Assembly (NCBI GenBank): GCA_012837885.1
Contig: DUQI01000028.1
Span: forward strand, 1-44,645
From: Fastidiosipila sp.
Lineage (GTDB): Bacteria > Bacillota > Clostridia > Saccharofermentanales > DTU023
Direction of reading: 5' to 3'
DNA length: 44,645 nt
Shown here piece by piece: positions 1-44,645 of this stretch. Under the pieces are notes generated by a model. It saw only the letters and a program-made list of their open reading frames with translations. It was not told the DNA's origin and ran no database searches. Both the position numbers and the translations under genes were made by a program. The number at the start of each line of letters is the position of its first letter. Positions within the stretch are counted from its first letter, which is position 1.

Positions 1-120
1 ACGCCGCCGTCTGAATCGCAACCGACCGACTCGACGCCTCCGGTGACTGATGAGCCAACGACGCAACCTGGTGACGTAACTGATCCGCCGGGCGACGACA
101 CCGGTAGCGGCGAAGGTTAA
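1..120 (+). CDS. C-terminal tail of an unknown protein (5' end outside window)
   Basis: Frame 1 is open from the first base to a TAA at 118-120 and encodes 39 residues. They are almost entirely Pro, Thr, Asp, Ser and Gly and end in a DDTGSGEG-like tail. Such low-complexity P/T/D tails are typical of secreted or wall-associated proteins of Gram-positive bacteria, and a similar tail ends the PASTA kinase at 35403-37616. No domain is visible, so no function can be given. A good terminator follows 25 bases later, which supports this being a real gene end. Confidence 0.6.
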   Translation, partial: TPPSESQPTDSTPPVTDEPTTQPGDVTDPPGDDTGSGEG

Positions 121-144
121 GGTCGAAACAAATAAGATTTACTC

Positions 145-174
145 GATCGCCTCTTCAACGGGGCGATCTTTTTT
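145..174 (+). terminator. Rho-independent terminator
   Basis: GATCGCC (145-151) pairs with GGCGATC (162-168) around a 10-base loop and is followed directly by six T (169-174). It closes the upstream partial gene and isolates it from the gene at 229. Confidence 0.85.
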
Positions 175-190
175 GTTGTTACGAAGCTTA

Positions 191-219
191 TTGGATGCTT
201 TTGACAATTCGTTTATAAT
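191..219 (+). promoter_or_regulatory. Promoter with -10 box very close to the start codon
   Basis: A perfect TATAAT lies at 214-219, with a weak -35 TTGGAT at 191-196 and a 17-base spacer. The start codon of the next gene is at 229, only 9 bases after the -10 box. Transcription should therefore begin at about 226, leaving almost no 5' leader, and no Shine-Dalgarno sequence is visible. Confidence 0.6.
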
Positions 220-228
220 CGACTTCCG

Positions 229-657
229 ATGGAAGAACAGAAGAAATCGACGCGCATTCCGCGCTTCATGAAACCGCGAGATCTGATCATACTTGCCGTA
301 CTGGTGGCAGCTGCCATCATCTGGTTTATTCTCTCGCGTCAGGTGCCTGCCGGGCTTCAGACGGAGGCCGTCGTGCATATCGATCATGTCGAGGTCGCGA
401 GGATACCTCTCGTGCCGGGAAATCCTCTGGACTATTCGTTTCCGGAGCGACCGTCCGTTCATTTCCATCGTTATGAGGATGGTTCATTCGCCTTTGTCGA
501 GTCTGACTGTCCCGATAAAGTGTGTATCAAGGAAGGTCGTTTGAAACAACCGTATCATTATGCCGCCTGTCTGCCGAACATGGTGGTGGTGACGATTGAG
601 GCGGTTGAAGGCCAGGCGACCGATCCTTCCGATTTGGAGATTGATTTTGTCTACTAG
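229..657 (+). CDS. NusG domain II-containing membrane protein
   Basis: 142 residues: a short basic N-terminus, one membrane segment at about 18-35 (LIILAVLVAAAIIWFIL), then an extracellular NusG_II-type beta domain. Diagnostic elements are ESDCPDKVC and the later ACLPN, which give three conserved cysteines. Despite the name this family is not NusG; it is an extracytoplasmic domain of unknown biochemical role. In Firmicutes it is commonly encoded beside the Gx transporter family and beside ApbE/FMN-binding proteins (recalled, not checked). The next gene starts inside this gene's last codons, so the two are translationally coupled. No ribosome binding site precedes the ATG; see the promoter entry. 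Confidence 0.85.
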   Translation: MEEQKKSTRIPRFMKPRDLIILAVLVAAAIIWFILSRQVPAGLQTEAVVHIDHVEVARIPLVPGNPLDYSFPERPSVHFHRYEDGSFAFVESDCPDKVCIKEGRLKQPYHYAACLPNMVVVTIEAVEGQATDPSDLEIDFVY

Positions 658-1240
658 AACGCCACAATTGAAGTCGCATCAAGCGGTGCGCACGCTGACC
701 ATCACGGCGCTGTTGTTCGCTATGGCGATCGCCTTGTCCCTCTTTGAAGGGTTGCTGCCGCCGATTCCTTCGCCGGTACCGTTGAAGTATGGGCTTTCGA
801 ATATCGCGATCATGTACGCCCTTTTCTTTCTCGGTCCGAAGTCGGCGTTTACGATCGCCGTGTTAAAAAGCACATTTATTATTATGACGCGCGGACTGTT
901 TGCCGGTCTCGTCAGTATCGGCGGTGGTCTACTGAGCGTTCTCGTCATGTATCTACTCTACAAGTTATCGAAAGCGCGATTATCGTATCTATTGATCTCA
1001 GTAGCCGGTGCAATTTTTCATAATGCCGGCCAACTTTTTGTGGCGATGGTGATCTTGAATATGCCGCTCGCGTTCGGTTATATCGTGCCGCTTATGGCCT
1101 TGACCGGTGTCGGCACCGGCATCCTGTCGGCGGTGCTTTTGAAGCTGATCATACCGGCGTTGGCGGCGATTCCCGGACACAAGGAATGGATGACTTTTGC
1201 CTCTGAAAAGAAAGCTCAAATGGATGACGAATTGCCTTAA
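647..1240 (+). CDS. Gx transporter family membrane protein (annotated elsewhere as heptaprenyl diphosphate synthase component I)
   Basis: The TTG at 647 is chosen as start because GGAG (636-639) lies 7 bases upstream and the frame overlaps the preceding stop (655-657). The product is 197 residues with about five or six hydrophobic segments. It carries the family pattern LPPIPSPVPLKYGLSNIAI near residues 35-55 and glycine-rich helices (GGGLLS, GVGTG). The family (PF07456) was named after a heptaprenyl diphosphate synthase subunit but looks like a small ECF/S-component-type transporter. Its neighbours, NusG_II before and the repeat protein and ApbE after, fit a surface redox locus better than quinone side-chain synthesis. 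The substrate is unknown. Confidence 0.8.
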   Translation: MSTRTPQLKSHQAVRTLTITALLFAMAIALSLFEGLLPPIPSPVPLKYGLSNIAIMYALFFLGPKSAFTIAVLKSTFIIMTRGLFAGLVSIGGGLLSVLVMYLLYKLSKARLSYLLISVAGAIFHNAGQLFVAMVILNMPLAFGYIVPLMALTGVGTGILSAVLLKLIIPALAAIPGHKEWMTFASEKKAQMDDELP

Positions 1241-1248
1241 TAATAGGC

Positions 1249-1276
1249 TTGCAGAATGTAACTTTACTGGTATTAT
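1249..1276 (+). promoter_or_regulatory. Promoter for the six-repeat secreted protein
   Basis: TTGCAG (1249-1254), 16-base spacer, TATTAT (1271-1276), with an extended -10 TGG immediately before it. It lies just after the Gx transporter stop, so the repeat protein can be transcribed independently. An imperfect hairpin (ACGGGTA/TACCGT, about 1292-1309) lies in the leader, and AGGAGG at 1316-1321 is the ribosome binding site. Confidence 0.6.
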
Positions 1277-1332
1277 CAGCTAAATCAAATTACGGGTATT
1301 AACTACCGTGTTTTCAGGAGGAAAGAAATCAA

Positions 1333-4260
1333 ATGAAGACAAAGACAGCTCTGTTGATAGCGCTGGCGCTGCTGTTTTCCTGTCTCGCCGGATTTACGCC
1401 GGCGGTACACGCGGAGACGGGCGAAGCCAGACTTGGTCTCGGGCTCGTCACGGATGTTACTGGTTCGACATCTGCAACGGAAACGGAGGACGGACGCGCG
1501 AAAGTCGATACGACTGCGGTCGCCGTGCTCTTGGATGCTGATGACACGATCATCGACGTAAAAATCGATATCGTACAGCCGTACTCCTTCTTCGACTCGG
1601 CAGGAGTCGTGGTGGAGACAAAGGATTTCATGACGAAGCGTGAACTGGGCGATGACTATGGCATGGTTAACGCTTCGCCGATCGGGAAAGAATGGTATGA
1701 ACAGGCGAGTGCACTGGAAGATTACTGGATTGGTAAGACAGTAGCCGAAGCCCTCGCGATGGAAGTGGATGAAGAAGTGCGCCCGACGGGTGAAGATCTC
1801 ATCGCGTCCGTGACCGTCCATGTCGACACCTTCTTGCTCGCGCTCGAAAAGGCAGCCGCTACGGCCGAAGCCGTCGGCAGCAAGACGAGCGACCGCATCG
1901 GCCTCGGCATTACGGCGAATAATAAGCGTTCCGGCAATGCGACTGAAGACGCCGAAGGTCTGACTCAGGCTTATCTTCATGTCGCCGCTTTGTCCGTCGG
2001 AGAAGATGGCTTGATTAGCGCCGCCATTATCGACGGTCTGCAGGCCAACATCAAATTCGACATGGAAGGACAGATCACGTCGGATCTCGAAGCCGAAGTG
2101 AAATCGAAAAATGAACTCGGTGACGAATACGGCATGCGTGCCGCCTCGGGGATTGATGCCGAATGGTTTGAACAAGCCAAAGCGTTCGCCGCATATCTAG
2201 TAGGCAAGACGGCAGCAGACGTCGAAGGTCTGGCTGTCGAAGAAGGTAAAACGACCGATAAAGATCTCTCCGCTTCGGTGACCATTAGTGTGACCGATAT
2301 GCAGGCGGTGGCCGTCAAGGCGTATAACGACGCGCTCGGCGCAAAAGCCGTTGAAGGCAAGGCAGTGAAGACCGGACTTGGTATCGTCACCAATATCTCC
2401 GGTTCGACGTCGGCGGACGGCGAGACGGCCGGTCGCGCCAAAGTCGATTCGACGGTCGTCGGTGTGATGCTCGACGAGAACGATATTGTGCTCGATGTCA
2501 TCATCGACGTCATTCAACCGTACACTGAGTGGGACGCCGAAGGCGTGGTCAGTGAACTAAAGTCTTACTCCAGCAAGCTCGAACTCGGCGATGACTACGG
2601 CATGAAGGCTGCCTCCGAGATCGGTGCCGAATGGTATGAACAATCCGAATCGTTGTCTGCCTACTGGACCGGCAAAACGGTCGAAGAAGTGCTGGCGATG
2701 GAACTGAACGACGACAACGCGCCGGCAGATCAGGATCTCGCGGCGTCCGTCACGGTCAGTGTCAACGTTTATCTAACCGCATTCAAAGAAGCTGTTGAAG
2801 CAGCGGCCGAGCATGGTGCCGAATCGACAGACACCTTGACACTCGCCATTATCGCCGACAACAACCGCTCGAAAGATGTGGCGGAAGACGCGGACGGCCT
2901 GGCCGAAGCGTACATCCACTATGGTCTCTTTACGTTTGATCAAGAAGCCAAAGTCACCTCCGCCGTGATTGACGCGGTGCAGGCCAGAGTCAACTTTGAC
3001 GGCGAAGGTCAGATCACGAGCGATTTGGTCGAAGACGTGACGACGAAAGTCGAACTCGGTGCTGACTACGGTATGGTCGTCGCTTCCGAGATCGGTAAAG
3101 AATGGTACGAACAGATCGACGCGTTCGAAGCATTCATCGTCGGTAAGACGGCCGAGGAAGTGAATGAACTGGCTGACGAAGACGGTAAAGCGGCGGACGA
3201 AGATCTCGTCGCCTCTGTCACGATCACGATCACGGCGCTGCAGCAGCTCGTAAGTGAAGCGGCGGAACAGCTCTCTGACGTCGAAGCGCCGGTTAATCCG
3301 GAAGAAGAACCGACTGAGCCGGAAGCTGAAGGGGCGAAGACCGGACTCGCCGTGATGACGGATGTCTCGGGATCCACCTCGGCTGACGGAGAGACCGACG
3401 GCAGAGCGAAGACCGATATCACGGTCGTCGCCGTGCTGGTCGCTGAAGACGGCACGATCGCCGACGTCAAACTCGACATCGTGCAGCCTTACACCTTCTT
3501 TGATGCTGAGGGCAAGATTGTCGAAACGAAGAGCTTTATGACGAAGCGCGAACTCGGTTATGAGTACGGCATGCTGCAAGCGTCCGCAATTGAAAAAGAG
3601 TGGTTTGAGCAAGCGAGCGCGTTTGAAGCATTCGTCCGCGGAAAGTCTCTCGAAGATGTCCTCGCCATGGAATTGGACGATGAACATCGTCCGGCCGATG
3701 AAGACCTCAAAGCGTCCGTGACCGTCCATGTCGATGCCTATCTCGCCGCTCTGGAAAAGGCCGTGAATAATGCGGTAGCCAGCGGTGCCGAAGCGACCGA
3801 CGAGCTCGGTCTCGGTATCGTCGCCACCAATATGCGTTCGAAGGACGCCGACGGCGAAACAGACGGCCAGACGGAAGCGTACGTTCACTACGCGGCAGTG
3901 ACCTTCAACGCCGACGGCGTCGTCACCTCTGCCATTTTGGACGCAAACCAGCCGAAAGTCAGTTTTGACGCCGCAGGCCAGATCACGTCGGATCTCGAAG
4001 CGGAACAGCCGACCAAGTTGGAACTCGGTGCCGATTACGGCATGGTTGCCGCCTCGGAAATCGGTAAAGAGTGGAATGAACAGGCTGAAGCCCTGGCACT
4101 TCATGTGGTCGGCAAAAACGTCGAGGAGATCTTGACGTTGGCCGATGACGAAGGCGCAGTCGCAGACGAAGATCTCGTGGCATCCGTCACGATTTCGATC
4201 GATACGATGCTCGAAACGATTCATAAGGCATATCAGGATGCCTCGGTGGTGGCTGAGTAA
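1333..4260 (+). CDS. Secreted protein of six FMN-binding-like repeats (three A-B pairs)
   Basis: 975 residues. A signal peptide ends at about AVHA (24-27); C17 in LFSC is a weak lipobox alternative. Six domains of about 150 residues follow: A1 34-187, B1 188-345, A2 346-500, B2 501-651, A3 669-823, B3 824-975, with a Pro/Glu linker at 652-668. Every domain has a beta-rich start, the core ELGxxYGM...EW[YFN]EQ, a GK[TSN] turn and a closing DLxASVT element. A domains also carry [DN][VI][ST]GSTS (41-47, 354-360, 677-683), which resembles the ApbE flavinylation motif (D..[ST]GA[ST]). The overall layout recalls FMN_bind domains, but the canonical SGAT is absent. The protein is strongly acidic and encoded directly before apbE. 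A role as a surface flavoprotein is inference; the family is not one I can name with certainty. Confidence 0.75.
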   Translation: MKTKTALLIALALLFSCLAGFTPAVHAETGEARLGLGLVTDVTGSTSATETEDGRAKVDTTAVAVLLDADDTIIDVKIDIVQPYSFFDSAGVVVETKDFMTKRELGDDYGMVNASPIGKEWYEQASALEDYWIGKTVAEALAMEVDEEVRPTGEDLIASVTVHVDTFLLALEKAAATAEAVGSKTSDRIGLGITANNKRSGNATEDAEGLTQAYLHVAALSVGEDGLISAAIIDGLQANIKFDMEGQITSDLEAEVKSKNELGDEYGMRAASGIDAEWFEQAKAFAAYLVGKTAADVEGLAVEEGKTTDKDLSASVTISVTDMQAVAVKAYNDALGAKAVEGKAVKTGLGIVTNISGSTSADGETAGRAKVDSTVVGVMLDENDIVLDVIIDVIQPYTEWDAEGVVSELKSYSSKLELGDDYGMKAASEIGAEWYEQSESLSAYWTGKTVEEVLAMELNDDNAPADQDLAASVTVSVNVYLTAFKEAVEAAAEHGAESTDTLTLAIIADNNRSKDVAEDADGLAEAYIHYGLFTFDQEAKVTSAVIDAVQARVNFDGEGQITSDLVEDVTTKVELGADYGMVVASEIGKEWYEQIDAFEAFIVGKTAEEVNELADEDGKAADEDLVASVTITITALQQLVSEAAEQLSDVEAPVNPEEEPTEPEAEGAKTGLAVMTDVSGSTSADGETDGRAKTDITVVAVLVAEDGTIADVKLDIVQPYTFFDAEGKIVETKSFMTKRELGYEYGMLQASAIEKEWFEQASAFEAFVRGKSLEDVLAMELDDEHRPADEDLKASVTVHVDAYLAALEKAVNNAVASGAEATDELGLGIVATNMRSKDADGETDGQTEAYVHYAAVTFNADGVVTSAILDANQPKVSFDAAGQITSDLEAEQPTKLELGADYGMVAASEIGKEWNEQAEALALHVVGKNVEEILTLADDEGAVADEDLVASVTISIDTMLETIHKAYQDASVVAE

Positions 4261-4296
4261 AGACGTTATAAAAGAGGCGAAAGCCCATCGACAGAA

Positions 4297-4318
4297 AGCC
4301 GCCGCAAGGCGGCTTTTT
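4297..4318 (+). terminator. Rho-independent terminator
   Basis: AGCCGCC (4297-4303), GCAA tetraloop, GGCGGCT (4308-4314), then a short T run to 4318. It ends the repeat-protein transcript. The -35 region of the apbE promoter overlaps its T run. Confidence 0.85.
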
Positions 4319-4346
4319 GTTCGCTCGTAGTAGCCTGTGCTATAGT
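4317..4346 (+). promoter_or_regulatory. Promoter for apbE and the ABC importer
   Basis: Extended -10 TGC-TATAGT (4341-4346 for the hexamer) with a weak -35 TTGTTC at 4317-4322 and an 18-base spacer. The predicted transcript start at about 4353 coincides with the first base of an 18-base palindrome. Confidence 0.5.
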
Positions 4347-4352
4347 TTGTTT

Positions 4353-4370
4353 GCGCATCAAAAGATGCGC
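4353..4370 (+). promoter_or_regulatory. Perfect palindrome/hairpin at the 5' end of the apbE mRNA
   Basis: GCGCATC AAAA GATGCGC: a 7-bp perfect stem with an AAAA loop, ending 3 bases before the GAGG ribosome binding site (4374-4377). There is no T run, so it is not a terminator. It could be a repressor operator overlapping the transcript start, or a 5'-end mRNA stabilising hairpin that also limits ribosome access. Confidence 0.5.
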
Positions 4371-4382
4371 CACGAGGTATAC

Positions 4383-5507
4383 ATGTCAATGCGGATAAAG
4401 CACATGCTTGCGGTCGTCACGGCCGGTCTTATTCTCTTTTCTGCCGCCTGCGGGGCGAACGTTCAAACGCCTGCCACTACGACGTCCCGCGCTGTCGATG
4501 CGGCCACTTCGGCGACCGAACCGGCGGAGCTCACGCGTTATCGAAGCAGTTTCCTCGGCGTCTTCGATACCTTGACGACGGTAATCGGGTATGCCGAAAG
4601 TCAGGATGCATTCGACGAGTACATGCGTGTGATCCGTGATAAGTTGACCTTTTACCATCAGATATTCAATACGTACGATGCGTTCGAAGGGGTCAACAAT
4701 TTAAAAACCGTCAATGAGAAGGCCGGAATCGAACCGGTCGAGGTCGATCCTGAGATTATCGAACTTTTGAAGCAGTGTATCTGGGCGAATGAGGTGAGTG
4801 ACGGCAACGTCAATGTCGCGTTCGGTGCCGTCTTAAAGATCTGGCACGATCACCGCGAGATCGGCATCCATGATCCGGAACGGGCCAGTGTGCCGGATAA
4901 AGCGACGCTTGAGGCGGCGAATCAGCATACGGATATCTCTCAGATCGAGATCGATGAGGAAAGGTCGACCGTCTTTTTGAAAGACCCTGAAATGCGTCTC
5001 GATGTCGGCTCCGGCTCGAAAGGATATGCGACGGAACAGGTCGCGAGGGAAGTCGAGGCGATGGGGCTTAAGTCCGCCGTGATTTCGGTAGGCGGCAATA
5101 TCCGGGCGATCGGCATCAGGCCTGACAGCGAAACGCCGTGGCGTATCGGTATACAAAATCCGGATAAGGAGCAAGAGTCGAATATCATCGAATTGTTGTC
5201 GATCGACAATCTGTCGGTCGTCACGTCCGGTGTATATGAACGCTTCTACGCCGTCGACGGCGTGCGCTACCACCACATCATCGATCCTGAAACGCTGTTT
5301 CCTGAGGATACGTTTGATGCCGTGACGATCGTCACACCGAGTTCGGCTTTAGCCGATGCGCTGACGACGGCGCTGTTTAACATGAGTCTGGAAGACGGTA
5401 TGGCGCTGATTGGAAGCATGGAAAACTGTGAAGCGCTCTGGCTGAAAGGCGAAGAGCGGTTCATGACCGAGGGGTTTGAAAAATACATAGTGAGGGATGC
5501 AAAGTGA
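4383..5507 (+). CDS. apbE: FAD:protein FMN transferase, lipoprotein
   Basis: ApbE moves FMN from FAD to a Thr/Ser of extracytoplasmic redox proteins. The ATG at 4383 is chosen (GAGG 5 bases upstream), giving 374 residues. The signal peptide ends in FSAAC (C23), a lipobox, so the enzyme should sit on the outer face of the membrane. Family marks are FDT near the N-terminus, DVGSGSKGYAT (D207-), SVGGNIRAIG, WRIGIQNP, VTSGVYERF, HHIIDPET (H297-T304) and ADALTTALF. These form the FAD and Mg2+ sites. The acceptor protein is not obvious: no canonical SGAT protein lies in the window, and the repeat protein just upstream is the nearest candidate. Its stop overlaps the GTG of the following lipoprotein gene by 4 bases. 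Confidence 0.92.
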   Translation: MSMRIKHMLAVVTAGLILFSAACGANVQTPATTTSRAVDAATSATEPAELTRYRSSFLGVFDTLTTVIGYAESQDAFDEYMRVIRDKLTFYHQIFNTYDAFEGVNNLKTVNEKAGIEPVEVDPEIIELLKQCIWANEVSDGNVNVAFGAVLKIWHDHREIGIHDPERASVPDKATLEAANQHTDISQIEIDEERSTVFLKDPEMRLDVGSGSKGYATEQVAREVEAMGLKSAVISVGGNIRAIGIRPDSETPWRIGIQNPDKEQESNIIELLSIDNLSVVTSGVYERFYAVDGVRYHHIIDPETLFPEDTFDAVTIVTPSSALADALTTALFNMSLEDGMALIGSMENCEALWLKGEERFMTEGFEKYIVRDAK

Positions 5508-6379
5508 AAAAGTCAGTGAATCGTGTACGTTCGTTTTGGTTGCTGCTTCTTGTTTTGGTAGTCGCGCTGAGTGCCTGTACTCCGGCCGCAAAACCGACTG
5601 AATCGGCGACCAATCCTGAAGTTGAGGTGAGAAAAGTCAAGATCGCCTATGCCCAGGCGGCACGGCCGATCACCTTTACCGATGAGGACGGCAATGCCTC
5701 CGGCTATGACGTCGAGGTCATGCGTCTGATCGATGAACGTCTGCCGCAGTATGAGTTTGAGTTTGTCGGCACATCCGACGAAGACGCTCTGATCGGAGTC
5801 GAGACCGGTGCTTATGAAGCGACGGTAAAAAATGTCTTCTACACGGACGAGCGTGCCGAACGCTACATTTATCCGAAAGAAAACGTCGGCGGTAGCAACA
5901 CCGGCCTGGTGGTGCGGGCTGAGGATAAAGACCATATCAAGGATCTTGAATCACTGGCGGCAGCCGGCGGCAAACTGGTACCGATCGCTCCCCAGTCGGC
6001 GCAGTACGCGCTGGTGCGCGCCTACAACGAGAAACATCCGGAACAAGCGATTGAGCTCTTGTCGGCGGATGATTTCAATCTGGTCGACGCCTACACGTGG
6101 ATCGCGGAAGGACGCTACGATGCCTTCTTGAATTTGAAGGCGCTCTACCGTGTGCAGGTCGAAGTCGAAGACGGACCATTCAGTCAGCTCGCTGATGAAC
6201 TCGTCTATCAGCCGTTTGCCGCGATTCCGACCTGGCCGCTCTTCAACAAGGCGGAACAGGAACTGGCAGATGCCTATGACGTCGTGATCCGCGAGCTGAA
6301 AGCCGACGGCACCCTGCGCGAGCTGTCCAAAAAGTGGTTTGATGAGGACGTGTTCGATCTTTTAGCCAAGGCGCCGTAA
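5504..6379 (+). CDS. Polar amino acid ABC transporter substrate-binding lipoprotein
   Basis: 291 residues starting at a GTG that overlaps the apbE stop. The signal peptide ends in the lipobox LSAC (C25), so the protein is membrane-tethered. The body follows the SBP_bac_3 (family 3) pattern: FTDEDGNASGYDVEVMRLI after the first strand, then VFYTDERAERYIYPKE, the equivalent of the usual T..R...F.F motif, and a C-terminal ELKADGTLRELSKKWF. These proteins capture polar amino acids outside the cell and pass them to two permeases. The arrangement of one ATPase and two distinct permeases recalls cystine-type importers, but the ligand cannot be decided here. Confidence 0.88.
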   Translation: MKKSVNRVRSFWLLLLVLVVALSACTPAAKPTESATNPEVEVRKVKIAYAQAARPITFTDEDGNASGYDVEVMRLIDERLPQYEFEFVGTSDEDALIGVETGAYEATVKNVFYTDERAERYIYPKENVGGSNTGLVVRAEDKDHIKDLESLAAAGGKLVPIAPQSAQYALVRAYNEKHPEQAIELLSADDFNLVDAYTWIAEGRYDAFLNLKALYRVQVEVEDGPFSQLADELVYQPFAAIPTWPLFNKAEQELADAYDVVIRELKADGTLRELSKKWFDEDVFDLLAKAP

Positions 6380-6385
6380 CGTACT

Positions 6386-7114
6386 GTGAGCTACCGCACG
6401 TTTGATGCGAGACAGATTGTCGATGCGCTCGGCGTGCTGTTGCCGTACGTCGGCATTAGCCTGCTTATTTTACTGATCTCGACGGTGATCGGGATGCTAC
6501 TCGGGCTTTTGCTCGCTTCGATGCTGGTCGGCAGACACCGTGCTCTGACGTTGTTCGCGCGCGTGTTCATGCGTTTCATGCGCGGTGCACCGGCCGTCGT
6601 TTTGCTCCTACTCGTCTTCTATGGTTTGCCGGTGCTCTGGACCGGTATCGGCTTACCGGCGATTTCCCAGATCAGCCGCTTTGTCGCCGTCATCATCACC
6701 TTTGCCCTGATCGCGTCGGCCCAGATGGCGAACGTCTTTACGGCAGCCTATAGAGCCATCCCGCAATCGCAGCGTGATGCGGCGATCGCCGTCGGCTACA
6801 CGGCCTCGGCCAGGTTCTTTCGTGTCATCCTGCCTCAAGGTATCCGAAACGCGCTGCCGAATCTGGCCAATACGATCACCTGGCTACTCAAGGAAGGTGC
6901 CGTCGCCTACACGATCGGTGTGATCGATCTGGTCGGGCGGGCACAGCTTCGTATATCCGCCAATTACGGAGGTTTCGCGCTCGAGACATACATCGCCCTT
7001 GCGATTATTTTCTTTTTGCTGATCAGAATAATCGAGTTATCCTTCCATTTCATCGAAAAGAAGGCGTCACGTCACCTAAGCATGACCGGCCACAAGGAAA
7101 TCTCCGATGCCTGA
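6386..7114 (+). CDS. Polar amino acid ABC transporter permease (first)
   Basis: 242 residues, GTG start 6 bases after the binding-protein stop, with a poor ribosome binding site that suggests coupled translation. Five or so membrane segments and the HisMQ-type signature MRGAPAVVLLLLVFYGLP are visible. The EAA loop region reads AYRAIPQSQRDAAIAVGYTASARFFRVILPQ, here split across residues of about 118-150, and contacts the ATPase. It forms the channel with the second permease, whose ATG lies 8 bases before this gene's end. Family assignment is secure; the substrate is not. Confidence 0.9.
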   Translation: MSYRTFDARQIVDALGVLLPYVGISLLILLISTVIGMLLGLLLASMLVGRHRALTLFARVFMRFMRGAPAVVLLLLVFYGLPVLWTGIGLPAISQISRFVAVIITFALIASAQMANVFTAAYRAIPQSQRDAAIAVGYTASARFFRVILPQGIRNALPNLANTITWLLKEGAVAYTIGVIDLVGRAQLRISANYGGFALETYIALAIIFFLLIRIIELSFHFIEKKASRHLSMTGHKEISDA

Positions 7115-7826
7115 GTCGGGTGTATTCTTCGGTACGTTGCAGCAGGTCCTGCGCGGGTTGCCTTACACCTTGCTTCTGACCTTTGTGCCGCTCGCCTTCG
7201 CTTTTTTGCCGGGGCTCTGGTTTGGTTGGCTGCGTGCGAAAAAGAGTGTCGTCGGTTCGCGCCTCGTCGGCGCCTACGTGACCTTGTTTCGTTCGTTGCC
7301 TCTTGTCTTGCAGATGCTCTTTGCCTATAGCTGGCTGCCGAGCCTGCTCGCCTCCTTTGTCCGTGCCAGAGCATGGGATATCGATGTGTTCTCTATTTCA
7401 CCTATTTATTACGCGCTCATCGTTCTGTTTTTGAACACGGTGGCCGCTTTAAGCGAAGTGTTTCGCGCGGCCTTTTCCGCTGTGTCGCGGCACGAGGTGG
7501 AGGCGGCTTTAGCTGTCGGATATAAAAAACGGCAGGCGTTTTTCCGCGTCTGGTTACCCCAGGCGGTGACCTACGCGCTGCCGAATCTCGCCTCGGCGAC
7601 GGTCAACCTGGTCCGCCAGAGCTCGCTCGCGTACCTGATGACGGTTCCGGAGATGACAGCGAGAGCGAGGATGGCCGCCGGACTCACGTTCGATACGATC
7701 ACGGCGTATGCGGCACTTCTTTTGTCTTATGTCGTCCTTTGCTTTGTCATCGATACGATCTATGATGTGGTCTACGCCAGGGTCATCCGAAAGATGACCG
7801 GGACGCTTCGCTACCGGGGTACGTGA
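7107..7826 (+). CDS. Polar amino acid ABC transporter permease (second)
   Basis: 239 residues, overlapping the first permease by 8 bases. Membrane segments and the HisMQ pattern TLFRSLPLVLQMLFAYSWLP are present. The ATPase-contact loop runs from about FRAAFSAVSRHEVEAALAVG to FFRVWLPQA. The two permeases are only distantly alike, so the channel is probably a heterodimer. Its stop codon overlaps the start region of the ATPase gene. Confidence 0.9.
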   Translation: MPESGVFFGTLQQVLRGLPYTLLLTFVPLAFAFLPGLWFGWLRAKKSVVGSRLVGAYVTLFRSLPLVLQMLFAYSWLPSLLASFVRARAWDIDVFSISPIYYALIVLFLNTVAALSEVFRAAFSAVSRHEVEAALAVGYKKRQAFFRVWLPQAVTYALPNLASATVNLVRQSSLAYLMTVPEMTARARMAAGLTFDTITAYAALLLSYVVLCFVIDTIYDVVYARVIRKMTGTLRYRGT

Positions 7827-8569
7827 TGCTAACGATTGAAGGCTTGACCAAACGCTACGGCGCACTTGTTGTGCTCGACAATATCTCTCTGACGATTGAA
7901 AGAGGGGAGATCGTCTCCGTGATCGGTCCGTCCGGCGGCGGCAAGACGACGCTTCTGCGCATGATCGACCTGCTAGAGCCGGCCGATCGGGGAGAGATGA
8001 CTCTCGGCGATCTTGTCGTCGATTTGAAACGCCCCGGCAAAAAGACGACGCTCGCCGTCAGGCGCCGGATCGGGTTTGTCTTTCAACAGTTCAATCTGTT
8101 CTCGCATCGTACGGTCAAAGAGAATATTCTGGACGCCCTGATCTACGGCCACGGATACGCCAAGCCGGAGGCCGAAAAGCGCGCCGCCGAAGTGATCGCC
8201 ATGGTCGATCTGGAAGATAAGACGGACGCCTATCCGATCACTTTGTCGGGAGGCCAGGCTCAGCGGGCGGCGATCGCCCGCGCGATCGCGCCTTCGCCCG
8301 ATCTGCTAATCCTCGATGAGCCGACGTCGGCACTCGATCCTGAACTGACAGGTGAAGTCATCGCGGTGATCAAGGCGCTCGCCACACAGGGGATGACGAT
8401 GCTCCTCGTTACCCACCATATCGGCCTGGCGCGAGAACTGGCCGACCGTGTGCTCGTTTTGGACGCCGGACGCTTCATCGAAGAAGGCCCGGTGGCGAAC
8501 GTATTGGAGCATCCGCAGACGGATCGAACGAGAAGCTTTCTCGAGCGCGTACGAAACCTGTGGCGCTAA
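7826..8569 (+). CDS. Amino acid ABC transporter ATP-binding protein
   Basis: 247 residues from the ATG at 7826, which overlaps the preceding TGA by one base; GGGG lies about 6 bases upstream. A GTG one codon earlier is also possible. Walker A is GPSGGGKTT (K40), the Q loop is FQQFNLF, the signature is LSGGQAQRAAIARAI, Walker B is LLILDEPTSALDPE and the switch histidine is in VTHH. These are the full set for a GlnQ/TcyN-type ATPase that drives the preceding permeases. It ends the apbE-transporter transcript; a separate promoter follows. Confidence 0.92.
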   Translation: MLTIEGLTKRYGALVVLDNISLTIERGEIVSVIGPSGGGKTTLLRMIDLLEPADRGEMTLGDLVVDLKRPGKKTTLAVRRRIGFVFQQFNLFSHRTVKENILDALIYGHGYAKPEAEKRAAEVIAMVDLEDKTDAYPITLSGGQAQRAAIARAIAPSPDLLILDEPTSALDPELTGEVIAVIKALATQGMTMLLVTHHIGLARELADRVLVLDAGRFIEEGPVANVLEHPQTDRTRSFLERVRNLWR

Positions 8570-8579
8570 ACGCCTGTGA

Positions 8580-8585
8580 TATAAT
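8580..8585 (+). promoter_or_regulatory. Extended -10 promoter for the protease/scp operon
   Basis: TGA-TATAAT, the hexamer at 8580-8585, matches an extended -10 promoter; no convincing -35 is seen. The ribosome binding site AAAGGGG (about 8599-8605) precedes the ATG at 8613. Confidence 0.55.
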
Positions 8586-8612
8586 CGCTGTAATCTAAAA
8601 AGGGGTGCTTTT

Positions 8613-9371
8613 ATGCCGCAAATTCCGCCGCTGATTCTCTTTTCCAGAATGTTCGGTGATCTCGATCTTCAAACGCTTTTCATCACGATCCTGGTGCTTT
8701 CGGTATCCTTATCGTTTCATGAATTCGCACACGCCTGGATGGCGAACCGTCTCGGTGATCCGACGGCTGCCGAAGCCGGTCGTTTGACGATGAATCCGTT
8801 GAAGCACTTGGACCCGATCGGTTCGCTCGTCTTTTTGTTGACAAGACGGATCGGCTGGGCGCGCCCCGTGCCGGTGAATCCGAATCGTTTCGACCGGAAG
8901 CACACGATCAAGAAGGGCATGATGCTCACCTCTCTGGCAGGTCCTGTCTCGAATTTCATTTTGGGCGCCGTCAGCATCATTGTCCTGAATATCGCCGAGA
9001 TCATTTCGGCTCTGACGGATACGCAGAACACCCAGATGTTTCTTCTGATCTTCAACATGATGTTCATGTTTTACGCGGCCAATATGCTTTTGGGCTTATT
9101 CAACTTATTGCCGGTGCCGCCGCTCGACGGCTACAAGGTGTTCGGTGCGGCTCTCCCGCGGGATCTTTATTTTAGGGTGATGCGCTATGAACGCTACATC
9201 GGCATGGTGTTTTTACTCCTCATCTTTTTCGGCGGCGGTATTTTAGGGCGCATCTTGACCGTACTGCGCGTGCCGTTTGACCTGGTGATCGCGACGCCGA
9301 TCAATTGGCTCTTTAATCTGTTGCGAGACGCGATCGGACTCAATTCGTCGATTATCTCGATGTTCTTCTGA
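8613..9371 (+). CDS. Site-2 protease family (M50) membrane metalloprotease
   Basis: 252 residues with several membrane segments. The zinc site is HEFAH (H36, E37, H40) in the first core helix; the third ligand lies in the later NLLPVPPLDGYKVF element. There is no PDZ domain, unlike RseP at 25220. This compact type is widely conserved beside scpA/scpB in Firmicutes and cleaves substrates within the membrane; its target is unknown. The stop overlaps the ATG of scpA by one base. Confidence 0.88.
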   Translation: MPQIPPLILFSRMFGDLDLQTLFITILVLSVSLSFHEFAHAWMANRLGDPTAAEAGRLTMNPLKHLDPIGSLVFLLTRRIGWARPVPVNPNRFDRKHTIKKGMMLTSLAGPVSNFILGAVSIIVLNIAEIISALTDTQNTQMFLLIFNMMFMFYAANMLLGLFNLLPVPPLDGYKVFGAALPRDLYFRVMRYERYIGMVFLLLIFFGGGILGRILTVLRVPFDLVIATPINWLFNLLRDAIGLNSSIISMFF

Positions 9372-10144
9372 TGCAAAAAACGGTCACGGAGATTTCAGCC
9401 AGAGACTTCGAAAGCCCCTTGGCTTTGTTGTCCTATCTTTTGGAACAAGACGATATCCCGATCGCCGAGCTGCTTTTGTATCCGGTGATCGAGCAGTATC
9501 TCGATCTTATGGAGGATCTTGACGAGATCGACATGGAGCTCGCCAGCGAGTTTCTCCTGATGGCTGCGACGCTGCTCGAGATCAAGTCTTCATCATGGCT
9601 GCCGAAACCGGGCGCGACGGACGTCGACGATATACCGGATGCCCTGCGCGACCTCGAGTTAAAGATCCTCGCTTACCGCCGCTGCCGCCTGATCGCCGGG
9701 TTTTTACAGAACAATTTCGCCCTATACGGTTACAGTCAGTTTCGGGTGCCTCTGGCCCCCGGGGCGCTCGGAATCGAAGAGACGTTTATTCAGGATCGTT
9801 TGAGCCGCGACAAATTCGATCAGGCGATCGAGTTGCTGGCGGCGAGAAACCGGGCGCGCTTTCACGATTTGCGCGGCAATGTGCGCTATCTGCTGCAGCG
9901 CGAAAGAGTGTCGGTCAAGGTCAAGATGCGTGAGATTCTTTCGGTGTTGAAGACGAAGACCAAGATCTTTTTTAGCGATCTGTTTACGTCGGAAAAAAGT
10001 GTTCCGGAGCGAATCGCCGGTTTTCTTGCCTTGCTTGAACTGATGCGCCTGAATGCGATTTCGGTGAGACAGGATGCGCCCTTTGCGAATATCGCGATCA
10101 GGCTCAAAAAACCAAAAAAAGGAGAGACGCATGTCGATTTATAG
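9371..10144 (+). CDS. scpA: Segregation and condensation protein A
   Basis: 257 residues. ScpA is the kleisin that bridges the two SMC heads and binds ScpB, forming the condensin that organises and separates the chromosome. The N-terminal kleisin pattern (ARDFESPLALLSYLLEQDDI followed by QYLDLMEDLDEIDMELASEFL) and the C-terminal winged helix (PERIAGFLALLELMRLNAI) are both visible. The N-terminal motif departs from the usual F.GPLDLLLHLI, with Ser in place of Gly, but length and layout are normal. The scpB ATG lies 14 bases before this stop. Confidence 0.92.
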   Translation: MQKTVTEISARDFESPLALLSYLLEQDDIPIAELLLYPVIEQYLDLMEDLDEIDMELASEFLLMAATLLEIKSSSWLPKPGATDVDDIPDALRDLELKILAYRRCRLIAGFLQNNFALYGYSQFRVPLAPGALGIEETFIQDRLSRDKFDQAIELLAARNRARFHDLRGNVRYLLQRERVSVKVKMREILSVLKTKTKIFFSDLFTSEKSVPERIAGFLALLELMRLNAISVRQDAPFANIAIRLKKPKKGETHVDL

Positions 10145-10697
10145 CGAACGCCTCGCCGCCTTGGAAGCCCTCCTTTTTGCGGCCGGTGAACCACTCGGTA
10201 TCGATGTTATCGCCTCGATTCTCGAGACGGATTATGAAGAGGCTTACCTGGCACTCGACCAGTTGATGCTCGCGTATCGGCGAGACCATACGTCGGGGCT
10301 CTGCCTGCGTCAGATCGACGGGCGTTTTACCTTATCGACCAAGCCGGAGGTGAACGAGACGGTGGCGAGATTATACCGCCCGCAGCATCGACCGGCGCTC
10401 TCCCAGGCGGCTTACGAGGTGCTCGGTATCGTCGCCTACAATAAGAAAGTAACGCGCGCCCAGATCGAGACGGTGCGCGGTGTGAACAGCGACAGCGCAC
10501 TGGCCCGCCTGATCGAGCGCGGTTATGTCGAAGCCGTCGGCCACGAAGAATCGCCGGGACGCCCGATGCTCTTTTCGGTGACCGACCTTTTCTTACTCGA
10601 ATTCGGGCTTCGTTCGACCGATGAGTTGCCGGCTGTCGACTTGATGAGTTTTGAAGTCGTTGAAAAATTAACGAAACAATTCCACGAGGAGGAATAG
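10131..10697 (+). CDS. scpB: Segregation and condensation protein B
   Basis: 188 residues from the ATG at 10131, chosen for AAGGAGA 6 bases upstream. ScpB dimers bind ScpA through tandem winged-helix domains. Visible features are LEALLFAAGEPL at the N-terminus and the second winged helix YEVLGIVAYNKKVTRAQIE, followed by RGVNSDSALARLIERGYV and GRPMLFSVTDLFLLEFGL. All are family marks. It overlaps scpA, as expected for stoichiometric partners. Confidence 0.93.
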   Translation: MSIYSERLAALEALLFAAGEPLGIDVIASILETDYEEAYLALDQLMLAYRRDHTSGLCLRQIDGRFTLSTKPEVNETVARLYRPQHRPALSQAAYEVLGIVAYNKKVTRAQIETVRGVNSDSALARLIERGYVEAVGHEESPGRPMLFSVTDLFLLEFGLRSTDELPAVDLMSFEVVEKLTKQFHEEE

Positions 10698-10700
10698 ACC

Positions 10701-11390
10701 TTGCCCCCGATCCCACACATATTTCAGATCGCGATTGACGGTCCTTCCGGTTCCGGTAAGAGCACGATGGCCAAACGTCTGGCCAAGGCACTCGGTATCG
10801 GCTATCTCGATACGGGCGCGATGTACCGTGCGCTCGGCTACGCCGCGTTGCAGCAGCATATCGTTCCCGGTGATCCAGATGCAGTCGAACCGATGCTTTT
10901 GGAGACTGATCTCGATGTCGCTTTTGACGGCGACCGCCAGATGACCTTGATCAACGGGGAGGATGTCAGCTCGTTCATCCGCACACCGGAAGTGTCGATG
11001 GCGGCTTCGGACATCTCGGCACTGCCTGCCGTCCGCCTGTTTTGTGTCGAAAGGCAGCGCGCCTTCGCCGAAAAACACTCCGTCGTCCTGGACGGCCGCG
11101 ATATCGGCACGTATGTTCTGCCGAACGCCAAACTGAAATTTTTCTTGACGGCCGACGACACGATCCGAGCGAAAAGACGCTATCTCGATCTTTTGGAAGC
11201 CGGTGAAAAGGTCGATCTGGAAGCCGTCTTACATGATCTTCGGCGGCGCGATGAACAAGACAGCACGCGCGAGATGGCGCCGACCAAAGCCGCCGCTGAT
11301 GCCGTCCTGATCGATACGGGCAGTATGACGGAAGAAGAAGTGTTCGCCATGCTGTTGCATTACTGTGAGCAATATGGCTGCGGCAGCTAA
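10701..11390 (+). CDS. cmk: Cytidylate kinase
   Basis: 229 residues from a TTG start with GAGGAGG upstream, 3 bases after scpB. The enzyme phosphorylates CMP and dCMP with ATP. The P-loop is GPSGSGKST (14-22), followed by YLDTGAMYRA, DGRDIGTYVLPNA and RRRDEQDSTREMAP, all typical of the bacterial family. cmk is usually followed by plsC and rpsA, as here. Confidence 0.94.
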   Translation: MPPIPHIFQIAIDGPSGSGKSTMAKRLAKALGIGYLDTGAMYRALGYAALQQHIVPGDPDAVEPMLLETDLDVAFDGDRQMTLINGEDVSSFIRTPEVSMAASDISALPAVRLFCVERQRAFAEKHSVVLDGRDIGTYVLPNAKLKFFLTADDTIRAKRRYLDLLEAGEKVDLEAVLHDLRRRDEQDSTREMAPTKAAADAVLIDTGSMTEEEVFAMLLHYCEQYGCGS

Positions 11391-12021
11391 AGGCAAGAAG
11401 AAGACGAGAAATCGTTTCGTCGGCGCTTTTTTCCGCTGGCTCGTCTCAAACGGGTTGAATTTTTTCTATCGGATCAAGGTGAGCGGTAAACAACATGTGC
11501 CGGAGACGGGACCTTTCATCCTGATCGGTAACCACGAACATGTTTTCGACCCGCTCGTCATTCAGATGCACGTCAAACCATGGATCTACTGGGTAGCCAA
11601 AAGCGAGCTCTACAAAATCCCCCTGATCGGAGCCATCCTGAGAGCGATCGGCACGGTGCCGTTTCAGCGCGAAGAGATGGATGTCGCCGCGCTTCGAAAG
11701 ATCGTGAGCATCGTGAAAAACGGGGAAGTCGTCGGTATATTCCCGCAAGGCCGCCGTGTCGCCCCGGATGAAAGAGACGAGGTGTTGCCGAAATCGGCGA
11801 CCGCGCATCTGGCGCGGCGGTTTCAGGTACCGGTATTGCCGGTGGCGATCGAAAACGGTTTTCATCTGTTTGGCAAGAAGCGGCCGCACATCATATTCGG
11901 CGAACCGTTTATGGTGGACAAAGACGGTGACGACATGGAGATCGCGATCGATATGCTTAAGCGCGTCTACCGCCTGATGGGGGAGACGTATCAGCCAAAA
12001 AGAAAAGAGGAACAGGCATGA
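11365..12021 (+). CDS. plsC: 1-acyl-sn-glycerol-3-phosphate acyltransferase
   Basis: 218 residues if the GTG at 11365 is used (26-base overlap with cmk); the ATG at 11374 is an equally possible start because neither has a clear ribosome binding site. The catalytic NHEHVFD (HX4D) motif and the later FPQGRR motif identify a PlsC-type enzyme that makes phosphatidic acid at the membrane. It lacks obvious long membrane helices. The stop overlaps the ATG of ispH-rpsA (ATGA). Confidence 0.88.
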   Translation: MSNMAAAAKGKKKTRNRFVGAFFRWLVSNGLNFFYRIKVSGKQHVPETGPFILIGNHEHVFDPLVIQMHVKPWIYWVAKSELYKIPLIGAILRAIGTVPFQREEMDVAALRKIVSIVKNGEVVGIFPQGRRVAPDERDEVLPKSATAHLARRFQVPVLPVAIENGFHLFGKKRPHIIFGEPFMVDKDGDDMEIAIDMLKRVYRLMGETYQPKRKEEQA

Positions 12022-14420
12022 ATATTACGGTCGCAAAGGCATCCGGCTTTTGTCCCGGCGTGAAACGTGCCGTCGATACGGCGCACGATCTCGCGTCGCA
12101 GTCGGAGCGCCCCGTCTATATGTACGGTGAACTGGTGCATAACCCGCACGTGATCGATGAACTGACGGCACAGGGCGTGAAAATCGCACACCGGGTGGAA
12201 GATATCACCGAACCGGCGACCGTCCTCGTGCGTGCCCACGGCATCACGCCCGCGGAGATGAATGATCTGCTGGCAGCCGGGCACGACGTCGTCGACCGTA
12301 CATGTCCATTTGTCTCGCAGATTCACCGCATCGTCGAAGAAGCGAACCGTAACGGTGAGCGGGTGATTATCACCGGATCGAAGACGCATCCTGAAGTCGT
12401 CGGTGTGCTGGGGCACGACGGCGGACAGGCGATCGTTCTCGATTCACTGGAAACGGCTGAAACGACCGATTTTCCTGAAGGAAAATACGTACTTGTCTCG
12501 CAGACGACGTTCTCGAAAAAAACGTTTGATGAAATCTGCAAAATGCTCAAAATTAAAATTGCAATGCTTCGGATATTTGATACAATATGTGTTACGACTG
12601 CGTCAAGACAGGACGAAGCGAAGCACCTTGCTACGAATTCCGATGTGATGTTTGTGCTTGGAAGTCAAGCCAGCTCGAACACGCAAAAATTGGTTGACGT
12701 ATGCAAGGAACGTTGCGCCGAGACTTATCTTGTGGAACAGCCGGACGAGATCAGGCCCATACTGTCAGGTTTGGATCTTCGTTCGCTCAACATTGGCATC
12801 ACTGCCGGCGCTTCGACACCAGAACGTATGATCGGGGAGGTAATCCGCATAATGACAGAACAAGAAGGCTTGACAAACCAGAAAGAACCAAATAACGAAT
12901 TCGATTTTGAGGAGTTCGTTGATAGCATCCCGCAACTGAAGAAAGGCACTGTCGTCAAGGGAAACATCATTCGCTACGATAGTGATTTCGTGTACGTGGA
13001 TGTAAAGGACAAATCGGAAGGGAGAATACCGCTTTCTGAGTTTGGTTCGGATTTTGATTTGGAAGCTGCTGCCAACGATCATAGCGAGGTCGAAGTTTAC
13101 GTCAGAAACATCCGCAACACAGATCAGGGTAAAGAAATCACGCTGTCCAAGTCGCGCGTCGACTACACAAAGGACAAAGATTTTGTTGAGAAAGCGTATC
13201 AGGAAAAAACGCCGATCACCGTGCGTGTCAAACACGTGGTGAAAGACGGCCTGATCGCCGCTTACGGACACATCGACATCTATGTACACCGTACACAGGT
13301 CGAGGCGCAGCCAGTCAAAGAATTAGATCCTTATCTCGGCCAGACATTTGATATTCTGGTCACTCAGTTTGAACCGGACAGACGCCGTCTGCGCGTCGCC
13401 GGCTCACGCCGCTCGCTTCTGCAAAAAGAACGCCGTCGCCGCGCCAATGAGATTTGGGCGTCGATGGAAGTCGGTGAAGAATACGAAGGCACGGTGCGGA
13501 ATCTGACCGATTTCGGTGCGTTCGTCGACCTCGGTGGCGTGGACGGACTCGTTCACATCAGCGAACTCTCCTGGGGCAGAATCAAGCACCCGTCGGAAGT
13601 CGTTCAGGTCGGTGACAAGATTCCGGTCTTTGTCCGCGAATTTGATCCGGAGAGAAAACGTGTATCGCTCGGCTACCGCAGAGCCGAAATGGATCCTTAC
13701 AAGGACGTCGAAGAACGCTTCCCGGTCGGCTCGATCGTGCGCGGTATCATCGTCCGGATCTTCGCCTTCGGTGCGTTCATCGAGATCGCTCCGGGCGTCG
13801 ATGCGCTCTGCCATATTTCACAGATCTCGGACTATCGTCTGACCAAACCGAACGAGGTATTGGAAGTCGGTATGGAAGTCGACGCCAGAGTGCTGGAAGT
13901 CTCGAACGAGGCGCGCCGCATCAGCGTCAGCATCCGTGACGTGGAGCCGATCAACCCGGTGCGGGAAGATCCGCCGGAGCGTCCGCGTAGAGGCGGTAGA
14001 GGCGGCGGTGAATTCTACGACCTGCCGACCAGCTACAGCGATACGAAGACCGGTAGCAGCCTCGGCGATATCGCCACCTTCACCTCGTTTGACAACGAGC
14101 CGGTGGAAGAAGAAGTCGAAGAGCCGGTTGAAGAAGTAGAAGAGACGGTCGAAGAACCGGCGGAAGACAGGGCGCTCATTTCCGACGAATCGCCGAGAAC
14201 GCTGGTCGAGCAGCCGTCCTTGGAGCCGGAAGCGATCGAAGAAGACGTTGTGACCGAAGAAGAAGTTTTAGCTGAAGTCGAAGAAGCGATCGAAGCTGAG
14301 CCGACGCAAGCGGAAGAAGTTGTCGATGAGGCAGTAGAAGAAGCGGTGCAGGACATTGAAAGCGAAGTCGAGGCGAAAGAAGCTGAAGACGACGCAAAAG
14401 AGGAAGACGCTGACGCGTAA
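12018..14420 (+). CDS. ispH: IspH - ribosomal protein S1 fusion
   Basis: 800 residues. Residues 1 to about 280 are 4-hydroxy-3-methylbut-2-enyl diphosphate reductase, the last MEP-pathway step. The three iron-sulfur cysteines are C12 (GFCPGVKRA), C96 (DRTCPF) and C191 (TICVTTASRQDEA). Four S1 RNA-binding domains follow at roughly 309-380, 396-465, 485-555 and 568-640; the last two are best conserved (GFGAFVDLG-type turns). Then comes an Arg/Gly patch (RPRRGGRGGG, about 655-664) and a glutamate-rich tail (692-800). IspH-S1 fusions are known in Clostridia. Unusual here are an AT-rich stretch with a promoter-like sequence inside the IspH part, and a ribosome binding site plus in-frame ATG at the joint (12852), so free S1 may also be made. 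Confidence 0.93.
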   Translation: MNITVAKASGFCPGVKRAVDTAHDLASQSERPVYMYGELVHNPHVIDELTAQGVKIAHRVEDITEPATVLVRAHGITPAEMNDLLAAGHDVVDRTCPFVSQIHRIVEEANRNGERVIITGSKTHPEVVGVLGHDGGQAIVLDSLETAETTDFPEGKYVLVSQTTFSKKTFDEICKMLKIKIAMLRIFDTICVTTASRQDEAKHLATNSDVMFVLGSQASSNTQKLVDVCKERCAETYLVEQPDEIRPILSGLDLRSLNIGITAGASTPERMIGEVIRIMTEQEGLTNQKEPNNEFDFEEFVDSIPQLKKGTVVKGNIIRYDSDFVYVDVKDKSEGRIPLSEFGSDFDLEAAANDHSEVEVYVRNIRNTDQGKEITLSKSRVDYTKDKDFVEKAYQEKTPITVRVKHVVKDGLIAAYGHIDIYVHRTQVEAQPVKELDPYLGQTFDILVTQFEPDRRRLRVAGSRRSLLQKERRRRANEIWASMEVGEEYEGTVRNLTDFGAFVDLGGVDGLVHISELSWGRIKHPSEVVQVGDKIPVFVREFDPERKRVSLGYRRAEMDPYKDVEERFPVGSIVRGIIVRIFAFGAFIEIAPGVDALCHISQISDYRLTKPNEVLEVGMEVDARVLEVSNEARRISVSIRDVEPINPVREDPPERPRRGGRGGGEFYDLPTSYSDTKTGSSLGDIATFTSFDNEPVEEEVEEPVEEVEETVEEPAEDRALISDESPRTLVEQPSLEPEAIEEDVVTEEEVLAEVEEAIEAEPTQAEEVVDEAVEEAVQDIESEVEAKEAEDDAKEEDADA
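12559..12586 (+). promoter_or_regulatory. Possible internal promoter inside ispH
   Basis: TTGCAA (12559-12564), 16-base spacer, TACAAT (12581-12586) preceded by an extended -10 TGA. It lies in a locally AT-rich stretch of the IspH coding region and points toward the S1 half. Confidence 0.45.
12834..12854 (+). promoter_or_regulatory. Internal ribosome binding site and start at the IspH/S1 joint
   Basis: GGGGAGG (12834-12840) lies 11 bases before an in-frame ATG (12852-12854; residue 279 of the fusion). Initiation here would give a 522-residue S1 protein with all four S1 domains and the acidic tail. Confidence 0.45.
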
Positions 14421-14433
14421 TCGCCTCAACGAA

Positions 14434-14447
14434 CGCGCTATAGCGCG
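14434..14447. repeat. 14-bp perfect palindrome after rpsA
   Basis: CGCGCTATAGCGCG, 13 bases after the fusion-gene stop and upstream of the terminator. No loop or T run, so it is not itself a terminator; its role is unknown. Confidence 0.5.
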
Positions 14448-14466
14448 AAACGATGTACTTTGATAG

Positions 14467-14501
14467 AGAGAGCGTACCATGCACGTGGTGCGCTCTCTTT
14501 T
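14467..14501 (+). terminator. Rho-independent terminator
   Basis: AGAGAGCG (14467-14474) pairs with CGCTCTCT (14491-14498), with a further ACCA/TGGT upper stem, and is followed by TTTT. It ends the long protease-scpA-scpB-cmk-plsC-ispH-rpsA unit. Confidence 0.8.
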
Positions 14502-14517
14502 ACTCTAGGAGGTGTTT

Positions 14518-15207
14518 ATGGAACCGACCATAAAAGTAGGCCCGGCGCCGGAACTCGCCTCGAGACTTAGAGGTAGAAGCGTCATTTTACCGGATGAGAT
14601 CTACCAGTGCTCGGGCATTAAAATCTTGGGCGTCAGGATCAAGAGTTTAATCTTTACGACGGATGTCGCCGTGATCAAGAACTGCAACGCCCAAGCGGTG
14701 ATGTGCGTCTATCCCTTCACACCAACTCTGACTATCACGCAAGCCGTGCTCGATGTGGCGAATATGCCGGTCTTTGTCGGTGTCGGCGGAGGGCTAACGA
14801 CCGGTCAGCGCATGATCTCACTCTCTTTGCACGCGGAGCTTTTAGGCGCTTACGGCGTCGTCGTGAACGCGCCGGTCGAGCTCGACATGATCCGTGAGAT
14901 CTCGCATATCCTCGATATCCCGGTCGTGGCCACGATCGCCTCGAAATATGACGATTACGAAGCGAAGGTAAAAGCCGGCGCCGATATCTTAAATGTCAGT
15001 GGCGGTAAAGAGACGATCGATCTGGTGAAGAAGATAAGGCGCGATTTGGGACCTGATTTCCCGATCATCGCCACAGGCGGCAATACGCCCGCGCTGATCT
15101 TGGAGACGATCAGCGCGGGCGCGAACGCGATTACTTATACGCCGCCCTCATCAGCCGAGATCTTCAAAACGGTGATGGAGCAGTATAGAACGAAGGAGCG
15201 GGATTAG
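14518..15207 (+). CDS. TIM-barrel protein of unknown function (often labelled hydrolase)
   Basis: 229 residues from the ATG at 14518; AGGAGG (14507-14512) is 5 bases upstream. The sequence shows an alternating beta/alpha barrel: KSLIFTTDVAVIKNCNA, VFVGVGGGLTTG, HAELLGAYGVVVNAP, IPVVATIAS, AGADILNVSGG, PIIATGG and AGANAITYTPPS. The late GG and phosphate-type loops resemble phosphate-binding TIM barrels such as ThiE/HisA relatives. A closely similar family in Clostridia is known to me only under the label hydrolase, with no demonstrated reaction. Its stop overlaps the stop of the minus-strand dipeptidase by 4 bases. Confidence 0.75.
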   Translation: MEPTIKVGPAPELASRLRGRSVILPDEIYQCSGIKILGVRIKSLIFTTDVAVIKNCNAQAVMCVYPFTPTLTITQAVLDVANMPVFVGVGGGLTTGQRMISLSLHAELLGAYGVVVNAPVELDMIREISHILDIPVVATIASKYDDYEAKVKAGADILNVSGGKETIDLVKKIRRDLGPDFPIIATGGNTPALILETISAGANAITYTPPSSAEIFKTVMEQYRTKERD

Positions 15208-17042
15208 CTGCCGAGTTTTCTGAATACCTCGCGGTAGATGGCGGCTGCCGCCATCGCCTTTTCGATGGAGATATATTCGTCAGCCTGATGCGCCACGTGT
15301 TCGTCGTCCGGGAAGGCAGGTCCGAAAGCGGCGATGTTCGGCACAGAGCGCGCGTAAGTGCCTCCGCCTATCGCGACGGCCTCATCGGATTCTTCCATCA
15401 TCTCGTTGTAGGTGCTCATCAAGGTCTGAATAAGGTCGGATGTCTTGCCGAGGTTGAGCGGATCCATGCCGTGGACGGTGTTCACTTGCACACCGCACGC
15501 TTCGAGTTCGGCTTTCTTCTCAGCGAACGCCGCATTTATGTCGAGCGTTACCGGATAGCGCACATCAATCCCGATTCTCGCTTCCTTTTCGCCGATCGAG
15601 AGGGTACCTACATTCATGCTGGTGCGTCCGCTTTCATCTTCAAAGTCGATGCCCAGGTTAGCACCGTTTAGATCGTCGCCGACAAAGTGATAGACGGCGT
15701 CGACAAACTCGTCTTTTAGACCGCCTTCATCGAGTTTATGCTTAACGTCTTTGAAGCCTTTGACGATCGCATTTTCACCTAATTCCGGTGTGCTCGCGTG
15801 CGCTGGTTTACCGGCATACGTTAGTTCTTCGATGTGACCGTCGCGCATTTTGAGAGAAAATGACGCTTTGGCCGCGACCATGTTCAGCGCCTCGCCGCCG
15901 CGCGCATACTTTAACGGTTCATTGCCTGTCCGCGGCATCGATAGCTCGATGCGGGTGATGCCTTTTTCGGCGTAAATCGCCGGGAATTCTGCGTCAGCTG
16001 TAAACCCGGCGACAGGGATCTCTTCAGTTTTTACGTAGTGATCCATGCAGGTGCTTCCGGATTCTTCATCGAGGCCGACAATGATTCTAAGTCTCTTCTT
16101 GGCTTTAAAGTCAGGATCGTCTAAGAGCGCCTTTAAGGCGTAGACGCCCATCAAGGCGGGACCTTTATCGTCAGACGTGCCTCTGGCGATGATCTTGCCG
16201 TCTTCGACTCTGGCCACGAACGGATCGTAAGTCCAGCCGTCGCCGGCCGGGACGACATCGAGGTGGCAGACGCAGGCGACCATCTCTTCGCCTTCACCCA
16301 TCTCTAAGTAGCCAGCCCGATTATCGACGTTGACGGCTTTAAAACCGAGCGCTTCGCCTCTTTTTAGAAACCAATCGAGTGCTTGACGCGTCTCTTGGCC
16401 GTAGGGAGCCTCTTCACTCGGTGTCCCTTTCACGCTCTTGATCGCACACAAGGCGACCGTGTCGTCTACAAAGGCTTGTTCGTAATCTTTCATGGATGCG
16501 GCGATAGTCGCCAGTGGTGATTTTTCTTGCACGGAATCCTCCTCAAGTTTAATAAAATCGTCGGCTTCATTGGACATGGTCGTCTGACCTGTGAAATCGT
16601 GTCCTTCACGGTCGACGCACGCTTCGTGAATCGCAGCGAATAGCCCCATATACATGGCGTTCGTCGCCGCCTCTTCGCCGCACACGGCACAGGCATTTAC
16701 AGGCACCGCTAAATCACTGAGCTTCGTTGTCATGGCGTGTAGAAAGGAGACGGCTTTTTTGACGCCAGAAAAGAGCGGTTTATGCGCGAAAACGCCTAAG
16801 AAATTGGCGTCTAAGTCGTAACTTTCAAGCTTAAGCGAGAAGGCGGTCTTTTCCAGCCAAGCGCTCAAATCTTGAAGATGTTCCGGCGTTATGCCGGCGA
16901 CCGACGTAAAAAAGCCGATTGTCTTCGCGCGCTCGACTGCCGTAAAGCGATAGCCATCCACTTTACCGAAGACGGTCTCTTGATCTGAATGGAGTGAAAA
17001 ATCGAGGGCTGCCGCGATCTCCAACAATAAGGTACTGGGCAT
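15204..17042 (-). CDS. M20-family (PepV/Sapep-like) dipeptidase with an extra N-terminal domain
   Basis: 612 residues from the ATG at 17042, chosen because AAGGAGG lies 6 bases before it. Residues of about 172-612 are an M20 metallodipeptidase. The metal site begins with CHLDVVPAGDGW (H260, D262), followed by GTSDDKGP (bridging Asp about 291), the catalytic DEESGS (E326/E327) and a late histidine in DDEHVAHQAD. Family members of this type are about 440-470 residues. Here an additional 165-residue domain precedes it, with C118-x2-C121 and H139-x2-C142, a zinc-knuckle-like spacing, and no domain I recognise. At the joint, GAGGAGG (16538-16544) lies 5 bases before an in-frame GTG (16532-16530, residue 171), so a standalone dipeptidase is possible. 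Confidence 0.85.
   Translation of the reverse strand: MPSTLLLEIAAALDFSLHSDQETVFGKVDGYRFTAVERAKTIGFFTSVAGITPEHLQDLSAWLEKTAFSLKLESYDLDANFLGVFAHKPLFSGVKKAVSFLHAMTTKLSDLAVPVNACAVCGEEAATNAMYMGLFAAIHEACVDREGHDFTGQTTMSNEADDFIKLEEDSVQEKSPLATIAASMKDYEQAFVDDTVALCAIKSVKGTPSEEAPYGQETRQALDWFLKRGEALGFKAVNVDNRAGYLEMGEGEEMVACVCHLDVVPAGDGWTYDPFVARVEDGKIIARGTSDDKGPALMGVYALKALLDDPDFKAKKRLRIIVGLDEESGSTCMDHYVKTEEIPVAGFTADAEFPAIYAEKGITRIELSMPRTGNEPLKYARGGEALNMVAAKASFSLKMRDGHIEELTYAGKPAHASTPELGENAIVKGFKDVKHKLDEGGLKDEFVDAVYHFVGDDLNGANLGIDFEDESGRTSMNVGTLSIGEKEARIGIDVRYPVTLDINAAFAEKKAELEACGVQVNTVHGMDPLNLGKTSDLIQTLMSTYNEMMEESDEAVAIGGGTYARSVPNIAAFGPAFPDDEHVAHQADEYISIEKAMAAAAIYREVFRKLGS
16530..16544 (-). promoter_or_regulatory. 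Internal ribosome binding site and GTG at the dipeptidase domain joint
   Basis: On the minus strand GAGGAGG (16544-16538) precedes GTG (16532-16530) by 5 bases, exactly where the M20 dipeptidase would be expected to begin. Confidence 0.5.
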
Positions 17043-17078
17043 GAATGGCCTCCTTGCCATGTGAGTGATCTAGCGATT

Positions 17079-17094
17079 GATGAGCGGGCTCATC
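17079..17094. promoter_or_regulatory. Inverted repeat in the dipeptidase leader
   Basis: GATGAGC-GG-GCTCATC, a perfect 7-bp inverted repeat between the predicted -10 box (17115-17110, minus strand) and the dipeptidase start. Possible operator or leader hairpin. Confidence 0.45.
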
Positions 17095-17109
17095 CGATCG
17101 TTGCCAAAA

Positions 17110-17115
17110 AGTATA
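17110..17115 (-). promoter_or_regulatory. -10 box for the dipeptidase gene
   Basis: On the minus strand TGT-TATACT forms an extended -10 sequence (hexamer 17115-17110). No good -35 at normal spacing was found. Confidence 0.45.
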
Positions 17116-17138
17116 ACACGCCAGACGCACGCAAAATT

Positions 17139-17642
17139 TCATTCGAGCGCATCTAAAATAACCTGCCACTTTTCGCTCAAATCTTGAAGCGACATCCTGG
17201 CGTTCGCGGGCGACGTACTGGGCAGCGCGCTGACAGGAATATGCCGATAGCGCTTCTGATATTGCTTGTAATAGCGGAAAGAGGCGTTGCCGTTACAGAA
17301 TACGTGGCGGATATTCGCTGCCTCAAATATGGGCGAGAGATCCTGCGCGACGACGTTTCGAATAGAACTGTCACTCGATCCGACAATCTCACATGAGGCG
17401 ATAGAATCCCACAGCGCGATCTCATGCCGGAGCAGTATCGATGTGGCCCGTTCAGGTTCTTTCGCCGACATGGCCGGCTCGACGCCTAAGAGATGAGACA
17501 GCAAAGGCCAGAAACGGTTTTGCGGATGCCCGTAGGGAAAACGCGCCGCTCTCGTCTTGACCGAGGGAAAACTTCCGAGGATAAGGATCTTGCTCTCCGC
17601 ATTGAACAGGGGAGGCAAAGGATGGTCGATACGTTCGTGCAT
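17139..17642 (-). CDS. DNA-deoxyinosine glycosylase (uracil-DNA glycosylase superfamily)
   Basis: 167 residues, with TAGGAG upstream of the ATG at 17642. The N-terminal signature ILILGSFPSVKTR followed by FPYGHPQNRFWPLL is diagnostic of the hypoxanthine-DNA glycosylase branch of the UDG superfamily. This enzyme removes deaminated adenine (hypoxanthine) from DNA. Later elements are the region HEIALWDSIASCEIVGSSDSSI (discontinuous motif) and VFCNGNASF. It is separated from the dipeptidase by about 96 bases and probably has its own transcript or reads into that gene. Confidence 0.85.
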   Translation of the reverse strand: MHERIDHPLPPLFNAESKILILGSFPSVKTRAARFPYGHPQNRFWPLLSHLLGVEPAMSAKEPERATSILLRHEIALWDSIASCEIVGSSDSSIRNVVAQDLSPIFEAANIRHVFCNGNASFRYYKQYQKRYRHIPVSALPSTSPANARMSLQDLSEKWQVILDALE

Positions 17643-17681
17643 ATGAAACTCCTATTTAGTCACTTTAGCACACGTACGGCT

Positions 17682-17710
17682 TTGGACCGGCTGGTAGCGT
17701 AAGTTAAGAT
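17682..17710 (+). promoter_or_regulatory. Promoter for the HAD-family gene
   Basis: TTGGAC (17682-17687), 17-base spacer, TAAGAT (17705-17710). Moderate match only; the ribosome binding site AAGGAGAG follows before the ATG at 17774. Confidence 0.4.
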
Positions 17711-17773
17711 GAGTAGAAAAGTGAAACACGCGACTCAGCGATGAGCAGAGTTTGCTGCTAAGGAGAGAAAAAC

Positions 17774-18241
17774 ATGATCAAGATCGAGATACCTGGAAGT
17801 TGTACGCTGGCGCTTCAGCACGCTGTGTTTGACTATAACGGCACGATCGCGCTCGATGGAGAACTCGATAAAACCGTCGCCGATCGTTTATGTGAATTAC
17901 AAAAACAGTTGACTATTCATGTCCTGACCGCCGATACGAATCAGACGGTAGAAGAGGCGTGCAAAGGCTATGGTTTTCACGTATCCGTTTTTTCGTCAGG
18001 TGCCGCCGCTGCAGAGAAACGGCGCATCGTCGAATCGTTAGGCAAAGGCGTCGTCTGTTTCGGGAACGGTTTTAACGATATAGGCATGGCTGAAGCGGCA
18101 GATCTCGCCATTGCCGTGCTCGCCGAAGAGGGCGCTTGCGCCAAACTATTAACGGTCTGCGATCTAGTCGTAGGCTCGCCACTTTTGGCGATAGATCTGC
18201 TACTAAAACCGCATCGCCTGATCGCGACGTTACGCGCCTAG
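17774..18241 (+). CDS. HAD-superfamily protein related to soluble P-type ATPase domains
   Basis: 155 residues. Motif I is FDYNGT (D20-T24), where the usual second aspartate of DxDxT is asparagine. Motif II is LTADT and the metal-binding motif is GNGFNDIGM. The pattern is that of the stand-alone P-type ATPase-like phosphatases (COG4087 type), which share the catalytic core of cation pumps without membrane helices. The Asp-to-Asn change, as far as I recall, is common in this subgroup, so it may be an ATPase-like rather than a normal phosphatase active site. Substrate unknown. It has its own promoter and no operon partner. Confidence 0.75.
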   Translation: MIKIEIPGSCTLALQHAVFDYNGTIALDGELDKTVADRLCELQKQLTIHVLTADTNQTVEEACKGYGFHVSVFSSGAAAAEKRRIVESLGKGVVCFGNGFNDIGMAEAADLAIAVLAEEGACAKLLTVCDLVVGSPLLAIDLLLKPHRLIATLRA

Positions 18242-18245
18242 GCGC
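18234..18245. repeat. 12-bp palindrome spanning the HAD gene stop
   Basis: GCGCCTAGGCGC contains the TAG stop codon (18239-18241). No loop and no T run, so it is not a terminator in the plus direction. No role can be assigned. Confidence 0.4.
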
Positions 18246-18294
18246 AAAAGTCCAACGAACATATAACTACTTAGCAATAAATAATGATCAGTAA

Positions 18295-18322
18295 ACGATA
18301 AATATATATTGACATACGATAA
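18295..18322 (+). promoter_or_regulatory. Direct repeats flanking the -35 box (possible regulator site)
   Basis: ACGATAAATA (from 18295) and ACGATAATTA (from 18316) are direct repeats matching at 9 of 10 positions, 21 bp apart (two helical turns). They bracket the TTGACA at 18309-18314. They are a natural candidate for binding of the XRE regulator encoded at 18835. Confidence 0.4.
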
Positions 18323-18336
18323 TTAAGCGCTAGAAT
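18309..18336 (+). promoter_or_regulatory. Strong promoter for the DUF2975-XRE pair
   Basis: Consensus TTGACA (18309-18314), 16-base spacer, TAGAAT (18331-18336), in a markedly AT-rich intergenic stretch. One of the best sigma-A-type promoters in the window. Confidence 0.75.
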
Positions 18337-18355
18337 AGAGATGGAGGTAACGACT

Positions 18356-18832
18356 ATGCAACGTGTAAAACCTATCCTCTTAAGCGGCTTATTGTTTTTG
18401 GCCATCGCCTTTTTTGTCGGCATGTTCCCATTTTTGATTCACATGTCGGCGCAGTACGTGAACTGGAATCCGGAGTTATCACATTTACGCATTCCTTTTT
18501 TGGTTCTTATCTTTTTAGTTCTGCTCGTGTCGATCGTGGCGCTCGTGCTCGCCTTGTTTCTGGTGCTCAGAAGCACGCGCAAGAATATTTTCGAATCTTT
18601 GACAGTGCGTATGTTGAATCTAATCGGTCACAGTTTTCTGGCTGGCGCCTTATTCTTTGGCGTCATGTATATCTACGGCTATGCGCAACTCGGCAAGGAG
18701 ATCGGTCTCGTCGGTGGCTACCTGGTTTTAGCCTTAGCGGGTTATTTTCTGGCTGCCATCTTGGTCTACTTCATCACGGATCTATTCCGCAAAGCGGTGG
18801 AGTACAAAGAAGAAAATGAGTTGACGGTGTAA
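18356..18832 (+). CDS. DUF2975 membrane protein
   Basis: 158 residues from the ATG at 18356, which has GGAGG 8 bases upstream; the earlier ATG at 18341 contains that ribosome binding site and is rejected. Four membrane segments are visible (about 8-32, 46-70, 85-110, 122-147), followed by a short charged tail. DUF2975 proteins are four-helix membrane proteins of unknown function that nearly always precede a small XRE regulator, as here. A role in sensing at the membrane and controlling the regulator is a reasonable guess only. Confidence 0.8.
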   Translation: MQRVKPILLSGLLFLAIAFFVGMFPFLIHMSAQYVNWNPELSHLRIPFLVLIFLVLLVSIVALVLALFLVLRSTRKNIFESLTVRMLNLIGHSFLAGALFFGVMYIYGYAQLGKEIGLVGGYLVLALAGYFLAAILVYFITDLFRKAVEYKEENELTV

Positions 18833-18834
18833 GT

Positions 18835-19038
18835 ATGGCGATCATTGTGAACCTCGATGTGATGCTCGCAAAGCGAAAGATGCAGCTCAAAGAGCTAAGC
18901 GAAGCGATCGGAATAACGCAAAGTAACCTCTCGAATTTGAAAACAGGAAAAGCGCGCGCCATCCGATTTAGTACGCTTGATGCGATCTGCCGCACCTTGC
19001 AGTGCCAGCCGAGCGATCTGCTTGAGTTTAGAGACTGA
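18835..19038 (+). CDS. Small XRE-family transcriptional regulator
   Basis: 67 residues, beginning 2 bases after the DUF2975 stop. It is a single helix-turn-helix domain: MLAKRKMQLKELSEAIGI, then TQSNLSNLKTGKA, ending CRTLQCQPSDLLEF, the usual YozG-like pattern of cytosolic repressors paired with DUF2975. It probably binds the repeats around its own promoter. Confidence 0.88.
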   Translation: MAIIVNLDVMLAKRKMQLKELSEAIGITQSNLSNLKTGKARAIRFSTLDAICRTLQCQPSDLLEFRD

Positions 19039-19158
19039 TGGCTATGGATTTGTAGATGTAGGCGCGCTTGGCTGCTAAAAAAGCACGCTGTTTACCGAGC
19101 GTTACTTATTAACCGATGGTGTGCTCGTGCGACGTGCGCTTTAGTGGAAATTAGCGCC

Positions 19159-19186
19159 TTCACTTTCTTTCAATCTGTGGTACAAT
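19159..19186 (+). promoter_or_regulatory. Promoter of rpsB-tsf
   Basis: Extended -10 TGG-TACAAT (hexamer 19181-19186) with -35 TTCACT (19159-19164) at 16 bases. The upstream 19039-19158 stretch carries no gene, tRNA or clear terminator that I can see. Confidence 0.65.
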
Positions 19187-19207
19187 GCCTTCCGGTAATA
19201 CTACGCA

Positions 19208-19247
19208 CACAGATCACCCTTTTGTCAGTTTAAACTGCGGATCTGTG
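19208..19247 (+). promoter_or_regulatory. Structured leader of rpsB
   Basis: CACAGATC (19208-19215) pairs perfectly with GATCTGTG (19240-19247). Inside the loop is a 12-base palindrome, CAGTTTAAACTG (19226-19237). The structure ends 11 bases before the AGGAGG ribosome binding site (19259-19264). Autogenous control of rpsB by S2 is known in other bacteria; whether this is the site is inference. Confidence 0.45.
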
Positions 19248-19271
19248 GAGGTTAAAACAGGAGGTTTATTG

Positions 19272-20282
19272 ATGTCGGTCATTACCATGAAACAATTACT
19301 TGAAGGCGGTGTCCATTTCGGGCACCAGACGCGTCGCTGGAATCCCAAAATGGCGCCGTATATTTTTACGGAAAGAAACGGGATCTACATTATCGATCTG
19401 CAGCAGACGGTCAAAAAGATCGAGGATGCTTACGAGTACATCCGTTCGGTAGCCGAAGCACACGGCAAAATCCTTTTCGTCGGTACGAAAAAACAGGCGC
19501 AGGACAGCATCCGCGAGGAAGCCGAACGTTGCGGCATGTTCTATGTGAACAACCGTTGGCTCGGTGGCACCCTGACAAACTACCAGACGATCCGTCGTCG
19601 TATCGCGCGTTTGAAAGAACTGCGTCAGATGGAAGAAGACGGCACATTCGATGCGCTGCCGAAAAAGGAAGTCGCCTCGCTCCGTCTCGAGATGAGTAAA
19701 CTGGAAAAGAACCTGGGTGGTATTTCGGAGATGCCGGGACTGCCGCAGTGTATGTTTGTCGTCGATCCGAAAAAAGAGCATATCGCCGTACAGGAAGCAC
19801 GTCGTTTGAACATTCCGATCGTCGGCATCGTCGATACGAACTGCGATCCGGAAGAAGTCGACTACGTGATTCCCGGTAACGACGACGCGATCCGTGCGAT
19901 CAAGCTGATCACCGGTAAGATGGCCGACGCCGTCATCGAAGGTCTGCAGGGTGAACAGATGACAGACACCATGCTCGACGCCCACGATGAATATGAAGAA
20001 GATACGTTCGTCGATGAACAAGAGATCTCCGAGATCGCCTCGGCGGCCGTGATCAGTGAAGACGCGATGGAAGCGGTCGAAGCGATCGTCGAAGATGAAG
20101 CGGAAGCAGCACAGGCTGCAGAAGTAGAAGAAGCAGAGGCAGTTGAAGAGACTGTCGAAGCCGTTGCACCGGTTGAAGAAGAAAAGCAAGAAGAAGCTGA
20201 ACCGCAGGCGGAAGAAGTCGTGGCGGAAGAAACACCGGCGAAAGAAGCTGAAGCGGAAGACGCTGAAACGGAAAACGCATAA
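19272..20282 (+). CDS. rpsB: Ribosomal protein S2 with long acidic C-terminal tail
   Basis: 336 residues from the ATG at 19272 (AGGAGG 7 bases upstream; an earlier ATG at 19185 overlaps the promoter and is rejected). Residues 1 to about 228 are a normal S2: [31 protein letters not shown], then [12 protein letters not shown] and a closing [15 protein letters not shown]2 is a small-subunit protein that helps dock S1. Residues of about 229-336 are an extension made mostly of Glu, Ala and Val. Standard S2 is 230-260 residues, so this tail is exceptional; S1 in this genome has a similar tail. Confidence 0.95.
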
Positions 20283-20342
20283 TCGATATTCAATAAACGA
20301 TTATTTAGATATTGCATAGATAAAGAATAGTTGGAGGAACGA

Positions 20343-20999
20343 ATGGCTACAATTACCGCACAGATGGTAAAAGAGTTGAGAGACATGACAGGCGCCGGCA
20401 TGATGGACAGCAAACAAGCGCTGCAGGCGTCTGACGGCGATATGGAAAAAGCGATCGTCTGGCTCCGTGAGAAGGGCAAGGCGACGGCAGAGAAGAAGTC
20501 GGGCCGCATCGCGGCAGAAGGCATCGTCGATTCGTACCTGCACGGTGAAGGCCGTGTCGGTGTCCTGATCGAGGTCAATATCGAGACAGACTTCGCAGCG
20601 CGAAACGAAAACTTCAAACAGCTCGTGCGCGATCTCGCGATGCAGGTGGCGGCGATGAAACCGCTCTACGTCAACGAGAGTGAAGTGCCGGAAGACGTCC
20701 TCGAGACGGAACGTCAGATCGCCAGAAATCAGGCGCTGGCGGAAGGTAAACCGGAGCAGGTCGTCGACCGCATCGTCGAAGGCCGCTTGAAGAAGTACTA
20801 CGAAGAGTTTGTGCTTTTGAACCAGCCGTTCATCAAGGACGAGAGCAAAACGTGTAACGAAGTCGTTAAAGAGATGATCGCCTCGATCGGCGAGAACATT
20901 TCGGTGCGTCGTTTTACACGCTATGAGATGGGCGAGGGGCTTGCGAAGAGAGAAGAAGACTTCGCCGCCGAAGTCGCTGCACAGCTCGGCAATAAATAA
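20343..20999 (+). CDS. tsf: Elongation factor Ts
   Basis: 218 residues from the ATG at 20343 with GGAGG 5 bases upstream. EF-Ts recycles EF-Tu from GDP to GTP. Hallmarks are [19 protein letters not shown] at the N-terminus and the signature [13 protein letters not shown] (usually TDFVARN). The length is that of the short, single-core-subdomain form of EF-Ts. It follows rpsB and is ended by a strong terminator. Confidence 0.95.
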
Positions 21000-21011
21000 G
21001 AAACGTATTCG

Positions 21012-21036
21012 AAAGGGAGGCGATCGCCTCCCTTTT
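21012..21036 (+). terminator. Rho-independent terminator after tsf
   Basis: AAAGGGAGGC GATC GCCTCCCTTT, a perfect 10-bp stem with a 4-base loop, followed by one more T. The flanking A and T runs make it potentially active in both directions. Confidence 0.9.
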
Positions 21037-21083
21037 GTCATACCGATATTATTAGAACGATACATGACGGGGTGAATGCTGTG

Positions 21084-21788
21084 ATGAGAAAAAAATACAA
21101 AAGGATTTTGCTGAAACTGTCCGGCGAAGCGCTGGCCGGTGATAAGAAAACGGGTATTGACGAAGCCGTCGTCAGTCGTCTGGCCGACGTCATGGAGAAA
21201 ATGGTCAAGGCCGGCAAGGAGATCGCGATCGTGGTCGGCGGCGGCAACTTTTGGCGCGGCAGAACGAACGCCTCTATGGACAGGACGACGGCCGACCACA
21301 TGGGGATGCTGGCGACGACGATCAATGCGCTCGCTCTGTCCGACGCATTCGAAAGACGAGGCCTGCAGACACGCGTCATGAACGCGGTGAATATGAGCCA
21401 GATCTGTGAACCGTATATTAGAAAACGGGCGATCCGTCACCTGGAGAAGGGACGTATTATCGTGCTCGCGGGCGGTACCGGTAATCCGTATTTTACAACC
21501 GATTCGGCGGCTGCGCTGCGTGCCAGTGAGATCGATGCCGATGTGATCTTCAAGGCGACGATGGTCGACGGTGTATACGATAAAGATCCGAAGACGCATG
21601 AGGACGCCGTACGCTATGACGAAGTGGCGCTGACCGATGTCTTGACCGATCGTCTCGCGGTCATGGACTCGACGGCCGCTGCCTTGTGCCGCGATAACAA
21701 GATGCCGATCGTCGTCTTTTCGGTCGAAGATCCGATGAACATCCTGCGGATCGCCGAGGGCGAGGGTATCGGAACTTTGGTATACTAG
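21084..21788 (+). CDS. pyrH: UMP kinase
   Basis: 234 residues from the ATG at 21084, 8 bases after GGGGTGA; GTGs at 21072 and 21081 are in frame but less likely. The enzyme makes UDP from UMP and ATP. Family marks are KRILLKLSGEAL, VVGGGNFWRG, DHMGMLATTINALAL, GTGNPYFTTDSAAALRA and the metal/ATP loop KATMVDGVYDKDP. A weak TATTAT (21047-21052) may start its own transcript after the tsf terminator. It begins the long unit pyrH to priA. Confidence 0.95.
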   Translation: MRKKYKRILLKLSGEALAGDKKTGIDEAVVSRLADVMEKMVKAGKEIAIVVGGGNFWRGRTNASMDRTTADHMGMLATTINALALSDAFERRGLQTRVMNAVNMSQICEPYIRKRAIRHLEKGRIIVLAGGTGNPYFTTDSAAALRASEIDADVIFKATMVDGVYDKDPKTHEDAVRYDEVALTDVLTDRLAVMDSTAAALCRDNKMPIVVFSVEDPMNILRIAEGEGIGTLVY

Positions 21789-21821
21789 CGTTGCCAATTC
21801 GCCGAAAAGGGAGGTAAACCC

Positions 21822-22388
21822 ATGCCGGACCATGATACAAATGTCCTAATGTCTTACGAAGACAAAATGACCAAAACGCTCTCCGTGCTCGATCAGGATT
21901 TCAATACGATCCGAGCCGGTCGCGCCAACCCGAAAATTCTCGATCAGATTACGGTCGATTACTACGGCTCGCCGACACCGATCAATCAGGTGGCGAACGT
22001 ACAGGTGCCGGAAGCGCGCCTGATCGTGATTACGCCGTGGGATCCGAAGCTTCTGAAAGATCTGGAGCGCGCACTCCAGATGTCCGATCTCGGAATCAAT
22101 CCGCAAAATGACGGCAAATGCATCCGCCTCGCGTTCCCGGCGTTGACCGAGGAACGGCGTAAAGAACTGACACGTGAAGTGTCGGCGCTCGGCGAGAACG
22201 CTAAGGTCGCTATCCGTAATATCCGCCGTGAGGCACTCGATGCGTTCCGCAAACAACTGAAAGATAAGCAGATGCCGGAAGACCATTTCTATACACTCGA
22301 AACGGATCTGCAAAAACTGACCGACAAGTACACCGAAAAAGTCGATCAGGCGGTCTCAGCCAAAGACAAAGAGCTGATGGAGTTCTAG
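21822..22388 (+). CDS. frr: Ribosome recycling factor
   Basis: 188 residues, with GGGAGG before the ATG. RRF splits post-termination ribosomes together with EF-G. Typical elements are LDQDFNTIRAGRANPKILD at the N-terminus, YYGSPTPINQVANV, the middle LTEERRKELTREVS and the C-terminal DLQKLTDKYTEKVD. Length and position after pyrH are the usual ones. Confidence 0.96.
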   Translation: MPDHDTNVLMSYEDKMTKTLSVLDQDFNTIRAGRANPKILDQITVDYYGSPTPINQVANVQVPEARLIVITPWDPKLLKDLERALQMSDLGINPQNDGKCIRLAFPALTEERRKELTREVSALGENAKVAIRNIRREALDAFRKQLKDKQMPEDHFYTLETDLQKLTDKYTEKVDQAVSAKDKELMEF

Positions 22389-22401
22389 GCGACGTAAGAC
22401 G

Positions 22402-23133
22402 ATGCCACGACCGAGCGACTCGTCAGGTAAAGCGTCTGTGCCCCTCCACCTCGCCGTCATCATGGACGGCAACGGGCGTTGGGCGAAGCGCAGACTGTTG
22501 CCGCGCAAAGCAGGACACCGTGCCGGAGCAAGAAATTTGCGCCGGCTTTGTCAAATGTGCGGTGACGCCGGTATCAAGTATCTGACGGTCTACGCCTTTT
22601 CCACCGAAAACTGGAAACGTCCGCCGGACGAAGTCTCGGCGCTGATGGCGCTGTTCATCGAGTTTTTGCAAAGTTACGATGCTGAGATGGAAAAAGAGGG
22701 CATCAGGCTTCGCATCATGGGCGATGTCGCCGGCTTGCCGGACGATGTGCGTCAGGCGATCAGAGAGGCAGAAGACAGATCGAAAGACCGCACGCGCCTG
22801 CAGCTTATTCTCGCCTTGAACTACGGCGGCAGAGCCGAGATCGTGCATGCGGTCAAGTCGATCAGTGAGAAAGTTTCTTCCGGTGAACTCGCAGCTGAAG
22901 ACATCACCGAAGATCTTTTGAAGACGCATGTCTATTTGCCTGATGTTCCCGATCCCGACTTGATCATCAGGCCGAGCGGCGAGTATCGACTGTCCAACTT
23001 TCTTTTGTGGCAGAGTGCCTACAGTGAACTCTGGTTTTCGAACGTGCTCTGGCCTGATTTCAAACAACGTGATTTCGATCAGGCACTCTCTTCTTTTGCC
23101 GCACGAGATCGACGGTTCGGAGGTGTAAAGTGA
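22402..23133 (+). CDS. uppS: Undecaprenyl diphosphate synthase
   Basis: 243 residues. It extends farnesyl diphosphate with isopentenyl units in cis to give the C55 lipid carrier for cell-wall synthesis. The catalytic Asp is D22 in VIMDGNGRWAK, followed by GHRAGARN, YAFSTENWKRP, ALNYGGRAEI and the C-terminal PDPDLIIRPSGEYRLSNFLL. It uses the product of the MEP enzymes encoded in the same region. The stop overlaps the cdsA GTG by 4 bases. Confidence 0.95.
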   Translation: MPRPSDSSGKASVPLHLAVIMDGNGRWAKRRLLPRKAGHRAGARNLRRLCQMCGDAGIKYLTVYAFSTENWKRPPDEVSALMALFIEFLQSYDAEMEKEGIRLRIMGDVAGLPDDVRQAIREAEDRSKDRTRLQLILALNYGGRAEIVHAVKSISEKVSSGELAAEDITEDLLKTHVYLPDVPDPDLIIRPSGEYRLSNFLLWQSAYSELWFSNVLWPDFKQRDFDQALSSFAARDRRFGGVK

Positions 23134-24020
23134 AAACAACGTATCCCGGGATTTCCTCCCGACTGGTAGGCGGCGCGATCTATACGGTGATATTGGTCGT
23201 CGCCGTTTCCTTAGGCTTTCTCAGCCGATTCGTACCGCTTGGTTTTTTCCTGCTCGTGTCCTTACTGATGGCCGGCGAAGTCCTTAAAGCGCTCTCCATA
23301 AAAATACTTGGAGTCACTTTGTTGCCCGCTTTGGGCGGTATGCTCTTCATCCTGATTCCGCCTTTGCTCTGGCTCGATAGCAGAGCGATCTGGCTCACAA
23401 AGGCCGGTACGAGCGTCGCCGTCTCGCTTCTTTTACTCGGTGTATTTGCGCTTTTTACCGCTATGTCGCATCTGGTCCGCCGCGGCCACGCCGAGTTGTC
23501 CGCTGCCGTCTCGGCGGCAGGCACCGCGCTCTACGTCTTCGGTGCCTTTTCCGTGCTCGCACCGCTTCTTTTGTTTGTACCGCGGGGGTTGATCTGGCTC
23601 ATTTTGGCGCTCTTGGCTCCGGCCATAAGCGACGTGTTCGCCTATTTCGGAGGCGTGCGCTTCGGCAAGAAAAAAATTGTGCCAAACCTTTCACCGTCAA
23701 AAACCTGGAGCGGGACGCTGTTCGGTGTGCTCGGCAGCGTATTGCTCAGCTTGATCTTTTTTCTCGTCTGGCTTAAACCGGCGGCGCTACCGTCGTTTTG
23801 GTCTCGCTTGCTACTCGCCGTCGTCAGCGGCATCTTACTCTCTCTCGTCTCGCAGGCAGGCGATTGGTTCGCCTCGGCGATCAAGCGCTTCGTCGGGATC
23901 AAGGATTTTTCCACTTTGATTCCGGGCCACGGTGGACTGTTCGACAGGCTCGACAGTTTCCTGCCCGTGTTGCCGACCGTATTCTTGCTCAGTCTTTACG
24001 TCGAGGCGGTGCTCTCTTGA
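23130..24020 (+). CDS. cdsA: Phosphatidate cytidylyltransferase
   Basis: 296 residues from a GTG start with GGAGG upstream. About eight membrane segments are present. The family signature is complete near the C-terminus: SAIKRFVGIKDFSTLIPGHG followed by GLFDRLDS. The enzyme makes CDP-diacylglycerol, the precursor of membrane phospholipids, from the phosphatidic acid that PlsC produces. The stop overlaps the TTG start of dxr. Confidence 0.95.
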   Translation: MKTTYPGISSRLVGGAIYTVILVVAVSLGFLSRFVPLGFFLLVSLLMAGEVLKALSIKILGVTLLPALGGMLFILIPPLLWLDSRAIWLTKAGTSVAVSLLLLGVFALFTAMSHLVRRGHAELSAAVSAAGTALYVFGAFSVLAPLLLFVPRGLIWLILALLAPAISDVFAYFGGVRFGKKKIVPNLSPSKTWSGTLFGVLGSVLLSLIFFLVWLKPAALPSFWSRLLLAVVSGILLSLVSQAGDWFASAIKRFVGIKDFSTLIPGHGGLFDRLDSFLPVLPTVFLLSLYVEAVLS

Positions 24021-25183
24021 ATATCGCAGTACTCGGCTCCACCGGTTCGATCGGCACGCAGGCGCTCGACGTTATTGCGTCGCTCGGGTATGCGGCGACC
24101 GGGCTTTCGGCCGGTAAAAATATCGAGCTTTTAAGCGAACAGATCGCCGCCTTTCAGCCGCAGATTGTTTCGGTCGAAAATGAAGAAAAAGCAGATGAAT
24201 TGAAGAAGCTTTTGACTGCGCGTCGGATCTTCCCCCTGCCGGAGATCGTCTACGGCGATACCGGTGTCATCAAGGTGGCCGTCCAGTCGTCGGCCGACCG
24301 TGTGCTCGCTGCGATCAGCGGCTTTGCCGGCATGCCGCCCGTATTGGCTGCCGTGCGTGCCGGCATCGATGTCGCGTTGGCCAATAAGGAAACCTTGGTC
24401 TCGGCAGGCGAACTGGTGATGGCGGAAGCGAAAGCGAAAAATGTCGCCATCTTGCCGGTCGACAGTGAACACGCAGCGATCTTTCAGTGTCTCCAGGGGA
24501 AGACACTATCGCCGGAGGACAAGATATTCCTGACTTGTTCCGGCGGACCGTTCTTCGGTAAGAGAAGGCAACAGTTGGTCGATGTTTCGGTGGAAGATGC
24601 ACTCTCGCATCCGACCTGGAATATGGGGAGGAAAATATCCATCGACTCGGCGACCTTGATGAACAAGGCACTCGAAGTGATCGAGGCGGTCAGGCTGTTT
24701 GCTGCGAAGGCGTCCCAAGTGGACGTCGTGATCCATAAAGAGAGCGTCATCCACTCGATGGTCTCCTTTGCCGACCGCTCCGTCTTGGCGCAACTCGGCT
24801 TACCAGACATGCGCCTCGCGATCTTTCAGGCGCTCACCTATCCGGAGACAAAACGAAATGATCTGCTGCCCGTCTTTGATCCCTTCGATCCGCGGGCGTC
24901 ATCATTGACCTTCGCTCCGGTCGATGCCGAGACCTTTCCGGCGATCGAGCTCGCGAAAGAAGCGCTCTCTCTCGGCGGCTTGATGCCGCTCGTCCTGAAT
25001 GCGGCAAATGAGGCGGCCGTGGCGCTTTTTCTCGAAGAAAAGATCACTTTTTTTCAGATTTATGACATCATTTCGCGCAGTTTAGCCACATATCGTGTCT
25101 GGAGTGCCACAACCTCGGCCAATCCTGATGATATGATGGATCTGCACCGCGGTGTGATGGAGGATATACGCCGCTCGACGTGA
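24017..25183 (+). CDS. dxr: 1-deoxy-D-xylulose 5-phosphate reductoisomerase
   Basis: 388 residues from a TTG that overlaps the cdsA stop (TTGA), with GAGG about 10 bases upstream; an in-frame extension further up lies inside cdsA and is rejected. The enzyme makes MEP from DXP with NADPH. Family marks are VLGSTGSIGTQALDVI, ANKETLVSAGELV, LPVDSEHAAIFQCLQG, TCSGGPF, TWNMGRKISIDSATLMNKAL and VIHKESVIHSMV. With ispG and ispH in the same window it shows that this organism uses the MEP route. Confidence 0.95.
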   Translation: MNIAVLGSTGSIGTQALDVIASLGYAATGLSAGKNIELLSEQIAAFQPQIVSVENEEKADELKKLLTARRIFPLPEIVYGDTGVIKVAVQSSADRVLAAISGFAGMPPVLAAVRAGIDVALANKETLVSAGELVMAEAKAKNVAILPVDSEHAAIFQCLQGKTLSPEDKIFLTCSGGPFFGKRRQQLVDVSVEDALSHPTWNMGRKISIDSATLMNKALEVIEAVRLFAAKASQVDVVIHKESVIHSMVSFADRSVLAQLGLPDMRLAIFQALTYPETKRNDLLPVFDPFDPRASSLTFAPVDAETFPAIELAKEALSLGGLMPLVLNAANEAAVALFLEEKITFFQIYDIISRSLATYRVWSATTSANPDDMMDLHRGVMEDIRRST

Positions 25184-25219
25184 CGCTTTGAACGTAGCGT
25201 TGAGCTGCACAGGAGTTTT

Positions 25220-26545
25220 ATGACTATTTTAGGCATTGTGGTGGGGATCTTACTCCTCAGCCTGATCATGATTTTGCACGAACTCGGCCATTATCTGGTC
25301 GGCAAACGTCTCGGTTTCAAGATAGAACAGTTTTCGCTGTTTATGGGCCCCGTCCTCTTTGAACGGGTGAGAAACGGTGTACGTTTCAATATCAAAGCGT
25401 TCCCGATCGGCGCTTCGGTCAGCTTCGCCGGTATGGATGAAGCGATCGAGGGGCAGACGACGACGGAGACAAGCCGGACCGATCCGGGACTGTTTTACAA
25501 CCGTCCGCGCTGGATGCGCGCTCTGGTCATCGCTGCCGGTCCCGTCGTCAACTTCCTTTCGGCCATCCTGGTCTTTGCGATTATGTTTATGGCGATGGGT
25601 GTCGCCGTACCGACACAAGGTGAGATCGATCCGGCAAGCCATGCGGCGATGGCCGGTATCGAGCCTGGTGACACCTTGTATTCGATCGATGGCAAGCGCA
25701 TCCGTACCCAATTCGATCTCAGCATGGTCGACCTGATGCGAGACGACAAAGCACCGGTGACGGTCGAATACATCGACCGAACGGACAATCTGAAAAAATC
25801 GGCCGTTTTCACGCCGGAGATTATCGACACGAGATATATGCTCGGCATATCCTACGTCGAAGAAGGCGGTCGTTTTATGTTGACCAATGTCGACCCGCGG
25901 TCGAACGACGGAAATCCGGTGCTTCGTCCGGGAGACCAGATTGTCGCGATCGACGGCGTGCCGTTTTCGCGCGACGAGTCGATCTCCGATCTTTTGAATC
26001 AATCGGGTGGTAAGACGCTCGCGGTCGATATCGTGCGAGACGGTAAAGAAGAACAAGTCGAGATGGCAACGGTGCAGATGGATGTCTACCGGCCGCTCGG
26101 CGTATCGATGACCCTGTCTCGTTCGTTCGGTGATGCGATAATGCAGGGGCTGCATACCCCGTGGTCGATCGTCAAAAGCTCGGTTGGCGCGCTGTCGATG
26201 ATGTTTTCCGGTCAGCTATCGGCCAGAGATAATCTGACGGGGCCGATCGGCATCGTCAATATGGTCGGCGATGTCGTGAAGAACGAGTCGGTCGATATCG
26301 GCGTCAGACTCGGCCAGTTGGCTATGCTCTTCGGTCTGATCTCGGTCGCCGTCGGCTTCACGAATCTTCTGCCGATCCCGCCGCTCGACGGTAACCATCT
26401 GGTGATCTTGGGCGTCGAAGGCGTATTGCGGAAAAACCTGCCGGAGCGCCTCAAGACAGCGATCTCCTATATCGGATTCGCGTTGATCATCGGACTCGCC
26501 GTATTCGTCATCTATCTCGACGTATCGCGACTGATCGGCCGATGA
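25220..26545 (+). CDS. rseP: RIP metalloprotease RseP
   Basis: 441 residues with CAGGAG before the ATG. It is a membrane-embedded site-2 zinc protease with HELGH (H20, E21, H24) in the first helix and NLLPIPPLDGNH near the C-terminus. One or two PDZ-like regions lie between (around 125-200 and 215-280; GIEPGDTLYSIDGKRI and LRPGDQIVAIDGVPF). RseP-type enzymes clip anti-sigma factors and leftover signal peptides. It is the second M50 protease in the window and, unlike the one at 8613, has PDZ domains. Confidence 0.94.
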   Translation: MTILGIVVGILLLSLIMILHELGHYLVGKRLGFKIEQFSLFMGPVLFERVRNGVRFNIKAFPIGASVSFAGMDEAIEGQTTTETSRTDPGLFYNRPRWMRALVIAAGPVVNFLSAILVFAIMFMAMGVAVPTQGEIDPASHAAMAGIEPGDTLYSIDGKRIRTQFDLSMVDLMRDDKAPVTVEYIDRTDNLKKSAVFTPEIIDTRYMLGISYVEEGGRFMLTNVDPRSNDGNPVLRPGDQIVAIDGVPFSRDESISDLLNQSGGKTLAVDIVRDGKEEQVEMATVQMDVYRPLGVSMTLSRSFGDAIMQGLHTPWSIVKSSVGALSMMFSGQLSARDNLTGPIGIVNMVGDVVKNESVDIGVRLGQLAMLFGLISVAVGFTNLLPIPPLDGNHLVILGVEGVLRKNLPERLKTAISYIGFALIIGLAVFVIYLDVSRLIGR

Positions 26546-27600
26546 TCGAAAGACGGCAGACGAAACTCCTTTACGTCGGCGAAGTGCCGGTCGGCGGTCA
26601 GATGCCGATCCCGGTGCAGTCGATGAATAATACGGATACGAGAGACGTCAAAGCGACGCTCGATCAGCTCTATCGTTTGGCGGACGCCGGTTGCGACATC
26701 AGCCGTTTGGCCGTAGCTGACCAGGAAGCCGTCGCCTGTTTACCCGAGATTATTCGCCATTCACCGTTGCCGCTCGTCGCCGACGTCCACTTTGACTATC
26801 GTCTGGCGATCGGCGCGATCGAGGCGGGTATCCATGCGCTTCGCATCAATCCCGGTAATTGGAGCTCGAAAGAAGGCGTACTAAAGGTCGCCTCGTTGGC
26901 CAAGTCGCACCGTATTCCGATCAGGGTCGGCGTCAATGCAGGCTCGTTGAAACGAGAGGTGATCGACCGCTTTGGCGGCGTGAACGCCGAATCGCTCTCG
27001 TTTTCCGCGCTCGACTCCGCGTCGTTGTTGCAAGAACACGGCTTCGACGATATCTGTATTTCCGTCAAAGCGTCCGATCCCGTCTTAATGATCGAGGCGA
27101 ATCGGGAGCTTTCAGCCAAGACCGATTTTCCGATTCATCTCGGCGTGACGGAAGCTGGCACGGCCAGAGAAGGTATTATCCGTTCGAGTGTCGGTATCGG
27201 CGCGCTTTTAGCTGAAGGCATCGGTGATACGATTCGCGTTTCTTTAACCGCCGATCCGGTCGAAGAGATCCGGGTCGGAAAGGCGATCTTAAAATCGCTC
27301 AATCTAACGAATCGCGGCGCGACCCTGATTTCTTGTCCGACTTGCGGACGCACCAAGGTCGGACTGATGGAACTGGCCGAAAAGGTCGAACGTTATCTGG
27401 AGACCGTGACGGCTCCGATCAAGGTGGCGGTGATGGGCTGTGCCGTGAACGGACCGGGGGAGGCGAGAGAAGCCGATATCGGCATCGCCGGCGGCGACGG
27501 CGAATATCTCCTGTTCGCCAAAGGGGAGATCATCGGCAAGGTGAAAGAAGAAGATGTTCTACCGCGTCTGATTGAAGCGATTGAGAAGATCACCAGATGA
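26542..27600 (+). CDS. ispG: 4-hydroxy-3-methylbut-2-enyl diphosphate synthase (GcpE)
   Basis: 352 residues, ATGA overlap with rseP. The enzyme reduces MEcPP to HMBPP using a [4Fe-4S] cluster held by C265 and C268 (SCPTCGR), C300 (MGCAVNGPGEA) and E307. The N-terminal TIM barrel is recognisable by VQSMNNTDTRDVKAT, ADVHFDYRLA and IRVGVNAGSL. It is the penultimate MEP step before the IspH part of the fusion at 12018. Its stop overlaps the priA ATG. Confidence 0.95.
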   Translation: MIERRQTKLLYVGEVPVGGQMPIPVQSMNNTDTRDVKATLDQLYRLADAGCDISRLAVADQEAVACLPEIIRHSPLPLVADVHFDYRLAIGAIEAGIHALRINPGNWSSKEGVLKVASLAKSHRIPIRVGVNAGSLKREVIDRFGGVNAESLSFSALDSASLLQEHGFDDICISVKASDPVLMIEANRELSAKTDFPIHLGVTEAGTAREGIIRSSVGIGALLAEGIGDTIRVSLTADPVEEIRVGKAILKSLNLTNRGATLISCPTCGRTKVGLMELAEKVERYLETVTAPIKVAVMGCAVNGPGEAREADIGIAGGDGEYLLFAKGEIIGKVKEEDVLPRLIEAIEKITR

Positions 27601-29873
27601 TCGTCAAGGTCGCGCTATCCGGCGCGAACCGCGCCTTCGACCAGCCGTTTGATTACTGTGTTCCGGTTGAGCTCGAAAAAAAGCTGCAGGTCGGCCAGAT
27701 GGTCGGTGTGCCGTTTGGCCACCGGAAGAAAGCGACGCCCGGGTATGTCGTCGCCATTTTGGAAGACAGCGAGGTAGCTGACACCAGTCAAGACAAAAAA
27801 AGCGAATTAAAAGCGATCGAATCGCTGTTGACGAAGACACCGGTCGTGACGAATGAACAGTTGCGTCTCGCGGTGGAGATGCGAAAGCGCTATTTTTGCT
27901 CATTCAGCCAGGCGCTCGATACGATGCTGCCGCCCAGGATCAGCGTGAAAGGCGGCGTCAAGACGCGTTACGCGCGGCTCGTTGACCGAGATGCTGTTTT
28001 GGAGATGCTCGAGACGGATGCCTTTCGCAGTCAAGGCCATATCCGGGTCAGTGAACTTTTAATCGATCAGGAGGGCTTGCCGGTCGCTGAGATCAAAGCG
28101 GCCGCCGATGTAACCGACAGCGTACTCCAGACACTCGTGAAAAACGAGGTGTTGGAGATCTTCAGCGTCGAGGAAGAGCGGAAAGCACCTGAAGTCGTCC
28201 CTTACGAGAAAGTCAAGGCACCGGCTCTCCGCCCGGCGCAAAAGAAGGCACTCGATATTTTAGAAGACGCGTGCCGGACATCGGGTGAGGGACGTTTGAA
28301 AGAGTATCTGCTGCACGGCGTCACGGGCAGCGGCAAGACGGAAGTGTATCTCCAGCTCGGAGAAAAGCTCTTGCAAGCAGGGAAGAGTGTGATGGTGCTC
28401 GTACCCGAGATCGCTTTGACCCCGCAGATGGAACAGCGCATTCGAAGCCGTTTTGGACTCGACGTCGCGATTTTGCACAGCCGCCTGACCTTGACCGAGC
28501 GCTATGAGGCGTGGCAGCGCATCGCCCGGGGCGACGCGAAAATTGTGGTCGGTGCCAGATCGGCGGTGTTCGCACCGCTCAAAAACATCGGCCTGATCGT
28601 GCTCGATGAAGAACATGAAGCGACCTATAAGTCCGGTATCAAACCGCGCTACCATGCGGCGGACATCGCGCGACTTCGCTGCTTGATGCACGATGCCGTG
28701 CTCTTACTCGGCTCGGCGACTCCGTCGGTCGAATCGTATCAGAGGGCGCGCGACGGACGTTCGACGCTTCTCACTTTGCCGGAGCGGATCGGTCGGGCCG
28801 GTCGCCCGACGATCACCTTGGTCGATATGAAAGGCGTACCGAAAAAAGGCATCCATGCGATCATCTCGGAATCGTTGCAGGACGCTTTAACTGATGCTTT
28901 TTCGCGAGACGAGCAGGCGATGATCCTGATCAACAGAAGAGGGCATGCGAGACTGACGATCTGTCAGTCCTGCGGCCATGTCCTGACCTGCGGCTCCTGC
29001 GAAGTCGCCTTGATTTCACATCTCAATGTACACAGCAAGGTGCAGTCAAAGCGGCTGCTTTGCCACCACTGCGATCGCATCTATCAAAAGCCACCCGCCT
29101 GTCCGTCCTGCGGCGAGGATCAGCTACAGGAAGTCGGTTACGGTACGCAACAGGTGGAAGACGCCCTGAACACGTTGTTTCCCGCCGCCGGTGTAGCCAG
29201 AATGGACCAGGATACGACTGTCAGGCGGCAGAGTCATGCGGCGATTTTGGAGCGCTTTGCGACCGACGAGGCAAAGATCTTACTCGGGACCCAGATGATC
29301 GCCAAAGGTCACGATTTCCCGAATGTAACCGTGGTCGGGATACTGTCTGCCGACCAGCTTTTGAACGGCGACGATTTTCGGGCAGCGGAACGAGGTTTTT
29401 CCTTAATCCTACAGGCGGCGGGCAGAGCCGGTCGCGGATCGCTCCCCGGACATGTCTATATTCAAGCCTACAACACCGAAGACGCGACGCTCAAGCAGGT
29501 GATCGCTCACGATTACGACGCGTTCTTTGAGACGGACGCCGCCTATCGGAAAAGGCTCGGCTATCCGCCCTACAGTCATCTTGGCATCGTGCTTTTCAGT
29601 GGGCATAAAGAGGACGAGACGAAAAAAGCGGCGGAACAGTTTCACAAACTTCTGCAGGAAGCCAAAGCCAGATACGAAAAATATGCCGGTCTGACGCTTT
29701 TGCCGGTCGCCAAAGCACCGCTTTCCCGATTAAGAAATCGTTACCGCTATCGCTTGATTGTGAAAGGTGAAAACCGCCAGTTGATCACCGAGTGGCTGGC
29801 CTTGGTCGACGACACGATGCCGACCGGCCTCGTGTCGCGCGCGATCGATATCGATCCATACTCGATGCTTTAA
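27597..29873 (+). CDS. priA: Primosomal protein N' (replication restart helicase)
   Basis: 758 residues, ATGA overlap with ispG. PriA reloads the replication machinery at stalled forks. After the N-terminal DNA-binding domain come Walker A GVTGSGKT, the DEEH box and GSATPS. The zinc region (CQSCGH...CGSC, then CHHC...CPSCG) and the helicase motifs GTQMIAKGHDFPNV and QAAGRAGRG follow. Eight zinc-binding cysteines are in place. No gap to ispG suggests it is transcribed from the pyrH unit. Confidence 0.95.
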   Translation: MIVKVALSGANRAFDQPFDYCVPVELEKKLQVGQMVGVPFGHRKKATPGYVVAILEDSEVADTSQDKKSELKAIESLLTKTPVVTNEQLRLAVEMRKRYFCSFSQALDTMLPPRISVKGGVKTRYARLVDRDAVLEMLETDAFRSQGHIRVSELLIDQEGLPVAEIKAAADVTDSVLQTLVKNEVLEIFSVEEERKAPEVVPYEKVKAPALRPAQKKALDILEDACRTSGEGRLKEYLLHGVTGSGKTEVYLQLGEKLLQAGKSVMVLVPEIALTPQMEQRIRSRFGLDVAILHSRLTLTERYEAWQRIARGDAKIVVGARSAVFAPLKNIGLIVLDEEHEATYKSGIKPRYHAADIARLRCLMHDAVLLLGSATPSVESYQRARDGRSTLLTLPERIGRAGRPTITLVDMKGVPKKGIHAIISESLQDALTDAFSRDEQAMILINRRGHARLTICQSCGHVLTCGSCEVALISHLNVHSKVQSKRLLCHHCDRIYQKPPACPSCGEDQLQEVGYGTQQVEDALNTLFPAAGVARMDQDTTVRRQSHAAILERFATDEAKILLGTQMIAKGHDFPNVTVVGILSADQLLNGDDFRAAERGFSLILQAAGRAGRGSLPGHVYIQAYNTEDATLKQVIAHDYDAFFETDAAYRKRLGYPPYSHLGIVLFSGHKEDETKKAAEQFHKLLQEAKARYEKYAGLTLLPVAKAPLSRLRNRYRYRLIVKGENRQLITEWLALVDDTMPTGLVSRAIDIDPYSML

Positions 29874-29914
29874 TCTCCAGCTTCGATCGAACGTTGTTCA
29901 TGTATCTTAAGCAC

Positions 29915-29944
29915 TCGACCGGACGGGGTTAGCGGTGCTATAAT
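29915..29944 (+). promoter_or_regulatory. Promoter of def with -10 box next to the start codon
   Basis: Perfect TATAAT (29939-29944), 8 bases before the ATG at 29953; -35 TCGACC (29915-29920) with an 18-base spacer. No Shine-Dalgarno sequence lies before the ATG, so the mRNA is probably leaderless or nearly so. Confidence 0.6.
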
Positions 29945-29952
29945 CCGCTGCG

Positions 29953-30459
29953 ATGGCCAGAAGAACGATTCTCATTGAGGGTGATGAAACCCTACGTAAA
30001 AAAAGCCGAAAGGTGACCTCTTTCGACGCGCGACTTGCCGAACTGGTCGCCGACATGTTCGAAACGATGGAGCACAGCAACGGTGTCGGCTTGGCGGCGC
30101 CGCAGGTCGGTATCCTGCGACGCATCTTTGTCATGGACGTCGGTGACGGACCGGTCGTCGCGATCAATCCGGAGCTTACCGCCTTTGAAGGCGAGCAGGA
30201 AGAACTGGAAGGCTGTTTGTCTTTGCCCGGTCTCTACGGCTTTGTCAAACGGCCGGAGAAACTACGGCTCACGGCACAGGATGTGAACGGCGAAACATTC
30301 ACCATGGATCTCGAAGGACTAGGCGCCGTCTGCGCCTGTCACGAGACGGACCATTTGAACGGTGTCTTGTTCAGAGATGTGGCGGAAGGTGAGCTATTCC
30401 GACCTGAAGACATGGAAAAAGCTGAGGAAGACGATCTTAATGCAGAAAATGATGACTGA
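29953..30459 (+). CDS. def: Peptide deformylase
   Basis: 168 residues. It removes the formyl group from new proteins and acts after Fmt, encoded next. The three family motifs are intact: GVGLAAPQVG, EGCLSLPG (metal ligand C88) and HETDHLNG (H130, E131, H134). The acidic C-terminal tail is slightly long. The start has no ribosome binding site; see the promoter entry. Confidence 0.95.
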   Translation: MARRTILIEGDETLRKKSRKVTSFDARLAELVADMFETMEHSNGVGLAAPQVGILRRIFVMDVGDGPVVAINPELTAFEGEQEELEGCLSLPGLYGFVKRPEKLRLTAQDVNGETFTMDLEGLGAVCACHETDHLNGVLFRDVAEGELFRPEDMEKAEEDDLNAENDD

Positions 30460-31387
30460 TCGTCGTTACATCTTTATGGGCACGCCCGCGTTCGCCTCGT
30501 CGATCCTAGAATACCTGCTTAATAAGGGGTTTAAGCCGTTATTGGTGATTACACAACCGGATCGACCGGTCGGGCGAAAAGCGATCTTAACGCCTTCGCC
30601 GGTGAAACAGCTGGCCGTCGAGTATAACGTGGACGTATCGACACCGGAGCGCCTGATGGACGACGATCTGCTTCGGAACATTCAATCGCTGAAACCGGAG
30701 TTTATTGTCACGGCAGCCTACGGCAAGCTTGTGCCATTGGCTCTTTTGGCTATGCCGGAATTTGGTTGCCTTAATGTGCATACGAGCCTTTTGCCGAAGT
30801 ACCGTGGTGCTTCGCCTGTCGCCGCAGCGATTCTCGCCGGTGATAAAGAGACGGGTGTCACGATCATGCAGATGGATCAGGGGCTCGATACGGGGCCGAT
30901 TCTGACCCAAAAGTCAATTCCGATCGATCCCGAGGATACGACCGGTTCGCTGACCGAAAAACTCGCTACGATCGCCGGTCCTTTGCTCATCAAAACACTC
31001 GAAGGCGTTTTAAGCGGCAAGCTGCGCGAGTTGCCTCAAGACGAAACCAATGCTTCTTCGACATCGCTTTTGACGAATAAAGACGGGCTAATGGATTTCA
31101 CGACATCAGCCGTATATCTCGAGAGGCAGGTGCGGGCGATGAAGCCGTGGCCAAAGGCGTACGGATTTCTGGCTGACAGGAAGATCAACGTCGAAAAGGC
31201 TGAAGTGATTTCAGAGGATCGTGTGTCGGAAGCACCGGGTACCATCGTCGGACTCACCGGCGGCATCGATATCGCTTGTGGTCAAGGCGTGCTCCGCCTT
31301 TTGGAGATCGTGCCGGCGGGGAGTAAACGCATGCCGGCGACGGCACTCGCGCACAATTTGACGCTCGGCGATCGCTTCCGGGTCTGA
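30440..31387 (+). CDS. fmt: Methionyl-tRNA formyltransferase
   Basis: 315 residues from the ATG at 30440, chosen because GAGGA lies 11 bases before it; ATGs at 30449 and 30452 are alternatives. It overlaps def by 20 bases. The enzyme formylates initiator Met-tRNA using 10-formyl-THF. Family marks are FMGTPAFASSIL, ITQPDRPVGR and the catalytic NVHTSLLPKYRGASPVAAAI with GVTIMQMDQGLDTGPIL. The C-terminal tRNA-binding barrel is present. def-fmt pairing is universal in this group. Confidence 0.93.
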   Translation: MQKMMTDRRYIFMGTPAFASSILEYLLNKGFKPLLVITQPDRPVGRKAILTPSPVKQLAVEYNVDVSTPERLMDDDLLRNIQSLKPEFIVTAAYGKLVPLALLAMPEFGCLNVHTSLLPKYRGASPVAAAILAGDKETGVTIMQMDQGLDTGPILTQKSIPIDPEDTTGSLTEKLATIAGPLLIKTLEGVLSGKLRELPQDETNASSTSLLTNKDGLMDFTTSAVYLERQVRAMKPWPKAYGFLADRKINVEKAEVISEDRVSEAPGTIVGLTGGIDIACGQGVLRLLEIVPAGSKRMPATALAHNLTLGDRFRV

Positions 31388-31471
31388 TTCGCACTTAAAT
31401 GATATAGAATAGTCGGTGAGGATCTGCATGAGACAAGGTGTTCATTTTTCTTAAGCGGAAGGAGAGATTCA

Positions 31472-32188
31472 ATGTTTGCTGCTTACATGCCTTATTACAC
31501 AATGAACTTCAGTTATATCTGGATTTTGATTCCGGCGATCCTGCTCGGCTTCGCCGCGCAGATGCTCGTCAAAAGCCGATTTAATAAATACAATCAGGTA
31601 CGTGCCGGCTCCGGCTATACGGGAGAAGAAGCAGCCAAACGTATTTTGCGGGAAAACCAGTTGCACGATGTGCGCGTCGAACGCGTGCCGGGAACCTTGA
31701 CCGATCACTACAGTCCGAAGGAGAAGGTGCTTCGCCTGTCAGATTCGACCTACCAGAGTAACTCGATCGCCGCGATCGGGGTAGCTGCGCATGAAGCGGG
31801 ACACGCCGTACAACACGCGACGGGATATATGCCGAATAAGGTGAGAAGTTCTTTGGTACCGGTCGCTCAGATCGGCTCTTCAATCGGTCCCTATCTCGCG
31901 ATCATGGGGCTGATGTTTCAAAGCGGTACCGGAGACCTGTTGTTCAATATCGGCATCATCTTGTATTTGGGTGCACTTTTATTCTTCCTGGTCACCTTGC
32001 CGGTCGAATTCAATGCGAGTAAAAGAGCGATCGCGTCTCTCGACAGCAGCGGCATGCTCTCGACCGAAGAACTGAAGGGCGCAAAAAAGGTCTTGAATGC
32101 AGCCGCCATGACGTATGTCGCGTCAGCATTGACGGCCGTTTTGTCCTTGCTCCGACTGATCCTTATGGCGCGTGGACGTCGCCGCTAA
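31472..32188 (+). CDS. Neutral zinc metallopeptidase, YugP-like membrane protein
   Basis: 238 residues with GGAAGGAGAG before the ATG. An N-terminal membrane segment is followed by the soluble part containing HEAGH (H107, E108, H111), then two or three membrane segments toward the C-terminus. The RVPGTLTDHYSPKEKVLRLS stretch is typical of the family (PF04298). No substrate is established. A weak TAGAAT (31405-31410) upstream may provide a promoter. The gene sits between fmt and rsmB, a position usually without a protease in Bacillus. rsmB begins inside its last codons. Confidence 0.88.
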   Translation: MFAAYMPYYTMNFSYIWILIPAILLGFAAQMLVKSRFNKYNQVRAGSGYTGEEAAKRILRENQLHDVRVERVPGTLTDHYSPKEKVLRLSDSTYQSNSIAAIGVAAHEAGHAVQHATGYMPNKVRSSLVPVAQIGSSIGPYLAIMGLMFQSGTGDLLFNIGIILYLGALLFFLVTLPVEFNASKRAIASLDSSGMLSTEELKGAKKVLNAAAMTYVASALTAVLSLLRLILMARGRRR

Positions 32189-33530
32189 GCGTTTGTCAAA
32201 AGAAAAACCAGATAAAGCGCGCCTGATCGCCGCGCGTGCGATCACCGAAGTCGTCTTTGAAGGCGCCTTTATCGGGGAGGCGGTCAACCGTCATCTGACA
32301 TTGAGTGAACTTTCGCCCGAGCAGCGGGCGTTTTCGACGGCATTGGTCTTCGGCACGATCACGTACTGGCAGACTCTGACCTACTATCTGGAAAAGGTAA
32401 GTCACGAACGACTCGACACGATGTCGAAGTATGTGCAAGCCGTGCTGGCGCTCGGCGTGTTCCAACTCTTTTATGCCGATTCCGTGCCGGCTTACGCCGC
32501 CGTCGATACGACGGTCGAGCTGGCTGCCTACTTCGAAGGTAAAAAGGTGCGGCCACTCGCGAACGCTTTACTCAGACAGTTGGCGAGAGAGCGTGCTGAA
32601 CTTCCGAAGCGCGCGCCTGGACTCGCTTACGGCTGGTCGAATGAATTGTTCGGTGTCGTACGCGCCTCATACGGCGAAGCCGTGGCCGAAAAGATCGCAG
32701 CATTTTCTACGACGTTTCAAAAAGAGACGTCGGTGCGCTTGAATCGAAAACGCGTGCCTTCGGAATTACCGGACGGCTCCCTTGATCGGCAAATCGATGT
32801 GACGGCCGGACGATTTGTCGAAGCGGCGCGCCGGCTTTTACTGAAGGGGAGATCCCCGCTCGAGCAGCCGGCGTTTCGAGACGGGCTGATGTCGCTGCAA
32901 AACGAATCGTCGCAGCTCGCTGTGACGCTCGCACTACAGCATAAACCGCAGCATATTCTCGATCTTTGTGCCGGTAACGGCGGCAAGACGGCCGCTTTGC
33001 GCGAAGGGGCCGCTTCCGATGTGGCGATCACAGCGGTTGAAATCGATCCGCTGAAGGTGCAAAGAAATAAAGAAAACTTAGAGCGGCTCGGCCTTTCCGA
33101 TGTGCGCCTTCTGACGGGGGATGCGACCGAGTCGATACCGGAACTTGCCGACTCGTCTTTCGACCTCGTTTTCTGTGACGTCCCGTGCAGCGGCTTCGGT
33201 GTGCTCCACAAAAAGCCGGAGATACGGTTACGCATGAATTATGAGCGGATCGTCGAACTTACGTTGCTGCAAAAAGCGATCCTGCAGCGCGCCGCCACTT
33301 ATGTAAGGCCGGGTGGGCATCTGTTCTACGTGACCTGCACGCATAACCGGATGGAAAACGAAGAGCAAATCGACGCCTTTCTTTCGGCCAACGATTCGTT
33401 TGCCGCTGAACCGTTTGTCTCCTTGCCGAGCGAACTTGAATGCGGGGCCGATGCCGGCAGACTAAACCTTTTTGCTTATGATCACGGTGTCGACGGTCTG
33501 TTTATTCAGAGTATGAGACGCCTTCGTTAG
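32172..33530 (+). CDS. rsmB: 16S rRNA m5C methyltransferase RsmB
   Basis: 452 residues from a GTG at 32172 overlapping the preceding gene by 17 bases; a TTG at 32193 is an alternative and neither has a strong ribosome binding site. The N-terminal NusB-like domain (RLIAARAITEVVFEGAF) is followed by the SAM-binding LDLCAGNGGKTAAL. Catalytic cysteines are in DVPCSGFG and VTCTHNRMENEEQI. The enzyme methylates a cytosine of 16S rRNA near the decoding site. Its place before rlmN and prpC matches the Bacillus order. Confidence 0.92.
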   Translation: MDVAAKRLSKEKPDKARLIAARAITEVVFEGAFIGEAVNRHLTLSELSPEQRAFSTALVFGTITYWQTLTYYLEKVSHERLDTMSKYVQAVLALGVFQLFYADSVPAYAAVDTTVELAAYFEGKKVRPLANALLRQLARERAELPKRAPGLAYGWSNELFGVVRASYGEAVAEKIAAFSTTFQKETSVRLNRKRVPSELPDGSLDRQIDVTAGRFVEAARRLLLKGRSPLEQPAFRDGLMSLQNESSQLAVTLALQHKPQHILDLCAGNGGKTAALREGAASDVAITAVEIDPLKVQRNKENLERLGLSDVRLLTGDATESIPELADSSFDLVFCDVPCSGFGVLHKKPEIRLRMNYERIVELTLLQKAILQRAATYVRPGGHLFYVTCTHNRMENEEQIDAFLSANDSFAAEPFVSLPSELECGADAGRLNLFAYDHGVDGLFIQSMRRLR

Positions 33531-33607
33531 CAAATTATCTCATCAGTTAATGCCGCTTGGCGACGTTTGCGTTAACATGGGTGTACTGGGAAGAAATCGA
33601 AAGAACG

Positions 33608-34660
33608 ATGACTACTACTGATAACAGACGACTTTTCTATGATCTCGACCGCGACGACCTCCTCGGCTTTGTGGAAGCCGGCGGTTGGCCGCGCTATCGC
33701 GCCGATCAGCTATACGACTGGCAACAAAAAGGCATCACTGATTTTTCCGAGATGAAAAATGTTCCGAAGACGATTCGCGAGGCGCTGTCGGACTCTTTTA
33801 TCGCCGCGCCGATGTCACTTGTCTCGCTCGAAGCGTCGGCTTTCGACGGCACAAAAAAAGCGTTGTTTCAGTTGATGGACGGACATGCTATCGAAACGGT
33901 CCTGATGCGCTACGGCGAGCAGCGTTCGGTCTGTGTCTCTTCGCAGGTCGGCTGTGCGATGGGCTGCACGTTTTGTGCCTCGACCGGACTCGGTTTTGTG
34001 CGAAACCTGTCAGTCGGTGAATTGATCGGGCAGGTGCTCTTAATGCGAAAAGAGAGCAGGGAGCCCTTGACCCATGTGACGGTCATGGGAATCGGTGAAC
34101 CGCTCTTAAACCTTTCCGCCTTAATCCCCTTTATCCACCGTCTTTCGGACCCCAAAGGCTTGAATATCAGCATGCGGCGCATCACCGTGTCAACTTGCGG
34201 CCTCCCTGACATGATGCTAGAATTGGCGAATGCGGCGTTACCGATCAACGTGGCCGTATCTCTGCATGCGCCGAATCAGAAATTGCGCGAGCAGCTGATG
34301 CCGATTGCCAAGCAGGTTGATCTGGAGACGCTGTTCGATGCGTGCCGGCAACTGATCACCAAGACGGGGCGCCGGATCACCTTCGAATATGCCTTGTTTG
34401 ACAAGGTAAACGACCGGGATGAAGACGCGATGGAGCTGGCCGATCGTTTGCACGGGATGCTGTGTCATGTCAACCTCATTCCGGCCAACGAGATCGCGGG
34501 TGTGCCATATCGCAAGAGCCCGGCCGACCGGGTCAAAAGGTTTTTGGCACTGCTCGAGAAACGCCGCATAGTAGCCAGCGTTCGACGTGAGCTCGGCAGT
34601 GATATTACGGCCGCCTGCGGGCAGCTGAGAAGAAAGCGGGAATCATGGATAACGCCTTGA
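33608..34660 (+). CDS. rlmN: Dual-specificity RNA methyltransferase RlmN
   Basis: 350 residues from the ATG at 33608; an in-frame TTG at 33557 would add 17 unconserved-looking residues and is rejected. It is a radical-SAM enzyme that adds C2-methyl to an adenine in 23S rRNA and some tRNAs. Cluster cysteines are C116, C120 and C123 (CAMGCTFCAS); further marks are MGIGEPLLN, ITVSTCGLPD, AVSLHAPN, HVNLIPANE and the C-terminal methyl-carrying cysteine in AACGQLR. prpC starts 16 bases before its end. Confidence 0.94.
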   Translation: MTTTDNRRLFYDLDRDDLLGFVEAGGWPRYRADQLYDWQQKGITDFSEMKNVPKTIREALSDSFIAAPMSLVSLEASAFDGTKKALFQLMDGHAIETVLMRYGEQRSVCVSSQVGCAMGCTFCASTGLGFVRNLSVGELIGQVLLMRKESREPLTHVTVMGIGEPLLNLSALIPFIHRLSDPKGLNISMRRITVSTCGLPDMMLELANAALPINVAVSLHAPNQKLREQLMPIAKQVDLETLFDACRQLITKTGRRITFEYALFDKVNDRDEDAMELADRLHGMLCHVNLIPANEIAGVPYRKSPADRVKRFLALLEKRRIVASVRRELGSDITAACGQLRRKRESWITP

Positions 34661-35406
34661 CGTTCTTTGCCAGGACCGAAACGGGTCTGGTACGACCCAG
34701 CAATCAGGATTTGTACGGTGTGGTGTTTGACCAGCCGGTGTTACCGGCATCCTTTATTCTCGCCGACGGCATGGGCGGACACGCCAACGGTCAGCTGGCG
34801 GCGGAACTCGCCGTATCGACGTTGACCGAGTACCTGAGCCAGCAATTGCCGGAGCGAAATGTCCCGGAGACGATCGTCGAACTCCTGGAAGATGCGATTC
34901 AAAAAGCGAATGTCAGAATTTACATGGAATCGTTGGAAGACGAAAGCAACTTCGGTATGGGCACGACCTTGACGATGGTCGTCTTATACGAAGAGAGTAT
35001 TTATCTCGCGCACGTCGGCGACAGCCGCTGCTATCTCCTTAGAGACAACGAACTGGAACAGTTGACGAGAGACCAGAATTTGGCCGGAGAGCTCGTGATG
35101 AGCGGGGCGATCACGAGAGAAGAGAGCCGGCATCATCCAAACCGCAATGTCCTGACGCAGGCGCTCGGCTCTTCAACGTATCTCGCACCGGAAGTGCTCC
35201 ATGTCGATCGCCGCCACGGCGACCGTCTGTTGCTCTGCTCGGACGGCCTGCATGGCCCGGTGCCGGACCAGGAGATAAGGACGGTGATGCGCAAGTCGAA
35301 AACGCCCGAAGCGGCGACGAATCAGCTCGTCGATCTGGCGCTTGCGGCCGGCGGTCCCGATAATGTGACGGCCATCGTTATCTATAACACAGGAGTGAAA
35401 TCATGA
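34645..35406 (+). CDS. prpC: PP2C-type protein Ser/Thr phosphatase
   Basis: 253 residues. It reverses phosphorylation by the PASTA kinase encoded next. PP2C motifs in order: TETGLVRPSNQD, LADGMGGHANGQ, GMGTTLTMV, HVGDSRCYLLR, TRDQNLAGELV, LLLCSDGLHG and GGPDNVTAIV. The metal-binding aspartates in the second, fourth and last two motifs are all present. The stop overlaps the prkC ATG (ATGA), the classic phosphatase-kinase pair of Gram-positive bacteria. Confidence 0.94.
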   Translation: MDNALTFFARTETGLVRPSNQDLYGVVFDQPVLPASFILADGMGGHANGQLAAELAVSTLTEYLSQQLPERNVPETIVELLEDAIQKANVRIYMESLEDESNFGMGTTLTMVVLYEESIYLAHVGDSRCYLLRDNELEQLTRDQNLAGELVMSGAITREESRHHPNRNVLTQALGSSTYLAPEVLHVDRRHGDRLLLCSDGLHGPVPDQEIRTVMRKSKTPEAATNQLVDLALAAGGPDNVTAIVIYNTGVKS

Positions 35407-37616
35407 CGGAGTTTCGTCAGATACACACCGGAGATATCATCGGCGGACGCTATGAGATCTTGAAGCCGATCGGTCAGGGCGGCATGGCGTATGTGTATCT
35501 CGCGTACGACAACGAGACGAACTCTGAAGTCGCGCTCAAAGTGATGCGTACCGAACTGGCCGGCGATCCCGATTTTGTGAGACGATTTGCGACCGAGGCG
35601 AGAGCGGCGGCCTCGCTCGATCACCCGAATATTGTCCGCGTCCTCGACTATGGCCAGGACGGTGAAATCCGCTACATCATTCAAGAATATATCGACGGCC
35701 GTACGCTGAAAGACTTAATCGAAGCACACGGCACGCTCGACTACCATCTGGCGACGCCGCTCGCGATCCAGATTGCGCTCGCACTCGAACACGCGCATCA
35801 GCGCGAGGTCATACACCGCGATATCAAACCGCAGAACATCCTGATCACGAAGGACATGGTCGCCAAGGTGACGGACTTCGGCATCGCGCGTGCCGCCAAT
35901 ACGAACAGCATCACGTTGACCGGCGGTATGGTGATGGGAAGCGTCCACTATTTTTCGCCGGAGCAGGCGAGAGGCGGCCAGATCACGGCCAGATCGGATC
36001 TTTATTCGCTCGGCATCGTCTTCTACGAGATGTTGACCGGCAAGCTCCCGTTCGACGGCGAGTCATCGGTCGCCGTGGCGATCAAACATCTGCAGGAGAT
36101 GCCGCTGCCGCCGACCAGCCTGAAGGGAAGTCTGCCGGTTGCACTTGATCAGATTCTTAATCGTGCGCTCGCTAAAAATCCCGACGTGCGCTACGCCTCG
36201 GCCAGAGAGTTTGTGAACGAACTCGACGCCTTCATGGTGGAGCCGAACGGCGTCTACGGTGTGATGCCGAAGGTGCAGGGACAGTACGACGGCGGTACGA
36301 CGGCGCTCGGTGTCCAGAAACAACAATCGAACTTTGCCAAAATCAGAGATATTGAACGCACGTACAACCGGCGCAGGAGTTCACGCTACCGCGAGACGGT
36401 GATCGTGATCGGCGTTGTGGCGATCGCCATCGTGCTTTTATCGGTCATTGCCTTCTGGTTGATTCAGCGCTTCGGTAGTTCGTCGACGTCGAACGATCCA
36501 CAAGACATTTTACTGCCGAACTTCGTCGGCCAAAACTATAATGATCTGACTGAAGAACTGACCAAACTGGAACAATTCGGTCTTCAGTACAAGTTTAATA
36601 TGCAGGCGAACGATACCGTATTACCGGGTGTCGTCTTCCGCCAGTATCCCGACTCCGACGGCACCGTGCGCGTCAAGCGAAACACGATGCTCGAACTTTA
36701 TGTCTCTCTTGGGCAGGACGTCGTCACCGTACCGGATGTCGACGGCCAGCAGCGCATGATGGCCGAACAGATGCTCCGCACGGCCGAGATCAATCCGATC
36801 TGGCGCTCGGAACCGCATGAGACGATCCCGCGCGACACCGTGATCCGGACCAATCCGGAAGCCGGCAGTGAGGTAAATAAAGGCGATTCGGTCGAAGTCA
36901 TTCTCTCGATGGGACCGGCGAAGGTTCGCGTGCCGAATATCGCCCGCCAACCGTTTGCTCAGGCACAGTCGATGCTGGAAGGCGTCGGCCTGACGATCGG
37001 CAACGTCCGCTACAGCGGCCAGCAGGTGCCGGAGAATCAACTGTTTATCATCCGTCAGGAGATTCCGGCCGATTCCGAAGTCGACGTCAACACGGCGATT
37101 CCGGTCTTCGTCGGTACAGCGCAGGAGATGAATAACTTCTTCAATCCGACGCAACCGCCGGCTCAGTCGATCAATATGCCGTATTTTGTCGGCACCTTGG
37201 CGAAAAATGCGGAACCGTCGTTGAAGTCTGCCGGATTCGGCGGGACCATCCGTTTCCGTCCGCTGATCGGCGTGACGATCGCGCATGATAATGAGGGCGC
37301 GATCATCGCCGCACAGACTCCGGCAGCCAACACCTCGATTCCGACCAGAAACTACGAGATTATCTTCTATTACGGGACGGCCGAGGATTATCAAAACTAC
37401 CTGAACCCGACACCGATTCCGACGACGCCGCCGCCGACCGAACCGCCGACCGAGCCGCCGGCCACGACTCCGGTGCCGACGCCGGCACCAACTCCGGTCC
37501 CGACGCCGGTTCCCACGCCTGTGCCGACACCTGTGCCGACACCGGAACCGACCCCGGAAGTCCCAGAGCCTGATCCGACGGCTGAAGAGCCGAATCCACC
37601 GGGCGATGGCGGATAG
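35403..37616 (+). CDS. prkC: PASTA-domain Ser/Thr protein kinase
   Basis: 737 residues. The cytoplasmic kinase domain (about 10-275) has GQGGMAYVY, K46, HRDIKPQN (D140) and DFG (D158). One membrane helix at about 333-354 leads to four PASTA repeats outside (roughly 372-440, 440-505, 506-577 and a divergent one at 590-660). The C-terminus (about 665-737) is a Pro/Thr tail with repeated PVPTP units. PASTA domains sense muropeptides or lipid II and link wall state to growth control. The long Pro/Thr tail is unusual and may span or grip the cell wall. rsgA begins 11 bases before the stop. Confidence 0.95.
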   Translation: MTEFRQIHTGDIIGGRYEILKPIGQGGMAYVYLAYDNETNSEVALKVMRTELAGDPDFVRRFATEARAAASLDHPNIVRVLDYGQDGEIRYIIQEYIDGRTLKDLIEAHGTLDYHLATPLAIQIALALEHAHQREVIHRDIKPQNILITKDMVAKVTDFGIARAANTNSITLTGGMVMGSVHYFSPEQARGGQITARSDLYSLGIVFYEMLTGKLPFDGESSVAVAIKHLQEMPLPPTSLKGSLPVALDQILNRALAKNPDVRYASAREFVNELDAFMVEPNGVYGVMPKVQGQYDGGTTALGVQKQQSNFAKIRDIERTYNRRRSSRYRETVIVIGVVAIAIVLLSVIAFWLIQRFGSSSTSNDPQDILLPNFVGQNYNDLTEELTKLEQFGLQYKFNMQANDTVLPGVVFRQYPDSDGTVRVKRNTMLELYVSLGQDVVTVPDVDGQQRMMAEQMLRTAEINPIWRSEPHETIPRDTVIRTNPEAGSEVNKGDSVEVILSMGPAKVRVPNIARQPFAQAQSMLEGVGLTIGNVRYSGQQVPENQLFIIRQEIPADSEVDVNTAIPVFVGTAQEMNNFFNPTQPPAQSINMPYFVGTLAKNAEPSLKSAGFGGTIRFRPLIGVTIAHDNEGAIIAAQTPAANTSIPTRNYEIIFYYGTAEDYQNYLNPTPIPTTPPPTEPPTEPPATTPVPTPAPTPVPTPVPTPVPTPVPTPEPTPEVPEPDPTAEEPNPPGDGG

Positions 37617-38487
37617 CGCCGTTATTGTTAGAGGCGTCGGCGGACATTACACGTTGCACCGTCACGACCCGCCGTTTCAGGGACTCGCCTATCTGCGCGG
37701 CATCCTGCGTCAAGAAGATATACGTCCGCTCGTCGGAGACCGGGTCGAATATACCTCGAGCCAGGATCCCGATATTCCGTTCGTCGTAGAGAAAATTCTG
37801 CCGCGAAAAAACGTGTCGGTCCGTCCGGCCGTCGCCAATATCGACAGCCTGATCATAACGGTCTCGATCTTTGAGCCGCGCCCCGATTACCTTTTAATCG
37901 ATCGGCTCATCGTCTATGCCAGAAAGAATCATATGGAGCCGTTGATCCTGATCACGAAGATGGATCTCGCCAAAAGACGGGCCGCGAAACGTAGCAGTGA
38001 GCAGCTTTTAGAAAACTATGCCGACGCGGAAGCGGCCATCTACGAGGCCGGCTTCGGTGAAGCGGATGCCGACTTACAACGCTTTAAGTCGCACCTCGCC
38101 GGTAAGACGGTCGCATTCGCCGGTCAGAGCGGCGTCGGCAAGTCGACGAAGCTAAATGAGATGTTCGGTGAATTAAGCGAGACGGGAGCCGTGTCGGAAA
38201 AGATCGGACGCGGTCGTCATACGACGCGCGAGACAACCTTGTATCCGATCGAAGGCGGCGGCTATGTGGCCGATACGCCCGGCTTCTCTGTCTTAAATCT
38301 GGCGGATCTCGATATCACCTGGCGCGATCTGAGAGAAGGGTATGCCGAGTTTGAGAAGGCGTCTGAGCCTTGTCGCTTCGAAGATTGCAGGCATGATGGT
38401 GATATGGGGTGTAAAATTGACGAAATGACTATTCATCCGGAGCGGCTCGCCCGATATCGGATACTATTACAGGAAACTGACTTTTGA
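37606..38487 (+). CDS. rsgA: Ribosome small subunit-dependent GTPase A
   Basis: 293 residues. The G motifs are circularly permuted: ITKMD (G4) comes before the P-loop GQSGVGKST (G1) and DTPGF (G3). The N-terminal OB fold and the C-terminal zinc knuckle CRFEDCRHDGDMGC (C-x4-C-x-H-x5-C) are present. RsgA checks late 30S assembly. Position after prkC is conserved (cpgA in Bacillus). The start lies in the Pro-rich 3' end of prkC with only a weak ribosome binding site, suggesting coupled translation. Confidence 0.94.
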   Translation: MADSAVIVRGVGGHYTLHRHDPPFQGLAYLRGILRQEDIRPLVGDRVEYTSSQDPDIPFVVEKILPRKNVSVRPAVANIDSLIITVSIFEPRPDYLLIDRLIVYARKNHMEPLILITKMDLAKRRAAKRSSEQLLENYADAEAAIYEAGFGEADADLQRFKSHLAGKTVAFAGQSGVGKSTKLNEMFGELSETGAVSEKIGRGRHTTRETTLYPIEGGGYVADTPGFSVLNLADLDITWRDLREGYAEFEKASEPCRFEDCRHDGDMGCKIDEMTIHPERLARYRILLQETDF

Positions 38488-38503
38488 CGAGTGAGGTAAA
38501 CAC

Positions 38504-39202
38504 ATGGAAACATTGACGTATAAGCGCGGAGAACCGATCATCTGTCCTTCGCTTCTTTCGGCAGACTTCACTAATCTGGAACGCGACATTAAAAAAGTCG
38601 AAGAGAAGACAAAGATTTTGCATCTCGATATTATGGACGGCCATTTCGTTCCGAATATCTCGTTCGGACCGCTCGTCGTATCGGCGGTGAATAAAATCAC
38701 CAACATGATCCTGGACGTTCATCTGATGGTCGAAAACCCCGGGGACTGGGTCGCGCCTTTCCATCAGGCCGGTGCCGACATTCTGGTGATCCACCTCGAA
38801 ACGACACCGCATGCCCAGCGCGTGCTGGCGGATATCAGGCAGCGCGGAATGCGCGCCGGTATCGCCTTGACGCCGCAGACACCGGTATCGATGCTCGACT
38901 ATCTGTATGACGATCTCGATCTTATCCTCCTGATGACGGTTAATCCCGGCTTTGGAGGTCAACAGTATATTCCGGCGATGACCGAAAAAATCCGTGTTTT
39001 GAGAGAGCGTATCGATGACACCGAGAAACCGATCCTGCTTCAGGTCGACGGCGGCATTGACGAGACAACTGCGCCCATCGTGGCCGGTGCTGGCGCCGAT
39101 CTCTTAGTCGCCGGATCGGCCGTCTTCGGTCATGACGATCCGGCCGACCAGATCGAGCGTCTGCTCGGCGCTGCAAGACTCGGTACAGGCCAGAAGGCGT
39201 GA
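38504..39202 (+). CDS. rpe: Ribulose-phosphate 3-epimerase
   Basis: 232 residues with GTGAGG before the ATG. The enzyme interconverts ribulose 5-phosphate and xylulose 5-phosphate. Signature elements are CPSLLSADFTNLERDI, LHLDIMDGHFVPNISFG, DVHLMVENP, MTVNPGFGGQQYI, VDGGIDETT and ADLLVAGSAVFG. Metal-binding His/Asp residues are in place. The stop overlaps the thiN GTG. Confidence 0.95.
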   Translation: METLTYKRGEPIICPSLLSADFTNLERDIKKVEEKTKILHLDIMDGHFVPNISFGPLVVSAVNKITNMILDVHLMVENPGDWVAPFHQAGADILVIHLETTPHAQRVLADIRQRGMRAGIALTPQTPVSMLDYLYDDLDLILLMTVNPGFGGQQYIPAMTEKIRVLRERIDDTEKPILLQVDGGIDETTAPIVAGAGADLLVAGSAVFGHDDPADQIERLLGAARLGTGQKA

Positions 39203-39894
39203 CGGTCGGCGTCCTGCTCGCTTCTTTTATCAGCGATGACCGCGTCGCGGCAGCGCTGCTTTCAAATGTCGATTATCTGGTCGCCGCCGACGGCGGTGCC
39301 GCCCATGCGAAGCGTCTCGGCCTCGATGTCGATCTGCTGGCCGGTGACTTCGATTCGCTCGACGAATCGACACTTTCTTCTTATCGGGCTGACGGCACCT
39401 CGATTGTCCAAGTGCCTGAAAGAAAAAACGAGACGGATGCCGAACTGGCGATCCGTCTCGCGATCAAAACGGCTCGGGAGCTGGGTGATCGATCACCTTC
39501 ATTAATCGTCGTCGGAGCGACGGGCGGCCGCCTCGATCATGAGATGGCGACCGTCTTGCACCTTGCTTCCTATGCGGAAGAAGGGCTGGAGATCGTCGTC
39601 AGCGACGGCATGTCCTCGCTTTTCTTTCTCGCAGGTCCAGCCAAAAAACAGCTCGTCTGGCCGCCTCAGGACCATCGGGCGACCGCTGATCTATACGTCT
39701 CGAGCGTCGCACTCAAAGGCGATGTCTATGGCTTGAGCTATACCGGGCTCGAATACCCTCTAAATGATTTTCATCTGCCTTTCGGCTCGACGAGAGGCGT
39801 CTCCAACTGCGCCGCAGATCCGCGGAAAGCGCGCTTTGAAGTCTCCTTGAGAGAAGGACTGCTCGCCGTCATCGTGACACCCGACAGACTTTAA
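39199..39894 (+). CDS. thiN: Thiamine diphosphokinase
   Basis: 231 residues from a GTG overlapping the rpe stop (GTGA). It makes thiamine diphosphate from thiamine and ATP. Family marks are YLVAADGGAAHAKRLG, LLAGDFDSLDE, PERKNETDAELAI, VVGATGGRLDHEMA and, near the C-terminus, PFGSTRGVSNCA. It ends the conserved priA-thiN gene order. Its TAA shares bases with the TAA of the minus-strand tyrS. Confidence 0.94.
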   Translation: MTVGVLLASFISDDRVAAALLSNVDYLVAADGGAAHAKRLGLDVDLLAGDFDSLDESTLSSYRADGTSIVQVPERKNETDAELAIRLAIKTARELGDRSPSLIVVGATGGRLDHEMATVLHLASYAEEGLEIVVSDGMSSLFFLAGPAKKQLVWPPQDHRATADLYVSSVALKGDVYGLSYTGLEYPLNDFHLPFGSTRGVSNCAADPRKARFEVSLREGLLAVIVTPDRL

Positions 39895-41111
39895 GGTAAG
39901 AGCAGTTTCAGATGCACTTTTTTGCCGCGCCGGACGATCGCTTCACCGGCGTCAAACAAGTCTTTTTCAAGCGCCATAAACGGATCGTCGACACGTTCAC
40001 CGTTGAATTGCACGCCCCCCTGATTGATCAGGCGGCGGCCCTCACTCTTGGAAGGGAAGAGCCCGGCTTCGGTTAATACATCGAGCAGCGTTTGACCGAC
40101 GTCGGCGTCTTTCAGACGATACGTATCCATGTTCTCCGTCGATCCGGCGCCGGTAAAGAGTGCCTTTGCCGTCGCTTCGGCTTCTTTGGCAGTCGCCTCA
40201 CCGTGTACCATTTTTGTCAATTCAAAAGCGAGCGTGCGTTTCGCTTCGTTCAGGGCGGCGCCTTCTTCGGCACAGAGCGCTGCGATTTCGTCGAGCGGCA
40301 GGAAGGTCAGGCGCTTCAAAAGCAGTTCGACCATCTCGTCGTCGCTATTTCGCCAATGCTGGTAGAAATCGAAGGGAGGCGTCTTCTCACCGTCGAGCCA
40401 GACGGCGCCTTTTAACGATTTGCCCATCTTTTCGCCGGACGCCAGGACGAGGAGGTTTGTCGTCAACCCGTAGACTTCAGCCTGTTCTTTTCTCCTGACG
40501 AGGTCGATGCCGGCCAGTATATTCGACCATTGGTCGTTGCCGCCGACCTGCAGTCGGCAGTCGTAGCGGCGAAACAGTTCGAGATAGTCGTAGGCCTGCA
40601 TCAGTTGGTAGTTGAACTCCAAAAAGGTCAGACCTTTTTCCAAACGAAGTTTATATGCTTCGGCTGTGAGCATCTTGTTGACCGAGAAAACGGAGCCGAT
40701 CTCACGTAAAAATTCGATGTAATTCAGGGGCAAAAGCCACGAGGCGTTGTCTTCGACCAGGGCTTTGCCTTCGGAAAAGTCGAGCAGGATCGACATCTGT
40801 CCGCGGAAACGGTTGACGTTGTGCGCGATAACATCCGGCGTCATCAGGGCACGCATATCGGTTCTGCCGCTCGGATCACCGACCATGCCGGTGCCGCCGC
40901 CGAGGAGCGCGATCGGGCGATGCCCGGCCTTTTGCATGTGCGCCATCAGGACCATCTGGAACAGATGCCCGACATGAAGGCTATCAGCCGTCGGATCGAA
41001 GCCGATATAGAAAACGCCGGGCGTTTTCAGATATTCATAAAGCGCTTCTTCATGACTGATCTGGGCGATAAATCCGCGTTCTTTCAGGGTATCCAGCACA
41101 TGTGTTTGCAT
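39891..41111 (-). CDS. tyrS: Tyrosyl-tRNA synthetase
   Basis: 406 residues; AGGAG precedes the ATG at 41111. Class I synthetase with FDPTADSLHVGH (HIGH-type), GGGTGMVGDPSGR, the tyrosine-site region NYQLMQAYDYLEL and VGGNDQWSN, and KMGKS. A C-terminal S4 RNA-binding domain (LINQGGVQFNGERV) is present. No T-box leader is possible in the 37 bases between it and the preceding gene tmcAL, so the two are probably one transcript from the promoter at 42398-42426. Confidence 0.95.
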   Translation of the reverse strand: MQTHVLDTLKERGFIAQISHEEALYEYLKTPGVFYIGFDPTADSLHVGHLFQMVLMAHMQKAGHRPIALLGGGTGMVGDPSGRTDMRALMTPDVIAHNVNRFRGQMSILLDFSEGKALVEDNASWLLPLNYIEFLREIGSVFSVNKMLTAEAYKLRLEKGLTFLEFNYQLMQAYDYLELFRRYDCRLQVGGNDQWSNILAGIDLVRRKEQAEVYGLTTNLLVLASGEKMGKSLKGAVWLDGEKTPPFDFYQHWRNSDDEMVELLLKRLTFLPLDEIAALCAEEGAALNEAKRTLAFELTKMVHGEATAKEAEATAKALFTGAGSTENMDTYRLKDADVGQTLLDVLTEAGLFPSKSEGRRLINQGGVQFNGERVDDPFMALEKDLFDAGEAIVRRGKKVHLKLLLP

Positions 41112-41148
41112 ACAATCGTTCTCCTACTTATATCTATATTCGGCAAGT

Positions 41149-42378
41149 TTAGCCGATGATGACAGTACGGTCAAAGTCTGAACGAAGCCGACGGTTTAAA
41201 AGGAGCGCGTAAAGGTCGGCCGCCTTTTGACTCGCTTCCAGTTCGGCTTTGGCCGCGCCTTGAAGCTCGCGCACATCGGAATTTCGCGTGACGATCGGCA
41301 ACGAGGCGTATTTCTTCATCAGTTTCAAAAGGTAGCGCCCGCGCCTCGAAAAGGCGAGCACGCGGATCAGGGAGGGGGTCTCGACTTCGGTCGCCTTTAT
41401 CCGGCCGAGATAAAGATCGGTTAAGGCGCGTCTTGCGCGTGAGGCCGGATAGACCCGGGTCGCCGCCTCGTTGACAAACGACTCATGCGCTGCCGGGTCG
41501 ATGCGCTCATTTGCCATGTTGATCAGGCGCATGGCCAGATCGGGGCGCATCGATTCGAAGCGAAGAAGATCTGTTTTATTTTCACTGATCAAGCGCGAGA
41601 GCACGTGCGGAAAGAGACGCTCAAAGCCGTTCAGCTCGTCTTGAAAACCGTTTGACATCAACGTGGCCAAGACATCGGACGGCATGACGTCGAGCAAGCG
41701 TAATGCCTCTATCGGTTTTGCCGCGTGAAAGGCTTTTTTCAGGACGTTTCGGATATAGCTTGCCGACGCAAAGTGTTCGCCTTTTTCCGAAGCCAGTTCA
41801 TCCGGTCCTTTTCTCTCGATCAGAAGCGGTGAGAATTTTGCTTTCTGCCGCTTCATTGCGACGAGATACGATACAGCGAGTATCGCGTTGCTCCGGCTGA
41901 TTAAGGTTTTGGCTTCATCACCCAATACGTGTCCGAGCGCGCGGGCTCTGGCATCGGCGAAGCCGGTCTTATCCGCTATCGCCTGATTCAATGCCTCTTT
42001 GAATGGAGGCGGTTCTTCACTTAGCACTGCCGCCATATCGTTTAATAGTTGCAGGTCTTTCGTCTCTGCACCGAAGGCGATATGGCGCACGATGCCGAGC
42101 GCTTGCAGAAGCTTTATACCGCCCTCGGCAAAACGCTCCGCCGTCTCGGTCGCGGCCTGTACCGGAAGTTCCAGTACGAGGTCGGCGCCATGATCGACTG
42201 CCCAGGTCGCTCGCGTCCATTTGTCGGCGATCGCCGGGCCGCCGCGCTGCACGAAATCGCCGGACATCGCGATGATCAGCCCGGTGTTGGCACCGAGCCG
42301 TTTTCTCACGTTCGCTATCTGGTAGCGGTGACCATTATGAAACGGATTGTATTCAGCGATGATGCCGCAAGTCTCCAC
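41149..42378 (-). CDS. tmcAL: tRNA(Met) cytidine acetate ligase (YlbM family)
   Basis: 409 residues from a GTG at 42378 with GGGAGG upstream. The N-terminal nucleotidyltransferase fold has GIIAEYNPFHNGH (HxGH), AMSGDFVQRGGPAI and LVLELPVQAATETAERFA. The later SASYIRN element fits the family. In Bacillus the enzyme uses acetate and ATP to acetylate the wobble cytidine of elongator tRNA(Met). Clustering with tyrS puts two tRNA functions together. Confidence 0.92.
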   Translation of the reverse strand: METCGIIAEYNPFHNGHRYQIANVRKRLGANTGLIIAMSGDFVQRGGPAIADKWTRATWAVDHGADLVLELPVQAATETAERFAEGGIKLLQALGIVRHIAFGAETKDLQLLNDMAAVLSEEPPPFKEALNQAIADKTGFADARARALGHVLGDEAKTLISRSNAILAVSYLVAMKRQKAKFSPLLIERKGPDELASEKGEHFASASYIRNVLKKAFHAAKPIEALRLLDVMPSDVLATLMSNGFQDELNGFERLFPHVLSRLISENKTDLLRFESMRPDLAMRLINMANERIDPAAHESFVNEAATRVYPASRARRALTDLYLGRIKATEVETPSLIRVLAFSRRGRYLLKLMKKYASLPIVTRNSDVRELQGAAKAELEASQKAADLYALLLNRRLRSDFDRTVIIG

Positions 42379-42397
42379 GAAGCGTCCTCCCTGATCA

Positions 42398-42426
42398 ATA
42401 GTATGCGCTAGCGTCAGTCAGTTCAA
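42398..42426 (-). promoter_or_regulatory. Promoter of tmcAL-tyrS
   Basis: On the minus strand TTGAAC (42426-42421), 17-base spacer, TACTAT (42403-42398). Good match and spacing, upstream of the GTG at 42378. Confidence 0.65.
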
Positions 42427-42430
42427 GCCG

Positions 42431-42459
42431 TTTCGCCAAGTGACAAAACACGTTATCAT
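42431..42459 (+). promoter_or_regulatory. Weak promoter for the unknown gene at 42465
   Basis: TATCAT (42454-42459) with TTTCGC (42431-42436) 17 bases upstream. The ATG follows 5 bases after the -10 box and has no ribosome binding site. This is the least secure of the three leaderless-looking promoters. Confidence 0.3.
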
Positions 42460-42464
42460 GGCGT

Positions 42465-43745
42465 ATGAGCTTTACCTTTATGAACGACCGTCGCACTCTC
42501 GTCTGGATCGGCCTCAGCATCCTCTTGCTCCTGATCGCCGGCGTCCTGATCGCTTACTATTTTTTGCCCGGTTTCGGCTTTCGCGGCCAAGCCGTCGAAA
42601 TCGCGCCATTGCCGGGGCAGATCTCGGACAACCTTTACGATGAAGACCTGATCGTGCCCGGAATATGGCGGCGTATCGGCGATCGTCTATACGAATCGAT
42701 ATCGACGGGAGAGGCCGAGGTCATGCTGCCGGTCGATCGCTTTACCGTGACCAAGACGAGGCGGCCGACCGACACGTTTCGCGCCAATGAAATCTATGCC
42801 AGAGACGTCTTACTCTACGCGCAGGCCATCGCCGAACAGGGCCGACGCGGAGAATTTCTCACCTTGATCGATGCGTTCGAAGAAGTCTTTTTGCGCGGCA
42901 GTCATCCGCTCACCCGCGTCCTGATCAAGGACGGTGCGGTCAGTGAGATCGGCGGGGAAGACTATGCGCTCTGGTTCGCCTACGAAAAAGCGCTGCTTAT
43001 CGCGTGGCAACGCTGGCCGGAAGCGACGATCGAACGCTCGATCCAGCGAGGCGGCGTCGCTTTGAAGCAGCTTTTCACGACGGACGGCCTCGGTAAACCG
43101 ACTGATTTACCTGACGACGTGACGTATCCCTGGGTATCAACCGATGTACAGCCGACGCCGGCACCGCCGCTCACAGGGGAAGCGATTGTCATCTTTTCCG
43201 ATATCGATCTATACGTCATAAGACAGCTCGCTGCCTTCGATTCCGATTTTGCTGAATTTGCCGACACCTGGACAAAGACGATACACGATTCAATCGCCTC
43301 GGTCGGCGCACCGTTTCCGGCGTATGCAACTTTTGCCGACGGCAGTGGCAATATCGCTGTGCAAGAAGAGAACTTTAGGGTAGAGACGAAAGAAGTGCTG
43401 CAAACGCTCCTCCATCTGGCCGAGAGCGGTCAGGATATCGAAACATCGCTCGACTTTTTCCGACAGCGGCTGTTGGACGGCCAGGGGCTTTCTACGGCCT
43501 ACCGGATCGCGGACGGGGCGGCCGTCGGTACGCCGGCTTTCGCCGATCTCTATGCGCTCGCGGCGAGAATCGGTCGGGCGGCGGACGACACCGTGTTGAC
43601 GGAAGCGGCACTTTCTGAACTGGTGCGCTTCTACGCCGGTAGCCAGACCAGTTTGATTTTCGGTGCGTATTATCGGGATGGAGCCGACAGCGCTTTTGAA
43701 ATGCTTCTGACAGATAACGTGCGGGCTTTGCTCGCTCTACGTTGA
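42465..43745 (+). CDS. Membrane-anchored extracellular protein of unknown function
   Basis: 426 residues. After a short charged start there is one membrane helix (about 13-34, rich in Leu/Ile) and then an extracellular domain of about 390 residues with no cysteine. The domain is mostly helical, with repeated aromatic/acidic helices (DVLLYAQAIAEQGRRGEF, FSDIDLYVIRQLAAFD, FADLYALAARIG), and a short Pro linker, PTPAPP, at about 229-234. The helical-hairpin look recalls (alpha/alpha)6 glycosidases such as GH8, but no catalytic motif can be named, so no function is given. An ATG at 42480 is an alternative start. The following acetyltransferase is only 9 bases away, probably the same transcript. 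Confidence 0.75.
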   Translation: MSFTFMNDRRTLVWIGLSILLLLIAGVLIAYYFLPGFGFRGQAVEIAPLPGQISDNLYDEDLIVPGIWRRIGDRLYESISTGEAEVMLPVDRFTVTKTRRPTDTFRANEIYARDVLLYAQAIAEQGRRGEFLTLIDAFEEVFLRGSHPLTRVLIKDGAVSEIGGEDYALWFAYEKALLIAWQRWPEATIERSIQRGGVALKQLFTTDGLGKPTDLPDDVTYPWVSTDVQPTPAPPLTGEAIVIFSDIDLYVIRQLAAFDSDFAEFADTWTKTIHDSIASVGAPFPAYATFADGSGNIAVQEENFRVETKEVLQTLLHLAESGQDIETSLDFFRQRLLDGQGLSTAYRIADGAAVGTPAFADLYALAARIGRAADDTVLTEAALSELVRFYAGSQTSLIFGAYYRDGADSAFEMLLTDNVRALLALR

Positions 43746-43754
43746 GGTAAGCAC

Positions 43755-44276
43755 ATGATCCTGAACACGAAAAGACTGACCTTAAGGCCTTTTTCCGCAC
43801 AGGATTTTGCTGACGCGTGTGAGATCTTTGAAGACGACCTGACCTGCCGTTATCTGCTGCACGATCCGTGGCGTCCCGATAATCGAGAGCGTGCCTTTGC
43901 CGAAAAACTTCAACAAAACATGCTGACTCAATTAGGAAAGCTTAGCCTCGCCTGCCTGCTCGAATCGAAAATGATCGGCGAACTGGTCTTCTGGTACACC
44001 GGCATGCGACAGACCGTTGAGATCGGTTTTGTCTTTAACCGCGCGTTTGCCGGCCAGGGCTATGCGAGTGAAGCGGCGCGTGCACTCGTCGAGTGGCTGT
44101 TTGAAAAAGAAGATGTCCATAGAATTCAGGCAAATTTGGATGCCAGAAATATCGCTTCGTCCAGAGTGTGTGAACGGATCGGCATGAGGCGTGAAGCGCA
44201 TTTTCTCAAAGACTTCTGGAACAAGGATGAGTGGACCGACAGTTTCGTTTACGGAATGCTTCGGACGGATCTCTAA
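43755..44276 (+). CDS. GNAT family N-acetyltransferase (RimJ/RimL type)
   Basis: 173 residues, with TTGAGG before the ATG. N-terminal TKRLTLRPFSAQDFADACEI, the acetyl-CoA-binding turn NRAFAGQGYASEAARAL (replacing the usual R/Q-x-x-G-x-G/A) and HRIQANLDARNIASSRVCERIGM mark the protein-acetyltransferase-like subgroup. Target unknown; members acetylate ribosomal-protein N-termini, antibiotics or small molecules. Confidence 0.9.
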   Translation: MILNTKRLTLRPFSAQDFADACEIFEDDLTCRYLLHDPWRPDNRERAFAEKLQQNMLTQLGKLSLACLLESKMIGELVFWYTGMRQTVEIGFVFNRAFAGQGYASEAARALVEWLFEKEDVHRIQANLDARNIASSRVCERIGMRREAHFLKDFWNKDEWTDSFVYGMLRTDL

Positions 44277-44427
44277 TTCTATTTCGTTCATTTAGGCGCG
44301 AGTTAACACGCACGGTTATGGACATAGAGCTTTGTGATGAAGAGTTCTTTCAATGACTAGACTTGATCGCCGGCTTGAAATGCATGCCTAATTAGGGGCT
44401 GCTGTACGGTTGCCACATCGGCAAATC

Positions 44428-44645
44428 CTATACAACCGCCGGCGAGAACCAACGATGGTTGGCGGGAAAAAGGTCGATAAAAAGTGAGACAAAAAGATCT
44501 CTCAGGATCTTTTGCAGATTCATCACCAAGAATGAGAGGTGAATCTGTGTTTCACTCGTGGCTTTGAGCTTTGTCATCACAAGTCCTAAGCTGAATCGGC
44601 GTTTGCCTTCACCGAATTTACCTTCGATGGCATTTCGTTCACCGG
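44428..44645 (-). mobile_element. C-terminal part of a DDE transposase (insertion sequence, 5' end outside window)
   Basis: On the minus strand a frame is open from the window edge to a TAG at 44430-44428, giving 71 residues. It begins GERNAIEGKFGEGKRRFSLG and continues VMTKLKATSETQIHLSFLVMN. That pattern is characteristic of the C-terminus of IS5/IS1182-like transposases: the conserved E..F..GK.RYGL region followed by a hydrophobic helix. About 150 bases (44277-44427) between it and the acetyltransferase gene contain small inverted repeats (CCTAATTAGG 44387-44396; TTGCC/GGCAA 44410-44424) but no gene. The terminal inverted repeat could not be fixed without the other end. Confidence 0.8.

Follow-up and report, generated by a model that had tools for sequence, protein, structure and literature searches.

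A six-domain FMN-bind2-type protein with a non-canonical candidate flavinylation motif in a putative extracellular electron-transfer cassette of Fastidiosipila sp.

We analysed a 44,645-nucleotide stretch of Fastidiosipila sp. DNA (the window), which is contig C121 of a 1.93-Mb genome (G000, about 92% complete). On its plus strand, genes for a NusG_II protein, a Gx protein of the EetB family, a 975-residue six-repeat protein and ApbE precede an amino-acid-type ABC importer. The NusG_II gene (229..657; PF07009, E = 2.5e-18) encodes a membrane-anchored extracytosolic protein which, like its counterparts in relatives, lies next to Gx and may be considered EetA-like. The Gx (Hpre_diP_synt_I) gene (647..1240, start uncertain; PF07456, E = 3e-30) belongs to the Pfam family by which EetB is defined (PMC9973259), and EetB is reported to export FAD (literature including PMC9973259). 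The secreted repeat protein is encoded at 1333..4260 and is followed by ApbE, a putative lipoprotein FAD:protein FMN transferase (4383..5507, likely ATG at 4383; PF02424, E = 5.8e-68). Family matches and coordinates thus bear out the consecutive arrangement of these four genes described in an earlier note on this DNA.

Two terminator-like hairpins, both on the plus strand, punctuate the cassette. The first, with its T tract, lies just 5' of the cassette (145..178) and was the top-listed site of a sequence scan; transcription therefore probably starts at the NusG_II gene. The second was found by scan and folding in the gap between the carrier gene and apbE (4295..4318; AAAGCCGCC-GCAA-GGCGGCTTT followed by a T tract). 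The stretch 4285-4325 folds with -24.1 kcal/mol (z = -6.4), and 0/200 shuffled sequences were equally stable. This hairpin may keep the carrier in excess over the enzyme. Downstream, family matches identify an amino-acid/cystine-type importer (5504..8569, plus strand; solute-binding protein, two permeases and ATPase), the first gene of which overlaps the apbE stop codon, and the same gene order is found in a locus of the same genus (L003). Cystine uptake may be linked with surface redox chemistry. Further along the window, positions 12018-14420 encode ribosomal S1 domains fused to LytB (IspH).

What kind of protein is the putative carrier? None of the Pfam families, PF04205 among them, and none of the NCBIfam families matched the 975-residue sequence above cut-off. 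It is built, as the earlier note had seen, of six repeats (156-167 residues, 34-62% identity to the first). The repeats alternate between a type A (1, 3 and 5) and a type B (2, 4 and 6), forming three A/B pairs, and the AlphaFold model of one two-repeat unit reached a pLDDT of 97 and a pTM of 0.93. All six end in D-L-x-A-S-V-T. On the plus strand, the motif reads DLIASVT in domain 1 (1429..1869, codons 1795-1815), DLSASVT in domain 2 (1894..2334, codons 2263-2283), DLAASVT in domain 3 (2368..2808, codons 2734-2754), DLVASVT in domain 4 (2836..3270, codons 3202-3222), DLKASVT in domain 5 (3337..3774, codons 3703-3723; single-domain model pLDDT 93) and again DLVASVT in domain 6 (3805..4242, codons 4171-4191). 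It takes the place of the canonical ApbE-substrate motif D-x-x-[S/T]-G-A-[S/T], which is absent from all six repeats. The earlier note's statement that SGAT is absent is correct for this protein, but a diverged form, ASVT, is present at the equivalent position of every repeat.

Sequence comparison shows homology between the repeat protein and FMN_bind domains. When the six repeats were searched as a profile, they matched the solved SGAT-bearing protein 2kzx (E = 5.7e-6) with ASVT aligned on SGAT, and an hhalign comparison of the family alignment with 29 FMN_bind sequences returned the same register (probability 94%, E = 9e-8). In addition, bridging proteins (L169-L175) match both PF04205 and the repeat family and carry the intermediate motifs AGVT and SGAT. 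One of them, encoded on the minus strand of L174 at 662-2242, has SGAT once and ASVS three times at equivalent positions, such that the motif changes inside a single chain. Foldseek searches of the PDB, run with a model of the pair and one of the single domain, yielded nothing at E<=0.001 and no FMN_bind structures among the 50 best matches of either, and did not confirm the fold; weak matches to MHC-like proteins and IscU (TM below 0.5) were set aside. The size of the repeats and their pairing fit the published FMN-bind2 subtype, a paired domain of about 160 residues that is related to but longer than FMN-bind1 (Huang 2024, PMC11334425). Its authors predict that FMN-bind2 is flavinylated, in a text that describes no FMN-bind2 experiment. 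Both the FMN_bind homology and the fit to FMN-bind2 speak against the proposal that the window encodes a flavin carrier different from the known ones.

Relatives of the repeat protein were encoded in 337 of 344 candidate stretches from GTDB genomes, of which we kept 80, nearly all from Clostridia. Two domains were counted in 76 of the fetched proteins, four in three and six in one, the window protein. Single-domain members also exist in some genera: eight loci (L121, L128, L137, L139, L142, L145, L147 and L148) have a single-domain FMN-bind2 gene adjoining apbE, which breaks the even-number pattern, with Lys for the motif Gly (e.g., DLKSKVT). In all but a few of 224 domains, mostly from Clostridia, the motif reads [DE]-[LI]-x-[AST]-x-V-[TS]. 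Its last residue is Thr in 184 and Ser in 39, accounting for all 223 aligned domains, and of the 146 columns in the alignment none but this candidate acceptor position is 100% Ser/Thr.

Is the protein associated with ApbE elsewhere? The earlier note had suggested examining the gene neighbourhoods of homologues for repeated association with apbE, and in 95 of 109 loci apbE proved to be the next gene downstream, in the same orientation. An independent class sample gave a similar picture, with apbE adjacent in 26/29 loci and two of the three misses due to contig-end cuts. Among the 292 class genomes, ApbE was present in 31/31 of those with strong domain matches and in 187/261 of the others (Fisher p = 6e-5, uncorrected for phylogeny). 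It is very probable that ApbE acts on the repeat protein as its substrate and that this protein belongs to a cassette for extracellular electron transfer.

The window ApbE is the only ApbE in its genome (a single match). Alignment with the FmnB-type transferase 7esa showed that TSGxYER and HHxxDP are kept; the catalytic region is thus retained, with DPxTG changed to DPETL. In a tree of ApbE proteins, all 96 enzymes encoded next to FMN-bind2 genes fell into one clade apart from 20 paralogues, most of its members having Leu for the Gly of the DPxTG loop. We rejected the idea that this clade is strictly dedicated to the domain because seven of the 23 ApbEs in the tree from genomes without FMN-bind2 nest inside it, some of them beside RnfB or NusG_II-Gx.

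Taken together, these features make it probable, in our view, that the cassette serves flavin export, attachment and carriage of the Gram-positive extracellular electron transfer (EET) kind, with a multi-flavin carrier flavinylated at a non-canonical motif. In its favour, single G-to-A and A-to-V changes in the motif only reduced flavinylation, to about half (literature). Several points count against it. (i) ASVT departs from the canonical motif at two positions that ApbE is thought to read. (ii) The Gly position is Lys or Leu in some relatives. (iii) FMN_bind structures were not among the 50 best Foldseek matches of either model. (iv) The window's genome contains other ApbE substrates, and ApbEs of the same clade occur in genomes that lack the domain. 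(v) A search of the roughly 92% complete genome detected neither Ndh2 of the EET-locus type nor UbiA, which leaves it without the usual electron donor; in a same-genus neighbour, no UbiA was found and the Ndh2 match was only weak.

The repeat protein had been proposed as the only candidate acceptor, on the grounds that no FMN_bind, Rnf or Nqr protein was present. This absence holds within the window, but other contigs of the genome contain 15 FMN_bind matches together with Rnf and Nqr loci; we therefore rejected any argument from the window alone, and the sole ApbE must have other substrates, since Rnf, Nqr and multi-FMN_bind proteins share it. One of these proteins, an RnfG-like protein with many FMN_bind repeats that is apparently split by a contig break (contigs C84 and C58; L113 1-2077, L112 3-2510), is in kind the multi-flavinylated RnfG of Meheust 2021 (PMC8238504). 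In the same-genus locus L003 (599-2635), a secreted protein combining FMN_bind with a fumarate-reductase-like part lies between the Gx and FMN-bind2 genes; it is absent from the window.

Could the repeats be degenerate FMN_bind relatives that carry no covalent flavin and act as non-covalent binders, ApbE partners or scaffolds, while ApbE serves Rnf, Nqr and FMN_bind reductases? The loss of the canonical G-A in nearly all 224 domains would agree with this, as would other candidate substrates in the window's genome and in 78 of the 80 further FMN-bind2 genomes to which the PF04205 search was applied. Yet the acceptor Thr/Ser is kept in every aligned domain while neighbouring positions drift, and T-to-S swaps at the acceptor are tolerated by ApbE (literature). 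Moreover, G130, a 100% complete genome in a single contig, encodes one ApbE and an FMN-bind2 protein within a full seven-gene locus, and none of the three acceptor families searched there (FMN_bind, NqrB/RnfD and Flavodoxin_4) was found. A metagenome-assembled genome, G083, resembles it: both genes are kept and the same three families were not found. We thus regard a degenerate domain without covalent flavin as unlikely.

How would a flavinylated carrier work? The EetA/EetB-like NusG_II and Gx proteins would help to bring FAD outside the cell, where ApbE would split it and fasten FMN to all six FMN-bind2 domains, at the Thr of their D-L-x-A-S-V-T motifs. With A/B pairing, this would yield three two-flavin units, and a single secreted chain, loaded with a maximum of six FMNs, could pass electrons outwards from the membrane. 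For many Clostridia, Ndh2 with demethylmenaquinone, for which the same locus carries the genes, would act as donor; in the window's genome, lacking detectable Ndh2 and UbiA, Rnf or Nqr is the more likely donor, and secreted FMN_bind reductases may be the acceptors.

The earlier note had left open whether the system transfers electrons or buffers redox state. Storage of six FMNs outside the cell with no dedicated electron path would suit the many domains, the secretion and the missing Ndh2 and UbiA. However, the loci of relatives hold NADH dehydrogenase and quinone-prenylation genes, pointing to electron flow: neighbours were counted as Ndh2 in 57 loci, HepT (a polyprenyl synthase) in 55, Gx in 52, UbiA in 44 and NusG_II in 40. 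We consider storage or buffering very improbable. That the genes are chance neighbours with no functional link, as the relatives without adjacent apbE might suggest, is hardly credible given the 95/109 adjacency, the conserved order and the spread of FMN-bind2 genomes over 14 families of the class sample.

The electron-transfer reading may extend beyond this genome. All seven genes occur together in 26 loci, which resemble the EET set of Listeria except that FMN-bind2 stands where PplA would be. We lean, with some reserve, towards a class-wide carrier lineage that has taken over from PplA in the EET loci of Clostridia. Its flavinylation would take place at [DE]-[LI]-x-[AST]-x-V-[TS] and would be the work of a clade of ApbE enzymes with a DPxTL loop (otherwise conserved as DPxTG), which would widen the range of motifs that ApbE is known to accept. 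Should FMN prove to be attached to the ASVT threonine, the recognition motif accepted for ApbE would be too narrow, and electron carriers of a kind widespread among the Clostridia of gut, rumen and digesters would have escaped surveys based on motifs or Pfam. This would also identify the protein in PplA's role for many Clostridia EET loci, and a chain of six domains would form a natural relay passing electrons over several flavins, comparable in this to a multiheme cytochrome.

Similar to the Listeria/Enterococcus EET locus (PplA, FmnB), the window combines ApbE, Gx (EetB) and NusG_II with a putative extracellular FMN carrier; the joint presence of ApbE, EetB and an extracytosolic carrier is a trait of Gram-positive EET. 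Ndh2, UbiA and HepT complete the likeness in the full loci of many relatives, unlike in the window's genome, where Ndh2 and UbiA were not found. The FMN sites of PplA, Thr143 and Thr265, are 122 residues apart (PMC8906456) and lie in SGAT motifs (PMC7074142), whereas the motifs of the window protein are spaced by about 156 residues and read ASVT. Multi-flavinylated proteins (Meheust 2021, PMC8238504; SaFMN3/CbFMN4, PMC10339131) are likewise secreted, with several FMN domains and an adjacent flavin transferase, but carry FMN_bind motifs of the DxxxGAT type. In size and pairing, the window protein resembles the FMN-bind2 of PMC11334425, which shares the kinship with FMN_bind, forms pseudo-symmetric pairs (two or four domains) with predicted two-flavin units and includes an Erysipelotrichaceae example. 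The main text of that paper gives no motif to set beside ASVT, which differs from [S/T]GA[S/T]. Thus, the subtype itself was already known, and what the window adds to it is a six-domain form and a conserved non-canonical acceptor motif.
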